49,157 nt of DNA from positions 1-49,157 of the forward strand of contig JAGCFU010000076.1 in the NCBI GenBank assembly GCA_017649945.1. The letters run 5' to 3'. The position numbers and the translations under genes were made by a program. The number at the start of each line of letters is the position of its first letter. Within the stretch, counting starts at the first letter, position 1. Of this stretch, positions 1 to 49,157 are shown in pieces. A model generated the notes under the pieces. That model had not been told where the DNA came from, ran no database searches, and saw only the letters and a program-made list of their open reading frames with translations. The DNA comes from Bacteroidales bacterium. GTDB taxonomy: Bacteria > Bacteroidota > Bacteroidia > Bacteroidales > F082.

Positions 1-240
1 ACTTTGCTTGTTTTGATTAGGGATGGTTGGGCAGTCGAGAGCCTCAGGAATCCGAATCAAAATACAGAGCGCCACGCTATTTTTATGTCATGTTAATAAT
101 GAAAAAAGAATTGCCTATGGAGACACCGCGCTGAAAGCGCAAGAGAATAACACAATCGATGACGTTTCTTGGATTTCTGAAATCTCGACACTTTCATAAA
201 TCATCCCGGGAAAGTTTTGACAAAGAGTTAATATTAATAT
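1..240. other. Intergenic or upstream-gene remnant, no gene assigned
   Basis: No recognisable gene lies here. On the plus strand one frame is open from base 1 to a TAA at 94-96, about 31 residues. It could be the 3' end of a gene starting outside the window, but it matches nothing I recognise. A small hairpin GCGCT-GAA-AGCGC lies at 128-140. The rest is AT-rich without an evident function. Confidence 0.4.
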
Positions 241-316
241 AAGTGAACTTTGTTGTGTAAATTGTACCGGTTAAGGAATGTCCGAACGATACGATTTGAA
301 ACAACAAAGTTCACTT
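241..316. repeat. Perfect 16-bp inverted repeat with 44-nt spacer
   Basis: AAGTGAACTTTGTTGT at 241-256 is exactly the reverse complement of ACAACAAAGTTCACTT at 301-316. The right arm runs into a short T stretch (315-319) and ends 26 nt before the ATG at 343. In RNA this would be a long hairpin with a 44-nt loop, and could be a terminator for an upstream gene or an attenuator for the next one. The left arm contains GAACTTTG (245-252), one base off the TAnnTTTG promoter box. The repeat itself is certain; its function is inferred. Confidence 0.6.
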
Positions 317-342
317 TTTATTGATAATTAAAAACGAATTAA

Positions 343-630
343 ATGATAAAAAATACAAGGAAAATACTACTTTTACTGATAATGTTTGCTACAATTGGCA
401 CATATGCTCAAAATGATAGATTCTTTAATGGTTATGAACACGACGCTTATGGCAAACGTGAAAGCGGAACATCATTGTTCACCAATCAGGCTTTCGGCGC
501 GTCGGATGAAGGCCAGTTTACAAATGAAACATTTGGGGCTCCGTTGAATGGCGGGTTGTTGATAATGTTGTTGGCTGCTGCCGGATATGCAGTGTTTAAA
601 ACAAGAAGAAAAATAATTAATAATTACTAA
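343..630 (+). CDS. Small secreted protein with PID-CTERM-like C-terminal sorting signal
   Basis: This 95-residue protein has an N-terminal signal peptide (basic start, then a hydrophobic run, likely cleaved after TYAQ at residue 23). Its short polar middle carries FGAxxxGQFTNETFGAP. The C-terminus (about residues 65-90) has the layout APLNGG, then a hydrophobic segment LLIMLLAAAGYAVF, then a basic TRRK tail. That order (short Pro/Gly motif, one membrane helix, Arg/Lys cluster) is typical of exosortase-type or PID-CTERM-like sorting tails in Bacteroidota. No exosortase gene is in the window. The stop is 14 nt before the next gene, so the two are probably co-transcribed. The precise role is unknown, and a plain membrane-anchored peptide is an alternative. 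Confidence 0.6.
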   Translation: MIKNTRKILLLLIMFATIGTYAQNDRFFNGYEHDAYGKRESGTSLFTNQAFGASDEGQFTNETFGAPLNGGLLIMLLAAAGYAVFKTRRKIINNY

Positions 631-644
631 AACAAATAAGGATA

Positions 645-2186
645 ATGAAAAGAATAGGTATTATTTTAATTATGTCATTAGCATTGGTGACGGTTATGGT
701 TCAATGCAAAAAAAACGTGGAGACGGTTCCTAATGATGTCAATAATATGGTGGACATAATTCTTGATGTCAATAACAACGGCACGAGAGTCGATGTGAAT
801 ACTGCCACTGGTGCGGTCGTGTTTGAAAATGGTGATGTCATATATGTCGCCAGCGACGGAAAATATGTTGGAACTCTCACGCATAACGGAAGCCATTTCG
901 CCGGAACACTTACAAATCCAACTGTCGGCATCCCTCTGCATTTCTATTTCCTTGGAAATATTAAGCCGGGTGTCGCACTTACGCCGGGATCATCAACGAG
1001 TTGCTCGGTTTTCATAACAGACCAGGTCTCCAAATTGCCGGTAATATCTTACGCCACGTCCAAAGAGGACTATTCATCGGAAGTCTCAGTTTATTCGGCG
1101 CATCTTAAAAACCAATGTGCATTGGTGAAGTTCAATGTGAATACACCCTCGGGCGCGTTGGTCTGTATTACGGGTTTCAACAACAAAGTGACAGTTGATT
1201 TCTCATCGGCTATAATAACTCCAAGCAAGTCGGGAGAAGGCGTCATAAATCTTGGCACAGGCAGCGGTGAGAGATGGGCGATACTTCTTGAACAGGATGC
1301 ATTAAGCGACGGAGAAGCTTTCACTACTGACGGTGGCTACGTGGGAACATGCGGCGAAGTGCCAGCAATATCAAAAAACGATTTCTTGAAAGACGGCATC
1401 GAAGTCAATGTCCTTACTGATAACGATGGAAAGCTGAGAGGGAAATTCTCGGTGGGTTCATCAGAACAGGTGTATTTCTCAAAAGGTAATCTGCAGTACA
1501 TCGGGAGTGCGGCAACTCCATACTGGAAATTCGCAGAAGAACAATATGAGCGTCTTGGTGACAATGGTCAGGGCTCGGCCAATATCGATGTGGACCGTGA
1601 CTTGTTCGGACGAGGAACGAGTGGGTATGATGGCAAACATCCTTATATGACATCGGAAAACACATGGGATTACGTCCGTGGTGATTTAAGCAACACCAAC
1701 TATGACTGGGGTGTTTACAATCCTGTCAGCAACGGCGGCAACGTCGCTGGACTGTGGCGCACTCCGAAAGGGGAGGATTTCGCTTATATTTTCAGAAGCA
1801 GGAGCGGCCATAGGTTTGCGCCGGTATATATTGATGATGTTTATGGTGTGATGCTATTCCCCGACGGCTGGGATTCTGATTTGTATAAATTTGAACTGAT
1901 AAACAACGAATACCCGAGTGTCAGCACACAAATCACGCTTGGTGACTGGAAAAACTACCTTGAGGCCAATGGCGCCGTGTTCTTGCCGGCGGCATATTGG
2001 AGAAATGGTATCGTGATTAGAAACAGCTTAAACGTTGGTGATTATTGGGCGAGCAACTATCCTGTCACCAGTGAAAGCCATGGCTATCGGTTGTATTTTT
2101 ATGAGAACAATTGGATATGGCCTTATGACCTGACGGCTTCCTTCGCCTATGGTTTTTCGGTACGTCTCGTCACCGACGTTGAATAA
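645..2186 (+). CDS. Fimbrillin-like lipoprotein with C-terminal FISUMP-like domain
   Basis: This 513-residue protein begins with a lipoprotein signal ending in VMVQC, with the lipidated Cys at residue 21, so it is probably an outer-membrane or surface lipoprotein. Residues about 30-260 resemble the beta-rich fimbrillin-like domains of Bacteroidales: ENGDVIYVAS near the start, then a GTLTHNG..FAGTL pattern. From about residue 262 the sequence changes to a module starting FSVGSSEQVYFSKGNLQY, with DLFGRGTSG, YDWGVYNPVSNGG and GLWRTPKGEDFAYIF. That is the layout of the large Bacteroidales/Fibrobacter surface domain family often called FISUMP-like. Adhesion or glycan contact is plausible but not shown. 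It follows the small sorting-signal protein by 14 nt. Confidence 0.7.
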   Translation: MKRIGIILIMSLALVTVMVQCKKNVETVPNDVNNMVDIILDVNNNGTRVDVNTATGAVVFENGDVIYVASDGKYVGTLTHNGSHFAGTLTNPTVGIPLHFYFLGNIKPGVALTPGSSTSCSVFITDQVSKLPVISYATSKEDYSSEVSVYSAHLKNQCALVKFNVNTPSGALVCITGFNNKVTVDFSSAIITPSKSGEGVINLGTGSGERWAILLEQDALSDGEAFTTDGGYVGTCGEVPAISKNDFLKDGIEVNVLTDNDGKLRGKFSVGSSEQVYFSKGNLQYIGSAATPYWKFAEEQYERLGDNGQGSANIDVDRDLFGRGTSGYDGKHPYMTSENTWDYVRGDLSNTNYDWGVYNPVSNGGNVAGLWRTPKGEDFAYIFRSRSGHRFAPVYIDDVYGVMLFPDGWDSDLYKFELINNEYPSVSTQITLGDWKNYLEANGAVFLPAAYWRNGIVIRNSLNVGDYWASNYPVTSESHGYRLYFYENNWIWPYDLTASFAYGFSVRLVTDVE

Positions 2187-2226
2187 TGCAAAACAAAAAC
2201 AACTTCCAATATAAAGATTATTTTTT

Positions 2227-2283
2227 GTGGCGCGCCACACATGACAAGAACCCCGAAGTTGGATAAAAAAACTTTCGGGGTTC
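2227..2283. terminator. Probable bidirectional terminator plus 12-bp palindrome
   Basis: GAACCCCGAAGTT at 2248-2260 pairs with AACTTTCGGGGTTC at 2270-2283, leaving one bulged T and a 9-nt A-rich loop. Just upstream, GTGGCGCGCCAC at 2227-2238 is a perfect palindrome. The site lies between the convergent ends of the lipoprotein gene and the dipeptidase gene. The T tract after the stem is poor on the plus strand, so termination is an inference from position and stem. Confidence 0.45.
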
Positions 2284-2337
2284 ACGTCATTTCAACCGCG
2301 TCTATTTTTCTGCGCTTTCTGCTTTATCTACGATAGA

Positions 2338-3702
2338 CTAATTCCCAGCGTAATGCTGATAGAACTGCACTATCGTTTCGATTCCCTTGAAGAAGTGGTC
2401 GAGTCTGTAATTCTCGTTAGGCGAGTGGATAGCATCTTCTCCTAATCCGAATCCCATCAAAATTGACTTGATTCCAAGTACTTTCTCGAATCTTGCGATA
2501 ATCGGAATCGAACCGCCGCTTCTCATCGGGATAGGAAGCTTGCCGTATGTGTCGAAATATGCCTGCTCAGCAGCCTTGTATGCCGGAAGCTCAATCGGAC
2601 AGCCGTAAGCCTCGCCACCATGCAAGGTTGTAACCTTAACTGTCACATAATCAGGAGCTATGCTCTCAAAATATTCCTTGAACAACTTGCCAATCTTCTC
2701 GTGGTCTTGGTTAGGCACCAAACGGCATGAAATCTTGGCGTATGCTTTCGATGGAAGCACGGTCTTTGAACCTTCACCGGTGTAACCGCCCCAGATACCG
2801 CATAAATCGAAGGTCGGACGGATACCGACTCTTTCAATCTTAGTGTATCCTTCTTCACCGCGTAATGCTTTGACGCCCAACGATTTCTTGAATTCTTCTT
2901 CGTTGTATGGCGCCATGTTCAGCATCTCGCGTTCTTTTGCTGATGATTCTACGACATCGTCATAGAAATGAGGAATGGTGATGTGGTTATTCTTATCCAT
3001 CACGCCCGCCACCATCTCGCATAAGGTGTTTAATGGGTTCGCTACTGCACCGCCGAACAATCCTGAGTGCAAGTCTGCATTCGGGCCAGTGACTTCCACT
3101 TCCCAGTATGCTAAACCGCGTAATCCTGTTGTGATAGAAGGTGTGTCGTGGTTTATCATGCTTGTGTCGGAAACCAAGATAACATCGGCTTTTACGAGGT
3201 CTTTGTATTCCTCAATCCATTTTGAGAGACTGCCTGAACCGATTTCTTCCTCTCCTTCGAGCATGAATTTCACGTTGCAGGGGAGGGTGCCGGTCTGCAT
3301 CATCGTCTCAAATGCCTTGGCGTGCATGAAAGCCTGACCTTTGTCGTCGTCAGCGCCACGTGCCCAGATCTTGCCGTCTTTGATGACCGGCTCAAACGGG
3401 TCGGTGTGCCACAGCTCAATCGGGTCGACTGGCATTACGTCATAGTGACCGTAAACCAACACTGTCGGCTTCTTAGGGTCGATGATTTTCTCACCGTAAA
3501 CAATCGGATTGCCCTCTGTTGGCATAACTTCAGCTTTGTCGGCTCCTGCCTTCAAAATGCTGTCTCTCCAATATTCAGCGGCTTTAATCATATCCGGCTT
3601 GTGTGCCGATTCCGAGCTAATCGAAGGAATTCTAATCAATCCGAACAACTCGTCCAAAAAACGCTGTTCGTTTTCCTTGATGTAATTTTGTATTTTATTC
3701 AT
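2338..3702 (-). CDS. M20-family metallodipeptidase (CNDP2-like)
   Basis: This 454-residue cytosolic peptidase of the M20/M25/M40 family is expected to hydrolyse dipeptides with two metal ions. Visible motifs are YGHYDVMPVD with metal His86 and Asp88, GADDDKGQ with the bridging Asp at about 119, the catalytic/metal Glu pair in EGEEEIGSGS (about 152-153), VSDTSM (metal Asp) and the final metal His in AIHSPNEN. The dimerisation (lid) domain sits between about residues 205 and 355. The length is normal for the family. It is the last gene of the lpxK-PNP-lpxH operon and begins 5 nt after lpxH, so it is co-transcribed, although peptide turnover has no obvious link to lipid A. Exact substrate unknown. 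Confidence 0.9.
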   Translation of the reverse strand: MNKIQNYIKENEQRFLDELFGLIRIPSISSESAHKPDMIKAAEYWRDSILKAGADKAEVMPTEGNPIVYGEKIIDPKKPTVLVYGHYDVMPVDPIELWHTDPFEPVIKDGKIWARGADDDKGQAFMHAKAFETMMQTGTLPCNVKFMLEGEEEIGSGSLSKWIEEYKDLVKADVILVSDTSMINHDTPSITTGLRGLAYWEVEVTGPNADLHSGLFGGAVANPLNTLCEMVAGVMDKNNHITIPHFYDDVVESSAKEREMLNMAPYNEEEFKKSLGVKALRGEEGYTKIERVGIRPTFDLCGIWGGYTGEGSKTVLPSKAYAKISCRLVPNQDHEKIGKLFKEYFESIAPDYVTVKVTTLHGGEAYGCPIELPAYKAAEQAYFDTYGKLPIPMRSGGSIPIIARFEKVLGIKSILMGFGLGEDAIHSPNENYRLDHFFKGIETIVQFYQHYAGN

Positions 3703-3707
3703 ATTAT

Positions 3708-4463
3708 TTAATTTTTGTAATTTTTCAAAGTCATTTCATTCCCGTCAAACACTGCATACGTGTAATCCCAAATCCAGTTTCCGACCACTGTCGTCACCGC
3801 ATGCTCGCCGGTTTTGTACTGCATCGGCTTGTGCTGGTGCCCGAACACAAAGAAATCAATCGTCGGGTCTTTCTGTGCCTCGTCCAATGCGTATTTGTAA
3901 AGACGTGTGTTTTCAATGTCGGCGTAAAAATTGCTCTCCGATTCTTTTTTGAGTTTCTTAACTCTATGATTATGAGACCATTTCAGTGCTACTTTGATGC
4001 CGAAATCGGGATGCACATGTCTGAAACACCATTGTAAAAACTTGTTTTCAAACACGCTTTTCAGGAATTTATACCCGTTATCGCCTTTGCCGCGTCCGTC
4101 ACCGTGAACAAGGAAGAATTTCTTACCTTTCAGCATCATCACTTCAGGTTCTCTGTGTACTTGAATGCCGAGCTCTTCCTGAAGGTATGAGAACGTCCAA
4201 AGGTCATGATTTCCTGCAAAAAGATGTACAGGTATGCCGCTGTCGATAAATTCAGCGAGTTTCCCGAGCAAACGCACGTGTCCGCGCGGCACAACGGTTT
4301 TGTATTCGTACCAGAAGTCGAACAAATCGCCCATCAGAAACAGCTCCTCGCAGTCGTCTTTTATTGAACTCAGAAACTCAATAAGCATTTTTTCGCGCCT
4401 CTGGCTGTCCTCCAAAGTCGGCACTCCGAGATGAAAATCTGTGGCGAAATAAATTTTCTTCAT
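3708..4463 (-). CDS. lpxH: UDP-2,3-diacylglucosamine diphosphatase LpxH
   Basis: LpxH cleaves UDP-2,3-diacylglucosamine to 2,3-diacylglucosamine-1-phosphate (lipid X) and UMP at the inner face of the inner membrane, in the fourth step of lipid A synthesis. The 251 residues carry the calcineurin-like metallophosphatase set in order: DFH (Asp9, His11), MGDLFDFW (Asp46), AGNHD (Asn85, His86), VHGDG (His120, Asp122) and FGHQH (His209, His211). The length fits the family (about 240). It lies 9 nt after the purine nucleoside phosphorylase gene and in the same operon as lpxK, a later step of the same pathway. A generic metallophosphatase is possible, but the context and motif pattern favour LpxH. 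Confidence 0.88.
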   Translation of the reverse strand: MKKIYFATDFHLGVPTLEDSQRREKMLIEFLSSIKDDCEELFLMGDLFDFWYEYKTVVPRGHVRLLGKLAEFIDSGIPVHLFAGNHDLWTFSYLQEELGIQVHREPEVMMLKGKKFFLVHGDGRGKGDNGYKFLKSVFENKFLQWCFRHVHPDFGIKVALKWSHNHRVKKLKKESESNFYADIENTRLYKYALDEAQKDPTIDFFVFGHQHKPMQYKTGEHAVTTVVGNWIWDYTYAVFDGNEMTLKNYKN

Positions 4464-4472
4464 GGGTGATTA

Positions 4473-5300
4473 TCAGAATGTTATCTCATCCAAACGTTTC
4501 AGCATCTCCTTCAAGATGGCTGTCATCTTAGGCTCAGCCACGTTCGCCGCGTTGATTACTTCTTCGTGCGTCACCTGTACTGCGATGTCCTTGCCTCCAA
4601 GGTCGGTGATTACTGATACTGCGAACACTGGCAAACCGCAATGGCGTGCCACAATAACCTCAGGCACCGTCGACATTCCAACACAGTCGCCGCCGATGAC
4701 GCGGTAATAATTGTATTCGGCTGGCGTCTCGTAACTTGGACCGGTGTCGCCAACGTAAACGCCATGCTGCACTTGGATCTTAAGCTCGTGAGCAATCTTA
4801 TCGGCTAAAGCCAGAACATTTTTATTATATGCCTCGCTCATCTCCGGGAAACGTGTTCCGATGCGGTCGTCATTCTTGCCAATCAACGGGTTAGGCAGCA
4901 GGTTGATGTGGTCAGTGATGAACATGATGTCGCTCACTCTGAAGTCAGGGTTGATGCCTCCGCTGGCGTTTGAAAGCACTAACAACCTGATTCCCAAATA
5001 TTTAAGAACACGTATAGGGAATGTTACTTCTTTCGTGCTGTAGCCTTCATAATAATGGAAGCGGCCCTGCATCGCAATAACTTTTCTGCCGCTCAAAGTT
5101 CCTAAAATAAGCTTTCCTTCATGTCCGTGAACCGTCGAAACAGGGAAGTTTGGGATATCTTTGTATGATATAGCGTATTGGGTATCAATAACATTAACTA
5201 ACCCACCCAAGCCTGAGCCTAAAACAATGCCTACTTCCGGTTCAAAACCATTCGTCTTCGATTTGATAAAATCTACTGTCTCAAGAATTTTTTCCAACAT
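4473..5300 (-). CDS. punA: Purine nucleoside phosphorylase (trimeric PNP-I type)
   Basis: The enzyme phosphorolyses purine nucleosides to the free base and (deoxy)ribose-1-phosphate in purine salvage. The 275 residues match the trimeric PNP family: LGSGLGG (28-33) for phosphate, VHGHEG (58-62), QGRFHYYEG (about 79-86), NASGG (111-115), ETPAE (base-contacting Glu191), GMSTVPEV (Met209) and VTHEEV (His245). At the position where 6-oxopurine-specific PNPs have Asn (human Asn243), this protein reads ITDLGG with Asp233, which may broaden specificity toward adenosine. Its start overlaps the lpxK end by 20 nt and lpxH follows after 9 nt, so it is translationally embedded in the lipid A operon. Confidence 0.9.
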   Translation of the reverse strand: MLEKILETVDFIKSKTNGFEPEVGIVLGSGLGGLVNVIDTQYAISYKDIPNFPVSTVHGHEGKLILGTLSGRKVIAMQGRFHYYEGYSTKEVTFPIRVLKYLGIRLLVLSNASGGINPDFRVSDIMFITDHINLLPNPLIGKNDDRIGTRFPEMSEAYNKNVLALADKIAHELKIQVQHGVYVGDTGPSYETPAEYNYYRVIGGDCVGMSTVPEVIVARHCGLPVFAVSVITDLGGKDIAVQVTHEEVINAANVAEPKMTAILKEMLKRLDEITF

Positions 5301-6330
5301 AATTTAAAATCAAATTTTTAAAAATAGCCTCTTCCTTATCATTGTTAAAACTTACCTCGATCGGAATGGTGAATAGAGGCGTGTTGTCAAATCTGTTGAT
5401 ATAAGAAGCGTTCTTTAATCGCATTAAATCTTTTTCTGTTGTCACAATGATTTTGTTCCTGCCAATAACACTGTCGTAACCACTCAAAATCATGTCGATA
5501 TCATTGTCATCAAAGTGATGATGATCTCCAAAATAATTGGTAATCAATATGTTGTATTTTCTCTTTAGATAATCTTCAAGAGGGTATGGGTTCGCTATGC
5601 CACAAAACAGATAAACCGATTTTACATCTTGCAATGTGGTCTCTTGGGCTGTTTTGTTGGTAGGGTTAAGTTTCTTAAAATCGATATATGTGAAGAAAAT
5701 TTTCTGATATGGCTTCGCGTTGATGATCTTTACGACGTGGCGTTTGTCGTAAGGTAACAGCACTCTTGGCGATTTCGTGACAATGATGATGTCTGCGCGT
5801 TTCGCGGCGCATTTTATGTCACGAAGGTTGCCTGCCGGAACGAGCATGTCTTTTTTGTAATTATTGTAATATTCGGTCAGAAGAATATTCAGTCCCGGCT
5901 TGATTTTACGGTGCTGATAGGCGTCGTCGAGAAGTATCACTTCCGGTGTCCGCTCAAGGCGCATCAGTTTTGAAACACCATCACAACGGTCTTCGTCTAC
6001 AGCCACGGTTATGTTGTGGAATTTCGACTTGTATTGAAGCGGCTCGTCTCCGATTTGTTCGTAAGTACTGTTCTCGTCGGCAAGAATGTAACCGGTGGAT
6101 TGTCTTCCGTAACCTCTGCTTAACACAGCCACATTGGCCTTGTCTTTCAACAATCTGATTAGATATTCGGTGTGTGGTGTCTTGCCGGTTCCGCCAAGAG
6201 CGAGATTGCCAACGCAGATTGTCGGGACACTGAAACTCCTCGATTTCAATATCCCACAGTCATACAGCCAATGGCGAATGCCCAAGACAATCGCGTAAAG
6301 CCATGATAATGGTGCTAACAATCTTTTCAT
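5281..6330 (-). CDS. lpxK: Tetraacyldisaccharide 4'-kinase LpxK
   Basis: LpxK phosphorylates the 4' position of the lipid A disaccharide at the inner membrane. The 349-residue protein has an N-terminal hydrophobic membrane-associating segment (LLAPLSWLYAIVLGIRHWLY), then the P-loop LGGTGKTP at about residues 45-52, SRGYGRQS, and the LLDDAYQHRK stretch typical of the family. Length is slightly above the E. coli enzyme (328). It is the first gene of the operon running to the M20 dipeptidase and overlaps the next gene by 20 nt. Its promoter faces that of the divergent Nif3-like gene in a 90-bp gap. Confidence 0.92.
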   Translation of the reverse strand: MKRLLAPLSWLYAIVLGIRHWLYDCGILKSRSFSVPTICVGNLALGGTGKTPHTEYLIRLLKDKANVAVLSRGYGRQSTGYILADENSTYEQIGDEPLQYKSKFHNITVAVDEDRCDGVSKLMRLERTPEVILLDDAYQHRKIKPGLNILLTEYYNNYKKDMLVPAGNLRDIKCAAKRADIIIVTKSPRVLLPYDKRHVVKIINAKPYQKIFFTYIDFKKLNPTNKTAQETTLQDVKSVYLFCGIANPYPLEDYLKRKYNILITNYFGDHHHFDDNDIDMILSGYDSVIGRNKIIVTTEKDLMRLKNASYINRFDNTPLFTIPIEVSFNNDKEEAIFKNLILNYVGKNS

Positions 6331-6354
6331 TGGTCAATTTTCAATATAAACGTA

Positions 6355-6375
6355 CAAATATACGAATTATTTTTG
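6355..6375. promoter_or_regulatory. Divergent promoters for lpxK and the Nif3-like gene
   Basis: On the minus strand TATATTTG (6362-6355) lies 24 nt before the lpxK ATG. On the plus strand TATTTTTG (6368-6375) lies 44 nt before the Nif3-like ATG. Both match the Bacteroidota -7 box TAnnTTTG. The two boxes are only 5 nt apart, so RNA polymerase binding at one should exclude the other. Confidence 0.6.
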
Positions 6376-6419
6376 ATTCGCGCGTTATTATTTTTATTAT
6401 TTTAGCGAAAAATTTTGAA

Positions 6420-7214
6420 ATGAATAAAGTTAGTGAAATTGTCGGATGCATTACTGATATCGCTCCGCTTAAATGGCAGGAGTCGTGGGATAATGCAGGC
6501 CTTCTTGTCGGTGATGCTAACATGCTGATAGACAAAGCTTTAATAACTCTTGATGTGACCGAAGCCGTTATCGACGAGGCGATAGAGAAAGGTTTTCATC
6601 TCGTGATAAGCCATCATCCGTTGATTTATAAGCCTTTGAAACATCTTCTGCCGGAAAATACTATCGAAAGAACTATCATGAAGGCTGTTAAGCATGATAT
6701 CGCGATTGCCTGCATGCACACCAATCTCGACAATAGCTATCTCGGTGTGAGCAAATGGCTTGCAGATAAAATCGGACTGAAAAACCTTGAGATTCTTGAG
6801 CCAATCAAGACGGATGACGACGTATTGACTGGCGGTGGCATGGTCGGGGAACTCGAAAACGCTCTCGATGAGACCGAATTTTTAGCTCTCGTGAAAAAAA
6901 ATCTTAACGCGAAAGCACTTCGTCACTCCGATTTTTTAAACAAAAAAATCAAAAAAGTTGCTGTTTGCGGCGGCTCTGGATTCTTTTTGCTGGGAAATGT
7001 AAAGCATTGTAATGCAGATGCTTACGTTACCGGAGATGTCAAATATCATGACTTTTTCGAGGCCGACGGCAAACTGCTTTTGGTCGATGCAGGCCACTAT
7101 GAAACAGAACAATTTACAAAAGAATTAATTGCTGATGCAATTATTAAAAAATTTTGTAACTTTGCAGTTTCAATTTCGAGTGTCAAAACTAACTCGATAA
7201 ACTATTTTGTATAA
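6420..7214 (+). CDS. Nif3-like dinuclear metal centre protein
   Basis: This 264-residue protein belongs to the NIF3/YqfO/YbgI family: conserved, metal-binding, with uncertain enzymatic role (linked in some species to GTP cyclohydrolase-like folds). Motifs include WDNAGLLVG, the metal pair in SHHPL (His65, His66), MHTNLD (His100, Asp104) and the C-terminal DAGHYETE metal ligands. The open frame extends 39 codons upstream, but that extension crosses the promoter region and has no homologous look. The ATG at 6420 (MNKVSEIVG) is therefore the start. The 3' end of the gene contains the promoter of the next gene. Confidence 0.88.
   Translation: MNKVSEIVGCITDIAPLKWQESWDNAGLLVGDANMLIDKALITLDVTEAVIDEAIEKGFHLVISHHPLIYKPLKHLLPENTIERTIMKAVKHDIAIACMHTNLDNSYLGVSKWLADKIGLKNLEILEPIKTDDDVLTGGGMVGELENALDETEFLALVKKNLNAKALRHSDFLNKKIKKVAVCGGSGFFLLGNVKHCNADAYVTGDVKYHDFFEADGKLLLVDAGHYETEQFTKELIADAIIKKFCNFAVSISSVKTNSINYFV
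7158..7165 (+). promoter_or_regulatory. -7 box TAACTTTG for the zinc-ribbon gene
   Basis: TAACTTTG followed by C lies inside the last codons of the Nif3-like gene, in the stretch coding for the CNFAV segment. The next gene starts 67 nt downstream, so it can be transcribed separately as well as by read-through. Confidence 0.55.
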
Positions 7215-7232
7215 ATATAAAATTTAACATAA

Positions 7233-8021
7233 ATGGCTGATAATCAGGAAATTAAACTCAACGAGGAAGAACAGATTGAAGTTACCGTTGAAAGAAAATT
7301 GGTTGCACTTTACACCCTGCAACAGATTGATTCGAAGATAGACAGAATCCGTATCGTGCGCGGCGAGCTGCCGGAAGCGGTGCAGGACCTCGAAGACGAA
7401 GTGGCCGGTCTCGAGACTCGTATCGAGAACTATAACACCGATTTGAAGAAATTCAATACCGATGTTACAAACTACAAAATCAAAATCAAAGAGACACAGG
7501 CTCTCATTAAGAAATACGAGGAACAACAGAACAATGTTCGTAACAGCCGTGAATATGATTCTTTGACAAAAGAGACTGAGTATCAATCACTTGAGATTCA
7601 GCTTTGCGAGAAGAGAATCAAAGACGCGACAATCAAAATCGAGGATATCAAGACAAATCTCGAGGCAACTGAAAAGAAACTCGCAGAACGTAAGAACGAC
7701 CTCGTGGTGAAACAGTCGGAACTCAACTCAATCGTTGAAGAGACTGAGAAAGAAGAGAAAGAACTCGTCGAGAAGTCAAAGGAAAGTGAAGCCTTGATCG
7801 AGGAACGTCTCCTTGCTGCTTACAAACGTATCAGAAAAGGTGCGAGAAACGGTCTGGCAGTGGTGCAAATCGAGCGTGACGCCTGCGGCGGATGCTTCAA
7901 CAAGATTCCACCACAACACCAACTCGACATCCGTATCCACAAGAAGATTATCGTTTGCGAATACTGCGGACGTATCTTGGTTGACCAAGACATCATCGAC
8001 CAGTACAACGCAAAGAACTGA
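7233..8021 (+). CDS. Coiled-coil protein with C4 zinc ribbon (COG1579 type)
   Basis: This 262-residue cytosolic protein is dominated by a long charged coiled coil (about residues 15-200, rich in Glu, Lys and Ile with heptad character). It ends in a compact zinc ribbon with Cys218, Cys221, Cys242 and Cys245 (CGGC and CEYC pairs). This is the layout of the COG1579 family of putative nucleic-acid-binding zinc-ribbon proteins found in many bacteria, often beside Nif3-like genes as here (18 nt downstream). The molecular role is not established. Its end is convergent with the FadL-like gene, with 4 nt between the stops. Confidence 0.82.
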   Translation: MADNQEIKLNEEEQIEVTVERKLVALYTLQQIDSKIDRIRIVRGELPEAVQDLEDEVAGLETRIENYNTDLKKFNTDVTNYKIKIKETQALIKKYEEQQNNVRNSREYDSLTKETEYQSLEIQLCEKRIKDATIKIEDIKTNLEATEKKLAERKNDLVVKQSELNSIVEETEKEEKELVEKSKESEALIEERLLAAYKRIRKGARNGLAVVQIERDACGGCFNKIPPQHQLDIRIHKKIIVCEYCGRILVDQDIIDQYNAKN

Positions 8022-8025
8022 TTTG

Positions 8026-9507
8026 TCAGTCTAATCTGAATTTTAAAGAGATGACCACCTGATTCATGTTGGTCGTCTCTTTTACTTTTGTATTGTCGAC
8101 AACCCACTCGCCGTCTGAATCCTGATAATATGCCGGATACATCGAATATTGTGAGTATAAGTCATACGTGTTTTTACGCTGACTGAAGACATACGCCGCG
8201 TCGATGGTGAAGCGATGATGGGTGAAGCCCAATCCACATGAATATGAGTTCGTGCTCAAGTCGGTTTTGTCGAGGCCATACGGACTACCGTAGAAGGCGT
8301 AACCAGCCCTGAAACACAACGATTGCCAACGCCATTCGCCTCCGACTCTGATATTCGACGTAGGTCCGTACAACGACTTGATATAATCGTTGAAATACGA
8401 ATAATTATAGTCGTAACTTGACGCTTTCATCTTGCTGTAATCGACAAACTCGTAATCGGCAGTGAGCATTCCGTAATTGCCGAAAATTAAGGCTGTGCTT
8501 GCATTCAAACGGTACGGTGTCGTTATTGTATATGAGTATGTACTGTTTGGTGTGGTGAAAAACTCCGAGCCGTCCTCAAACAAAGCATAAGTGTCCGTAT
8601 ACCAAGTCTCGTCTATTTTATAGAATGTAGGCGAATGGAATGCAGCGCCAATTCTCAGCCATTTGGCCGGGTATACGATGACGCCTAATTTTGCGTTAAC
8701 GCCTCGTCCGACATTGGAGATGTATTCTTCCTGGTCCCAGTATTTGAAATAATCATTTGCGAGGTTGCGTTCTTTATATTCTGTGGTAACTTCTCTTTCA
8801 AAATATGGGATGTTTAACGATACTCCCAAGAACCATTTGTCTTCAAAATTGAAACCTGTCGCGAATGAAAACTCATGTGTGCCGCCTGTTTTTGAAACGC
8901 CATATTGCTGATTCAGATTGCCTTGAGGGACTAAAGGTACAAATTCGTGGTTATCATCGTCATAAACCATCACATCTGTTTCGTACAAAGAATACATGTT
9001 TGTCGAATAGTTGCTCAATGCGGAAATATTGTTTATGCCGTTCATGTCCATCTCTGTAAGATATGCATCGAGGAGCGATGTGTTCATGTTGTCGCCGTTC
9101 ACTAATGAATTATATGAGAAATTGTTTAAATGGTTGATACCCAGTGAGAAACTTATAGAATTCAATGCTCCTTCATTCATCTCTTGTGTCCAGGTGATGC
9201 CAACGTTGTTTAACGGTGCGTGGAATGTCCTGTCGATGCCATTGCTGCCTTTGTAGTTCGATTCTGTCGATGTCGCATAAAACGAAGGCGAGAACAGGAA
9301 TGTCGACTTTCTGAAAAGGCCTAATCCTGCAGGGTTGATTGCTATAGCTGAAAAATCTGAGCCGACAGCGCCCATGGCGTTGCCCATTGCTGTGCTCTTT
9401 GCCGTTCCGTTGTAATAAATGGCTGAAAACTCAAACATGTCGTGTTCAGTCTGCGCTATCGTGAACAATGGGGCTAATATCGTGATTATCAAAAATATAC
9501 GTTTCAT
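8026..9507 (-). CDS. FadL/OmpP1-family outer-membrane beta-barrel protein
   Basis: This 493-residue protein has a signal peptide (MKRIFLIITILAPLFTIAQ). An N-terminal plug-like region includes GTAKSTAMGNAMGAVGSDFSA, then the family hallmark NPAGLG at about 58-63. The rest shows alternating aromatic and polar beta strands ending in VVISLKFRLD, a barrel-like terminus. In Bacteroidota, homologues are annotated as OMPP1/FadL/TodX transport proteins for hydrophobic molecules. The actual cargo is unknown. It follows the low-complexity lipoprotein gene by 31 nt on the same strand, suggesting co-expression. Confidence 0.85.
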   Translation of the reverse strand: MKRIFLIITILAPLFTIAQTEHDMFEFSAIYYNGTAKSTAMGNAMGAVGSDFSAIAINPAGLGLFRKSTFLFSPSFYATSTESNYKGSNGIDRTFHAPLNNVGITWTQEMNEGALNSISFSLGINHLNNFSYNSLVNGDNMNTSLLDAYLTEMDMNGINNISALSNYSTNMYSLYETDVMVYDDDNHEFVPLVPQGNLNQQYGVSKTGGTHEFSFATGFNFEDKWFLGVSLNIPYFEREVTTEYKERNLANDYFKYWDQEEYISNVGRGVNAKLGVIVYPAKWLRIGAAFHSPTFYKIDETWYTDTYALFEDGSEFFTTPNSTYSYTITTPYRLNASTALIFGNYGMLTADYEFVDYSKMKASSYDYNYSYFNDYIKSLYGPTSNIRVGGEWRWQSLCFRAGYAFYGSPYGLDKTDLSTNSYSCGLGFTHHRFTIDAAYVFSQRKNTYDLYSQYSMYPAYYQDSDGEWVVDNTKVKETTNMNQVVISLKFRLD

Positions 9508-9538
9508 CTTTTATTTTTTTTGTTTTATTTTTTTATGT

Positions 9539-10591
9539 CTATCTACGGCCGCCTCCACTGCGTGTGCCGCCTCCACTACTACGTGTGCCACCTCCGCTGT
9601 TGCCGCTTCTCGGGGCTGAATACGAACTTCTCGACTGACTGCCGGTGCTTCTTGGTGCACTCGGTTGCACGGTGTTGTTATTAGGTCTTACCGTATTATT
9701 GTTTGGTCTTGTTGTGGTCTTGTTGTTGCTCGGCCTTACGGTGTTATTGCTCGGTCTTGTGACGGTATTATTGTTACTTGGTCTTACTGTGTTGTTATTT
9801 GGTCTTACGGTGTTATTGTCCGATTTTCTTGTAGAGGTGTTTGTTCTGTTGGTAGGACGCACATATTCTGAACTTGAGCGTGTCTGACGGTTTACGTTTG
9901 CCGGCGTGTAGTCCTTGCTTCTTCTTTGTGTGGCTTCGCTATTCGCCGGTCTGCGGACCTCGTTGTTTTTCGGTGTTACAGTCCTTCTGGGTGTATTGTT
10001 GTTATTAACTTCACGTCTTGGATGATTTCCGTTTCCGTGATGTATCGCCCCGTGATGGTTGTTGTTGTAGTAACCGTAATTGCCGATTGAACTGCCGTGA
10101 GGATGATGTGGGTGATGTGGATGGTGATAATAATGATAAAATGGATAATATGGATAATATGGGTAATAATATGGATAGTATGGATAATAAGGATAATAGC
10201 CTGCGAATGACCAGTATGGTGACCAGCTTGGATACCAGTACGGATCCCAATAATATACTCCCCAACCGTAGCCTAAACCTAAACCGACGCCAAATCCCGT
10301 TCCAACGCTGATTGTCAGACTCCTTGACGGCTCATTCTCAACGATGTATATGGTGTCCACAACCACATCGAGGCTGTCGGTGGATGCGTATTCCTTATAA
10401 ATTTTACTCTTTTCAGTCTTGACTGAGTTTGAATCAAAATAACCGCTGTTAGAGGTCACGAGAGAACTGTTGTAACTGCTGTTATCTTCATAAGGAGAAT
10501 AATAAGCATCGTCTTTGATGACATTACCGGTTGATGCACAGGCTGTTAGCAAAAATATCACAACTGCTGACGAAATAATTAAACGTTTCAT
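9539..10591 (-). CDS. Low-complexity lipoprotein (Tyr/Pro/His tract, Asn-Thr-Val-Arg-Pro repeats)
   Basis: This 350-residue protein has a lipoprotein signal with lipobox LLTAC (Cys18). After a serine-rich stretch and a short beta-like core (DVVVDTIYIVENEPSRSLTI) come GFGVGLGLGYGWG and a Tyr-Pro tract of YPYYP units. That leads into FYHYYHHPHHPHHPHG, which could bind metals. The C-terminal half is made of degenerate units close to NNNTVRPS, ending in glycine/serine/arginine GGGTRSGGGRR. Such proteins are common as unnamed lipoproteins in Bacteroidales; function is unknown. The near-identical DNA units make copy-number slippage likely between strains. Confidence 0.75.
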   Translation of the reverse strand: MKRLIISSAVVIFLLTACASTGNVIKDDAYYSPYEDNSSYNSSLVTSNSGYFDSNSVKTEKSKIYKEYASTDSLDVVVDTIYIVENEPSRSLTISVGTGFGVGLGLGYGWGVYYWDPYWYPSWSPYWSFAGYYPYYPYYPYYYPYYPYYPFYHYYHHPHHPHHPHGSSIGNYGYYNNNHHGAIHHGNGNHPRREVNNNNTPRRTVTPKNNEVRRPANSEATQRRSKDYTPANVNRQTRSSSEYVRPTNRTNTSTRKSDNNTVRPNNNTVRPSNNNTVTRPSNNTVRPSNNKTTTRPNNNTVRPNNNTVQPSAPRSTGSQSRSSYSAPRSGNSGGGTRSSGGGTRSGGGRR

Positions 10592-10632
10592 ATTAATTCA
10601 CTTTTTATTATCCAATTTGCAAAAAATTTTTG

Positions 10633-10640
10633 TAATTTTG
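10633..10640 (+). promoter_or_regulatory. -7 box TAATTTTG for proS
   Basis: TTTTTGTAATTTTGCGC precedes proS by about 41 nt. The box and the following GC fit the common form seen at many genes in this window. Confidence 0.6.
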
Positions 10641-10681
10641 CGCACTGAAATTCTAACAAAAATCGTACCAAACTTTTAAAA

Positions 10682-12154
10682 ATGGCAAAAGAAATTACAA
10701 CACGTCAAGAAAATTATTCACAGTGGTATAATGATATCGTGAATAAAGCCGAGTTGGCAGAGGGTTCTGCAGTGAGAGGTTGTATGGTTATTAAGCCTTA
10801 CGGATATGCTATTTGGGAGTTTATGCATGACGCTCTCGACAAGATGTTCAAGGACACGGGTCACGTCAATGCTTATTTCCCGCTTTTCATCCCTAAGAGT
10901 TTCTTCAGCAAGGAAGCGAGCCATGTTGAGGGCTTTGCTAAGGAATGCGCTGTCGTGACGCACTACCGTCTGATGAAAAACCCTGACGGACCTGGCGTTG
11001 TCGTCGATCCTGAGGCGAAATTAGAGGAAGAGCTTATCGTTCGTCCTACTTCTGAGACAATTATTTGGGACACATATAGAAACTGGATCAAGAGTTACCG
11101 TGACCTCCCGATTTTGTGCAACCAGTGGGCTAACGTGGTGCGCTGGGAGATGCGTACACGTCTGTTCCTCCGCACGGCTGAGTTCCTGTGGCAGGAAGGT
11201 CATACCGCACACGCGACAAGGGAAGAGGCTATGGCTGAAGCTGAGAAAATGCTCACAGTTTACGCCGATTTCGCAGAGAAATACATGGCTGTTCCGGTCA
11301 TCCGCGGCATAAAATCAGCTAATGAGCGTTTCGCAGGTGCTGTCGAGACATTCTGTATAGAGGCTATGATGCAGGACGGCAAGGCATTGCAGGCCGGCAC
11401 CTCACATTTCCTCGGACAGAACTTCGCAAAGGCATTCGACGTGAAATATCTTAATAAGGAGAACAAACTCGAGTACGTGTGGGCAACATCATGGGGCGTT
11501 TCAACACGTTTGATGGGCGCTCTTATCATGGCTCACTCAGATGATAACGGTCTCGTGCTGCCTCCGAAGGTCGCTCCAATCGAGGTGGTTATCGTTCCTA
11601 TCTACAAGACTGACGACCAGCAGCAGGCGGTTCTCGACTATTGCACCAAGATGAAACAACGTCTTGAGGCTAAAGGACTTAGAGTGAAATTCGACGACCG
11701 CGACACTCAGAAACCTGGATTCAAATTCGCTGAATGGGAGATGAAGGGTGTGCCGGTACGTCTCGCAGCAGGTCCACGTGACGTTGAGAACCAGACAGTG
11801 GAGATTGCTCGTCGCGACACCTTGACAAAACAATCGATTTCAGAAGCTGAGATGGAAGACCATATCCTCGGTCTGCTCGATGAAATTCAGAATAGTTTGT
11901 TCAACAGAGCTCTTGAATATCGCAAATCGAATACTCATCGTGTCGACACTTGGGACGAGTTCAAACAGGTTATCGAGAACGGAGGATTCGCTTATGCACA
12001 CTGGGATGGCACAACTGAGACCGAACTCGCAATCAAGGAGGAGACAAAGGCAACATTACGTTGCATCCCGCTTGACGACGACTACGAAGACGGCGTCGAT
12101 GTGTATTCAGGTAAACCTTCTAAGAGAAGAGTGATTTTCGCGAAAGCGTATTGA
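10682..12154 (+). CDS. proS: Prolyl-tRNA synthetase, type 3 (archaeal/eukaryotic-like)
   Basis: The enzyme charges tRNA-Pro with proline in the cytosol. The 490 residues have the class II core: the N-terminal [15 protein letters not shown], the TSETIIW motif, motif 2 [20 protein letters not shown] followed by HTAH, and motif 3 with [12 protein letters not shown]. An anticodon-binding domain follows from about residue 300, and the C-terminal extension ends in the conserved AKAY. The absence of the editing insertion and the terminal Tyr mark the archaeal-like type 3 rather than the long E. coli type. This form is standard for Bacteroidetes. Convergent with the DUF2807 gene across a repeat-based terminator. 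Confidence 0.95.
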
Positions 12155-12158
12155 TTTA

Positions 12159-12235
12159 GGATAAGAAGGATAAGAGGGATAAGAGGGATAAGAGGGCTTA
12201 TCAGCCGATAGGCACTTATCCTTCTTATCTTTTTT
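12159..12235. repeat. GGATAAGA tandem repeat forming a 15-bp stem; terminator-like
   Basis: Four GGATAAGA-type units (12159-12194) are followed by CTTATCAG-CCGATAGGCA-CTTATCC (12197-12221) and an inverted unit. GATAAGAAGGATAAG (12160-12174) pairs perfectly with CTTATCCTTCTTATC (12215-12229), which is followed by six T (12230-12235). It fills the 82 nt between the convergent ends of proS and the DUF2807 gene and probably terminates the proS transcript. The same units recur inside the radical SAM gene (19638-19680) and at 20134-20174. Confidence 0.7.
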
Positions 12236-12236
12236 A

Positions 12237-12983
12237 TCATAGTTTGATAAGTCGTCCTTTGGCGATAGGACCATATTCTTCGGTAATTTGCTCGGGGTCA
12301 CCTTTATAATATATATCACCAAGATGGAAAATCTCAGCCTTGATGACTTTGCTTGCTGAGATGTAGCAATCGCCAATAGACCAGTTCGTTACCGTTACTT
12401 TTTCGGCAGTGCAGTCTCTTGCATCAAGAATACCGTAGCTGCTTTTGCTTATATATATATTTGTATTGTTGCCGCCATGAAAATTGGCCTTGCTTGTACC
12501 GAATCTGTAGATGATTTCCAGTCTTGGACAGTCATTAATCGTTATGTCCATGTCGCCGGAAGCTCCGTCAACAACAATCTTGCACTTCTCCTGGCCGTTT
12601 AACTGATTGTATGTGTCGACATAACCGGATGTTGATGATTTTAGGAAAATAATGTCCTTGAAATACAATGTGGCGTGTAAAGTATAATCGTAAGGTCTTA
12701 GAAAAGACATCTGGTTGCCGTTTTTTATTGAGAATGAACTGTCCGACATGTCGATTTTTGTGGTGATGTTGTCAATCAGGTTTTCGCCGGTGGTAATCTC
12801 TATCCAGCAAGAGTCTGATTTTACCAATGTCATGCTGATGTCGTCATGAATATAGACTTTGTTGAAGTCGTCGAGTGGGCGGGATATTGTGATTGTCTTG
12901 CCTATACTCAATGGGGCTTTCTTGCATGAAAACATGCAGAACAAACAGGCTAATGTCAACAATATCAATGATTTAACTCTCAT
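12237..12983 (-). CDS. DUF2807 (head GIN domain) lipoprotein
   Basis: This 248-residue lipoprotein has the lipobox FCMFSC (Cys20) followed by Lys-Lys. The mature part is a repetitive right-handed beta structure: a FNKVYIHDDISMTLVKSD opening, then VDGASGDMDITIND and later SYGILDARDCTAEKVTVTN. This matches the DUF2807 'putative auto-transporter adhesin, head GIN' family common in Bacteroidetes, which is cell-envelope located and of unknown function. It lies 1 nt after the stop of the PagL-like gene on the same strand, so the two form an operon. Confidence 0.8.
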   Translation of the reverse strand: MRVKSLILLTLACLFCMFSCKKAPLSIGKTITISRPLDDFNKVYIHDDISMTLVKSDSCWIEITTGENLIDNITTKIDMSDSSFSIKNGNQMSFLRPYDYTLHATLYFKDIIFLKSSTSGYVDTYNQLNGQEKCKIVVDGASGDMDITINDCPRLEIIYRFGTSKANFHGGNNTNIYISKSSYGILDARDCTAEKVTVTNWSIGDCYISASKVIKAEIFHLGDIYYKGDPEQITEEYGPIAKGRLIKL

Positions 12984-12984
12984 G

Positions 12985-14124
12985 CTAATTTATTTTATAT
13001 CCTATTCCGAAACTGAAGAAATCAGCCCAGCCGAAATGAGTGGTCAGTGTGCAGATTGCAAACATATGCTTACATATGTTTTGTTTCGCGCTAAGCTTCT
13101 GATACAGGCGGCCTCCGCCCATCTCCTTGCCTGCAAGATGTGTTCCGGCATAAATCATAAACGACGTGGAACTGAAAGATAATTCGTATGCGAAATTGAT
13201 ACCAGGTCTCAGTATATCGATATCGGAATATGGTCTGTTGTCGAGATATAATATTTCCTTGTCGGTTTCGTCGAAAACGAAGTCGAAGCCGATACCTATC
13301 TTGCTCATTTCAGTTAAACGTTTCATGAAATCAATTTCGAGGTTGTAAACAGACCAGGTCTTATTGTATCCGATATACTCCTCGATGTCTTTCGGGGCAT
13401 ATGTAAACGCTATGTATAAAGACAGGTTTTTCTTTGTCCACGGCTTGTATTGCCCGTTGTTCTTCTCCTGCCTTGGGATGTGCTGTTTCGGTTCGTTGAT
13501 GAAATATCTGGCGTTTAAACCGAGGTGGGCAATGTTTATACCGTTGTTCGGCGACCGTCGTGCACCATTTGAAAAATGTGTGAATCCTGTAAATACCCCA
13601 AGACTTAACCGATTGGTAATGAATCTGTTATATTCAAAAGCAAGATTTATTATCGCATTGTAATGGTCGCCGATGAAGGTGTTTTTGGGATTTTCTTTCG
13701 GGTCATAGGTATTTGTGATATATCCCACACCGACTCCAAGTTTGAAATTCAGCTGGTTTCTTCTGCTTTTCAGAAAATTGAAGCTTATATATGGATATAG
13801 CGCATAGGCCTCGCCCAATTCCGAAAAACCACCGAGTCCGGTATACATAAAACTGACTCCGACGGCCGGATAATTTATGCATGCCTGCCAATATTTCTTG
13901 CCGTAAGTGGCTTGCTGCACGCTGATTTCATAAAGAGGGAAGTGTGCTCTGAAATATATCATTTCGGGGTGGTGGCAGATGATGAATCCGTAACTTGACC
14001 GGACCTCTATCTGAATATTTCTACCCGATATAGTATCCGGTGTTTTTGCTGATAATTCTGTAAAATCGTTGATTATCAACAATAAGAGTAATAAAATGAT
14101 ATGATTCCCGAATATTTTTTTCAC
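12985..14124 (-). CDS. PagL-like acyloxyacyl hydrolase (lipid A deacylase family), outer membrane
   Basis: This protein of about 379 residues has a signal-like N-terminus (VKKIFGNHIILLLLLLIIND). It shows outer-membrane beta-barrel character, with a central TGFTHFSNGARRSPNNGIN motif around residues 180-197. The His-x-Ser-Asn-Gly pattern is the catalytic His/Ser signature of PagL-type lipid A 3-O-deacylases. The likely role is trimming an acyl chain from lipid A, but activity is inferred. A longer frame (to 14172) exists, but a promoter box TATTTTTG lies at 14136-14129, inside that extension. The GTG at 14124 is therefore preferred and would give a nearly leaderless mRNA. Followed by the DUF2807 lipoprotein gene after 1 nt. 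Confidence 0.72.
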   Translation of the reverse strand: MKKIFGNHIILLLLLLIINDFTELSAKTPDTISGRNIQIEVRSSYGFIICHHPEMIYFRAHFPLYEISVQQATYGKKYWQACINYPAVGVSFMYTGLGGFSELGEAYALYPYISFNFLKSRRNQLNFKLGVGVGYITNTYDPKENPKNTFIGDHYNAIINLAFEYNRFITNRLSLGVFTGFTHFSNGARRSPNNGINIAHLGLNARYFINEPKQHIPRQEKNNGQYKPWTKKNLSLYIAFTYAPKDIEEYIGYNKTWSVYNLEIDFMKRLTEMSKIGIGFDFVFDETDKEILYLDNRPYSDIDILRPGINFAYELSFSSTSFMIYAGTHLAGKEMGGGRLYQKLSAKQNICKHMFAICTLTTHFGWADFFSFGIGYKIN

Positions 14125-14128
14125 GTCG

Positions 14129-14169
14129 CAAAAATAATAAAAAACAAGACAAAACAATTTGTATCTTTG
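14129..14169. promoter_or_regulatory. Divergent promoters for PagL-like gene and mazG
   Basis: Minus strand TATTTTTG (14136-14129) sits 4 nt before the GTG of the PagL-like gene. Plus strand TATCTTTG (14162-14169) sits 14 nt before the mazG ATG. Both transcripts would have very short or no leaders. Confidence 0.55.
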
Positions 14170-14183
14170 CAAAAATTTTAATC

Positions 14184-14966
14184 ATGGAGAAGAAATTAGA
14201 GGCTTTTAAAAGGCTTTTGAACATCATGGAAGACCTGAGGAAAGGCTGTCCGTGGGATGAGAAACAGACCATTGAAAGTTTGCGTCATCTGACTATTGAA
14301 GAGACATACGAGTTAAGCGAAGCTATTATAGCATCTGATTATCAGGATGTTAAAAAAGAACTCGGTGATTTGATAATGCATATTGTGTTTTATGCGCGCA
14401 TTGCCGAAGAGAGAGGCTTATTTGATATTTCGGATGTGATTAACAGCATTTGCGACAAACTTATAGTACGGCATCCGCATATCTATGGCGACGTGAAAGT
14501 GGAGACGGCTGAGCAAGTTTTGGAAAACTGGGAGAAAATCAAGATTAAGAAAGAGGGGAACAAGAGCGTTTTAGGAGGTGTTCCGGCTGGTTTGCCACCG
14601 CTTTTGAAGGCATATCGCATGACCGACAAGGCATCGGGTGTGGGCTTCGACTGGCCAAATAAGGAAGAGTGCTGGGCAAAGGTTCTCGAAGAAATGGATG
14701 AACTCCAGGAAGAAGTGAAAAACGACGGCTCGAAAGAGCGCAAAGACGAGGAATTCGGTGATTTGTTGTTTGCACTTGTGAACTATTCGAGGTTCATCAA
14801 AGTCAATGCTGACGATGCACTTGAGCACGCTAATGCCAAGTTTAGAAAACGTTTCACATATATTGAGGAGAAAGCGAGAGAGATGGGGAAGAGCGTGGCG
14901 GATATGACGCTGAGTGAAATGGATGCATTATGGAATGAGGCGAAAAATTTTTTGTCGAATGAATAA
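14184..14966 (+). CDS. mazG: Nucleoside triphosphate pyrophosphohydrolase MazG
   Basis: MazG hydrolyses (d)NTPs to monophosphate and pyrophosphate, clearing aberrant nucleotides and modulating stress responses. The 260 residues contain two MazG-fold halves. The first has GCPWDEKQTIESL, then the metal-binding helix EETYELSEAI and KKELGDLIMHIVFYARIAEERG. The second starts near AYRMTDKASGVGFDWP with EEMDELQEEV and EEFGDLLFALVNYSRF. The length matches the family (about 263). The cdsA gene begins shortly after the stop, with its own promoter in the gap. Confidence 0.93.
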   Translation: MEKKLEAFKRLLNIMEDLRKGCPWDEKQTIESLRHLTIEETYELSEAIIASDYQDVKKELGDLIMHIVFYARIAEERGLFDISDVINSICDKLIVRHPHIYGDVKVETAEQVLENWEKIKIKKEGNKSVLGGVPAGLPPLLKAYRMTDKASGVGFDWPNKEECWAKVLEEMDELQEEVKNDGSKERKDEEFGDLLFALVNYSRFIKVNADDALEHANAKFRKRFTYIEEKAREMGKSVADMTLSEMDALWNEAKNFLSNE

Positions 14967-14973
14967 AAAATTG

Positions 14974-14981
14974 TATATTTG
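14974..14981 (+). promoter_or_regulatory. -7 box TATATTTG for cdsA
   Basis: TATATTTGCAAGTTAAAATG occurs here and again, base for base, upstream of purB (38262-38281). A TTG inside this box could be read as a cdsA start, but lies within the promoter and was rejected in favour of the ATG at 14991. Confidence 0.6.
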
Positions 14982-14990
14982 CAAGTTAAA

Positions 14991-15779
14991 ATGTACTCAC
15001 AAATGAGTGAATTGGCAAAAAGAACGATATTCGGAAGTTTGTTTGTGATAGTTGTTATCGGAAGCATTCTTTTGGATTTTTGGGCTTTTTTCACTGTGAT
15101 GCTTGTGACTGTAATCATTGGTTCTCAGGAAGTCAGCAAGTTGATGGCGAAAGAAGACAATAGCGCATTGAAGCTCATGGCTGTCATTATGGGCACTCTG
15201 TTTTATGCGCTGAGTGTCATTTTTCCTCCGTTTGTACTCATTAACACGGTGTGGCTGATAATTACACCTTTATTAATAGCGTTGTTCTCGAAGAAATATT
15301 CATTTGAAAAGGTTGCTGTCAGTTGCTGGACGGCTATGTTTTTCGTGGCGTTACCATGTGCCCTGATGATGAAAATGTATGATAAGTATCTGATAATCAT
15401 GCTGTTCTGCTTGATTTGGATAAACGATGTCTTTGCATATCTGACAGGCATGGCAATAGGGAAACACAAACTTTTCGAGAGGATTTCACCGAGAAAAACT
15501 AGTGAAGGCAGCCTCGGAGGACTGACTATGACAGTCGTTGTTGCGTTTTTGGTGAATCATTTTTGGTTGCATATCATGCAGGATTGGAAAATGATGGGGA
15601 TGGCTATGGTAGTTGTTATTTTCGGCAGTTTAGGTGACTTGTGCGAATCGATGATGAAGCGTCAGGCAGGTGTGAAAGACTCTGGCAATGTTATCCCCGG
15701 GCACGGTGGAATTTTAGACAGGTTTGACGCCACGTTTTTGGCAGTGCCGTTTGTTTATTGTTATTTGATGTTATTGTAA
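14991..15779 (+). CDS. cdsA: Phosphatidate cytidylyltransferase CdsA
   Basis: CdsA makes CDP-diacylglycerol from phosphatidate and CTP, the branch point of phospholipid synthesis, in the inner membrane. The roughly 262 residues carry about seven hydrophobic segments, and near the C-terminus the full family signature: SMMKRQAGVKDSGNVIPGHG continuing into GILDRFD. Starts at ATG 14991 (MYSQMSEL) or 15003 (MSELAKRT) are both possible; the promoter box ends at 14981, favouring either over anything upstream. The stop is 11 nt before psd, so the two phospholipid genes are coupled. Confidence 0.92.
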   Translation: MYSQMSELAKRTIFGSLFVIVVIGSILLDFWAFFTVMLVTVIIGSQEVSKLMAKEDNSALKLMAVIMGTLFYALSVIFPPFVLINTVWLIITPLLIALFSKKYSFEKVAVSCWTAMFFVALPCALMMKMYDKYLIIMLFCLIWINDVFAYLTGMAIGKHKLFERISPRKTSEGSLGGLTMTVVVAFLVNHFWLHIMQDWKMMGMAMVVVIFGSLGDLCESMMKRQAGVKDSGNVIPGHGGILDRFDATFLAVPFVYCYLMLL

Positions 15780-15790
15780 ATCAACATATT

Positions 15791-16468
15791 ATGTATATTC
15801 ATAAAAAAGGTTACGGCGTTATCGCAACGATGTTTACGGTTTTGGTTTTAATCATCGTGGGCGTGGTGATGTTGCTTAACGCGGTTTTGGAAACGACGCA
15901 TTGGACCATCCTTGCCGGTCTTATAATAATAGGTGTGATGGTTTTTGTGTGGTCGATAACGTTTTTCAGAGTTCCGACGAAACGAAAAATCACTCATGAG
16001 GAGAACGCAGTGGTATCTTCCGCTGATGGCGAGATTGTTGCAATAGAGGAAGTTGAAGAGAAAGAGTATTTCCACGACAAAAGGATTCAGGTCTCTGTTT
16101 TTATGTCGGCTTACGATGTGCATGTGAACTGGTTCCCAATGGACGGTGTGGTTAGTTATGTAAAATATCATCCCGGGAAAAAGTTGTTTGCGATAAATCC
16201 GAAGTCGTCGGAGCTGAACGAGCGGAACTCAGTCGCTGTAAGGGATGAGAAGGGGAGAGAGGTGCTGTTCAGACAGGTTGCAGGCATAATGGCACGCAGA
16301 ATCGTGTGCAATGTCAAAGAAGGAGACAAGGCTGAAGTCGGCAAGGAATTCGGCATGATAAAATTCGGTTCGAGAGTTGACTTTTTCCTGCCTGTTGACG
16401 CTGATATTCAGGTTGAAATAGGCGATGCCATCACAGGACAGGTGTCGGTTTTGGCATATTTAAAATAA
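15791..16468 (+). CDS. psd: Phosphatidylserine decarboxylase (short, Psd-A type)
   Basis: The enzyme decarboxylates phosphatidylserine to phosphatidylethanolamine using a pyruvoyl group made by self-cleavage. The 225 residues have two N-terminal membrane helices (about 10-30 and 40-57). Then come SADGEIVAIEEVEE, the conserved MSAYDVHVNWFPMDG and the cleavage site KFGSRVDFF (Gly193-Ser194, Ser becoming the pyruvoyl). The shortness and GSRVD site are typical of the PSD-A/archaetidylserine decarboxylase-like group used by Bacteroidetes. An upstream in-frame start overlapping cdsA was rejected; MYIHKKGYG at 15791 fits homologues. It works directly downstream of CdsA's product branch. Confidence 0.9.
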   Translation: MYIHKKGYGVIATMFTVLVLIIVGVVMLLNAVLETTHWTILAGLIIIGVMVFVWSITFFRVPTKRKITHEENAVVSSADGEIVAIEEVEEKEYFHDKRIQVSVFMSAYDVHVNWFPMDGVVSYVKYHPGKKLFAINPKSSELNERNSVAVRDEKGREVLFRQVAGIMARRIVCNVKEGDKAEVGKEFGMIKFGSRVDFFLPVDADIQVEIGDAITGQVSVLAYLK

Positions 16469-16506
16469 AAAAAAGAAAAAAGATAGTGTAATTGAAAAAA
16501 ACTTAT

Positions 16507-16514
16507 TATATTTG
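16507..16514 (+). promoter_or_regulatory. -7 box TATATTTG for the duplicated-domain secreted protein
   Basis: TTATTATATTTGCAGG lies about 70 nt before the ATG at 16584, giving a leader of roughly 60 nt, longer than at most genes here. Confidence 0.55.
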
Positions 16515-16583
16515 CAGGTTCAAATATGAGTGCAAATTAGGAATTTGAATAGAAAATTAATGTTTAACTAAAATTAAATTCAC

Positions 16584-19082
16584 ATGAAAAGATTATCTTT
16601 ACTTTTCGCGATGATTGCCTTCTTAGCAGGCAGCACATTCGCACAGTCAATGTACTTCGATTTTGAAGGACAGACTGCAGGTAACAAGATCGCCCAGACA
16701 CTTGGCGAGCCTTGGACAACATGGTCAAACGCTCCTGGTGGAGCTGAGGACGGTGTCTTCGGTGAGGCTGGCAGCTCAATGGCAGCACACTTTACCTATG
16801 GTAACGACCAGGTTTTGAGACTTGGTGGTATTGAATCAGGTGTTTTCGACCTCGTGTTCGATGCTTACGTTCCTAATGGAAAATGTGGTTATTTCAACGT
16901 TCTTCACAACTTTGCAGGTAGCGGTTCAACATGGGCTGCTCAGTTCTACCTCTGCGCAACAAACGATGGTAGTAACACTTCAGCACCAACTGAAGGCCAT
17001 GGTACAGTTCACGCAGGCAGCAATGGCACAGCCGATGTTCCTTGCGTTTGGGATCAGTGGATGCAGTACAGAGTGCACATCGACATGGACAACGACGTCG
17101 CTACACTTTACTGGAACATCGCAGGTCAGCCAGAACAGGAGATCTGCACATGGCAGTGGTCACTCGACAGCTTTGGTGACAATGTTGTCGGTCGTACTCT
17201 CGACGCTATGGACTTCTATCCACCATCAAACGGTGCTGAGTACTATGTTGACAACATCGGTATCGTATCAGGTGCAGACGACCAGGTTTTGATCGACGAC
17301 GATTTCGAGGCATATCCACTCGGTGGCAAGATCGCTCAGAGCGCTCAGGCTATTGGCAACGACTGGTGGACAACTTGGACAAATGCTCCAGGTGGCAACG
17401 AAGACGGTGTTATTGCAGAAGCAGGTGGCACACAGTGCGGTTACATCTCAGGTTCAAACGATAACGTCCTCCTCCTCGGTGGTCAGGAATCAGGTTCATA
17501 TGACCTTGAATTCGCTCTCTATTGCGAAGAAGGTAAATATGGTTACTTCAACATTCTTCACGAGTTCAACGGTTCAGGTTCAACATGGGCTATGCAGGCT
17601 TATCTGAACGCAACAAACGACGGTAACAGCTCAACAACTTATGCTCCAGGTCACGGTACCGTTCACGCCGGTGCTAACGGCAACGGTGATATCCCTGCAG
17701 TCGTTAACGAGTGGATGTTCATCAGAGTTCACGTTGATTGCGATGCTGACGTTGCAGAACTCTTCTATCGTTCAGAAACAACACAGGTTGAAGAAATTTC
17801 AATCGTTTCATGGCAGTGGTCACTCGACAGCTTCGGTGAAAACACAGTCGGTCGTAAGATGGACGCTATGGACTTCTACGCACCACATTCAACACTCGGT
17901 TGCTACTATCTTGACAACTTCAGATTCACAAGAATCGGTCAGGAAACACATTCAACACTTGAATTCAACATTGATGAGATTGAATCATATCTTGAAGAAG
18001 ACGATGCAGACTCATACGATATCACAATCAGCAATGAAAACGGCACATCAATCGGTGACTGGACAGCATGGATTGACTTCGGTATGAGCACAGTTACAAC
18101 AGGTAATGGACAGATTAACTGGGACAGTGAGATTGGTGAAACCTCATCACTCGTTGGTCTTAACATTGATGAGCCAACTCTTATAGAGGTTGGTGCAATC
18201 TTCGCAGGTCAGGCATATGCCGGTTCAGCAATGGGTACAAAGATTGTGAGCGCACAGTATGTAGTGTTCACAGGTTCAGCAGGTGTTGGTATTGAACCTA
18301 ACACTCCTCTTACTCTCCGTGTTTATGGTCAGGGTATGTATGGTCAGCCAGGTGAAGTTCTCGCAGAGAAGGTTATCCCTTACAACTCAATCGTTGCAGA
18401 TGAATGGACAGTCGCTACATTCGACACTCCAGTTGACCTTACAGGTTACAATGTATGGGTGACAGCTGAATTTACACAGTCTGTTGACGGTTATGCAATG
18501 TCATTTGACGGTGGCACTAACTCAGGTTACGGTGACTACTATCGTACAAACGGTGGCGGTGCATTCCACAGATGTGCAGAGACATTCTCAACAGATTACG
18601 GTAACTTCCACATCCGTATCAACACCACAGGTACTCCAGTTGCTGCAAACTGGGCAAACTTGAGCAAACCAGAAGGTTCAATCGCTATTGGCGACACAGA
18701 TATGGTTACAGTTAACGTTAACTCAATCGGTCTCTCAGCAGGCGATGAATATAGTGCAAACATTATGTTCATTACAAACGATCCTGAGAATCCGGAAGTT
18801 ATCATCCCATTGACACTTCATGTCGGTGAAGCATCAGTTAGCGAGACAATGGAGAACGCATACAATGTTTATCCTAACCCAACAACAAGTATGATTACAG
18901 TTGAGGGTGAGAACATCAACGTTATCTCTATCTACAACGCAGCTGGTCAGCTTGTCAACATCGTCCGCGTAAATGGCGACAATGCAACAGTTGACATGAG
19001 CAGCTTCGGCACAGGTGTTTACTTCTTGAACATCGTCGACGGTGCTAACAACACATCAGTACAGCGTGTCGTTGTTAAATAA
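16584..19082 (+). CDS. Secreted protein with tandem duplicated domain and T9SS type A sorting domain
   Basis: This 832-residue protein has a clear signal peptide (cleaved after GSTFAQ, residue 21). Residues about 24-234 and 244-454 are two copies of one domain, each with WTTW.NAPGG.EDGV, then GYFN.LH.F.GSGSTWA, then GHGTVHAG.NG and finally WQWSLDSFG. The fold looks like a beta-sandwich (lectin/LamG-like), but the family was not identified. A third region (about 455-690) is different, followed by a short Ig-like stretch (NPEVIIPLTLHVG). The last 70 or so residues are a T9SS type A sorting domain (VYPNPTTSMITV ... GVYFLNIVDG ... VVVK). Codon choice is strongly skewed (TCA, ACA, GTT, GGT), unlike its neighbours, suggesting high expression. 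Confidence 0.85.
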   Translation: MKRLSLLFAMIAFLAGSTFAQSMYFDFEGQTAGNKIAQTLGEPWTTWSNAPGGAEDGVFGEAGSSMAAHFTYGNDQVLRLGGIESGVFDLVFDAYVPNGKCGYFNVLHNFAGSGSTWAAQFYLCATNDGSNTSAPTEGHGTVHAGSNGTADVPCVWDQWMQYRVHIDMDNDVATLYWNIAGQPEQEICTWQWSLDSFGDNVVGRTLDAMDFYPPSNGAEYYVDNIGIVSGADDQVLIDDDFEAYPLGGKIAQSAQAIGNDWWTTWTNAPGGNEDGVIAEAGGTQCGYISGSNDNVLLLGGQESGSYDLEFALYCEEGKYGYFNILHEFNGSGSTWAMQAYLNATNDGNSSTTYAPGHGTVHAGANGNGDIPAVVNEWMFIRVHVDCDADVAELFYRSETTQVEEISIVSWQWSLDSFGENTVGRKMDAMDFYAPHSTLGCYYLDNFRFTRIGQETHSTLEFNIDEIESYLEEDDADSYDITISNENGTSIGDWTAWIDFGMSTVTTGNGQINWDSEIGETSSLVGLNIDEPTLIEVGAIFAGQAYAGSAMGTKIVSAQYVVFTGSAGVGIEPNTPLTLRVYGQGMYGQPGEVLAEKVIPYNSIVADEWTVATFDTPVDLTGYNVWVTAEFTQSVDGYAMSFDGGTNSGYGDYYRTNGGGAFHRCAETFSTDYGNFHIRINTTGTPVAANWANLSKPEGSIAIGDTDMVTVNVNSIGLSAGDEYSANIMFITNDPENPEVIIPLTLHVGEASVSETMENAYNVYPNPTTSMITVEGENINVISIYNAAGQLVNIVRVNGDNATVDMSSFGTGVYFLNIVDGANNTSVQRVVVK

Positions 19083-19107
19083 ATGAAATAAACGAACGAG
19101 CAGAAAA

Positions 19108-19138
19108 AAATAAGAGACGCTTTAAGCGTCTCTTATTT
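19108..19138. terminator. Strong bidirectional Rho-independent terminator
   Basis: AAATAAGAGACGC (19108-19120), loop TTTAA, GCGTCTCTTATTT (19126-19138): a 13-bp perfect stem with an A run before and T run after, good in both directions. It ends the secreted-protein transcript and overlaps the stop codon of the convergent radical SAM gene (19133-19135). Confidence 0.85.
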
Positions 19139-20098
19139 TTTATAGTGTTTTCCTTGAAAAGTGTCTCTTTCTTCCATTCGTTTTTCGATGAGTGCGAGAA
19201 CCTGGTCGTAGCGGAGGTTGAGCCATGGTTTGGAGACAAGATAACGTGGCGGCACCTCGCCGGCAAAACGCTCAATAACGATGTTAGGGTTGAGCCGTTC
19301 GATGAAATCTATTACGAATTCGATATAATCTTCAAGTGTGAACAGATGAAAGTCGGAAGGGTTGGCGAGGTATTCGTCAGCCATTTTTGTGTCTTTGAAT
19401 ATCTGGAGCTGATGAAATTTCACTGTCGTGAGCGGTAATTCAGAGATGATATCGGCGGTGTGGAGCATCATGTCGTGAGTCTCGCCGGGGAGACCGAAGA
19501 TGAAATGACCTCCGCAGTGGAACCCGTATTTGTGAACTAAATCTATAGCGCTTTTAGCACACGTGAAGTCGTGACCGCGGTTTACTCTTTTTAAAGTAGA
19601 ATCATAAACAGATTCGATGCCTAGCTCAATTGTAATTGGATAAGCGCTATGCTGATAAGAAGGATAAGAAAGGATAAGAGTTTTTAGCATCTTCAGTATT
19701 TCCTCATTGAGGCAGTCGGGGCGTGTGCCGATTACGAGGCCGATGACGCCATCAACTGAGAGAGCTTCACAATAGAGTTTTTCGAGTTCGTTGAGTGGTT
19801 TATAAGTGTTGCTGAACGCTTGAAAATAAGCAAGATAAGATTTCGCGCGGCGGTAACGCCTCTGGTGGAACTCTATGCCTTCTTCGATTTGTTGGCGCAC
19901 ACTCTTCTCGGGGCGGCAGTATGAGGGGTTGAAGGCGTCGTTACGGCAGAAGGTGCAGCCTCCTGTGCTGATTTTGCCGTCACGGTTAGGACAGCTGAAG
20001 CCCGCATCGATGCTTATTTTCTGCACACGACCGCCAAACTCGCGCGTGAAGTACGAGTTGTAGCTGTTGAAACGTCGGTTGTCACCCCAAGGAAACAT
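19133..20098 (-). CDS. Radical SAM protein, YhcC/TIGR01212 family, with repeat-encoded insertion
   Basis: This 321-residue radical SAM enzyme of the YhcC (TIGR01212) family has unknown substrate. The iron-sulfur ligands are Cys36, Cys48 and Cys51 (FSCPNRDGKISTGGCTFC). Further family blocks are RAKSYLAYFQAFSNTY, VIGLVIGTRPDCL, ELGIESVYDSTLKRVNRGHDF, HFIFGLPGE and TTVKFHQLQIFK. Between the MLK helix and the ITIELG strand lies LILSYPSYQHSAYP (141-154), encoded by GGATAAGA-type repeat DNA at 19638-19680 that also occurs in two intergenic sites nearby. From memory of the E. coli protein this stretch is about 7 residues longer than usual. Everything else looks intact, so the gene is probably functional. 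Confidence 0.85.
   Translation of the reverse strand: MFPWGDNRRFNSYNSYFTREFGGRVQKISIDAGFSCPNRDGKISTGGCTFCRNDAFNPSYCRPEKSVRQQIEEGIEFHQRRYRRAKSYLAYFQAFSNTYKPLNELEKLYCEALSVDGVIGLVIGTRPDCLNEEILKMLKTLILSYPSYQHSAYPITIELGIESVYDSTLKRVNRGHDFTCAKSAIDLVHKYGFHCGGHFIFGLPGETHDMMLHTADIISELPLTTVKFHQLQIFKDTKMADEYLANPSDFHLFTLEDYIEFVIDFIERLNPNIVIERFAGEVPPRYLVSKPWLNLRYDQVLALIEKRMEERDTFQGKHYKK
19638..19680. repeat. GGATAAGA-family repeat inside the radical SAM coding sequence
   Basis: The plus strand reads GGATAAG-CGCTATG-CTGATAAG followed by two more GGATAAGA-type units. On the coding strand CTTATCAG-CATAGCG-CTTATCC parallels CTTATCAG-CCGATAGGCA-CTTATCC at 12197-12221. It stays in frame and codes for residues about 141-154. 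Confidence 0.7.
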
Positions 20099-20124
20099 AG
20101 TTTGTGTTGCACAATTACAAGATG

Positions 20125-20187
20125 CAAAGATATGGATAAAAAGGATAAGACAGCATAAGAAAGATAAGATAAATTTTGTAATTTTGC
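20125..20187. promoter_or_regulatory. Divergent promoters flanking a GGATAAGA repeat
   Basis: Minus strand TATCTTTG (20132-20125) serves the radical SAM gene; plus strand TAATTTTG (20180-20187) serves the Smr-domain gene. Between them, 20134-20174, lies GGATAAAAAGGATAAGAC, then AGCATAAGAAAGATAAGATA, a degenerate member of the GGATAAGA repeat family. Confidence 0.6.
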
Positions 20188-20205
20188 GGAATAAATTTTA
20201 GAAAG

Positions 20206-21285
20206 ATGGAGAATTTCAAAGTAGGCGACAAAGTTAATTTTTTGAATGACAAAGGTGGCGGCGTGATTAAGAAGATCATAGACACACGAATGGCAGAGGT
20301 GGAGATTGAAGAAGGTTTTAATGTGCCGGTTTTGATGAGCGATTTGGTTCTGGATTTCAGGGCGCAGCCGACGCGGCAGCAACAAATGGTTGATAACGTT
20401 CAAAAGGAGATTAAGAATCAGCAGATTATAGAAGAAGAGACGAGGAATGAGGCGCGGAGAAGCGAACTGAGACGTTTTGCAAGAAACTCAGAAGAAGAAG
20501 GTATATATCTTGCGTTCATACCGCATGACCAGCAGTGGTTGCTGACGGGTTTGATTGACGTGGCGGTTGTGAACAATACTCCTGCTGACGCTTTGTACAG
20601 TTTCAATCTGAAGGAAGACGAAAAATATGTAAATATCGACTATGGCAGCATCGCTCCGTTTTCAAAAGTTGTGGTTGAGGCCATTTCGCGTAATGACATC
20701 GAACATTGGTGTGAGGGTGTGATACAGGTGGTGCTATGTCAGGATGACATCGACTTCGTTTATCATCCTTTGCATGCTCCTTTCTCTTTGAGAACAAGCC
20801 GTTTCTTTAAGGATGGAAGTTTTGTGGAATCCGGACTTTTGGGCGAGAAGGCTATGATGATTTGTCTGTCGACGGTGACGGCTTTGAAAGGCTCGGAAAC
20901 CGATTACACCAAGCTGATGAAAGACGGCGTGATGCAGGCGAAGGCCAACAAAGACATCGTGAAGAAAGAGGCTGCCATCGACAGACATCAGACTCAGCCT
21001 GGCGAGGCTATTGTTGACTTGCATATCGGTGAGTTGGTTGACAACATTTTAGGAATGTCGAGCAACGATATTTTTAGAGTTCAGATTAATTATTTCAAGA
21101 AAATGCTTGACAGCGCTATAGAAAACGACTATTCAAAGGTGACGTTTATCCATGGCGTGGGCAATGGTGTTTTGAAGAACGCGATAATTGAGGAACTGAA
21201 ACATTACGAAAACACTTCCAACAGGATGGCGTCGATTTCGAGATTCGGGGTGGGAGCTCTTGATGTGATGATAAAAGAAAAGTGA
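20206..21285 (+). CDS. DUF2027/Smr-domain protein (MutS2 C-terminal-like)
   Basis: This 359-residue cytosolic protein begins with a small beta domain (VGDKVNFLNDKGGGVIKKI) that looks like an SH3/KOW-type opening. A charged helix follows near residues 62-95. A beta-rich DUF2027 middle (GIYLAFIPHDQQWLLTGLID...) precedes a C-terminal Smr domain from about residue 265: VDLHIGELV, then VTFIHGVGNGVLKNAI (His-Gly-x-Gly core). Smr domains are associated with endonuclease or nucleic-acid binding in MutS2 and Smr proteins, so a role in DNA or RNA structure processing or ribosome rescue is possible but unproven. Its TGA overlaps the 3' end of the opposite-strand tRNA-Arg by 3 nt. Confidence 0.82.
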   Translation: MENFKVGDKVNFLNDKGGGVIKKIIDTRMAEVEIEEGFNVPVLMSDLVLDFRAQPTRQQQMVDNVQKEIKNQQIIEEETRNEARRSELRRFARNSEEEGIYLAFIPHDQQWLLTGLIDVAVVNNTPADALYSFNLKEDEKYVNIDYGSIAPFSKVVVEAISRNDIEHWCEGVIQVVLCQDDIDFVYHPLHAPFSLRTSRFFKDGSFVESGLLGEKAMMICLSTVTALKGSETDYTKLMKDGVMQAKANKDIVKKEAAIDRHQTQPGEAIVDLHIGELVDNILGMSSNDIFRVQINYFKKMLDSAIENDYSKVTFIHGVGNGVLKNAIIEELKHYENTSNRMASISRFGVGALDVMIKEK

Positions 21286-21354
21286 CCCCGCCGGGATTCG
21301 AACCCGGACCGAAGGAACCGGAATCCTTAATTCTATCCATTAGACTACGGGGCC
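21283..21354 (-). tRNA. tRNA-Arg (anticodon CCG)
   Basis: The minus strand folds into a 72-nt cloverleaf: acceptor GGCCCCG/CGGGGTC with a G-U pair, anticodon stem AAGGA/TCCTT with loop TTCCGGT giving anticodon CCG, T arm with GGTTCGAATCC, discriminator A, and CCA not encoded. It reads CGG codons. Its 3' last three bases coincide with the stop codon of the converging Smr-domain gene. Confidence 0.93.
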
Positions 21355-21359
21355 ATTAT

Positions 21360-21427
21360 TTAGCCATTAGCTATTAGCCATTAGCTATTAGCTATTAGCC
21401 GTTAGCTATTAGCCATTAGCCGTTAGT
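21360..21427. repeat. TTAGCCATTAGC tandem repeat between tRNA-Arg and tmRNA
   Basis: About six degenerate units of TTAGCCATTAGC / TTAGCTATTAGC fill the whole 68-nt gap downstream of tmRNA and upstream of tRNA-Arg on the minus strand. The same sequence family occurs, partly inverted, at 25982-26092. Confidence 0.8.
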
Positions 21428-21824
21428 GGAGCTGGAGGGAGTCGAACCCTCGTCCAAACAAGGAACAATTATGCTTTCTACATACTTATTCTGTTGTTGG
21501 TTTTCGTGTCAGGCAAGGAAGCAGACATCCTAATCCAGACCTTATCTCCTTGAGTTTCGCGACGTTGCCGGAGCTTCCGCGTCGCTATCCCGAAATTGCT
21601 GAGCACCTCGTTGTCGGACCGGAATCGGGAGGCTCCATCCGCGAGATGTCTCGTCCTCTCACCTTGTGAAAGGATAAAGCTTCAATCTACTGTGCTTCGA
21701 TTAAGCAGCGAGAGCGTAAGTATTTTCGCCAATTAATTTTTTGCAGTCAAGATTTACGAGCGTCACTGCAAGGCTCGGTATGCTTACATAACCCTTCTAC
21801 AAGCTGTCAAAACCGGTCAGCCCC
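21427..21824 (-). ncRNA. ssrA: tmRNA (ssrA), tag GENTYALAA
   Basis: This 398-nt transfer-messenger RNA rescues stalled ribosomes. The ends form the tRNA-like acceptor GGGGCUG/CAGCUCC with discriminator A (CCA not encoded), and GGTTCGACTCCC forms the T arm. The tag reading frame on the minus strand is 21730-21701: GGC GAA AAT ACT TAC GCT CTC GCT GCT TAA, that is GENTYALAA then stop. The tag ends in the usual YALAA protease signal and differs by one residue type from other Bacteroidales tags I recall (GENNYALAA, GETNYALAA). A promoter box lies upstream. Confidence 0.95.
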
Positions 21825-21859
21825 AAATGTTATGCTGATTTCTCTTATCAAAAATCGTG

Positions 21860-21867
21860 CAAAAGTA
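21860..21867 (-). promoter_or_regulatory. -7 box TACTTTTG for tmRNA
   Basis: On the minus strand TACTTTTGC lies 36 nt before the mature tmRNA 5' end, implying a precursor leader of about 28 nt to be removed by RNase P. Confidence 0.6.
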
Positions 21868-21882
21868 CGAAAATTTTCCGAA

Positions 21883-23031
21883 TTAGAGATATTTTTTTAC
21901 ATCTTCATCGGAAATGACTGAACCACAGAGGATTACGAGACGTCCGACGACGTTCTGCAGCTCGCGGATGTTGCCGGTCCACTGTTGTTTTTTCAGTTCT
22001 TCTATGGCCGACTCTGTGAAAGTGGGTATAGGCTTGCCCATTTCGTTGGCTGCTTTCACCACGAAGTTATTAATTAATAGAGGTATGTCGTCGAGACGTT
22101 CACGCAGAGGCGGCACTCGCATTATTATCATGCTTATGCGGTGGTAGAGGTCTTCGCGGAAGTTGCCTTTGGTTATCTCGTCCTGTAAGTTTTTATTTGT
22201 TGCAGCTATGACTCTGACGTCGACTTTTATCTCTTCCTCACCACCCACACGTGTGATTTTGTTCTCCTGCAATGCCCTCAAGACCTTGGCCTGAGCCGCC
22301 AAACTCATGTCCCCAATCTCGTCGAGAAACAAAGTGCCGTTATTGGCAAGCTCAAAGTCGCCTTTTTTCTGTTTTATAGCTGAGGTGAATGCTCCTTTTT
22401 CGTGCCCAAATAGCTGACTTTCAATGAGTTCGGATGGTATTGCGGCACAGTTGACTTCAATGAATGCGTTATCTTTACGTGGGCTTAGTTCATGAAGTTG
22501 GCGTGCAACAAGTTCTTTGCCGGTGCCGTTTTCGCCGAGGATGAGCACACGGGCGTTGGTGGGTGCTACACGTTCTATCATGGTGTATAGCTCATTCATC
22601 GCCCATGAGTTGCCAATCATCTCATATTGTTTGCTGACCGCTTTACGCAATATTTTTGTCTCGTTGACGAGCTTGTTTTTATCCAAGGCGTTGCGCAATG
22701 TGATGAGCATGCGGTTGAGGTCCATCGGTTTCTCAATGAAGTCGTATGCGCCTTTTTTTATCGCGTCGACGGCTATGTCGATTGTGCCGTGACCGGAAAT
22801 GATGATTATCGGGGCGTCGGTGAGTGTCTTGGCTTTCTCGAGAAACTCTATGCCGTCCATTTGAGGCATCTTGATGTCGCAGAATATAGCGTCGAAGACG
22901 TCGTTGTGCAGCATAGGCAATGCTTCAATGGCGGAAGCTGCATCGGAGATGGTATAGCCTTCATTTTCGAGAATGCTGCGCATGGCACGGCGGATGGCAG
23001 GCTCGTCGTCGATAATCAGTACCTTTGACAT
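21883..23031 (-). CDS. Sigma-54-type response regulator lacking the DNA-binding domain
   Basis: This 382-residue NtrC-family protein has a receiver domain at 1-115 (phospho-acceptor Asp52, Lys101) and an AAA+ sigma-54 interaction domain at about 135-370. The AAA+ domain shows Walker A GENGTGKE (166-173), Walker B LFLDEIGD and a sensor/Arg-finger region. The sigma-54 contact loop reads GAFTSA (213-218) instead of the canonical GAFTGA. The protein ends at ISDEDVKKYL, right after the AAA+ lid, with no Fis-type helix-turn-helix, so it cannot bind a specific enhancer by that route. It overlaps the LOG-family gene by 1 nt (TAATG). No partner histidine kinase is adjacent. Confidence 0.88.
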   Translation of the reverse strand: MSKVLIIDDEPAIRRAMRSILENEGYTISDAASAIEALPMLHNDVFDAIFCDIKMPQMDGIEFLEKAKTLTDAPIIIISGHGTIDIAVDAIKKGAYDFIEKPMDLNRMLITLRNALDKNKLVNETKILRKAVSKQYEMIGNSWAMNELYTMIERVAPTNARVLILGENGTGKELVARQLHELSPRKDNAFIEVNCAAIPSELIESQLFGHEKGAFTSAIKQKKGDFELANNGTLFLDEIGDMSLAAQAKVLRALQENKITRVGGEEEIKVDVRVIAATNKNLQDEITKGNFREDLYHRISMIIMRVPPLRERLDDIPLLINNFVVKAANEMGKPIPTFTESAIEELKKQQWTGNIRELQNVVGRLVILCGSVISDEDVKKYL

Positions 23032-23735
23032 TAGAAATTAGGTTTAAGTTCAGATTTCTTATAGAAGTCGTCGATGATGCTTACAGCCTCGTCAGCGTTG
23101 TCAACTACATGGAAGATGTCGAAATCCGTTTCATGTATCATTTTGTTCTTGAGGAGCGTGCTCTTGAACCAGTCTATGAGAGGTTTCCAGAACTCGGAGC
23201 CGAACATCACGATAGGGAAGTTGGCGATTTTGTCTGTCTGCATTAGTGTGAGGGCTTCCGACAGCTCGTCGAGGGTGCCGAAGCCGCCCGGAAATGCGAT
23301 GAAGCCTTGGGCGTAACGTGTGAACATCGTCTTACGGATGTAGAAATAATCGAAGTTTATTGATTTGTCGCTGTCGATATAAGGGTTTGAGTGTTGCTCA
23401 TGAGGTAGCACAATGTTAAGTCCGACGCTCTTTCCGCCGGCTTCGTGTGCGCCTTTGTTGCCTGCTTCCATGATGCCTGGGCCGCCTCCGGTGATGATGC
23501 CGAAGCCTTTTTCGACAAGTTTGGCGGCAGTCTCTTCTGCCTTTTGATAGTAAGGATTGTCCTCACTTATACGCGCTGAGCCGAAGATGGCTACGCATGG
23601 GCCTATTCGCGAAAGCGTCTCATAACCGTTGACGAATTCAGACATTATTTTGAAGACCGACCATGAGTCGTTGGCTTTGATGTAGTTCCATTTTCTGTCG
23701 TCGATGACTTTCTTTAATATTTCTGAATAATCCAT
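23031..23735 (-). CDS. LOG-family (TIGR00730) nucleotide 5'-monophosphate phosphoribohydrolase
   Basis: This 234-residue Rossmann-like protein carries the LOG hallmarks GGGPGIMEAGNKGA (83 onward) and PGGFGTLDE (149-157). Such proteins cleave the N-glycosidic bond of (cytokinin-type) nucleoside 5'-monophosphates; older annotation calls them lysine decarboxylase-like. The open frame extends 59 codons upstream across the opposite-strand tRNA-Gly, which is not credible. The ATG at 23735 follows the promoter box TATCTTTG (23762-23755). The stop and the next gene's start share a base (TAATG), implying translational coupling to the response regulator. Confidence 0.87.
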   Translation of the reverse strand: MDYSEILKKVIDDRKWNYIKANDSWSVFKIMSEFVNGYETLSRIGPCVAIFGSARISEDNPYYQKAEETAAKLVEKGFGIITGGGPGIMEAGNKGAHEAGGKSVGLNIVLPHEQHSNPYIDSDKSINFDYFYIRKTMFTRYAQGFIAFPGGFGTLDELSEALTLMQTDKIANFPIVMFGSEFWKPLIDWFKSTLLKNKMIHETDFDIFHVVDNADEAVSIIDDFYKKSELKPNF

Positions 23736-23754
23736 GATAATTACGTTTATTTTG

Positions 23755-23812
23755 CAAAGATAAAAAAATAATCTAAAAAATGTTTGGTGAACTAAAATTT
23801 TTTGTAATTTTG
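23755..23812. promoter_or_regulatory. Divergent promoters for the LOG gene and the tRNA-Gly/Val operon
   Basis: Minus strand TATCTTTG (23762-23755) drives the LOG gene. Plus strand TTTG (23783-23786) and TAATTTTG (23805-23812), 18 nt apart, form a good -33/-7 pair for the tRNA transcript, which begins about 18-25 nt before tRNA-Gly. Confidence 0.65.
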
Positions 23813-23836
23813 CAGCCTGAAAACGTAAACGGTATT

Positions 23837-23909
23837 GCGGATTTAGCTCAGCTGGCAGAGCGGAAGCTTCCCAAGCTTCAGGTCGCGGGTTCGAGCCCCG
23901 TAATCCGCT
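23837..23909 (+). tRNA. tRNA-Gly (anticodon CCC)
   Basis: A 73-nt cloverleaf: acceptor GCGGATT/AATCCGC, D arm TAGCTCAGCTGGCAGAGC, anticodon stem GAAGC/GCTTC with loop TTCCCAA giving CCC, T arm GCGGGTTCGAGCCCCG, discriminator T, CCA not encoded. It reads GGG codons. It is followed after 9 nt by tRNA-Val. Confidence 0.95.
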
Positions 23910-23918
23910 CACGATGCA

Positions 23919-23993
23919 GGAAGCTTAGCTCAGTTGGTTCAGAGCGCCTGCCTTACAAGCAGGAGGTCGCTGGTTCGAACCCAGCAGTTTCCA
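23919..23993 (+). tRNA. tRNA-Val (anticodon TAC)
   Basis: A 75-nt cloverleaf: acceptor GGAAGCT/AGTTTCC with one G-U pair, anticodon stem CCTGC/GCAGG with loop CTTACAA giving TAC, T arm GCTGGTTCGAACCCAGC, discriminator A, CCA not encoded. Its last eight bases (23986-23993) are the beginning of the long palindrome that terminates the operon. Confidence 0.95.
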
Positions 23994-24035
23994 CAAAAAA
24001 AGGACTCCAATTGGAGTCCTTTTTTTGTGGAAACT
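23986..24035. terminator. 50-bp perfect palindrome: terminator overlapping the tRNA-Val 3' end
   Basis: Bases 23986-24010 are exactly the reverse complement of 24011-24035. The core AGGACTCCAA/TTGGAGTCCT flanked by A7 and T7 is a textbook bidirectional terminator, serving the tRNA operon and the convergent T9SS gene whose TAG is at 24034-24036. The perfect pairing extends past it through CCAC/GTGG into AGTTT/AAACT, so the outer arm includes the whole 3' acceptor strand of tRNA-Val. Confidence 0.9.
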
Positions 24036-25917
24036 ATTTCACTATTTTTCTAGTCGTTATCTTTCCGCTTTGCGTCACACCTTTTATAATATACATTCCT
24101 TGATTCAACTCCTGTATGTCTTTAGCGTTGACGCGCTGTCCGTTGACGTTGTATATTTCAATGATATTGACGATTTCCTCGTAGTCGATTTCTGATACAG
24201 ATTCATGATTCTGAATTTCGATGAGGATATAGTTGTCGCCGTTTTCTGTGAGTGCGAAGTCTGACTCGCAATCTTCGTACCAGGCGGTGAGTTTGAAGAT
24301 ATAGTCGCCTGGTTCCAGTTCATAATAATAAGAGGTGTACTCAGGATCAATCTCAATCACTTCTTTGAGGCTTTCGCAATAGAGGTTGTAGTGTAGTGGA
24401 GTCGTGTCAGGCGCTGTCCAGGATACAACTGCTGCGCTTATTCCAGTCTCGGCGTTGTAGTAAGACTCACCTTGGAGATTGGTAGGTGGGTAGCATGGTG
24501 TCGGTGGGGTAGGAGGAGTCACTTCACCCATCTCGCCGTTTTGTCCGATATTCTGTCCGTAGAGACCGCCAGGACCGCTGCCACTGACTGCGCCTGTCGA
24601 GTTAATCCATGTAAAGATGTTTTGTCCGCCATGGAAACCGGTGGTGTTTTCGCAGCCTGTCTTGCTGTATGTGCTTGAGCACATCTGGGTGCTCCACAAA
24701 ACGTCTCCCTTCATGTCAAAACCTTGAGCTTCTACCGTTGAGGCATCGCTTGTAGGACTTTGTCCTTTGATATAAATCACAGAGAATCCGTCGCCGTATT
24801 CGAAAGCGTCGACACGTATTTTGGCAAATGGAGCGGAGCCGTTGTCGAGTACAAGCATGCCTTCGCCCCAAATTATTTCACCGAAAGGTGTGATGCGGTT
24901 CACATACAATCTATGTTCTGACTCAAATTCTGCGTCTGTCTGGCGATAACCGATGATGATGTCGTGGGTTACAGGGTCGACTGTAGCGTTGGCGTCGATG
25001 TAGTAGTAGGTCGGATCTGTTGTGTGCACAGGCGCTCCGTTTGAGCCGATGGTAGAGGCTCCGAACTGGTCGAAATGGAATACATAGGTGTTGAATGCAT
25101 CGCCGATGCCTGGGTGCCAGATGTAGATATAGCCGCCGCCCATGCCGTCAGAAAGAGCATGGTGGAGATATGTCACTTGGAATGTCTTTGACGACATCAG
25201 CAATGTCTCTTGGCTGAACTGTGTTCCGTCAGGGTTATAGCCTGCGACGTAAATCTCTTTGTCGGTATAGAGTCCGTTGCCGCATTTCTCGTAGGTGACG
25301 AAGACGCGGTTGTCGTAACTCAATGTGAGTTGTCCGTACATGCAGCGGTAGCCGCCGGCGTCAGAAATGGTGATGACTGGACCTGTTGCGTTGTTAAGAT
25401 ACTGCAGATAGAGGTTCTGATAGTCGAAGCCCAATGCCCAGATGCCGCCATCGTCGGTTGCTATGACTTCTGCGCGTGAGAAACCGAGTCCGCCAAAGAG
25501 CTGCACACCTTGCTCACCCCATGCGAATGTGCCGTCAGGGTTGATTTTCACAGCGTAGGTGTAGCCGTCGTAAACAGAGAAACAGCTGACCACGCCTCCG
25601 TCGGTTGTAGTAGTCATTGCAACGCCTTCCGACATTGATGAGAACTGATGACCGCTGATGTGTATGCCGTTAGGACCCCATTGCGGCTCGCCTGCGAAGT
25701 TAAGACGCTGCAATGTCGGTGACCATCCGTTGCCTCCGACAAAACTGCACCATTGCATGTAAGTGTCGCCGGTATGGGAATTGTAAGCGAGGTAAATCTC
25801 ACCGGCATCAGCCGAAGTGTTGGCGATAAGTGTGTTATTAACCGGATCGTTGACCCATTGTGCCTTTACAGTAAATGTCACTGCCAAAGCGATAAGAAAT
25901 AGGTAAAACTTTTTCAT
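24034..25917 (-). CDS. Secreted protein with Fn3-like module and T9SS type A sorting domain
   Basis: This 627-residue protein has the signal peptide MKKFYLFLIALAVTFTVKAQ. The large middle region is a repetitive beta structure (units such as DGGVVSCFSVYDG, DDGGIWALGFDYQ, DGMGGGYIYIWHPG) that looks like a beta-propeller of monitoring or 'tail-fibre-like' type. A proline-rich linker (TPPTPPTPCYPPTNL) then leads to a fibronectin III-like domain (AAVVSWTAPDTTPLHYNLYCES). The end matches a T9SS sorting domain (IIEIYNVNGQRV, then LNQGMYIIKG and TTRKIVK). An upstream in-frame extension runs through promoter and repeat DNA and was rejected. Function unknown; secreted or surface-attached. Confidence 0.83.
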   Translation of the reverse strand: MKKFYLFLIALAVTFTVKAQWVNDPVNNTLIANTSADAGEIYLAYNSHTGDTYMQWCSFVGGNGWSPTLQRLNFAGEPQWGPNGIHISGHQFSSMSEGVAMTTTTDGGVVSCFSVYDGYTYAVKINPDGTFAWGEQGVQLFGGLGFSRAEVIATDDGGIWALGFDYQNLYLQYLNNATGPVITISDAGGYRCMYGQLTLSYDNRVFVTYEKCGNGLYTDKEIYVAGYNPDGTQFSQETLLMSSKTFQVTYLHHALSDGMGGGYIYIWHPGIGDAFNTYVFHFDQFGASTIGSNGAPVHTTDPTYYYIDANATVDPVTHDIIIGYRQTDAEFESEHRLYVNRITPFGEIIWGEGMLVLDNGSAPFAKIRVDAFEYGDGFSVIYIKGQSPTSDASTVEAQGFDMKGDVLWSTQMCSSTYSKTGCENTTGFHGGQNIFTWINSTGAVSGSGPGGLYGQNIGQNGEMGEVTPPTPPTPCYPPTNLQGESYYNAETGISAAVVSWTAPDTTPLHYNLYCESLKEVIEIDPEYTSYYYELEPGDYIFKLTAWYEDCESDFALTENGDNYILIEIQNHESVSEIDYEEIVNIIEIYNVNGQRVNAKDIQELNQGMYIIKGVTQSGKITTRKIVK

Positions 25918-25942
25918 CTTAAAAAATTTATAATTAACCTCG

Positions 25943-25950
25943 CAAAGGTA
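25943..25950 (-). promoter_or_regulatory. -7 box TACCTTTG for the Fn3/T9SS gene
   Basis: On the minus strand TACCTTTGCGAGG lies 25 nt before the ATG at 25917, which supports that start over the longer frame. Confidence 0.6.
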
Positions 25951-25981
25951 CAAAGTAAAAATGAGAAATGCAAGAAAAAAA

Positions 25982-26092
25982 TAGCCATTAATAAAAAAGC
26001 CATTAGCCATTAGAAATTAACAAATACAGCTAATCCTAATGGCTAATGGCTAATGGCTAATACCTAATGGCTAATACCTAATGGCTAACGGC
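25982..26092. repeat. TAGCCATTAG/CTAATGGCTA repeat cluster with 16-bp inverted arms
   Basis: AGCCATTAGCCATTAG (25998-26013) is the exact reverse complement of CTAATGGCTAATGGCT (26036-26051), leaving a 22-nt spacer. The right side continues with four more CTAATGGCTAA / CTAATACCTAA units up to the stop codon of the MFS gene. It is the same family as 21360-21427. It may act as a 3' structure for the MFS transcript. Confidence 0.8.
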
Positions 26093-27709
26093 TTAAGCCT
26101 TGATATTAGGCTCTTCCAAGCCAAGGTGTTTCTTCTTGTCAACAACCTTGAGGTAGAGGCCGATGAGCAATGCTGCGATGCCGAGGCAAGCCAGCATGAT
26201 GAGAGCCCACTTGTAATCAAGTGCTAACGGGTCGGTCACTCCTTCGTTGGTTCTGTCGAGAACCTTACCGATGAGCAATGGGAACAGCCACAGACCGATG
26301 TTCTGAATCCAGAATATCAAAGCGTAAGCTGAACCGATAATCTTCTCGTCGACGAGCTTCGGAACGCTTGGCCACAAAGCTGCAGGCACCAATGAGAATG
26401 ATGCTCCTAAGACCAAGATTGTCACGTAAGCCACAATGGTACCGCCGGCTGCGTTGCCTTTGAAAACAGGCAGGATGAATGCGAATGTGAGGTGGCAGAT
26501 GACCAACAGGATGGAACCGATCATCAACATTGAAGCGGCTTTACCTTTGTGGTCGACGTAGTTGCCGAGGATAGGAGTGATAGCCACTGCGAGGAGTGGG
26601 AACACAGCGAAGATTGTTTCAGCTGTGCCACGCATGTAACCCATGTAGCAGTAAACTACAAGAGCCACTACTGCCAATCCCATCAAACCGTATTTCATGG
26701 CTTTGTTTGTCTTGATGAAGTTGCTTGCGAATGAGCAGATAGCGACGAGCAGCATCACGACGTACTGTACGATAGTCACTGAGTTGCTTGCCCAGAATCC
26801 TGTACCAGGGTTGAGGGTGAGGTTGCACTGCAGCATGTTGACAGCGTATTTCTGGAATGGGAAGATTGCTGAATAGTAAAGCACGCAGAGCAATGCCACG
26901 AGCCAGAATCCGAGACTTGACAAAATCTTGCCGATATCGCTGATTTTGAACGGGTCGTCTTTCTCTTCAGCCTCGCCGGTCTGAGCGTCGAGTTTCTTAT
27001 CCATGAAGAAGTAAACAACGAACATGATGAGGGCGATGCAGAGAAGCACCACACCAAATGCCACTGAACGGCTCACGTTGATTGTTTCACCGAGTTTTGC
27101 GAAATAAGGTGAGAAAATCATACATGTGGCGACGCCGAGACGTGCCAATGCCATCTCAGAACCCATTGCCAATGCTGTTTCACGGCCTTTGAACCATTTC
27201 ACGATACCGCGGCTGACAGTGATACCTGCCATCTCAGCGCCACATCCAAAAATCATGAAGCCGATGCCTGCCACCTTTGCTGATGCCGGCATGCCTCTAT
27301 AGAACGGAGAGACACCTAATTCCTCAAAGAGAGGGATGTAGTTGAGGTTGTCGTTGAACCACAGCTCAGCGCCGCTACCGCCGAAATTCTCGTGGATGGC
27401 GTAATACTTGATGAGTCCGCCGACGAGCATCACAGCGCCTGATAAAACCGCTGTGAAACGCACGCCCATCTTGTCGAGGATGATACCTGCGAAGATGAGG
27501 AAGAACACGAAGACGTTGAGGAATGTCTCAGAACCCTGCATGGTGCCGAATGCCGAGCTATCCCAACCGCGGTGAGTCTGCATCAAGTCTTTGATAGGGG
27601 ACAAGATGTCCATGAAAATGTAGGCGCAGAACATCGCCAACGCCAACAGCAGCAAAGCAGTCCATCTCATGGCCGCATTGTCGCGTAAAGTCTGAATTTT
27701 TTCTGTCAT
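26093..27709 (-). CDS. Major facilitator superfamily transporter (MFSD1-like)
   Basis: This 538-residue inner-membrane protein has about 12 hydrophobic helices. The N-terminal part RWTALLLLALAMFCAYIFMDILSP, then GWDSSAFGTMQGSETFLNVF and FAGIILDKMGVRFTAVLSG (the last being the MFS loop 2-3 motif), resembles the MFSD1-like branch. A charged cytoplasmic loop (DKKLDAQTGEAEEKDD) splits the halves. The substrate is not evident; small peptides or organic anions are possible. It starts 30 nt after the M16 protease stop, in a spacer made of AACTTTTAACTATAAACTTT-like repeats, so it may be the last gene of the rsmG-M16 operon. Confidence 0.8.
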   Translation of the reverse strand: MTEKIQTLRDNAAMRWTALLLLALAMFCAYIFMDILSPIKDLMQTHRGWDSSAFGTMQGSETFLNVFVFFLIFAGIILDKMGVRFTAVLSGAVMLVGGLIKYYAIHENFGGSGAELWFNDNLNYIPLFEELGVSPFYRGMPASAKVAGIGFMIFGCGAEMAGITVSRGIVKWFKGRETALAMGSEMALARLGVATCMIFSPYFAKLGETINVSRSVAFGVVLLCIALIMFVVYFFMDKKLDAQTGEAEEKDDPFKISDIGKILSSLGFWLVALLCVLYYSAIFPFQKYAVNMLQCNLTLNPGTGFWASNSVTIVQYVVMLLVAICSFASNFIKTNKAMKYGLMGLAVVALVVYCYMGYMRGTAETIFAVFPLLAVAITPILGNYVDHKGKAASMLMIGSILLVICHLTFAFILPVFKGNAAGGTIVAYVTILVLGASFSLVPAALWPSVPKLVDEKIIGSAYALIFWIQNIGLWLFPLLIGKVLDRTNEGVTDPLALDYKWALIMLACLGIAALLIGLYLKVVDKKKHLGLEEPNIKA

Positions 27710-27739
27710 ATAACTTAACTTTTAACTATAAACTTTCAA

Positions 27740-30547
27740 CTATTTAGTAGTCGGGAGTTGGATGACTTCTTTCTTGTTGCCATTCAACACTTCTTTGGCG
27801 AAGTCGGCGATGGTCTGAGGAGTGATGCTCTTCACGATTTCGTCGTATTCGGCCACAATGTTGATATTGTCTTCTTCAAAAGTCTCGATAGCGTCGACCC
27901 AGAAGTCATTCTCTTCGAGGTTTTCTGCACGTTTCTTGTACAGGTTTTCAACGACTTTTGTCAGATCTTCCTGAGCAGGGCCATTCTGTGCCACGTCGTT
28001 GAGGCCTTCGTAGACCTTGCCTAGAAGCTTCTCGTACATCTCTTTGTTGGTGTCAAAACCTACGAGGAATAAGAATTCGTCTTTCGGTTTGTCGATGATC
28101 TGTCCCATGACTCCAACACCGTAGGTGCCGCCTTCCTCCTCACGGATAGAACGTGTGTAGTAAATGTCCATAACATCACCTAAAGCCTTCATATACAGCT
28201 GGTTGCGATAGTTATATTCCATAGTGCCAACCAATATTGTGTAAACAGTAGCTTTAGGATTCTGCATATCTTTCTCATAATGGCAGATATACTCATTTTG
28301 AGGGATACCGAGGTTGATGTCTTTCCATGTCTCTTTGCGTTTGTTCTTCTTCAGAGATGCGAGATACTGTTCGACTAATGGCTTGAACGTGTTCTCGTCG
28401 ATATTTCCTACGAAGTAGAAAGTGAAATTGTTAGGATCTGCGAAACGGTCTTTGTAGAGTTCCATTGACTTGGCATAGTCGATTTGGTCGACCTCATCAG
28501 CTTTTATTCTCATGCTGAGCGGATGGTTGTTGTATAACACTTTTGTGAGAGAATCTGAGAAGGTGATCATTGGGTTGAGTTCCTGATTTTCAATAGCTGC
28601 TTTGGTACGTTGTACGTATGACTGGAATGCTTCTTCATCTGAACGTGGCTCTGTGAAGTACAGATAGATGAACTGCATCATTGTTTCGAGGTCTTTCGGT
28701 GAGCATGAGCCGCTCATGCCTTCTGCATAGCTGTCAATCCAAGGATTTACGCTGAGGCGCTTGCCTGCGAGAACCTTCGGGAGGTCTGTTGAGCTGAATT
28801 TGCCTACACCACCGACTTTCATGACGCCTGAGAGTTCCTTCAGAGTGATGAAGTCTTCCTGTTTCAAAGCTGAGAGACCACCGTCGCTCTGTGCGGCAAA
28901 TCTGATCTCGTCTTCTTTGAAGTTGGTCTTCTTGTAGATGACTTTCATGCCGTTGCCGAGAACCAATATTGTGGCGTCGAACTCAGGCATTGCTGTCTCT
29001 TTCTTGATCTTGCCTGGCTTTGGCATATTGTCAACGATAGGGCCGTCGAAAGATTCTTCTTCGTATGGCTGAACTTCAGCGGCGTTGGCTGCTGCGTAGA
29101 TAGCGAGGATTTCTTCAACTGTAGGGAGTGTCTCGCCTTCTTTCTTAGGAGCTGTGACAGTGATGACGAGGTTGTCGTCGTGGACGAGCTGCTGAGCGTA
29201 CATGTTGATAGCTTCGATAGGAAGGTTAGGCATAATCTGCTGATACAGAGCGTATTCTGTCTCGATACCCATCATAGGCTCGTTGCTTAAGAAGTTCTCC
29301 AGGCATTCGTTGACATAACTGTCGTTTTCTGTGTTGTTTCTCTCATTGTATTGACTCTCAATACGTTTCATGAAGTCAGCTTTGGCTCTCTCATATTCTG
29401 AAGCTGTAAAGCCGAATTGTTTCATGCGGTTGTTCTCTGTGACGAGAGTTGTGAGAGCCTCGCTGATGCCGGCAGCGTCTTTTGCCATTGCCATGCTGCA
29501 CCATGCGTCCTCTGTCGGAGCGATGTAGTAGTTTGAATAATAGCTGTAACCGTAGACGAATGGAGGGTTGGCTTTCTTTGTGATGTCCTGCAAACGGTTG
29601 ATTTCCATCATAGAAACCATAGACAAGACGTATTGTCCTACCCAGTAGTTCAGGTCGTTTTTCAAAGAATCAGGTGTAGCCTCTGATTTGTAATACATGT
29701 TGACGGTGTAGCGTGTTGCTTCAGGGTCAGATGCGATGGCCACGATAGGTTCTTCGTTGTCTTCAATCATGAACTGTGGTCTTGGAGCCGGGTCGACAGG
29801 GGCTTTGATGTCGGCGAACATCTCCTTGATGCGAGCCTCGATAGCGTCAACGTCGATGTCACCTACGATGATGATACCTTGGAGGTCAGGACGATACCAT
29901 TTGTGATAGTAGTCGCGGAGTGTCTGATACTCGAAGTTGGCTACGACTTCCGGGAGACCGCCTGGCAGACGGTTGGCGTAAGGGCTGTTAGGATACATCA
30001 CAGGAAGAATGGCTTCCATGATACGCTGGTTAGCGTCTTCACGTGTGCGGAGCTCTTCAAGGATGACACCACGCTCGTTGTCGATTTCTGCTTCTTCAAG
30101 GGCGATGAAACTTGACCAGTCGTGAAGAATCAAGAGGCATGTGTCGACGAGACCTGGAAGAGTCGTCGGAACATTGGTCACCATGTAGACTGTCTGGTCG
30201 ATGCCGGTGCCTGCGTTGAGGTTTTCACCGAATTTGATACCGCGGCTCTGTAAGTATTCGCGGAGCATCATGCCAGGAAGGTTTGTCGTCCCGTTGAATG
30301 CCATGTGCTCAAGGAAGTGGGCGAGACCACGCTGTGGCTCTTCCTCAAGGATAGAACCTACCTTCTGTGCGATGTAGAAATCTGCACGCTGTGCTGGCTT
30401 CTCGTTGTGACGGATGTAATAAGTCAAGCCGTTGTCGAGTTTTCCGATTCTTACGTTTGGGTCCATCGGACACGGCATCGCCATCTGGGCGAAACTTGTC
30501 ACTGCCAATGCGGCAATGAACAGTGCTGAAAGGATTAGTTTTTTCAT
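27740..30547 (-). CDS. M16-family (insulinase-like) zinc protease, exported
   Basis: This 935-residue peptidase has a signal peptide (MKKLILSALFIAALAVTSFAQ) and two M16 halves. The first carries the inverted zinc motif HFLEH (His77, Glu80, His81), with the third ligand Glu in EIDNERGVILEE at about 158. The second half (from about residue 510) lacks the motif, as expected for a pitrilysin-type protein. It probably degrades peptides in the periplasm. It starts 12 nt after rsmG ends, on the same strand. Confidence 0.92.
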   Translation of the reverse strand: MKKLILSALFIAALAVTSFAQMAMPCPMDPNVRIGKLDNGLTYYIRHNEKPAQRADFYIAQKVGSILEEEPQRGLAHFLEHMAFNGTTNLPGMMLREYLQSRGIKFGENLNAGTGIDQTVYMVTNVPTTLPGLVDTCLLILHDWSSFIALEEAEIDNERGVILEELRTREDANQRIMEAILPVMYPNSPYANRLPGGLPEVVANFEYQTLRDYYHKWYRPDLQGIIIVGDIDVDAIEARIKEMFADIKAPVDPAPRPQFMIEDNEEPIVAIASDPEATRYTVNMYYKSEATPDSLKNDLNYWVGQYVLSMVSMMEINRLQDITKKANPPFVYGYSYYSNYYIAPTEDAWCSMAMAKDAAGISEALTTLVTENNRMKQFGFTASEYERAKADFMKRIESQYNERNNTENDSYVNECLENFLSNEPMMGIETEYALYQQIMPNLPIEAINMYAQQLVHDDNLVITVTAPKKEGETLPTVEEILAIYAAANAAEVQPYEEESFDGPIVDNMPKPGKIKKETAMPEFDATILVLGNGMKVIYKKTNFKEDEIRFAAQSDGGLSALKQEDFITLKELSGVMKVGGVGKFSSTDLPKVLAGKRLSVNPWIDSYAEGMSGSCSPKDLETMMQFIYLYFTEPRSDEEAFQSYVQRTKAAIENQELNPMITFSDSLTKVLYNNHPLSMRIKADEVDQIDYAKSMELYKDRFADPNNFTFYFVGNIDENTFKPLVEQYLASLKKNKRKETWKDINLGIPQNEYICHYEKDMQNPKATVYTILVGTMEYNYRNQLYMKALGDVMDIYYTRSIREEEGGTYGVGVMGQIIDKPKDEFLFLVGFDTNKEMYEKLLGKVYEGLNDVAQNGPAQEDLTKVVENLYKKRAENLEENDFWVDAIETFEEDNINIVAEYDEIVKSITPQTIADFAKEVLNGNKKEVIQLPTTK

Positions 30548-30559
30548 TTTTTTGTTAAT

Positions 30560-31192
30560 TTAATATAGATGAATTACATATTTTTCAACAAAATAAGGTT
30601 CCGCGTACCATTTCGTGATGGATGTGCTCTTGCGTTTCCAATTCTTAGGTACGTTGCGCAGTTCTTCCTCGATGTCGCCACCTTTTAAATAAAGAATGCC
30701 ACCCGCCTCTATGTCGTTGGTGACACGCAGTTTGTTGTTGCACCATTTCACGAAGTCCGGAAGCTGGGTGACGGCGCGGCTCACTATCACGTCGAACTTT
30801 TCTTTGATGTTCTCGGCGCGTTCCTGAATGGCTGTAACATTTTGTAAATCAAGCTTTTCGACAACGTCTTGAACTACTTTTATCTTTTTGCCTATGCTGT
30901 CGACAAGCAAGAAATTAGTCTGTGGAAACATGATTGCCAACGGGATGCCCGGGAAGCCGCCGCCTGTGCCGATATCGAGGACTTTCATGCCAGGAAGAAG
31001 CTCGAAATACTTGGCAATGGCAAGAGAATGGAGCACATGATGCTCGTAGAAATTGTCCATGTCTTTCCTCGAGATGAGGTTAATCTTGCTGTTCCAGTCT
31101 TCATAAAGTGGCGCAAGTTTCTCATACTGAGCCATTTGCGACTCAGTCAACTCGGGAAAATATTTTTTTATAATCTGATAATTCATTTCCAC
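30560..31192 (-). CDS. rsmG: 16S rRNA (guanine-527-N7)-methyltransferase RsmG
   Basis: RsmG (GidB) methylates G527 in the 530 loop of 16S rRNA with S-adenosylmethionine. The 210 residues show NLISRKDMDNFYEHHVLHSL, then the SAM-binding VLDIGTGGGFPGIPLA (71-86), the DSIGKKIKVVQDVV strand-helix, AERAENI-like QERAENI and VSRAVTQL. The length is normal. Starts at 31192 (MEMNYQ) or 31186 (MNYQ) are both possible. The -7 box lies 12 nt upstream, giving a very short leader. Operon head for the M16 protease and perhaps the MFS gene. Confidence 0.93.
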   Translation of the reverse strand: MEMNYQIIKKYFPELTESQMAQYEKLAPLYEDWNSKINLISRKDMDNFYEHHVLHSLAIAKYFELLPGMKVLDIGTGGGFPGIPLAIMFPQTNFLLVDSIGKKIKVVQDVVEKLDLQNVTAIQERAENIKEKFDVIVSRAVTQLPDFVKWCNNKLRVTNDIEAGGILYLKGGDIEEELRNVPKNWKRKSTSITKWYAEPYFVEKYVIHLY

Positions 31193-31203
31193 TATTAATC
31201 CTG

Positions 31204-31211
31204 CAAAGATA
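31204..31211 (-). promoter_or_regulatory. -7 box TATCTTTG for rsmG
   Basis: On the minus strand TATCTTTGCAGG lies 12 nt before the first possible ATG of rsmG. The divergent glucosaminidase gene has a weaker box TAATTTTA at 31283-31290. Confidence 0.6.
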
Positions 31212-31308
31212 CAAAAATTAATTTATGTAAATAAATTAAGTCAAAATATTAAAAAAATATTTCGTCGAATATATAAAATTAGTAATTTTACACGTTTGAA
31301 TTCTTAAA

Positions 31309-32307
31309 ATGACCGGAAAAATTAAATATATCGCACTGTTGATGTTTCTGATCGGCACTTTTTCTTCTTATGCGCAAAAAACGCAGAAAAAGAAGGAGAC
31401 GCTTGACTATATCGACAGATACAAAGACGTGGCGATGGAGGAGATGGTGAAATATAAGATTCCGGCTTCAATCACATTGGCGCAGGGTATACTCGAGTCG
31501 GGTAACGGACAGAGCAAGCTCGCACGGCAAGGCAACAACCACTTCGGGATAAAATGCCATTCCGACTGGAAAGGCAAGACGATGCGCATGGATGACGACG
31601 CTCCGAAAGAGTGTTTCAGGGTGTATAAAAACGCTGAGGAATCGTATCGCGACCACTCTAAATTCCTGAAAAACGGCAGCCGTTACGCCTTCCTTTTTGA
31701 TTTGAAAATCACTGATTACAAGGCTTGGGCGAAAGGCCTGAAGAAGGCCGGATATGCTACACTTCCGACATACGCGCCGGTGCTGATAAACCTCATTGAG
31801 ACGTATAACCTGCAGCAGTACGACGAAATGGTGGTGAAAGGAAAATATAAGAAAAAGAAGAAGGAGAAGGAAAATAAGGTCGTTACTCCGCCTGTCGTCA
31901 CAGACGTCAAACAGCCTGGTGAAGTGCCGGTTCTCGCAAATTGCAAGGTTATCGGGATGACCGACGATCATCATTTCATAAGAGAGAATTTTGGAGTTAA
32001 GTTTGTCTTCACCAAACAAGGTGATGATCTTGATAAGCTTGCTAAAGAATTGAAACTCAATAAGAGACAGCTTGTAAACTACAATAATCTTGGCAACAAG
32101 ACCACTTTCGCGGAAGGCGAGGTGCTGTATATCGGGCCGAAACGCCGTAAGGCCGCTGGCGGTTATAAGATTCATGTGATTCAGCAAGGTGAGACCTTGT
32201 CGCAGGTGTCGCGTCTGTATGCCGTGAAACTTGAACGTCTTTATAAGATGAACGGTCTTGATGAAAAAGCCGTGATACAGGTTGGACAGGTTATAAAACT
32301 GAGATAA
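31309..32307 (+). CDS. Exported glucosaminidase with LysM domains (murein hydrolase)
   Basis: This 332-residue protein has a signal peptide (cleaved after SYAQ, about residue 23). Residues about 34-175 form a glucosaminidase domain: KIPASITLAQGILESGNGQS with catalytic Glu63, NNHFGIKCH, and FRVYKNAEESYRDHSKFL. A lysine-rich linker (KKKKKEKENK) follows, then a degenerate LysM (about 222-280) and a good C-terminal LysM from about residue 286 (YKIHVIQQGETLSQVSRLY ... GQVIKLR). It should cleave between N-acetylglucosamine and N-acetylmuramic acid in peptidoglycan in the periplasm, like FlgJ/Auto-type enzymes. Convergent with uvrA, 8 nt between stops. Confidence 0.9.
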   Translation: MTGKIKYIALLMFLIGTFSSYAQKTQKKKETLDYIDRYKDVAMEEMVKYKIPASITLAQGILESGNGQSKLARQGNNHFGIKCHSDWKGKTMRMDDDAPKECFRVYKNAEESYRDHSKFLKNGSRYAFLFDLKITDYKAWAKGLKKAGYATLPTYAPVLINLIETYNLQQYDEMVVKGKYKKKKKEKENKVVTPPVVTDVKQPGEVPVLANCKVIGMTDDHHFIRENFGVKFVFTKQGDDLDKLAKELKLNKRQLVNYNNLGNKTTFAEGEVLYIGPKRRKAAGGYKIHVIQQGETLSQVSRLYAVKLERLYKMNGLDEKAVIQVGQVIKLR

Positions 32308-32315
32308 TCAGCAAG

Positions 32316-35159
32316 TTAGATTTCGTTTTTTAAATATTTTGCGGTGTAGCCAACGGCGTTTTTTACAATCTCTTCAGGTGTTCCGCAACCTAAAATCATG
32401 CCGCCGCGCTCGCCGCCCTCAGGTCCCATGTCGATGATGTAATCGGCCATCTTGATGACGTCCATGTTGTGTTCGATGATGAGCACGGTGTTGCCTTTGT
32501 TAACGAGTTTGTTTAGCACTTCCATCAAAATCTTGATGTCTTCAAAGTGCAAACCGGTAGTAGGCTCGTCGAGGATGTACAATGTACGCCCCGTGTCGCG
32601 TTTTGCCAACTCGGTAGCTAACTTTACGCGCTGAGCCTCACCTCCCGACAACGTAGTTGAAGGCTGTCCCAAGGTGATGTAGCCGAGCCCGACATCCTGT
32701 AATGTCTTGATTTTCTGTAAGATACTTGGGAAGTTCTCAAAGAATACAACTGCTTCGTCGATTGTCAGGTTGAGCACATCGTTTATCGATTTTCCTTTGA
32801 AACGCACCTCCAAAGTCTCACGGTTGTAACGTTTGCCTTGGCATGTCTCGCATTGTACCTGCACGTCAGGAAGGAAGTTCATCTCGATGACCCTGACACC
32901 GGCTCCTTGGCATGTCTCACAGCGGCCGCCTTTCACGTTGAACGAGAAACGTCCCGACTTATAGCCTCGTATCTTCGACTCCGGCAGCTCGCCGTACAGC
33001 TTCCTTATTTCGTCGAAAACCTTGGTGTATGTCGCAGGGTTAGAACGTGGCGTCTTGCCGATAGGTGCCTGGTCAATCTCTATGACTTTGTCAATGAATT
33101 CAAGGCCTTCGATGCGGCCGTAAGGCAACGGGTTCTTCTCCGAACGGTAGAAATGTTTGCTCAGGATAGGGTAGAGTGTCTCGTTGATGAGCGACGACTT
33201 GCCGGAACCTGAGACGCCTGTGACACATACCATCACGCCGAGTGGCAGATCCAAATCGACGTTCTTGAGGTTGTGACCTGAGGCGTTGTATAGTTTAAGA
33301 TGCTGCCCTTCAAGAGGCTTGCGTCTGACCTTCGGTATCTCAATGTTTTTCTTTCCTTGGAGGTAGTCGCATGTAAGGCCTTTCCCGTGCATAGCATCCT
33401 GGGGCGTGCCTTGGAACACCACCTCGCCGCCGTTGACACCTGCTCCCGGACCGATATCAATGATATGGTCGGCGGCGAGCATCGTGTCTTTGTCGTGTTC
33501 AACAACTATTATGCTGTTTCCGATGTCGCGCAACTCCTTCAACGATTCTATAAGTCTGTGATTATCACGCTGATGCAAGCCTATGGATGGCTCGTCGAGG
33601 ATATATAAGATGCCTGTCAGTTGCGAGCCTATCTGTGTCGCGAGTCTGATGCGTTGCGACTCGCCGCCTGAAAGACTCTTTGCCGGACGGTTCATGTTCA
33701 GATAATCGATGCCGACGTTTAGCAGGAAGTTGATTCTTTTCTTGATTTCATTGAGAATGTCGTGCGAAATCTCCTTCTGTTTCTCGTCGAGATGGTTTGG
33801 TAGGTCGTCGAGCCACTGTGACAGCGAGTTGACGTCCATGTCGGCGAGTTCCGCTATGTTTTTGCCGTTCAGACGGAAATAAAGTGCTTCTTTTTTGAGC
33901 CTTTGTCCATGACACTCAGGACATTCCGTCTCGTTCATGAAACTGTTGGCCCATTTCAGTATCGATGCCGGCGCGTTCTCTTCGTTCATCTTCCTGATGA
34001 CGTTGACGACACCTTCAAACGGTGTGGAATATGTCGACTGTGTGCCGAGATATTCTCTTGTTACGGTGAACGACTCGCTGCTGCCGTATAGTATGATGCT
34101 CATTGCGTTTTCCGGAATCTCGCTGATGGGCGTGTCGAGCGTGAATCCGTATCTTGTACCGATAGCCTCAAGCTGACTGAAGACACTGTTGTTTTTGTAT
34201 TCGCCGAGCGGAGCGAGGCCGCCTTTTCTAAGGCTCAGACTCGCGTCGGGGATGATTTTCTTCATGTCGACCTGAATGATGGTGCCCAAACCGTTGCATT
34301 TCGGACAAGCGCCGTAAGGTGAGTTGAAACTGAAGGTGTTAGGCTCCGGGTCTTGATATGCGATGCCTGTCGTAGGGCACATCAGGAGCTTGCTGTAATA
34401 ACGTGCGTCAGTGCTGCCTTCTTCCAAAACCATCAGCATGCCCTTGCCTCGACGGAATGCGGTCTCCACCGATTTCACTATGCGTTCCTTGGCGTCGTCG
34501 TGAACCGCCAAACGGTCGATGACAATCTCAATGTCATGGGTCTTGTAACGGTCGAGCTGCATGCCGAAGGTGAGCTCGCGAATTTCGCCATCTACGCGTA
34601 CTTTGATGTATCCTTGCTGACGTATCTGCTCGAACAAATCACGATAATGTCCTTTTCTGCCTCTTACTACTGGAGCCAACACGTTGATTCTCTTGTTGTT
34701 ATAATGCTCCATTATCATCTGCGTGATTTGTTCTTCGGAATAACGCACCATTTTCTCGCCGGTGTTGTATGAATACGGCACAGAGGCTCGTGCGTACAGC
34801 AGTCGCATGAAATCGTAAATCTCAGTGATTGTCCCCACCGTTGAACGTGGGTTACGGTTTACCGATTTCTGTTCAATGGATATGACAGGGGAGAGGCCGC
34901 GAATCTCGTCGACGTCAGGACGTTCCATGCTGCCGATAAACTGACGCGCATAGGCCGAAAACGACTCCATGTAACGGCGCTGACCCTCGGCATATATCGT
35001 CTCAAAAGCCAACGACGACTTGCCGGAGCCACTTAAGCCGGTTATCACCACGAGTTTGTCGCGCGGAATGCGTAAGTCGATATTTTTCAGGTTGTTCTCA
35101 CGCGCTCCGTAAATCTCGATAAACTCGTCTTCAGCAATATTTTTGTTCTTCTCTGTCAT
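32316..35159 (-). CDS. uvrA: Excinuclease ABC subunit UvrA
   Basis: UvrA finds DNA damage for nucleotide excision repair with UvrB and UvrC. The 947-residue protein has two ABC ATPase halves: Walker [10 protein letters not shown] (41-49) and GVSGSGKSS, and two LSGGE signatures with [12 protein letters not shown] and [12 protein letters not shown]. The zinc finger of the second half is complete (CETCQGAG ... CETCQGKRY). In the first-half zinc insertion the leading pair reads MCPTTG, with only one Cys where E. coli has CPVCG, although CPKC follows later; this first zinc site may be incomplete. Its ATG follows the transglycosylase TAA directly. Confidence 0.95.
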
Positions 35160-36173
35160 TTAATCTAACTGCTCAACTATGCTGTCGTTTTCAAAATTCA
35201 TGATGTCGCCGCCCGTAGCTTCCTTACAATAATCTGAAGTGAGGTTGAACGGTCTTTTCGGAATCTTGATTTCGTATGTCTCTCCCTTCTTGACTTTCAA
35301 TGAGTTGGAACGAAGCCACGGGTTGAAAATCTTAAGAAGCTTATACGTTATGTCATGTTCAATCGCAAAATCAGCCCAGCTTTCAACACTTTTGTTAACG
35401 ATGACTGTCTTATACTTAAACGGTTGGTATTCAAGGTCTTTGCTTACAAAAATTCCATATTGTTCCGGATTCTCGAGTATGGTTTTGAAGGCTAAAATCC
35501 TGAAGATATAGCGTTCTGTCTCGTCGGCCATGAGCAAATCGTAATACGAGTGTACTTTCTGTTCTCTCAAAAACTTGTTAAGACGTCGTGTTCCGGCGTT
35601 AAACGAAGCTGCCACCAACGTCCAGTTATGGTAAAGCTCATACGATTTTAGAAAATAGCGGCATGCTGCTTCCGTCTCAAGCTCGACGTTGTACCTCATG
35701 TCGATTTCCTTGTTGATTTCAAGTCCGAATTCTTTGCCTGTTTTTTCTATAAACTGCCAGAAACCTACGGCTCCTGCCGGTGAAATGGCGTTTGTCAGGG
35801 TGCTCTCTGCTACACAGAGATACTTGAAATCATCGGGGATGCCATATCTTTTAAGTATGGGTTCTATCACCGGGAACCAGCGTTTTGAGCGTTTCACGAG
35901 AAGCATGGTGTTGCTGTGGAAATAGCAAGTCGACAGCAGTTCGCGCTCGTAACGTTCCCTGATGTTGAACATCTCCAAAGGCACGCGCTCGCCGGCGAAT
36001 GTGACGTCGTCGGCAAACTCGATGTCGTTGCTTCTGATGCATATCTGCTCAAGTGACACAGGACGCTTTTCGGCTATTCTTATAGCTCTGATACTCAATA
36101 TGATAGCGATGATAGCGGCTATGCCTACCGATGCAACGGCGATATAAAAAACTAATAGTTTTCTTTTTTCCAT
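35160..36173 (-). CDS. Membrane-anchored lytic transglycosylase (Slt/MltD type)
   Basis: This 337-residue protein has one N-terminal membrane helix (about 7-28) and a periplasmic transglycosylase (SLT) domain: GIPDDFKYLCVAEST with catalytic Glu123, SPAGAVGFWQF (131-141), YNVELETEAACRYF and WTLVAASFNAG. It is expected to cut the MurNAc-GlcNAc bond of peptidoglycan with 1,6-anhydro ring formation. A short LysM-like region may follow (LLKIFNPWLRSNSLKVKKGETYEIKIPK). Its start overlaps the lpdA stop by 1 nt (TAATG) and its stop abuts the uvrA start, so three functionally unrelated genes are tightly coupled. Confidence 0.88.
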   Translation of the reverse strand: MEKRKLLVFYIAVASVGIAAIIAIILSIRAIRIAEKRPVSLEQICIRSNDIEFADDVTFAGERVPLEMFNIRERYERELLSTCYFHSNTMLLVKRSKRWFPVIEPILKRYGIPDDFKYLCVAESTLTNAISPAGAVGFWQFIEKTGKEFGLEINKEIDMRYNVELETEAACRYFLKSYELYHNWTLVAASFNAGTRRLNKFLREQKVHSYYDLLMADETERYIFRILAFKTILENPEQYGIFVSKDLEYQPFKYKTVIVNKSVESWADFAIEHDITYKLLKIFNPWLRSNSLKVKKGETYEIKIPKRPFNLTSDYCKEATGGDIMNFENDSIVEQLD

Positions 36174-37564
36174 TACAGATGCACCACTTCTCCGTATGCC
36201 GCTGCTGCAGCTTCCATGATGGCTTCCGACATTGTAGGATGTGGGAAGATGTTTTCGATGATGTCGCGTCCTTCAGCGCCGAGCTCGCGTGCCAACACTG
36301 CTGTAGCGACCATCTCTGTCACGTTCTCGCCGACCATGTGGCAACCCAGCCATTTGTTGGTCTTGGCATCGAACACCACCTTGATGAATCCGTCTTTGTT
36401 GCCTGCCGCCGCTGCCTTTCCTGATGCGGTGAACGGGAACTTACCGATTCTCACCTCGTAGCCCGCCGCGACAGCTTTAGCCTCGCTCAGACCCACTGAA
36501 GCGATTTCTGGAGTGATGTATGTACAGCCAGGGATGTTGTTGTAATTCAATGGTTTAGGATTCAAACCGCAGAACTTCTCAACGCAGATGATAGCCTCGT
36601 GTGATGCCTTGTGTGCCAAAGCCGGTCCGTGAACGATGTCACCGATAGCGTAAACGCCTTCAACATTGGTTCTGTAGTAGTCATCAACGATGATTTTGCC
36701 TCTCTCGTTGGCGATGCCGAGGTTCTCAAGGCCGAGGTCTTCAAGGTTAGTCTGTACTCCGACAGCTGAAAGCACGATGTCGGCTTCAACGACTTTCTCG
36801 CCTTTCTTGGTGCTGATGGTGCACACGCATTTCTCGCCTGTAGTGTCGACATTGGTGACTGATGCTTCTGTCATCACGGTCATCTTCAGCTTCTTGAAGC
36901 AGCGTTCGACTTGTTTCGACACCTCTTCGTCTTCGTTTGGCACAACATTAGGCAGGAACTCCACAAGTGTGACTTTTACGCCCATAGAGGTGAAGAAGAA
37001 CGCGAATTCCGAGCCGATGGCACCTGAACCGACAACCACCATTGTCTCAGGAAGTTTGTCCAACACCAATGCCTGACGGTAGCTGATGATTTTCTTGCCG
37101 TCGATAGGCATGGCCGGCAACTGACGCACTCTTGAACCTGTCGCGAGAATGATGTGGTCAGCTTCATATTCGGTTGTATTGCCTTCTGCGTCAACGACTT
37201 TCACTGTCTTGTTCGCTGTGAGTGATCCGAGGCCAGGAATCAATTCGACGTTGTTTTTCTTAAAGAGGTACTGCACGCCTTTGCTCATTCCGTCGGCGAC
37301 GCCACGGCTGCGGGCGACCACAGCTTCCATGTCAGGATGTACCTCGCCCTCGAGCTTAATGCCGTAATTCTCTGCATGTTGCATATATGTGTAGACTGCC
37401 GCGCTTTTCAAAAGTGCCTTGGTCGGGATGCAGCCCCAGTTGAGGCATGTGCCGCCAATTTCAGCTTTTTCAACAACGCCAACCTTTTTCCCAAGCTGTG
37501 AAGCTCTGATAGCAGCGACGTAACCGCCAGGACCGCTACCTATTACTATAACATCGTACTTCAT
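36173..37564 (-). CDS. lpdA: Dihydrolipoyl dehydrogenase (E3)
   Basis: The flavoprotein reoxidises dihydrolipoamide of 2-oxoacid dehydrogenase or glycine cleavage complexes with NAD+. The 463 residues show the FAD motif VIGSGPGGYVAAI, the redox disulfide GGTCLNWGCIPTK (Cys40, Cys45), the NAD motif VVGSGAIGSEFA, YAIGDIVHGPALAHKA, and the C-terminal catalytic HPTMSE (His/Glu pair). The ATG at 37564 (MKYDVIVIG) matches the family better than the one three codons upstream. First gene of the operon lpdA - transglycosylase - uvrA. No E1 or E2 genes are nearby. Confidence 0.94.
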   Translation of the reverse strand: MKYDVIVIGSGPGGYVAAIRASQLGKKVGVVEKAEIGGTCLNWGCIPTKALLKSAAVYTYMQHAENYGIKLEGEVHPDMEAVVARSRGVADGMSKGVQYLFKKNNVELIPGLGSLTANKTVKVVDAEGNTTEYEADHIILATGSRVRQLPAMPIDGKKIISYRQALVLDKLPETMVVVGSGAIGSEFAFFFTSMGVKVTLVEFLPNVVPNEDEEVSKQVERCFKKLKMTVMTEASVTNVDTTGEKCVCTISTKKGEKVVEADIVLSAVGVQTNLEDLGLENLGIANERGKIIVDDYYRTNVEGVYAIGDIVHGPALAHKASHEAIICVEKFCGLNPKPLNYNNIPGCTYITPEIASVGLSEAKAVAAGYEVRIGKFPFTASGKAAAAGNKDGFIKVVFDAKTNKWLGCHMVGENVTEMVATAVLARELGAEGRDIIENIFPHPTMSEAIMEAAAAAYGEVVHL

Positions 37565-37623
37565 GATTATCAACGATTTATGTTAGTTTTTAAAATATTT
37601 TTGTTTATCGAAATTTTATTGTG

Positions 37624-37652
37624 CGAAATTACAAAAAATTTTGTTATCTTTG
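37624..37652. promoter_or_regulatory. Divergent promoters for lpdA and the lipocalin gene
   Basis: Minus strand TAATTTCG (37631-37624), one base off consensus, precedes lpdA. Plus strand TATCTTTG (37645-37652) precedes the lipocalin gene, leaving an unusually long leader of about 80 nt before its ATG at 37741. Confidence 0.5.
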
Positions 37653-37740
37653 CAACATTGTTAGTGAAGAATTTTCTTCATGTTAATATTTGCCGAAAAG
37701 CAATTTTTTTCACGTTTTAGTTCCTTTTAATTATTTAATT

Positions 37741-38175
37741 ATGTTAGCTGATTATTTCAATAATCCGCTCATGCCGTATAAATGGTATGAAGTGGCTCGC
37801 ACCCGCGAGAAAAACCTGTTTAAGAAGGTTGATGTGTTCATGTATCTCTCAATGACGCACGACAACGCTTTCGATTTACTGTACGTCTCTGTTGATGAGA
37901 TAAACCGACGATTAACCAAGTGCTATCATGGTAAATTTACAATTAAATTTAAGAATAACTGTTTGATTATCAGGAGTGGACTGTTTTGGAAGAGATATTA
38001 TGTCCTGACCTATGACGATGCTGCCGGTATTGTCGCACTGTCTAACAGAAGGAAGACAAAATGTTGGATTCTGTCAAAAACAATGCCTTATGACACCAAT
38101 GCTTTACATAATGTCCTTAAATCTGTTGAAACACAAGGTTTTGATGTGAATACTATTGAATTATTTTACGAGTAA
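37741..38175 (+). CDS. Lipocalin-family protein (Blc-like) without signal peptide
   Basis: This 144-residue protein carries the two lipocalin hallmarks. The first is the N-terminal NPLMPYKWYEVAR (WYE-x-AR strand). The second is the C-terminal CWILSKT, then LHNVLKSVETQGFDVNTIEL, which closely parallels the WILSRTP...GFD end of bacterial Blc. Lipocalins form an eight-stranded barrel for small hydrophobic ligands such as lysophospholipids or haem-like compounds. Unlike Blc there is no lipobox or signal peptide, so it should be cytosolic. The ATG at 37741 (MLADYF) is preferred over a frame opening at 37690. Ligand unknown. Confidence 0.7.
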   Translation: MLADYFNNPLMPYKWYEVARTREKNLFKKVDVFMYLSMTHDNAFDLLYVSVDEINRRLTKCYHGKFTIKFKNNCLIIRSGLFWKRYYVLTYDDAAGIVALSNRRKTKCWILSKTMPYDTNALHNVLKSVETQGFDVNTIELFYE

Positions 38176-38261
38176 TATATAATAAAGGTGTTGCGGTTAA
38201 TTCAATAAAAAAGATTATTGATATTTTTGTCGATTTTTTTTGCCCTTATTATTTTTATTCC

Positions 38262-38296
38262 TATATTTGCAAGTTAAAATGATAACGATTTTTTGA
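38262..38296 (+). promoter_or_regulatory. purB promoter and 5-codon upstream mini-ORF
   Basis: -7 box TATATTTG at 38262-38269, then ATG ATA ACG ATT TTT TGA (38279-38296), a tiny frame MITIF ending one base before the purB ATG at 38298. It could be chance or a small leader affecting purB translation. Confidence 0.4.
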
Positions 38297-38297
38297 G

Positions 38298-39653
38298 ATG
38301 ATAATATCGGAATTAACTGCTATTTCACCTATTGACGGCCGTTATAGGAAAAAAGTTGAACGGCTTGATGAATATTTTTCGGAATTTGGTCTGATTCGTG
38401 CCAGAGTGATGGTCGAAGTCGAGTATTTTATCGCTCTGTGTCAGATACCGTTACCTCAACTTGCGAATTTCGACAAAAAGAATTTCCGTAAGCTGAGAAA
38501 TATTGTTAGGAATTTTAAAGTGTCTGATGCTCAAGAGATTAAAGAGATTGAGAAGACGACAAACCACGATGTGAAGGCTGTGGAGTATTTCCTGAAACGT
38601 CGTTTTGATGAGATGAACCTCGCTCAGTTTAAGGAGTTCATCCATTTTGGCCTGACTTCGCAGGATATCAACAACAGCGCGGTGCCGTACACTATGATGC
38701 AGGCTAATAGCGAGCTTGTTCGTCCGGCTTTCGCTGCAATAGTGGAGAAACTGAAATCTCTCGCCGCAGAGTGGCGTGATGTGCCGATGCTCGCTCACAC
38801 ACACGGTCAGCCTGCAAGTCCTACGCACCTTGGAAAGGAAATCTTCGTGTTCGTGGAACGTCTCGAGAATCAGCTGAATGAACTCGATAAAATCCCGTTC
38901 ACGGCAAAATTCGGTGGCGCAACAGGTAACATGAACGCTCATAAGGTGGCGTATCCTCAGATAAACTGGCGTGAGTTTGCAGCTAAATTCATCAAGAAAC
39001 TCGGACTGCAACGTCAGGAGACGACGACACAAATCGAGCATTACGACGTGATGGCGCAATATTTCGACGCACTCAAACGCCTCAACACCATCCTCATCGA
39101 TCTGTCACGCGACATCTGGCTGTACATCTCGATGGATTATTTCAAACAGAAAATCAAAGCAGGCGAGGTGGGCTCTTCAGCAATGCCGCATAAAGTCAAC
39201 CCGATAGATTTCGAGAACGCGGAAGGTAACCTCGGATTGGCCAACGCCATTTTCGAACATCTCAGCCGCAAGCTCCCTATCAGCCGCATGCAACGCGACC
39301 TTACCGATTCGACGGTGACACGTAACATCGGAGTGCCATTAGCACACACTCTCATCGCAACGAGTTCATTGTCAAAAGGTTTGGACAAGCTGATACTTAA
39401 CGAAGCCAAGCTGCGTGCTGACCTTCAGAACAACTACGCCGTGGTTGCGGAAGCAATACAGACAATCCTTCGTCGCGAGCAAGTGGAAGGTGCCTACGAA
39501 CTCCTGAAAGGACTCACCCGCACAAATGAGAAGGTGACACGCGAGTCAATCGATGCATTTATCGATCAACTGCCTGTAAATAAGGATGTTAAGAATGAGA
39601 TGCATGCGATAACTCCTGAAAATTACACTGGTTTTAACTACGAAAACAAGTAA
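38298..39653 (+). CDS. purB: Adenylosuccinate lyase
   Basis: PurB acts twice in purine synthesis, splitting fumarate from SAICAR and from adenylosuccinate. The 451-residue protein resembles the E. coli type (456): opening SELTAISPIDGRY, the TSQDINNSAVPY segment with the HFGLTSQD motif, THGQPASPTHLGKE, and the signature GSSAMPHKVNPIDFENAEGN (about 291-310). Downstream by 3 nt lies the ABC exporter gene. Confidence 0.95.
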   Translation: MIISELTAISPIDGRYRKKVERLDEYFSEFGLIRARVMVEVEYFIALCQIPLPQLANFDKKNFRKLRNIVRNFKVSDAQEIKEIEKTTNHDVKAVEYFLKRRFDEMNLAQFKEFIHFGLTSQDINNSAVPYTMMQANSELVRPAFAAIVEKLKSLAAEWRDVPMLAHTHGQPASPTHLGKEIFVFVERLENQLNELDKIPFTAKFGGATGNMNAHKVAYPQINWREFAAKFIKKLGLQRQETTTQIEHYDVMAQYFDALKRLNTILIDLSRDIWLYISMDYFKQKIKAGEVGSSAMPHKVNPIDFENAEGNLGLANAIFEHLSRKLPISRMQRDLTDSTVTRNIGVPLAHTLIATSSLSKGLDKLILNEAKLRADLQNNYAVVAEAIQTILRREQVEGAYELLKGLTRTNEKVTRESIDAFIDQLPVNKDVKNEMHAITPENYTGFNYENK

Positions 39654-39656
39654 AAG

Positions 39657-41504
39657 ATGAATAAAAAAAAGAATTTTCGCAGGTTACTTCACTACGTCAA
39701 GCCATATTGGTTTAGCGTGTTGATGAATATTGTCTTCAATATGCTTGCAATCGTGTTCTCACTGTTCTCGTTTTCGATGATAGTGCCGTTCCTGAACATG
39801 TTGTTTAATCCGAAAAATCTGACAACGGTGAAGCCGGAATTCGCTCTCGACACGGACACTTTGCTTGCCACCCTCGACTATTACATCAGTTCCATAATTA
39901 TTGAACAGGGCCAGGCCTCGGCGTTGATATTCATTTGCATTTTGCTTGTCATAGCGTTTTTCCTCAGAAATATCACCACTTATTTCGCCATGTTTTTCAT
40001 GGTCGGGGTGCGTGCCGGCACCATCAAGGATCTACGAAACGATTTGTACAGGAAAATCATGATTCTGCCGCTTTCATTCTACAGCAAGCATAAAAAAGGC
40101 GATATCATGGCGCGTATCACAACCGATGTGCACGAAATAGAGGTGTCAATAATCAGTTATCTTGATGTCTTCATCAAATCACCGCTTACGATAATGGCGT
40201 ATTTCACTTACATGCTTGGTGTCAGCTGGCGTCTGACGTTGTTTGTGGTGCTCCTGCTGCCAATCGGCGGACTTATCATCGGCTGGGTCGGAAAATCTTT
40301 GAGAAAAGACTCTCTCGAAGGACAGAATAAATTGGCTGGATTGCTCGCCACCATTGAGGAAACGATAGGCGGACTTCGTATCATAAAGGCATTCAATGCC
40401 ATATATTATTCAAGCGATAAATTCAACGAACATAACGATGACTATACCCGTGTTATAAAATTCGTGAACCGTAAGCGTGACCTCAGCTCACCGATGAGCG
40501 AGTTCCTCTCGTCAATAATTATCGCTATCGTGATATGGTTTGGCGCCACTTTGATTTTGTCTGCCAGTAGCAATCCGGATGCGGTTCCGAGTATCACGGC
40601 GGCTAATTTCATAGCTTATATCGTCGTATTCTCGCAGATTATCTCACCGGCAAAGTCGTTCTCGCAAGGTTTCTATAGCCTTCAGAAAGGTATGGCGTCT
40701 GCCGACCGTATATTTGAAGTGCTTGATGCAGAAGAAGTTATAGTTGAAAAAGAAAATGCTAAATCATTACTTGAGTTTAACGATGCAATAGTTTACAACG
40801 ATGTTAGTTTCCATTATAACGAGGTTAACGTGCTGAAAAACATCAGCTTGACAATCCCTAAAGGCAAGATGATAGCCCTTGTCGGCGAAAGCGGCGGCGG
40901 TAAGTCTACGTTGGTCGACCTGCTTCCTCGTTTCTACGACGTCAGCGATGGCAGCATCACAATCGATGGCACTGATGTCCGTGACCTCAAGATTTGTGAC
41001 GTTCGCGGACTTATGGGAATAGTGTCCCAGGAGAGCATACTGTTTAATGACACAGTTTTCAATAATATAGCTTTCGGTCTCGAAAATGCTACTCGCGAAG
41101 ACGTCATCGAAGCTGCCAAAATCGCCAACGCGCATGATTTCATCATGGAGATGGAAAACGGCTACGACACATATATCGGCGACCGTGGCATGAATCTGTC
41201 GGGCGGACAGCGTCAGAGAATAAGCATCGCACGCGCAGTGCTTAAGAACCCGCCTATTCTTATACTCGACGAGGCAACGTCGGCGCTTGACACTGAATCG
41301 GAACGCCTTGTACAGGAAGCACTCGCGAAAGTGATGACAAACCGTACATCCGTCGTCATCGCACACAGACTTTCGACAATTCAGAATGCCGATGAGATAC
41401 TTGTCTTGGTAAAAGGTCAGATAGTGGAACGTGGAAAACACGAGGAACTCATTGAATTGGGAGGTGTTTACAAACGCCTTACCGACCTGCAGTCGTTCAA
41501 TTAG
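39657..41504 (+). CDS. ABC exporter, fused permease-ATPase (MsbA-like)
   Basis: This 615-residue half-transporter has six membrane helices in residues 1-330 and an ATPase at about 370-615. The ATPase shows Walker A GESGGGKST (about 409), Q-loop GIVSQESILF, signature LSGGQ (about 512), Walker B ILILDEATSALD and the H-loop VVIAHRLS. The family includes MsbA (lipid A flippase) and drug or lipid exporters. The presence of other lipid A genes in the window makes MsbA a fair guess, but there is no direct link. Starts 3 nt after purB. Confidence 0.85.
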   Translation: MNKKKNFRRLLHYVKPYWFSVLMNIVFNMLAIVFSLFSFSMIVPFLNMLFNPKNLTTVKPEFALDTDTLLATLDYYISSIIIEQGQASALIFICILLVIAFFLRNITTYFAMFFMVGVRAGTIKDLRNDLYRKIMILPLSFYSKHKKGDIMARITTDVHEIEVSIISYLDVFIKSPLTIMAYFTYMLGVSWRLTLFVVLLLPIGGLIIGWVGKSLRKDSLEGQNKLAGLLATIEETIGGLRIIKAFNAIYYSSDKFNEHNDDYTRVIKFVNRKRDLSSPMSEFLSSIIIAIVIWFGATLILSASSNPDAVPSITAANFIAYIVVFSQIISPAKSFSQGFYSLQKGMASADRIFEVLDAEEVIVEKENAKSLLEFNDAIVYNDVSFHYNEVNVLKNISLTIPKGKMIALVGESGGGKSTLVDLLPRFYDVSDGSITIDGTDVRDLKICDVRGLMGIVSQESILFNDTVFNNIAFGLENATREDVIEAAKIANAHDFIMEMENGYDTYIGDRGMNLSGGQRQRISIARAVLKNPPILILDEATSALDTESERLVQEALAKVMTNRTSVVIAHRLSTIQNADEILVLVKGQIVERGKHEELIELGGVYKRLTDLQSFN

Positions 41505-41540
41505 TTCAAAAAAATCTGATTACAAAACAGAAAAAAATAT

Positions 41541-41548
41541 TATTTTTG
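41541..41548 (+). promoter_or_regulatory. -7 box TATTTTTG for the DUF5606 gene
   Basis: TATTATTTTTGCG lies 29 nt before the ATG at 41578; a longer frame opening upstream inside the ABC exporter gene was therefore rejected. Confidence 0.6.
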
Positions 41549-41577
41549 CGAAAATTTTAGAAAAATTAACATTTAAG

Positions 41578-42129
41578 ATGGATTTAAGTAAAGTTGTTGC
41601 CATTTCTGGCAAACCAGGTCTGTTCCTCGTCACAACAAACGGCGGAGGAAAGCTTATTGTTGAGTCATTGATCGATGGAAAACGTATTCCAGCTTTCGCG
41701 AACGACAAAATCAGCTCCCTTGAGGAAATCAGCATCTTCACTACTGGTGAGGACAAGCCTCTGAAGGAAGTTTTTATGAGTATTCATGAGAAATTGGGCG
41801 ACAAACTCGATTTCGACCCTAAAAAAGCATCGCCGGTTGAGCTGAGAGAGAAATTTATGCTCGTGTTGCCTGACTACGACGAAGACGCTGTATATCAGTC
41901 AGATATGAAGAAGGTGTTCCAATGGTACCAACTCCTCAACGACAAAAAGATTCTTGATTTCACCGTTGAGACGAAAGAAGAGGAGAAAGCCGAGGAAGCA
42001 CCAGTGGAGAAAAAAGAGGTGAAAAAAGCCACAGCAAAGAAAGCAGCACCTAAGGCAGCACCGAAAGAGAACGTGAAAGCCGCTGCCGCTCCGGCGACAA
42101 AGTCGACAAAAAAACCTAAGAAAGTGTAA
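41578..42129 (+). CDS. DUF5606 protein with Lys/Ala-rich tail
   Basis: This 183-residue cytosolic protein has a conserved N-terminal domain (about 1-135; VVAISGKPGLFLVTTNGGG, LEEISIFTTGEDKPL, QWYQLLND) corresponding to the Bacteroidetes DUF5606 family. A disordered tail alternates acidic (EEEKAEEA) and basic Lys-Ala-Pro repeats (KKATAKKAAPKAAPK), reminiscent of histone-like tails and able to bind nucleic acid or ribosomes. Function unknown. Followed by a long imperfect stem-loop. Confidence 0.75.
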   Translation: MDLSKVVAISGKPGLFLVTTNGGGKLIVESLIDGKRIPAFANDKISSLEEISIFTTGEDKPLKEVFMSIHEKLGDKLDFDPKKASPVELREKFMLVLPDYDEDAVYQSDMKKVFQWYQLLNDKKILDFTVETKEEEKAEEAPVEKKEVKKATAKKAAPKAAPKENVKAAAAPATKSTKKPKKV

Positions 42130-42136
42130 ATAAGCA

Positions 42137-42193
42137 CACGCAGAAAGAGCAGAGACAACGGATAATGTCTGCTTTTTCTGCCATTTCTGCGTG
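42137..42193. terminator. Long imperfect stem-loop of CACGCAGAAA type
   Basis: CACGCAGAAA (42137-42146) pairs with TTTCTGCGTG (42184-42193), and AGCAGA (42148-42153) with TCTGCT (42168-42173). The right arm carries an additional 10-nt unit relative to the left. It fills the gap between the DUF5606 gene and pyrK and probably ends or attenuates transcription. CTGC/GCAGAAA units suggest a degenerate repeat. Confidence 0.5.
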
Positions 42194-42203
42194 AAATAAT
42201 AAC

Positions 42204-42971
42204 ATGAAACAAATCATTGATTTCATTGTAATCGAGAAGCAATCGTTTCAGCGTGCTGCCTTGTTACGGCTCCATTGCGATGAGCCGTTACCGGAAATCC
42301 GTGGCGGTCAGTTCGTGAACGTCCGCGTCGACGGCTGCGACAAAGCCTATCTGCGTCGCCCGATTTCCATTCATGACGTTGATTATCAGAATAATACAAT
42401 CGACCTTTTGATTCAAGAGAAACACGAAGGCACGAAGAAACTGTGCGCGTTGCCGGTGGGAGAGAAGGTGAGCATCGTGTTGCCGTTGGGAAACGGTTTC
42501 ACCATGCCTGAAAAAGACGATAACGTCCTGTTAATAGGCGGTGGCATCGGAATCGCACCTTTATATTATTTTGCAAAAACGATTGGTAAAGACGTACGGT
42601 CGTGCGTCTCAACATTTTTATTGGGTGGCCGCACACAAAATGACCTGATGTTGTTAGAGCGTTTCCGTTCCGTTGGTGACGTTTTCATCACCACCAACGA
42701 CGGCTCATTAGGCGAGAAAGGCTTCGTGACTGACCACAGTCTATGGAATACGATGAAAATCAATAAGATATACGCTTGCGGACCTATGCCTATGATGAAA
42801 GCGGTGGCAAAGGTGGCGCGAGACAAAGGTATTTGGTGCGAGGTGTCGCTTGAAAATCAAATGGCATGCGGCATCGGAGCGTGCTTGTGCTGTGTCGAGA
42901 ATACAAAAGAAGGCAATCTGTGCGTTTGTAAAGAAGGTCCGGTTTTTAATATTGAGAGACTGCTATGGTAA
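42204..42971 (+). CDS. pyrK: Dihydroorotate dehydrogenase electron-transfer subunit PyrK
   Basis: PyrK passes electrons from PyrD to NAD+ through FAD and a 2Fe-2S cluster, in pyrimidine synthesis. The 255 residues have a ferredoxin-reductase-like FAD domain ([10 protein letters not shown]), an NAD domain ([23 protein letters not shown]), and the cluster [20 protein letters not shown] with the four Cys between about 221 and 240. The start is given by the ATG just after the stem-loop. It overlaps pyrD by 7 nt, as expected for a two-subunit enzyme. Confidence 0.94.
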
Positions 42972-43876
42972 AGACAGAAATCAAACTCAAGGGCATGACC
43001 CTGAAGAACCCGGTCATGACGGCGTCGGGGACGTTCGGCTATGGCGAGGAATACGCTGATTTCGTCGACCTCTCGGAACTCGGCGGCATCATTGTGAAAG
43101 GAACCACTCTGCATCACCGCGAAGGCAACCCTTATCCGCGCATGGCGGAAACGCCCATGGGCATGCTCAACTGCGTAGGACTCCAAAACAAAGGCGTCGA
43201 CTACTTCATAGAGACGATTTACCCAAGAATCAGACATTTTGAAACCAATGTGCTTGTCAATGTAAGTGGCTCAAACATAGATGATTACGTTACTGCTGCC
43301 GCTAAAATCAATGCACTTGATGATATTCCGGCTATCGAACTTAATGTTTCGTGTCCGAATGTGAAACAAGGCGGCATGGCGTTTGGTGTTACATGTTCCG
43401 GAATAGAACAAGTGGTGAAGGCCGTTCGTGAAGTTTACCACAAGCATTTGATGGTGAAACTTTCGCCTAATGTCACTAACATTGCAGAGATAGCGCTTGC
43501 AGCTGAAGCAGCAGGTGCCGATTCTGTTTCGTTGATAAACACCTTGTTGGGAATGGCTATCGATGCTGAAACAAGAAAACCGGTTCTTTCTATGGTAACT
43601 GGCGGATTATCAGGAGCTTGTGTGAAACCTGTGGCGTTGCGTATGGTGTGGCAAGTCGCCAAAGCCGTGAAAATCCCTGTAATAGGTCTCGGCGGCATCT
43701 CATCAGCCACTGATGCGATAGAATTCTTGCTTGCCGGAGCCTCAGCGATACAAATAGGTACAGCCAACTTCATCGACCCTGCAATATCGGCAAAAGTAGC
43801 GAAAGGAATTGTGGAATATTGCGAGAGACAAGGTGTTAAGGATGTTAACGAACTCGTTGGAGGGTTGATTATCTAA
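42965..43876 (+). CDS. pyrD: Dihydroorotate dehydrogenase, class 1B catalytic subunit PyrD
   Basis: PyrD oxidises dihydroorotate to orotate with FMN. The 303-residue protein has the family start [36 protein letters not shown], the catalytic cysteine in [12 protein letters not shown] (about residue 130), KLSPNVT, and the FMN phosphate-binding [25 protein letters not shown] region. Class 1B (with PyrK) uses NAD+. It overlaps pyrK by 7 nt, and its end converges on murB with a 4-nt overlap. Confidence 0.95.
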
Positions 43877-44961
43877 ACTATATTCACTTCCGGATTGATT
43901 TCAATTCCGAACTTTTCCTTCACGGAATCTTGTATTTTTTTCATCAAATCAAGGATTTCCTGTGGTTTGCCGCCACCATAGTGAACCAAAACCAGCGCTT
44001 GCTTGTCCCAAACGCCGACATGGCTCTCACGGTAGCCTTTCCATCCGGCTTTGTCGATGAGCCATCCAGATGGGATTTTTACAAAAGCGGAGTCAGTCGG
44101 ATAACTCGGAATATTGTCATAACACTCTTTTAATTCCAAAAATTTCTCATTCGTCACTATCGCATTCTGGAAAAAACTGCCGACACTGCCAATGACACTG
44201 ACTTCAGGCAATTTCTCTGCTCGAATCGCTTTTACTGTTGCTGCCACATCTTGCAATGTCGGACTGGTTATGTTATTGCTAATCAGATAATTGCGAATGT
44301 TTCCGTAATCCAACTTCAATTCACCGTGTTTCTTTAAAATAAAATCCACCGCGAAAATCATGTACAAGGCATGCCATGTACCTCCGGGTAATGATTTGTC
44401 ATCCCGTTGGGACAACGCATGCGTTGTCCTTTGGGAAATCAATTCCTTAAAAACCGAATTCCGATATGAAAAATGGCATTCTTCATTGCAGAAAACCTTG
44501 GTTTTACCCGAAACCAAATCAATCGTATGTACCTGATAAATCGCGTCTTTCACTTCTGCACCGTATGCCCCGATGTTTTGAACAGGCGCCGCCCCGACTT
44601 TTCCAGGGATGTCGGACAAGTTCTCCAACCTATAGAGCTTTCTGGAAACGGTGTAATCGACGAAATCTTTCCACACCTCGCCACAATAACAGCGAATTTT
44701 AACTGTCTTATCGGTTTCTTCAAGTGTCTCAATTCCTTTCAGATTCGGATAAACCACAAAGCCGTCATAAAACTCATCAGAGAAAAGGATGTTGCTGCCG
44801 CCGCTTAATATTAGAATACGTGACGCGTCTCTACATTCAATAAATTTAGGATTGCGTGTCAATTCATGTATATCATCCATTGATTTTAATTCCTGAAAAT
44901 ATCTTGCTTTAACGTCAAATCCAAAGGTGTTGAGCTCGCGCAACGAAAAGTTTTTCTCCAT
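43873..44961 (-). CDS. murB: UDP-N-acetylenolpyruvoylglucosamine reductase MurB, with insertion
   Basis: MurB reduces the enolpyruvyl group to make UDP-N-acetylmuramate, an essential peptidoglycan step in the cytosol, with FAD and NADPH. The 362-residue protein has [25 protein letters not shown] (FAD), [29 protein letters not shown] and [11 protein letters not shown] (catalytic Ser in GSFF) with a C-terminal EINPEVNIV. Between YRNSVFKEL and IFAVDFIL there are about 20 extra residues (around 177-199, with TTHAL and TWHAL) encoded by two palindromic DNA units. The ATG at 44961 is used; one six codons upstream exists. The -7 box TATTTTTG is at 44984-44977. Confidence 0.92.
44362..44429. repeat. 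Paired palindromic units inside murB
   Basis: GGACAACGCATGCGTTGTCC (44410-44429) is a perfect 20-bp palindrome. GTACAAGGCATGCCATGTAC (44362-44381) is a palindrome with one mismatched pair. In the coding direction they read ACAACGCATGCGTTGTCC and ACATGGCATGCCTTGTAC, matching at 13 of 18 bases and encoding TTHALS and TWHALY. They are 48 bp apart and in frame. Confidence 0.8.
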
Positions 44962-44976
44962 TTCTGAAATTTTTTT

Positions 44977-45025
44977 CAAAAATAAAGAAAATTTGTCAAA
45001 CTACAAGATAAAATTTGTAATTTTA
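44977..45025. promoter_or_regulatory. Divergent promoters for murB and the glycosyltransferase pair
   Basis: Minus strand TATTTTTG (44984-44977) lies 15 nt before the murB ATG, with a TTG about 20 nt upstream of the box. Plus strand TAATTTTA (45018-45025), one base off consensus, lies 21 nt before the TTG start at 45047. Confidence 0.5.
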
Positions 45026-45046
45026 TAGCTTGAAAATTTTACAGCA

Positions 45047-46162
45047 TTGAAGCGTGTTATAGTATCGGTTATCAATGACTTAGTCACTGACCAGCGTGTC
45101 AACAAGTCATGCCTTACCTTGCAGAAAGCGGGGTTTGAGGTGCTTCTCGTGGGTCGCCGGCAGCGCAAATCGCCTCCGATGGACGAGCGTCCGTACAAGT
45201 CGCACCGCATGAAACTGCTGTTCGAGAAAGGTCCGTTCTTCTATGCGGAGTTCAATATCCGATTATTTATATTTTTATTGTTCCATCGCTGTAATTGCCT
45301 GCTGTCCAATGATTTGGACACTCTGTTGCCGAACTTTTGGATTTCTAAACTGAAACGTGTCCCGTTGATTTACGACAGTCACGAATATTTTACTGAGGTG
45401 CCGGAATTGGTAAGCCGTCCAAGGGTTCAGAAGGTTTGGAAACGCATTGAAGAATACGTTGTGCCGAAATTGCCTGAGATGATTACTGTAAATCAATCGA
45501 TTGCGGATCTTTTCCATGAGAAATACGGCATAAAAGTGCATATCATACGCAACATCCCGATGCGCAAAATGTTGCCTGAGCCTGCTTCTCGTGAAGAAAT
45601 GGGTCTTGACACTCAAAAACATATTCTCGTGCTGCAAGGCTCGGGAATCAATATTCACCGTGGTTCCGAAGAATTGGTTGATGCGATGGCATATCTTAAT
45701 GATTGTCAGTTGGTTATCATCGGTGGGGGAGATGTGCTGCCGATTCTGAAAGAAAAGGTCGTCACCCATCATTGGGACGACCGCGTGAAGTTCTTCCCTC
45801 GCATGCCTTACCGGAAAATGATGGCTATAACGCAACTTGCCGACCTCGGTTTCACACTCGACAAGGATACAAATCTTAATTATCGTTTCAGTCTGCCTAA
45901 CAAGTTGTTCGATTATATTCAGGCCGGCGTTCCTATAATCGCATCGCATCTTCCGGAGATTGAACGAATCGTAACTGATTATAACATAGGGACTTTTATC
46001 GAAAATCATGACCCTGAAACCATTGCCAAGACGATTCAAAATGCGTTAAATGACGAAAAGAAGTTGGAACAATGGAAAAATAATCTTATATTTGCAGCCC
46101 AGAATCTCTGTTGGGAAAACGAAGAGGAGATTTTGTTGAAAATATATGAGAAATACGTCTGA
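45047..46162 (+). CDS. Glycosyltransferase (GT4-like), TTG start
   Basis: This 371-residue retaining glycosyltransferase-like protein has an N-terminal Rossmann half (VIVSVINDLVTDQRVNKSCL, LLSNDLDTLLPNFWIS, LIYDSHEYFTEVPELV) and a C-terminal half with LQGSGINIHRGSEELVDAM and LVIIGGGD, ending with the sugar-nucleotide region SLPNKLFDYIQAGVPIIAS. It probably adds a sugar to a surface polysaccharide or glycolipid. No ATG or GTG lies near the expected N-terminus; TTG at 45047 gives the family-like opening (KRVIVSVINDL). The next glycosyltransferase starts 17 nt before its stop. Confidence 0.85.
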   Translation: MKRVIVSVINDLVTDQRVNKSCLTLQKAGFEVLLVGRRQRKSPPMDERPYKSHRMKLLFEKGPFFYAEFNIRLFIFLLFHRCNCLLSNDLDTLLPNFWISKLKRVPLIYDSHEYFTEVPELVSRPRVQKVWKRIEEYVVPKLPEMITVNQSIADLFHEKYGIKVHIIRNIPMRKMLPEPASREEMGLDTQKHILVLQGSGINIHRGSEELVDAMAYLNDCQLVIIGGGDVLPILKEKVVTHHWDDRVKFFPRMPYRKMMAITQLADLGFTLDKDTNLNYRFSLPNKLFDYIQAGVPIIASHLPEIERIVTDYNIGTFIENHDPETIAKTIQNALNDEKKLEQWKNNLIFAAQNLCWENEEEILLKIYEKYV

Positions 46163-47273
46163 ACGTCATATTCATATTGTGAGTTTTGACATCCCGTGTC
46201 CTGTGAACTACGGCGGTGTCATCGACGTGTTTTTCAAAGTGAAGGCGCTCTGTGAACGCGGTTTCAAGGTTCACATGCACTGTTTTGAATATGGTCGTGA
46301 GCCGTCTCCAAGGCTTGAGGCATTGTGCTTCTCTGTGGATTATTATAAGCGAAACATGTCGCTCGGCAATGCCTTCAGCAAGTATCCTTATATTGTAACT
46401 TCCAGAATATCAGAGAGCTTGATGCAAAATCTGTTGAAAGACGACTATCCGATAATTCTTGAAGGACTGCATACATGCGGCGTTTTGTTGGACCCAAGGA
46501 TGGAAGGACGCAGGATTTTCGTGCGCGCTCATAACGTGGAGCACGATTATTATCAATATTTGGCTGAGACCGAAAAAGATATCAGAAAAAAGCTGTTTTT
46601 AAAACTTGAGTCACGGAAACTGCGTAAGTTCGAGTCTGTTTTGGCTAAGGCTACAGGTGTTCTCGCCATCTCAAACAAAGATTACGAATATTTCAAGAAA
46701 TCATACGACAATGTTTATCTGATTCCGGCGTATGCAGGCTTCGATAAGGTGGATGTGCTTGAAGGTCAAGGCGATTATGTGCTTTACCACGGAAAACTCG
46801 ATATTTCTGAAAATTACAATGCCGCAGAATTTTTAGTGAAAAAGGTCTTCAAAGGCACCGATATAAAACTTAAGGTCGCAGGTATGAATCCGCCACGTCA
46901 TTTGGTGAAATGCATAGCAAATGAACCGAATGTTGAACTTATTGAAAATCCGGAGGATGATGAACTGCAGGAACTCGTGCGTAATGCGCAAATCAATATT
47001 TTAGTGACCGCTCAGGCTACAGGCTTGAAATTGAAACTGCTTAACGCTCTCTTCAACGGGCGTTATTGTGTTGTCAATGATAAGATGGTTGAGGGCTTGG
47101 ATATCAATGACTTATGTTTCGTGGCTAACACGGCGTTAGAAATGAAGACTGTCGTTGCCGACCTCATGACGAAGCCTTTTGTAGAGGAACAGGTCGCTAT
47201 CAGAAAGAGCAGGATGGATGCTTTCTACAACCCTTCGCGTGCCACCGACAAACTCGAGGAGTTACTTGGATGA
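46146..47273 (+). CDS. Glycosyltransferase family protein
   Basis: This 375-residue protein has the GT-B layout with the opening HIVSFDIPCPVNYGGVIDVF (nucleotide-sugar transferase-like Gly-Gly loop). Further landmarks are ILEGLHTCGVLLDPRM, FVRAHNVEHDYYQYLA (a conserved HNVEH motif), VLYHGKLDISENYNAAEFL, and the C-terminal ATGLKLKLLNALFNGRYCV. It pairs with the preceding gene (17-nt overlap) and likely acts in the same cell-surface glycan pathway. Acceptor and donor unknown. Its last 12 nt overlap the convergent ftsE-like gene. Confidence 0.83.
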   Translation: MRNTSERHIHIVSFDIPCPVNYGGVIDVFFKVKALCERGFKVHMHCFEYGREPSPRLEALCFSVDYYKRNMSLGNAFSKYPYIVTSRISESLMQNLLKDDYPIILEGLHTCGVLLDPRMEGRRIFVRAHNVEHDYYQYLAETEKDIRKKLFLKLESRKLRKFESVLAKATGVLAISNKDYEYFKKSYDNVYLIPAYAGFDKVDVLEGQGDYVLYHGKLDISENYNAAEFLVKKVFKGTDIKLKVAGMNPPRHLVKCIANEPNVELIENPEDDELQELVRNAQINILVTAQATGLKLKLLNALFNGRYCVVNDKMVEGLDINDLCFVANTALEMKTVVADLMTKPFVEEQVAIRKSRMDAFYNPSRATDKLEELLG

Positions 47274-47936
47274 CTCGGTGATGGTGCCGTTGGCGCAGCT
47301 TATCACGCGTGAAGGATATTTCAAAATCAGATTGTAATTATGTGTCGCCATCAGGATGGTGGTGCCGTTGTCGCGAATCTTCATGATTAACTTCATGATG
47401 TCGTTTGTAGTCTCAGGGTCAAGGTTGCCCGTCGGCTCGTCTGCCAATATGACATCAGGGCTGTTGAGCAAAGCTCTCGCGATAGCTACACTCTGTTGCT
47501 CGCCTCCCGAAAGCTGGTGCGGCATGGATTTCCTTTTTCCTTGAAGACCAACGAGTTGCAATACTTCGTCTATACGTTTGCTGATACCGCTTTCTTCTTC
47601 CCAACCGGTAGCTTTCAATACAAATGAGAGGTTCTGCTCGACAGTTCTGTCATAAAGAAGCTGAAAATCTTGAAAAACGATGCCTATTTTTCTCCTCAAA
47701 AAAGGAATGTCTTTTCTCTTCAAATCGTTCAAATTATATCCTGAGATGTTGAAACTGCCGTCTTTCGCAGGGAGTTCGGCGTACAACGTCTTGAGAAGCG
47801 ATGACTTGCCTGAGCCGCTTCTGCCTATTAGATACACAAATTCTCCCTCGTTGATTTCGAGGTTGATGTCTTTGAGAATCAGACGGTCATGCTGAAAGAC
47901 AGAACCGTTTTTTATCGATATTACTGCACTCATCAT
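47262..47936 (-). CDS. ftsE: FtsE-like ABC transporter ATPase
   Basis: This 224-residue ATPase without membrane segments has Walker A GRSGSGKSS (38-46), Q-loop VFQDFQLL, signature LSGGEQQ, and Walker B with the FtsE/LolD-type ADEPTGNLDPE. FtsE with FtsX couples cell-wall hydrolases to division. No ftsX is adjacent: the next gene downstream is convergent and upstream is the TPM gene. LolD or another MacB-type ATPase is therefore an alternative. The 3' end overlaps the convergent glycosyltransferase by 12 nt. Start at 47936 (MMSAV) or 47933. Confidence 0.75.
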   Translation of the reverse strand: MMSAVISIKNGSVFQHDRLILKDINLEINEGEFVYLIGRSGSGKSSLLKTLYAELPAKDGSFNISGYNLNDLKRKDIPFLRRKIGIVFQDFQLLYDRTVEQNLSFVLKATGWEEESGISKRIDEVLQLVGLQGKRKSMPHQLSGGEQQSVAIARALLNSPDVILADEPTGNLDPETTNDIMKLIMKIRDNGTTILMATHNYNLILKYPSRVISCANGTITESSK

Positions 47937-47945
47937 ATGAATATT

Positions 47946-48779
47946 TTACCATTTACTGCTTCCGCCGCCACCTCCGAAGCGACCGCCTCCGAAGCCGCCG
48001 AATCCTCCAGAGCCGCCGCCCCATGAGCCTCCCGAGCTGCCCCAGCTGCTGCCTCCGTTTCTGCCTCTGCTGCCGCCATTTAATCCCGACAGCAGTATGC
48101 CCCACAGCAGGCCTCGCCAGAAACCGCCATTGGCGGAAGAGCCGCCACCTCTGTTGAAAGCCTTGAGGATGAAGTATATGAACAAAAATAATATCCCCAA
48201 GAATAACAAGCCAAGGGCGCCGCTGTCATCTTCTTTGACATATCTGTCAGCTTTGAAAGCTCCTGACGCTAACCCGATGATAGCGTCGACGGCGTTGTCG
48301 ATACCTCTGTAATAATCGCCTTCCTTGAAAGCAGGGATCATCTCTTTTGTGCGGATGCCATAGTTGACAGCATCGGTGACGTAAGGCTCCAGGCCATAAC
48401 CCACCTGTATCGAGACGTCGCCGAGTTCGTCGGCTGTCTTGGGCTTGACGAGGATTACCACGCCGTTGTTGCTTTTGGTTCCTACGCCCCATTTCTCACC
48501 CAGTTTCTGCGCGAAGTCGTCGGATGTGGTGCCATCCAGATTTAACACCGTGACCACGCATATCTGGGTGGAGGTGGAGTCGTTGTATGCAACCAGTTTG
48601 TTCTCCAATGCGCGCTCCTGCTTGTCCGTCAAAATGTCAGCGTAATCGTTGACCAGACGTGGCGGATTGGGCCGCGCAGGGATTTTCTGAGCGAAACTGA
48701 CGTTGACAAACAACAATAACCCCATAAGGTAAAGGCAAGCCCTTACCCTACGGGTTATATTATGTCTCGTCATCGTCAT
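47946..48779 (-). CDS. TPM-domain protein (YgcG-like) with Gly-rich tail
   Basis: This 277-residue protein has a signal peptide (about residues 1-31, ending NVSFAQ) and a TPM domain at about 38-170: VNDYADILTDKQERALENKL, then STQICVVTVLNLDG and QVGYGLEPYVTD. A membrane helix follows (GLLFLGILFLFIYFILKAF), then a tail of Gly-Ser-Trp-Phe repeats (GGSWGGGSGGFGGFGGG). TPM proteins sit in the envelope, with roles in membrane-protein or photosystem repair in plants; in bacteria the role is unclear. They commonly occur beside lemA, as here, with a TAATG overlap. Confidence 0.85.
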   Translation of the reverse strand: MTMTRHNITRRVRACLYLMGLLLFVNVSFAQKIPARPNPPRLVNDYADILTDKQERALENKLVAYNDSTSTQICVVTVLNLDGTTSDDFAQKLGEKWGVGTKSNNGVVILVKPKTADELGDVSIQVGYGLEPYVTDAVNYGIRTKEMIPAFKEGDYYRGIDNAVDAIIGLASGAFKADRYVKEDDSGALGLLFLGILFLFIYFILKAFNRGGGSSANGGFWRGLLWGILLSGLNGGSRGRNGGSSWGSSGGSWGGGSGGFGGFGGGRFGGGGGSSKW

Positions 48780-49157
48780 TAAAACTCAACTTTCGGAGCT
48801 ACCTCTGAGCCAGCCTGTGCCTTGAAATAGCCGACTTTCTCGAAGTCGAACATGCTGGCAATGATGTTACGAGGGAACTTGCGGATATATTGGTTGTAAT
48901 TCCTTGCTGCTTCGTTAAATTTCTGGCGTTCTACAGTGATACGATTCTCGGTGCCTTCGAGCTGTGACTGCAAAGCAAGGAAGTTCTCGCTGGCCTTCAG
49001 GTCAGGATATTGCTCAACGGTTACAAGCAATCTTGACAGTGCGCCTGACAATTGGTCCTGTGCCGCCTGGAATTTTGCGATGTCTTCAGGTTCAAGGTCA
49101 GATGGGTCGAGAGTAATGCTTGTTGCCTTGGCACGTGCCTCGATGACTGCTGTCAAG
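48779..49157 (-). CDS. lemA: LemA-family protein (5' end outside window)
   Basis: The C-terminal 125 residues of a LemA protein are visible: VEQYPDLKASENFLALQSQL, then EGTENRITVERQKFNEAARN and YNQYIRKFPRNIIASMF, the family core of long helices. The N-terminal membrane anchor is beyond base 49157. Function is uncertain; pairing with a TPM-domain gene is a recurrent conserved neighbourhood and suggests a shared envelope role. Its TAA shares a base with the ATG of the TPM gene. Confidence 0.92.
   Translation of the reverse strand, partial: LTAVIEARAKATSITLDPSDLEPEDIAKFQAAQDQLSGALSRLLVTVEQYPDLKASENFLALQSQLEGTENRITVERQKFNEAARNYNQYIRKFPRNIIASMFDFEKVGYFKAQAGSEVAPKVEF

Follow-up and report, generated by a model that had tools for sequence, protein, structure and literature searches.

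The window, by which we mean the whole 49,157-nucleotide stretch of Bacteroidales DNA that was analysed, carries a murB gene that holds, in frame, a palindromic doublet resembling a REPIN (Table 1). The original prediction had claimed a perfect and a near-perfect palindrome at this place, together with about 20 residues more than expected; both palindromes are there, inside the open gene, and the protein has some 23 extra residues compared with sister species that carry no insert. The accompanying claim, that two copies of a palindromic element make up the insertion, stood with respect to the two in-frame units, but the feature is larger than described, because the doublet also includes the linker between them.

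Table 1. Coordinates, within the window, of the murB gene and the parts of its insert.
Feature	Position	Strand	Remarks
Host gene murB (UDP-N-acetylenolpyruvoylglucosamine reductase), 362 aa	43873..44961	-	Pfam FAD_binding_4 + MurB_C
68-bp palindromic doublet, REPIN-like, in frame in murB	44362..44429	-	encodes ~23 residues
Unit 1, perfect 20-bp palindrome GGACAACGCATGCGTTGTCC	44410..44429		
Unit 2, near-perfect palindrome GTACAAGGCATGCCATGTAC, one mispaired position	44362..44381		
28-bp linker between the murB units	44382..44409	-	

The insert comes after YRNSVFK, a motif whose Tyr-Arg belongs to the active site in E. coli MurB. Counted from FK to AVDF, the stretch is 35 residues long, compared with 12–14 in 27 of 45 genomes of the same genus. 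Alignment to the best solved MurB (7orz) leaves 22 residues of the insert stretch unmatched and marks the site as length-variable across solved structures; the loop would probably lie at the protein surface, and the enzyme is expected to work normally. The palindromes are translated on the minus strand as TTHAL and TWHAL. Unit 1, whose two flanks are GTTG and TTTG, is the single match to GGACAACGCATGCGTTGTCC within three mismatches in the window, and 100 dinucleotide shuffles produced no such match. Unit 2 is a perfect palindrome in four orthologues (G026, G011, G142 and G076). The ends of the linker seem to retain traces of the paired inner feet found in other doublets (CAAC.GGAT … ATCC.GTTG), pairing at five of ten positions here and at nine of ten in G005, and in all seven murB doublets the unit starts are 48 bp apart. 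The MurB of RUG11952 (L075, 5184–6512) has, in addition to the doublet, two further in-frame inserts elsewhere, of 9 and 17 residues, and a 6-residue difference after the doublet.

Matches to murB at E values up to 1e-60 were obtained in 46 of 99 genomes of the genus; 45 were classed, G105 being left out, and the repeat classes, here and at prmC and tilS, were assigned by eye. The doublet is present in seven of the 45 and a single unit in one, L075 and L263 being counted once (the loop sequence of G076 is that of RUG11952). In this comparison with relatives, which the original prediction had proposed as a check, the residues are missing from 27 of the 45, which have nothing at the site; eight further genomes of the genus likewise have murB without an insert. 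The remainder hold other repeats: a different palindrome (GGACGCGGCGTGCCACGTCC) in one, a GTTTGGA-/GTATGGA-type minisatellite in three and a GAGTTAAAAGTTAA-type repeat in six. The MurB site thus takes several unrelated repeat families, which goes beyond the original interpretation, itself supported in kind. An assembly artefact was considered as the source of the doublet and judged unlikely, since separate genomes (G026, G011, G142, G076, G005 and G132) share it. Neither a target-site duplication nor an exact empty site was definable at murB, where the net gains are 60, 69, 72 and 87 bp, and divergence among the compared relatives is too high to fix the exact boundaries of the insertion.

The unit is dispersed. 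In the window genome (1.98 Mb in 92 contigs, 84% complete), 15 sites lie within three mismatches of GGACAACGCATGCGTTGTCC and 20 within three mismatches of the commoner core GGACAAGGCATGCCTTGTCC, several of them in frame in other genes, and the reversed control gave no site in either case. Neither of the outcomes named beforehand as grounds for abandoning the original prediction, namely the same residues in close relatives with non-palindromic DNA, or a genome with no other copy of either palindrome, turned up. Perfect palindromes of at least 18 bp number ten in 377 kb of the window genome, six being members of the family or variants, against five in one first-order resample; this sample, comprising the window and 20 further stretches, is enriched, because 16 of the stretches come from contigs already known to match. 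Across 13 genomes of the genus there are 1–34 sites per genome within three mismatches. Exact cores occur in 5 of 60 genomes, the window genome included, all of the same genus, and a draw of 394 other genomes from the phylum contained none. At least 116 stretches of a named collection contain them, and the 80 loci listed from it include gut Bacteroidales, Saprospiraceae, Algoriphagus, one Spirochaetes metagenome-assembled genome (11 loci), Anaerolineae and WOR-3. The taxonomic distribution of the core is patchy. GTAG and CTAC together flank 36 of 57 copies outside gut Bacteroidales; among exact cores in gut Bacteroidales both feet are present in 0 of 24, one in 10 and neither in 14, and in the window genome both are exact, as judged by eye, at 4 of the 15 sites.

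Many copies are inside genes. By a mechanical rule that stands apart from annotation (an open frame of at least 120 codons, with at least 40 on each side), nine of the 15 window-genome sites are in long frames, in seven distinct genes with murB counted twice, and 21 of 29 sites are so placed in regions of four relatives of the same genus; the rule scored one site (L358) as inside although its sequence matches a locus (L004) read as intergenic in the window genome. Random positions of the same loci score 0.77 and 0.78, respectively. In the named collection, the gut Bacteroidales have 12 of 24 sites inside frames (random 0.71), one in the third frame, compared with 10 of 57 elsewhere (random 0.73; P = 0.005), a split made from record titles, with sites having too little flank left out and with many sites sharing a genome. 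Pooling the genus sets gives 30 of 44 against the same 10 of 57, with a nominal P of 4e-7, which must be read knowing that the sites are not independent and that eight of the 20 relative regions were picked as doublets or clusters.

The reading frames are used unequally: 20 of the 30 in-frame genus-set sites are read as DKACLV, ten as TRHALS and none in the third frame, which runs into the TAG of the GTAG foot. Because the 20-bp core is stop-free in all frames on both strands, and two of three frames (TRHALS or DKACLV) stay open with GTAG attached, a copy that adds a net number of bases divisible by three can persist wherever the protein accepts extra residues. The in-frame hosts, by their Pfam matches, are murB, PrmC_N with MTS, PP-loop with TilS_C, Alpha_L_fucos, HHH_3, and N6_Mtase with TaqI_C, so that in-frame insertion into conserved genes, the behaviour of the Rickettsia palindromic elements, is found here as well. 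In each of six host proteins of the window genome that were scanned against Pfam the insert is outside the best domain matches, a descriptive count that carries no chance comparison: between FAD_binding_4 and MurB_C in MurB; between PrmC_N (12–81) and MTS (from 125) in PrmC, where a weaker match to FtsJ (109–280) spans the site; between PP-loop (to 196) and TilS_C (from 351) in TilS; after the domain (to 281) in the fucosidase; just before HHH_3 (from 127) in the HHH protein; and between N6_Mtase (to 316) and TaqI_C (from 420) in the DNA methylase. One of the host genes, palindrome included, is present on two contigs of the window genome (L003 and L009), perhaps through assembly redundancy.

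The arms of the palindrome covary. Among 82 core sites from six genomes (the other seven of the 13 contribute none), 39 stem pairs are compensated, compared with a mean of 1.5 and a maximum of 7 in 2000 random placements; the sites were gathered under a mismatch limit, which biases against compensated changes, and copies shared by descent enter the count more than once. One variant, T-A at pair 4, makes up 19 of the 39 and may have arisen once, and when only the 32 distinct variants are taken 19 compensated pairs remain. The outer eight pairs show 39 compensated and 19 uncompensated changes and the central two 0 and 16 (P = 6e-7), and in the seven murB orthologues three of the six variable pairs are compensated and three are not. 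Arm covariation with a freely varying centre is a hairpin signature. A double-stranded binding site for a protein was set aside as the reason for the symmetry, because the uncompensated changes gather at the centre.

Doublets are also found away from murB. Ten, at 45–61 bp from start to start, occur in other genes, at intergenic sites and in relatives, typically with linker ends CAAC.GGAT and ATCC.GTTG, and two looser pairs of units are spaced at 75 and 99 bp. They have the REPIN arrangement of two inverted units and a spacer in one hairpin, the orientation being given by the inner feet alone since the units are themselves palindromes. At murB, the doublet folds as one long hairpin in all seven orthologues, at −28 to −35 kcal/mol (values computed without a shuffle control). 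Selection for a regulatory hairpin in the mRNA, with in-frame coding as a by-product, would account for this fold and for the covariation, which fits an RNA stem, but we consider it very improbable, given that 27 of the 45 genomes of the genus do without the insert and that others hold unrelated repeats in its place.

The covariation also bears on a different explanation, in which local mutation alone, by template switching between the arms, keeps the palindromes perfect, and recombination of gene segments, rather than transposition, spreads them. Template switching homogenizes the arms of inverted repeats, as an excerpt of PMC8604942 states, and arms that covary around a free centre, as well as the one central change shared by both tilS units of G111, are what such a process would give. 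It does not explain, however, why a single genome has this core at several unrelated places or why distant phyla have it too, and we regard it as unlikely.

The original prediction drew its parallel with the Rickettsia palindromic elements, which are inserted in frame in conserved proteins, tolerated by the enzyme tested, and 105–146 bp long (PMC2229807, in the excerpt consulted). The parallel holds for behaviour, both being palindromic repeats that are translated in frame as part of conserved proteins, but not for anatomy: the units here are of 20–40 bp, the doublets are near 68 bp and the sequence is another, and hairpins of this size, doublets and GTAG feet place the element nearer to REPs and REPINs. 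Excerpts of PMC3733652 describe GTAG-tagged REPs as hairpins, single or as dimers 20–100 bp apart, with complementary stem changes and some copies within genes; in two Xanthomonas species, recB holds different REPs at nearly one position. The present family shares single and dimeric hairpins, stem covariation, intragenic copies and different repeats at one gene site with them, but its host belongs to the Bacteroidetes and its copies are often in genes, whereas the same excerpts give GTAG repeats for Proteobacteria, Cyanobacteria, Chloroflexi and PVC, CGTC-tagged repeats for Bacteroidetes, and a mostly intergenic location. Also close are the double-foot REPs of TnpAREP subclass 2.4 (RAYT group 4), which, in the part of PMC6006769 that treats them, are bounded by GT[AG]G and C[TC]AC, are abundant in Bacteroidetes and include in-frame insertions within tnpA itself; the GTAG…CTAC ends on many copies, the G-C pairs (GGG/CCC) at the foot of the stem, the Bacteroidetes hosts and the in-frame copies here all agree with that description. 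Unlike them, the murB-type family has few copies, here mostly inside genes, with both feet exact in none of the 24 gut Bacteroidales cores and at 4 of the 15 window-genome sites, and a subclass 2.4 transposase was not found in the genomes checked.

A true REP/REPIN family, whose subclass 2.4 REP-associated tyrosine transposase has since been lost or lies in unassembled parts, would fit these ends, dimers, complementary stem changes and intragenic copies (PMC6006769 and PMC3733652, as excerpted), and we give it somewhat less than an even chance. In one palindrome-bearing genome (L211), an IS200-like Y1_Tnp gene has degenerate look-alikes of the palindrome, CGGGACAAGCCGTGCCATGTCCCTACAG and CGGGACAAGGCGTGCTTTATCC, at distances of about 0.8 and 0.3 kb, and GGACAA/TTGTCC words surround another Y1_Tnp gene (L198). 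Against it, Pfam Y1_Tnp has no match in seven bearing genomes: the window genome, at 84% completeness, G005, G015, G017, G063, G073 and G142, of which G063 is 99% complete and has 18 palindrome sites. In six more the matches are of other types by motif or are short, reading YIK[RK]QKEHH in G026, G111, G117 and G132 and being short in G011 and G076; Y---Q--HH is the signature of subclass 1.2 in the PMC6006769 excerpt. Outside the genus draw, 16 of 21 genomes reached through named loci have Y1_Tnp matches, and the exact palindrome is present at one of the 30 such loci listed, some 1.3 kb from the gene; at 30 same-genus Y1_Tnp loci it is not among the palindromes listed. A resident REP transposase was accordingly rejected as a candidate, the motifs read among the loci listed being mostly IS200-like (YIxNQ), YIK[RK]QKEHH or short. 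A few Y1_Tnp genes of other species, for example those at L206, L216, L217 and L219, show RAYT-like motifs (YxxNP or YVLLNP), and two of these (L206 and L217) have their own flanking hairpin repeats, distinct from the murB-type palindrome.

The palindrome is thus short, capable of forming a hairpin and dispersed in several copies, as a REP is, but its copy number is not the high one of REPs, usually above 100 per genome in the excerpt of PMC2817692, and no class-2 Y1 transposase (RAYT) with this palindrome at its flanks was found in the genomes checked, so either the partner enzyme has been lost, or these genomes never had it, or an enzyme of a different type is the partner. Because the bearing genomes checked have no REP-type transposase and the copies are few, we call the palindrome REP-like rather than a proven REP.

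Other conserved genes show the same diversity at one site. For prmC, matched in 79 of 99 genomes of the genus, 29 of the 30 loci listed were classed: four have the murB family, one this family together with a second palindrome family (GTAGAGACGATGTGCACATCGTC type), two the second family, one a minisatellite with a second-family-like repeat, two a third palindrome, four a CGTCATTTCGACCGAAGCG element, two part of that element, 11 minisatellite-like repeats (some loosely so) and two other or unclear sequences; a clearly empty site was not seen among these 29 listed loci. For tilS, matched in 89 of 99, 22 of the 30 loci listed were taken: the doublet is present in five (one much decayed), a single unit in two, a TTAATGCC minisatellite in five, an AAACTTC-type repeat in two and a GTCATTGCGACCGGAGCG element in two, with no clear insert in two and four unclassed. 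A second tilS site, before the HHADD motif, also varies among relatives (L364–L383), some of which have ISTERSEWRNL-type inserts there, perhaps the read-through of the CGTCATTTCGA element. This element looks like a repeat common in Bacteroidetes and may be connected with the CGTC-tagged repeats that PMC3733652 reports from them.

We placed the murB states on a tree of 29 genomes built from murB, prmC and, where present, tilS, with the murB and prmC inserts removed; G132 is absent from it and G135 is on a long branch. The doublet, in six rows, requires six changes, at least four of them forced by supported branches, compared with a mean of 5.6 when labels are shuffled; all murB labels together require 11 against 12.2, the label 'none' is somewhat clustered (seven against 9.7), and genomes of the GAGTTAAAAG type group together as a single clade. 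G011 and G063 group together (support 87/84) yet differ at murB. The doublet is as scattered on this three-gene tree as a shuffled label, which fits loss, gain or gene exchange alike; the random-like scatter is also what the spread of gene segments by recombination would give. Between two relatives that are 87% identical over 303 kb, different repeats occupy many shared intergenic places and small repeats found in one are missing from the other, for example a 52-bp segment that contains a GTGCAAGGCATGCCTTGCAC palindrome. In G011 (L242–L261) the second palindrome family (GTAGAGACGCACGGCCGTGCGTCTCTAC) has many copies in 400 kb; no member of at least 18 bp was found in the 377-kb sample of the window genome.

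Taking these results together, we favour, at a probability of about three in four, the view that murB took up a doublet from a family of short REP-like repeats, which form hairpins and were mobile within a single clade of this genus of gut Bacteroidales; the doublet landed in a tolerant stretch of the gene and has since been kept, altered or lost. The copies would have moved by transposition, and the murB doublet would have arrived in frame in an ancestor of some of the species, its later fate differing from one to another. The arms may have stayed complementary because the unit is copied or recognized as a hairpin, or because template switching from arm to arm repairs mismatches.

Palindromic selfish DNA in proteins is already known from Rickettsia and from some REP-rich bacteria; the present case adds gut Bacteroidales hosts, doublets in housekeeping enzymes, and the presence of different repeat families at one site in sister species. 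Exact-string literature searches with the core, the encoded peptides, the second family and the peptide of another repeat found no paper, and a literature search found none that by its title concerned palindromic elements of Bacteroidales. The turnover of several families at fixed protein sites is the point most worth following. Nature has here repeated one experiment several times, showing how mobile DNA is turned into protein sequence and where it is tolerated, and the empty murB sites of sister species serve as controls. We tentatively suggest, as an idea we do not yet favour, that a few sites between enzyme domains (the MurB site, the PrmC linker and the two TilS sites) are recurrent exchange ports, where unrelated short repeats enter, leave and replace one another without breaking the frame, at roughly the pace at which species diverge. 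A targeted mechanism might bring them there, or these sites might be the only refuges besides intergenic gaps; if so, selfish DNA would be continuously rewriting stretches of essential proteins. There is also a warning for annotation: TRHALS, DKACLVPT and similar peptides come from reading through repeats.

At two loci (L012 and L047) the palindrome is read into an apparent signal peptide (HALSLLILLFLCVSA in L012) and may supply part of a secretion signal. The window itself has tandem arrays of about seven bases (TTAGCCATTAGC and CTAATGG) at 21360–21426 and 26035–26102, of the same general kind as the minisatellites in prmC and murB of relatives, and, at 23986–24035, a perfect palindrome of 50 bp that contains runs of A and T and is probably a two-way terminator.
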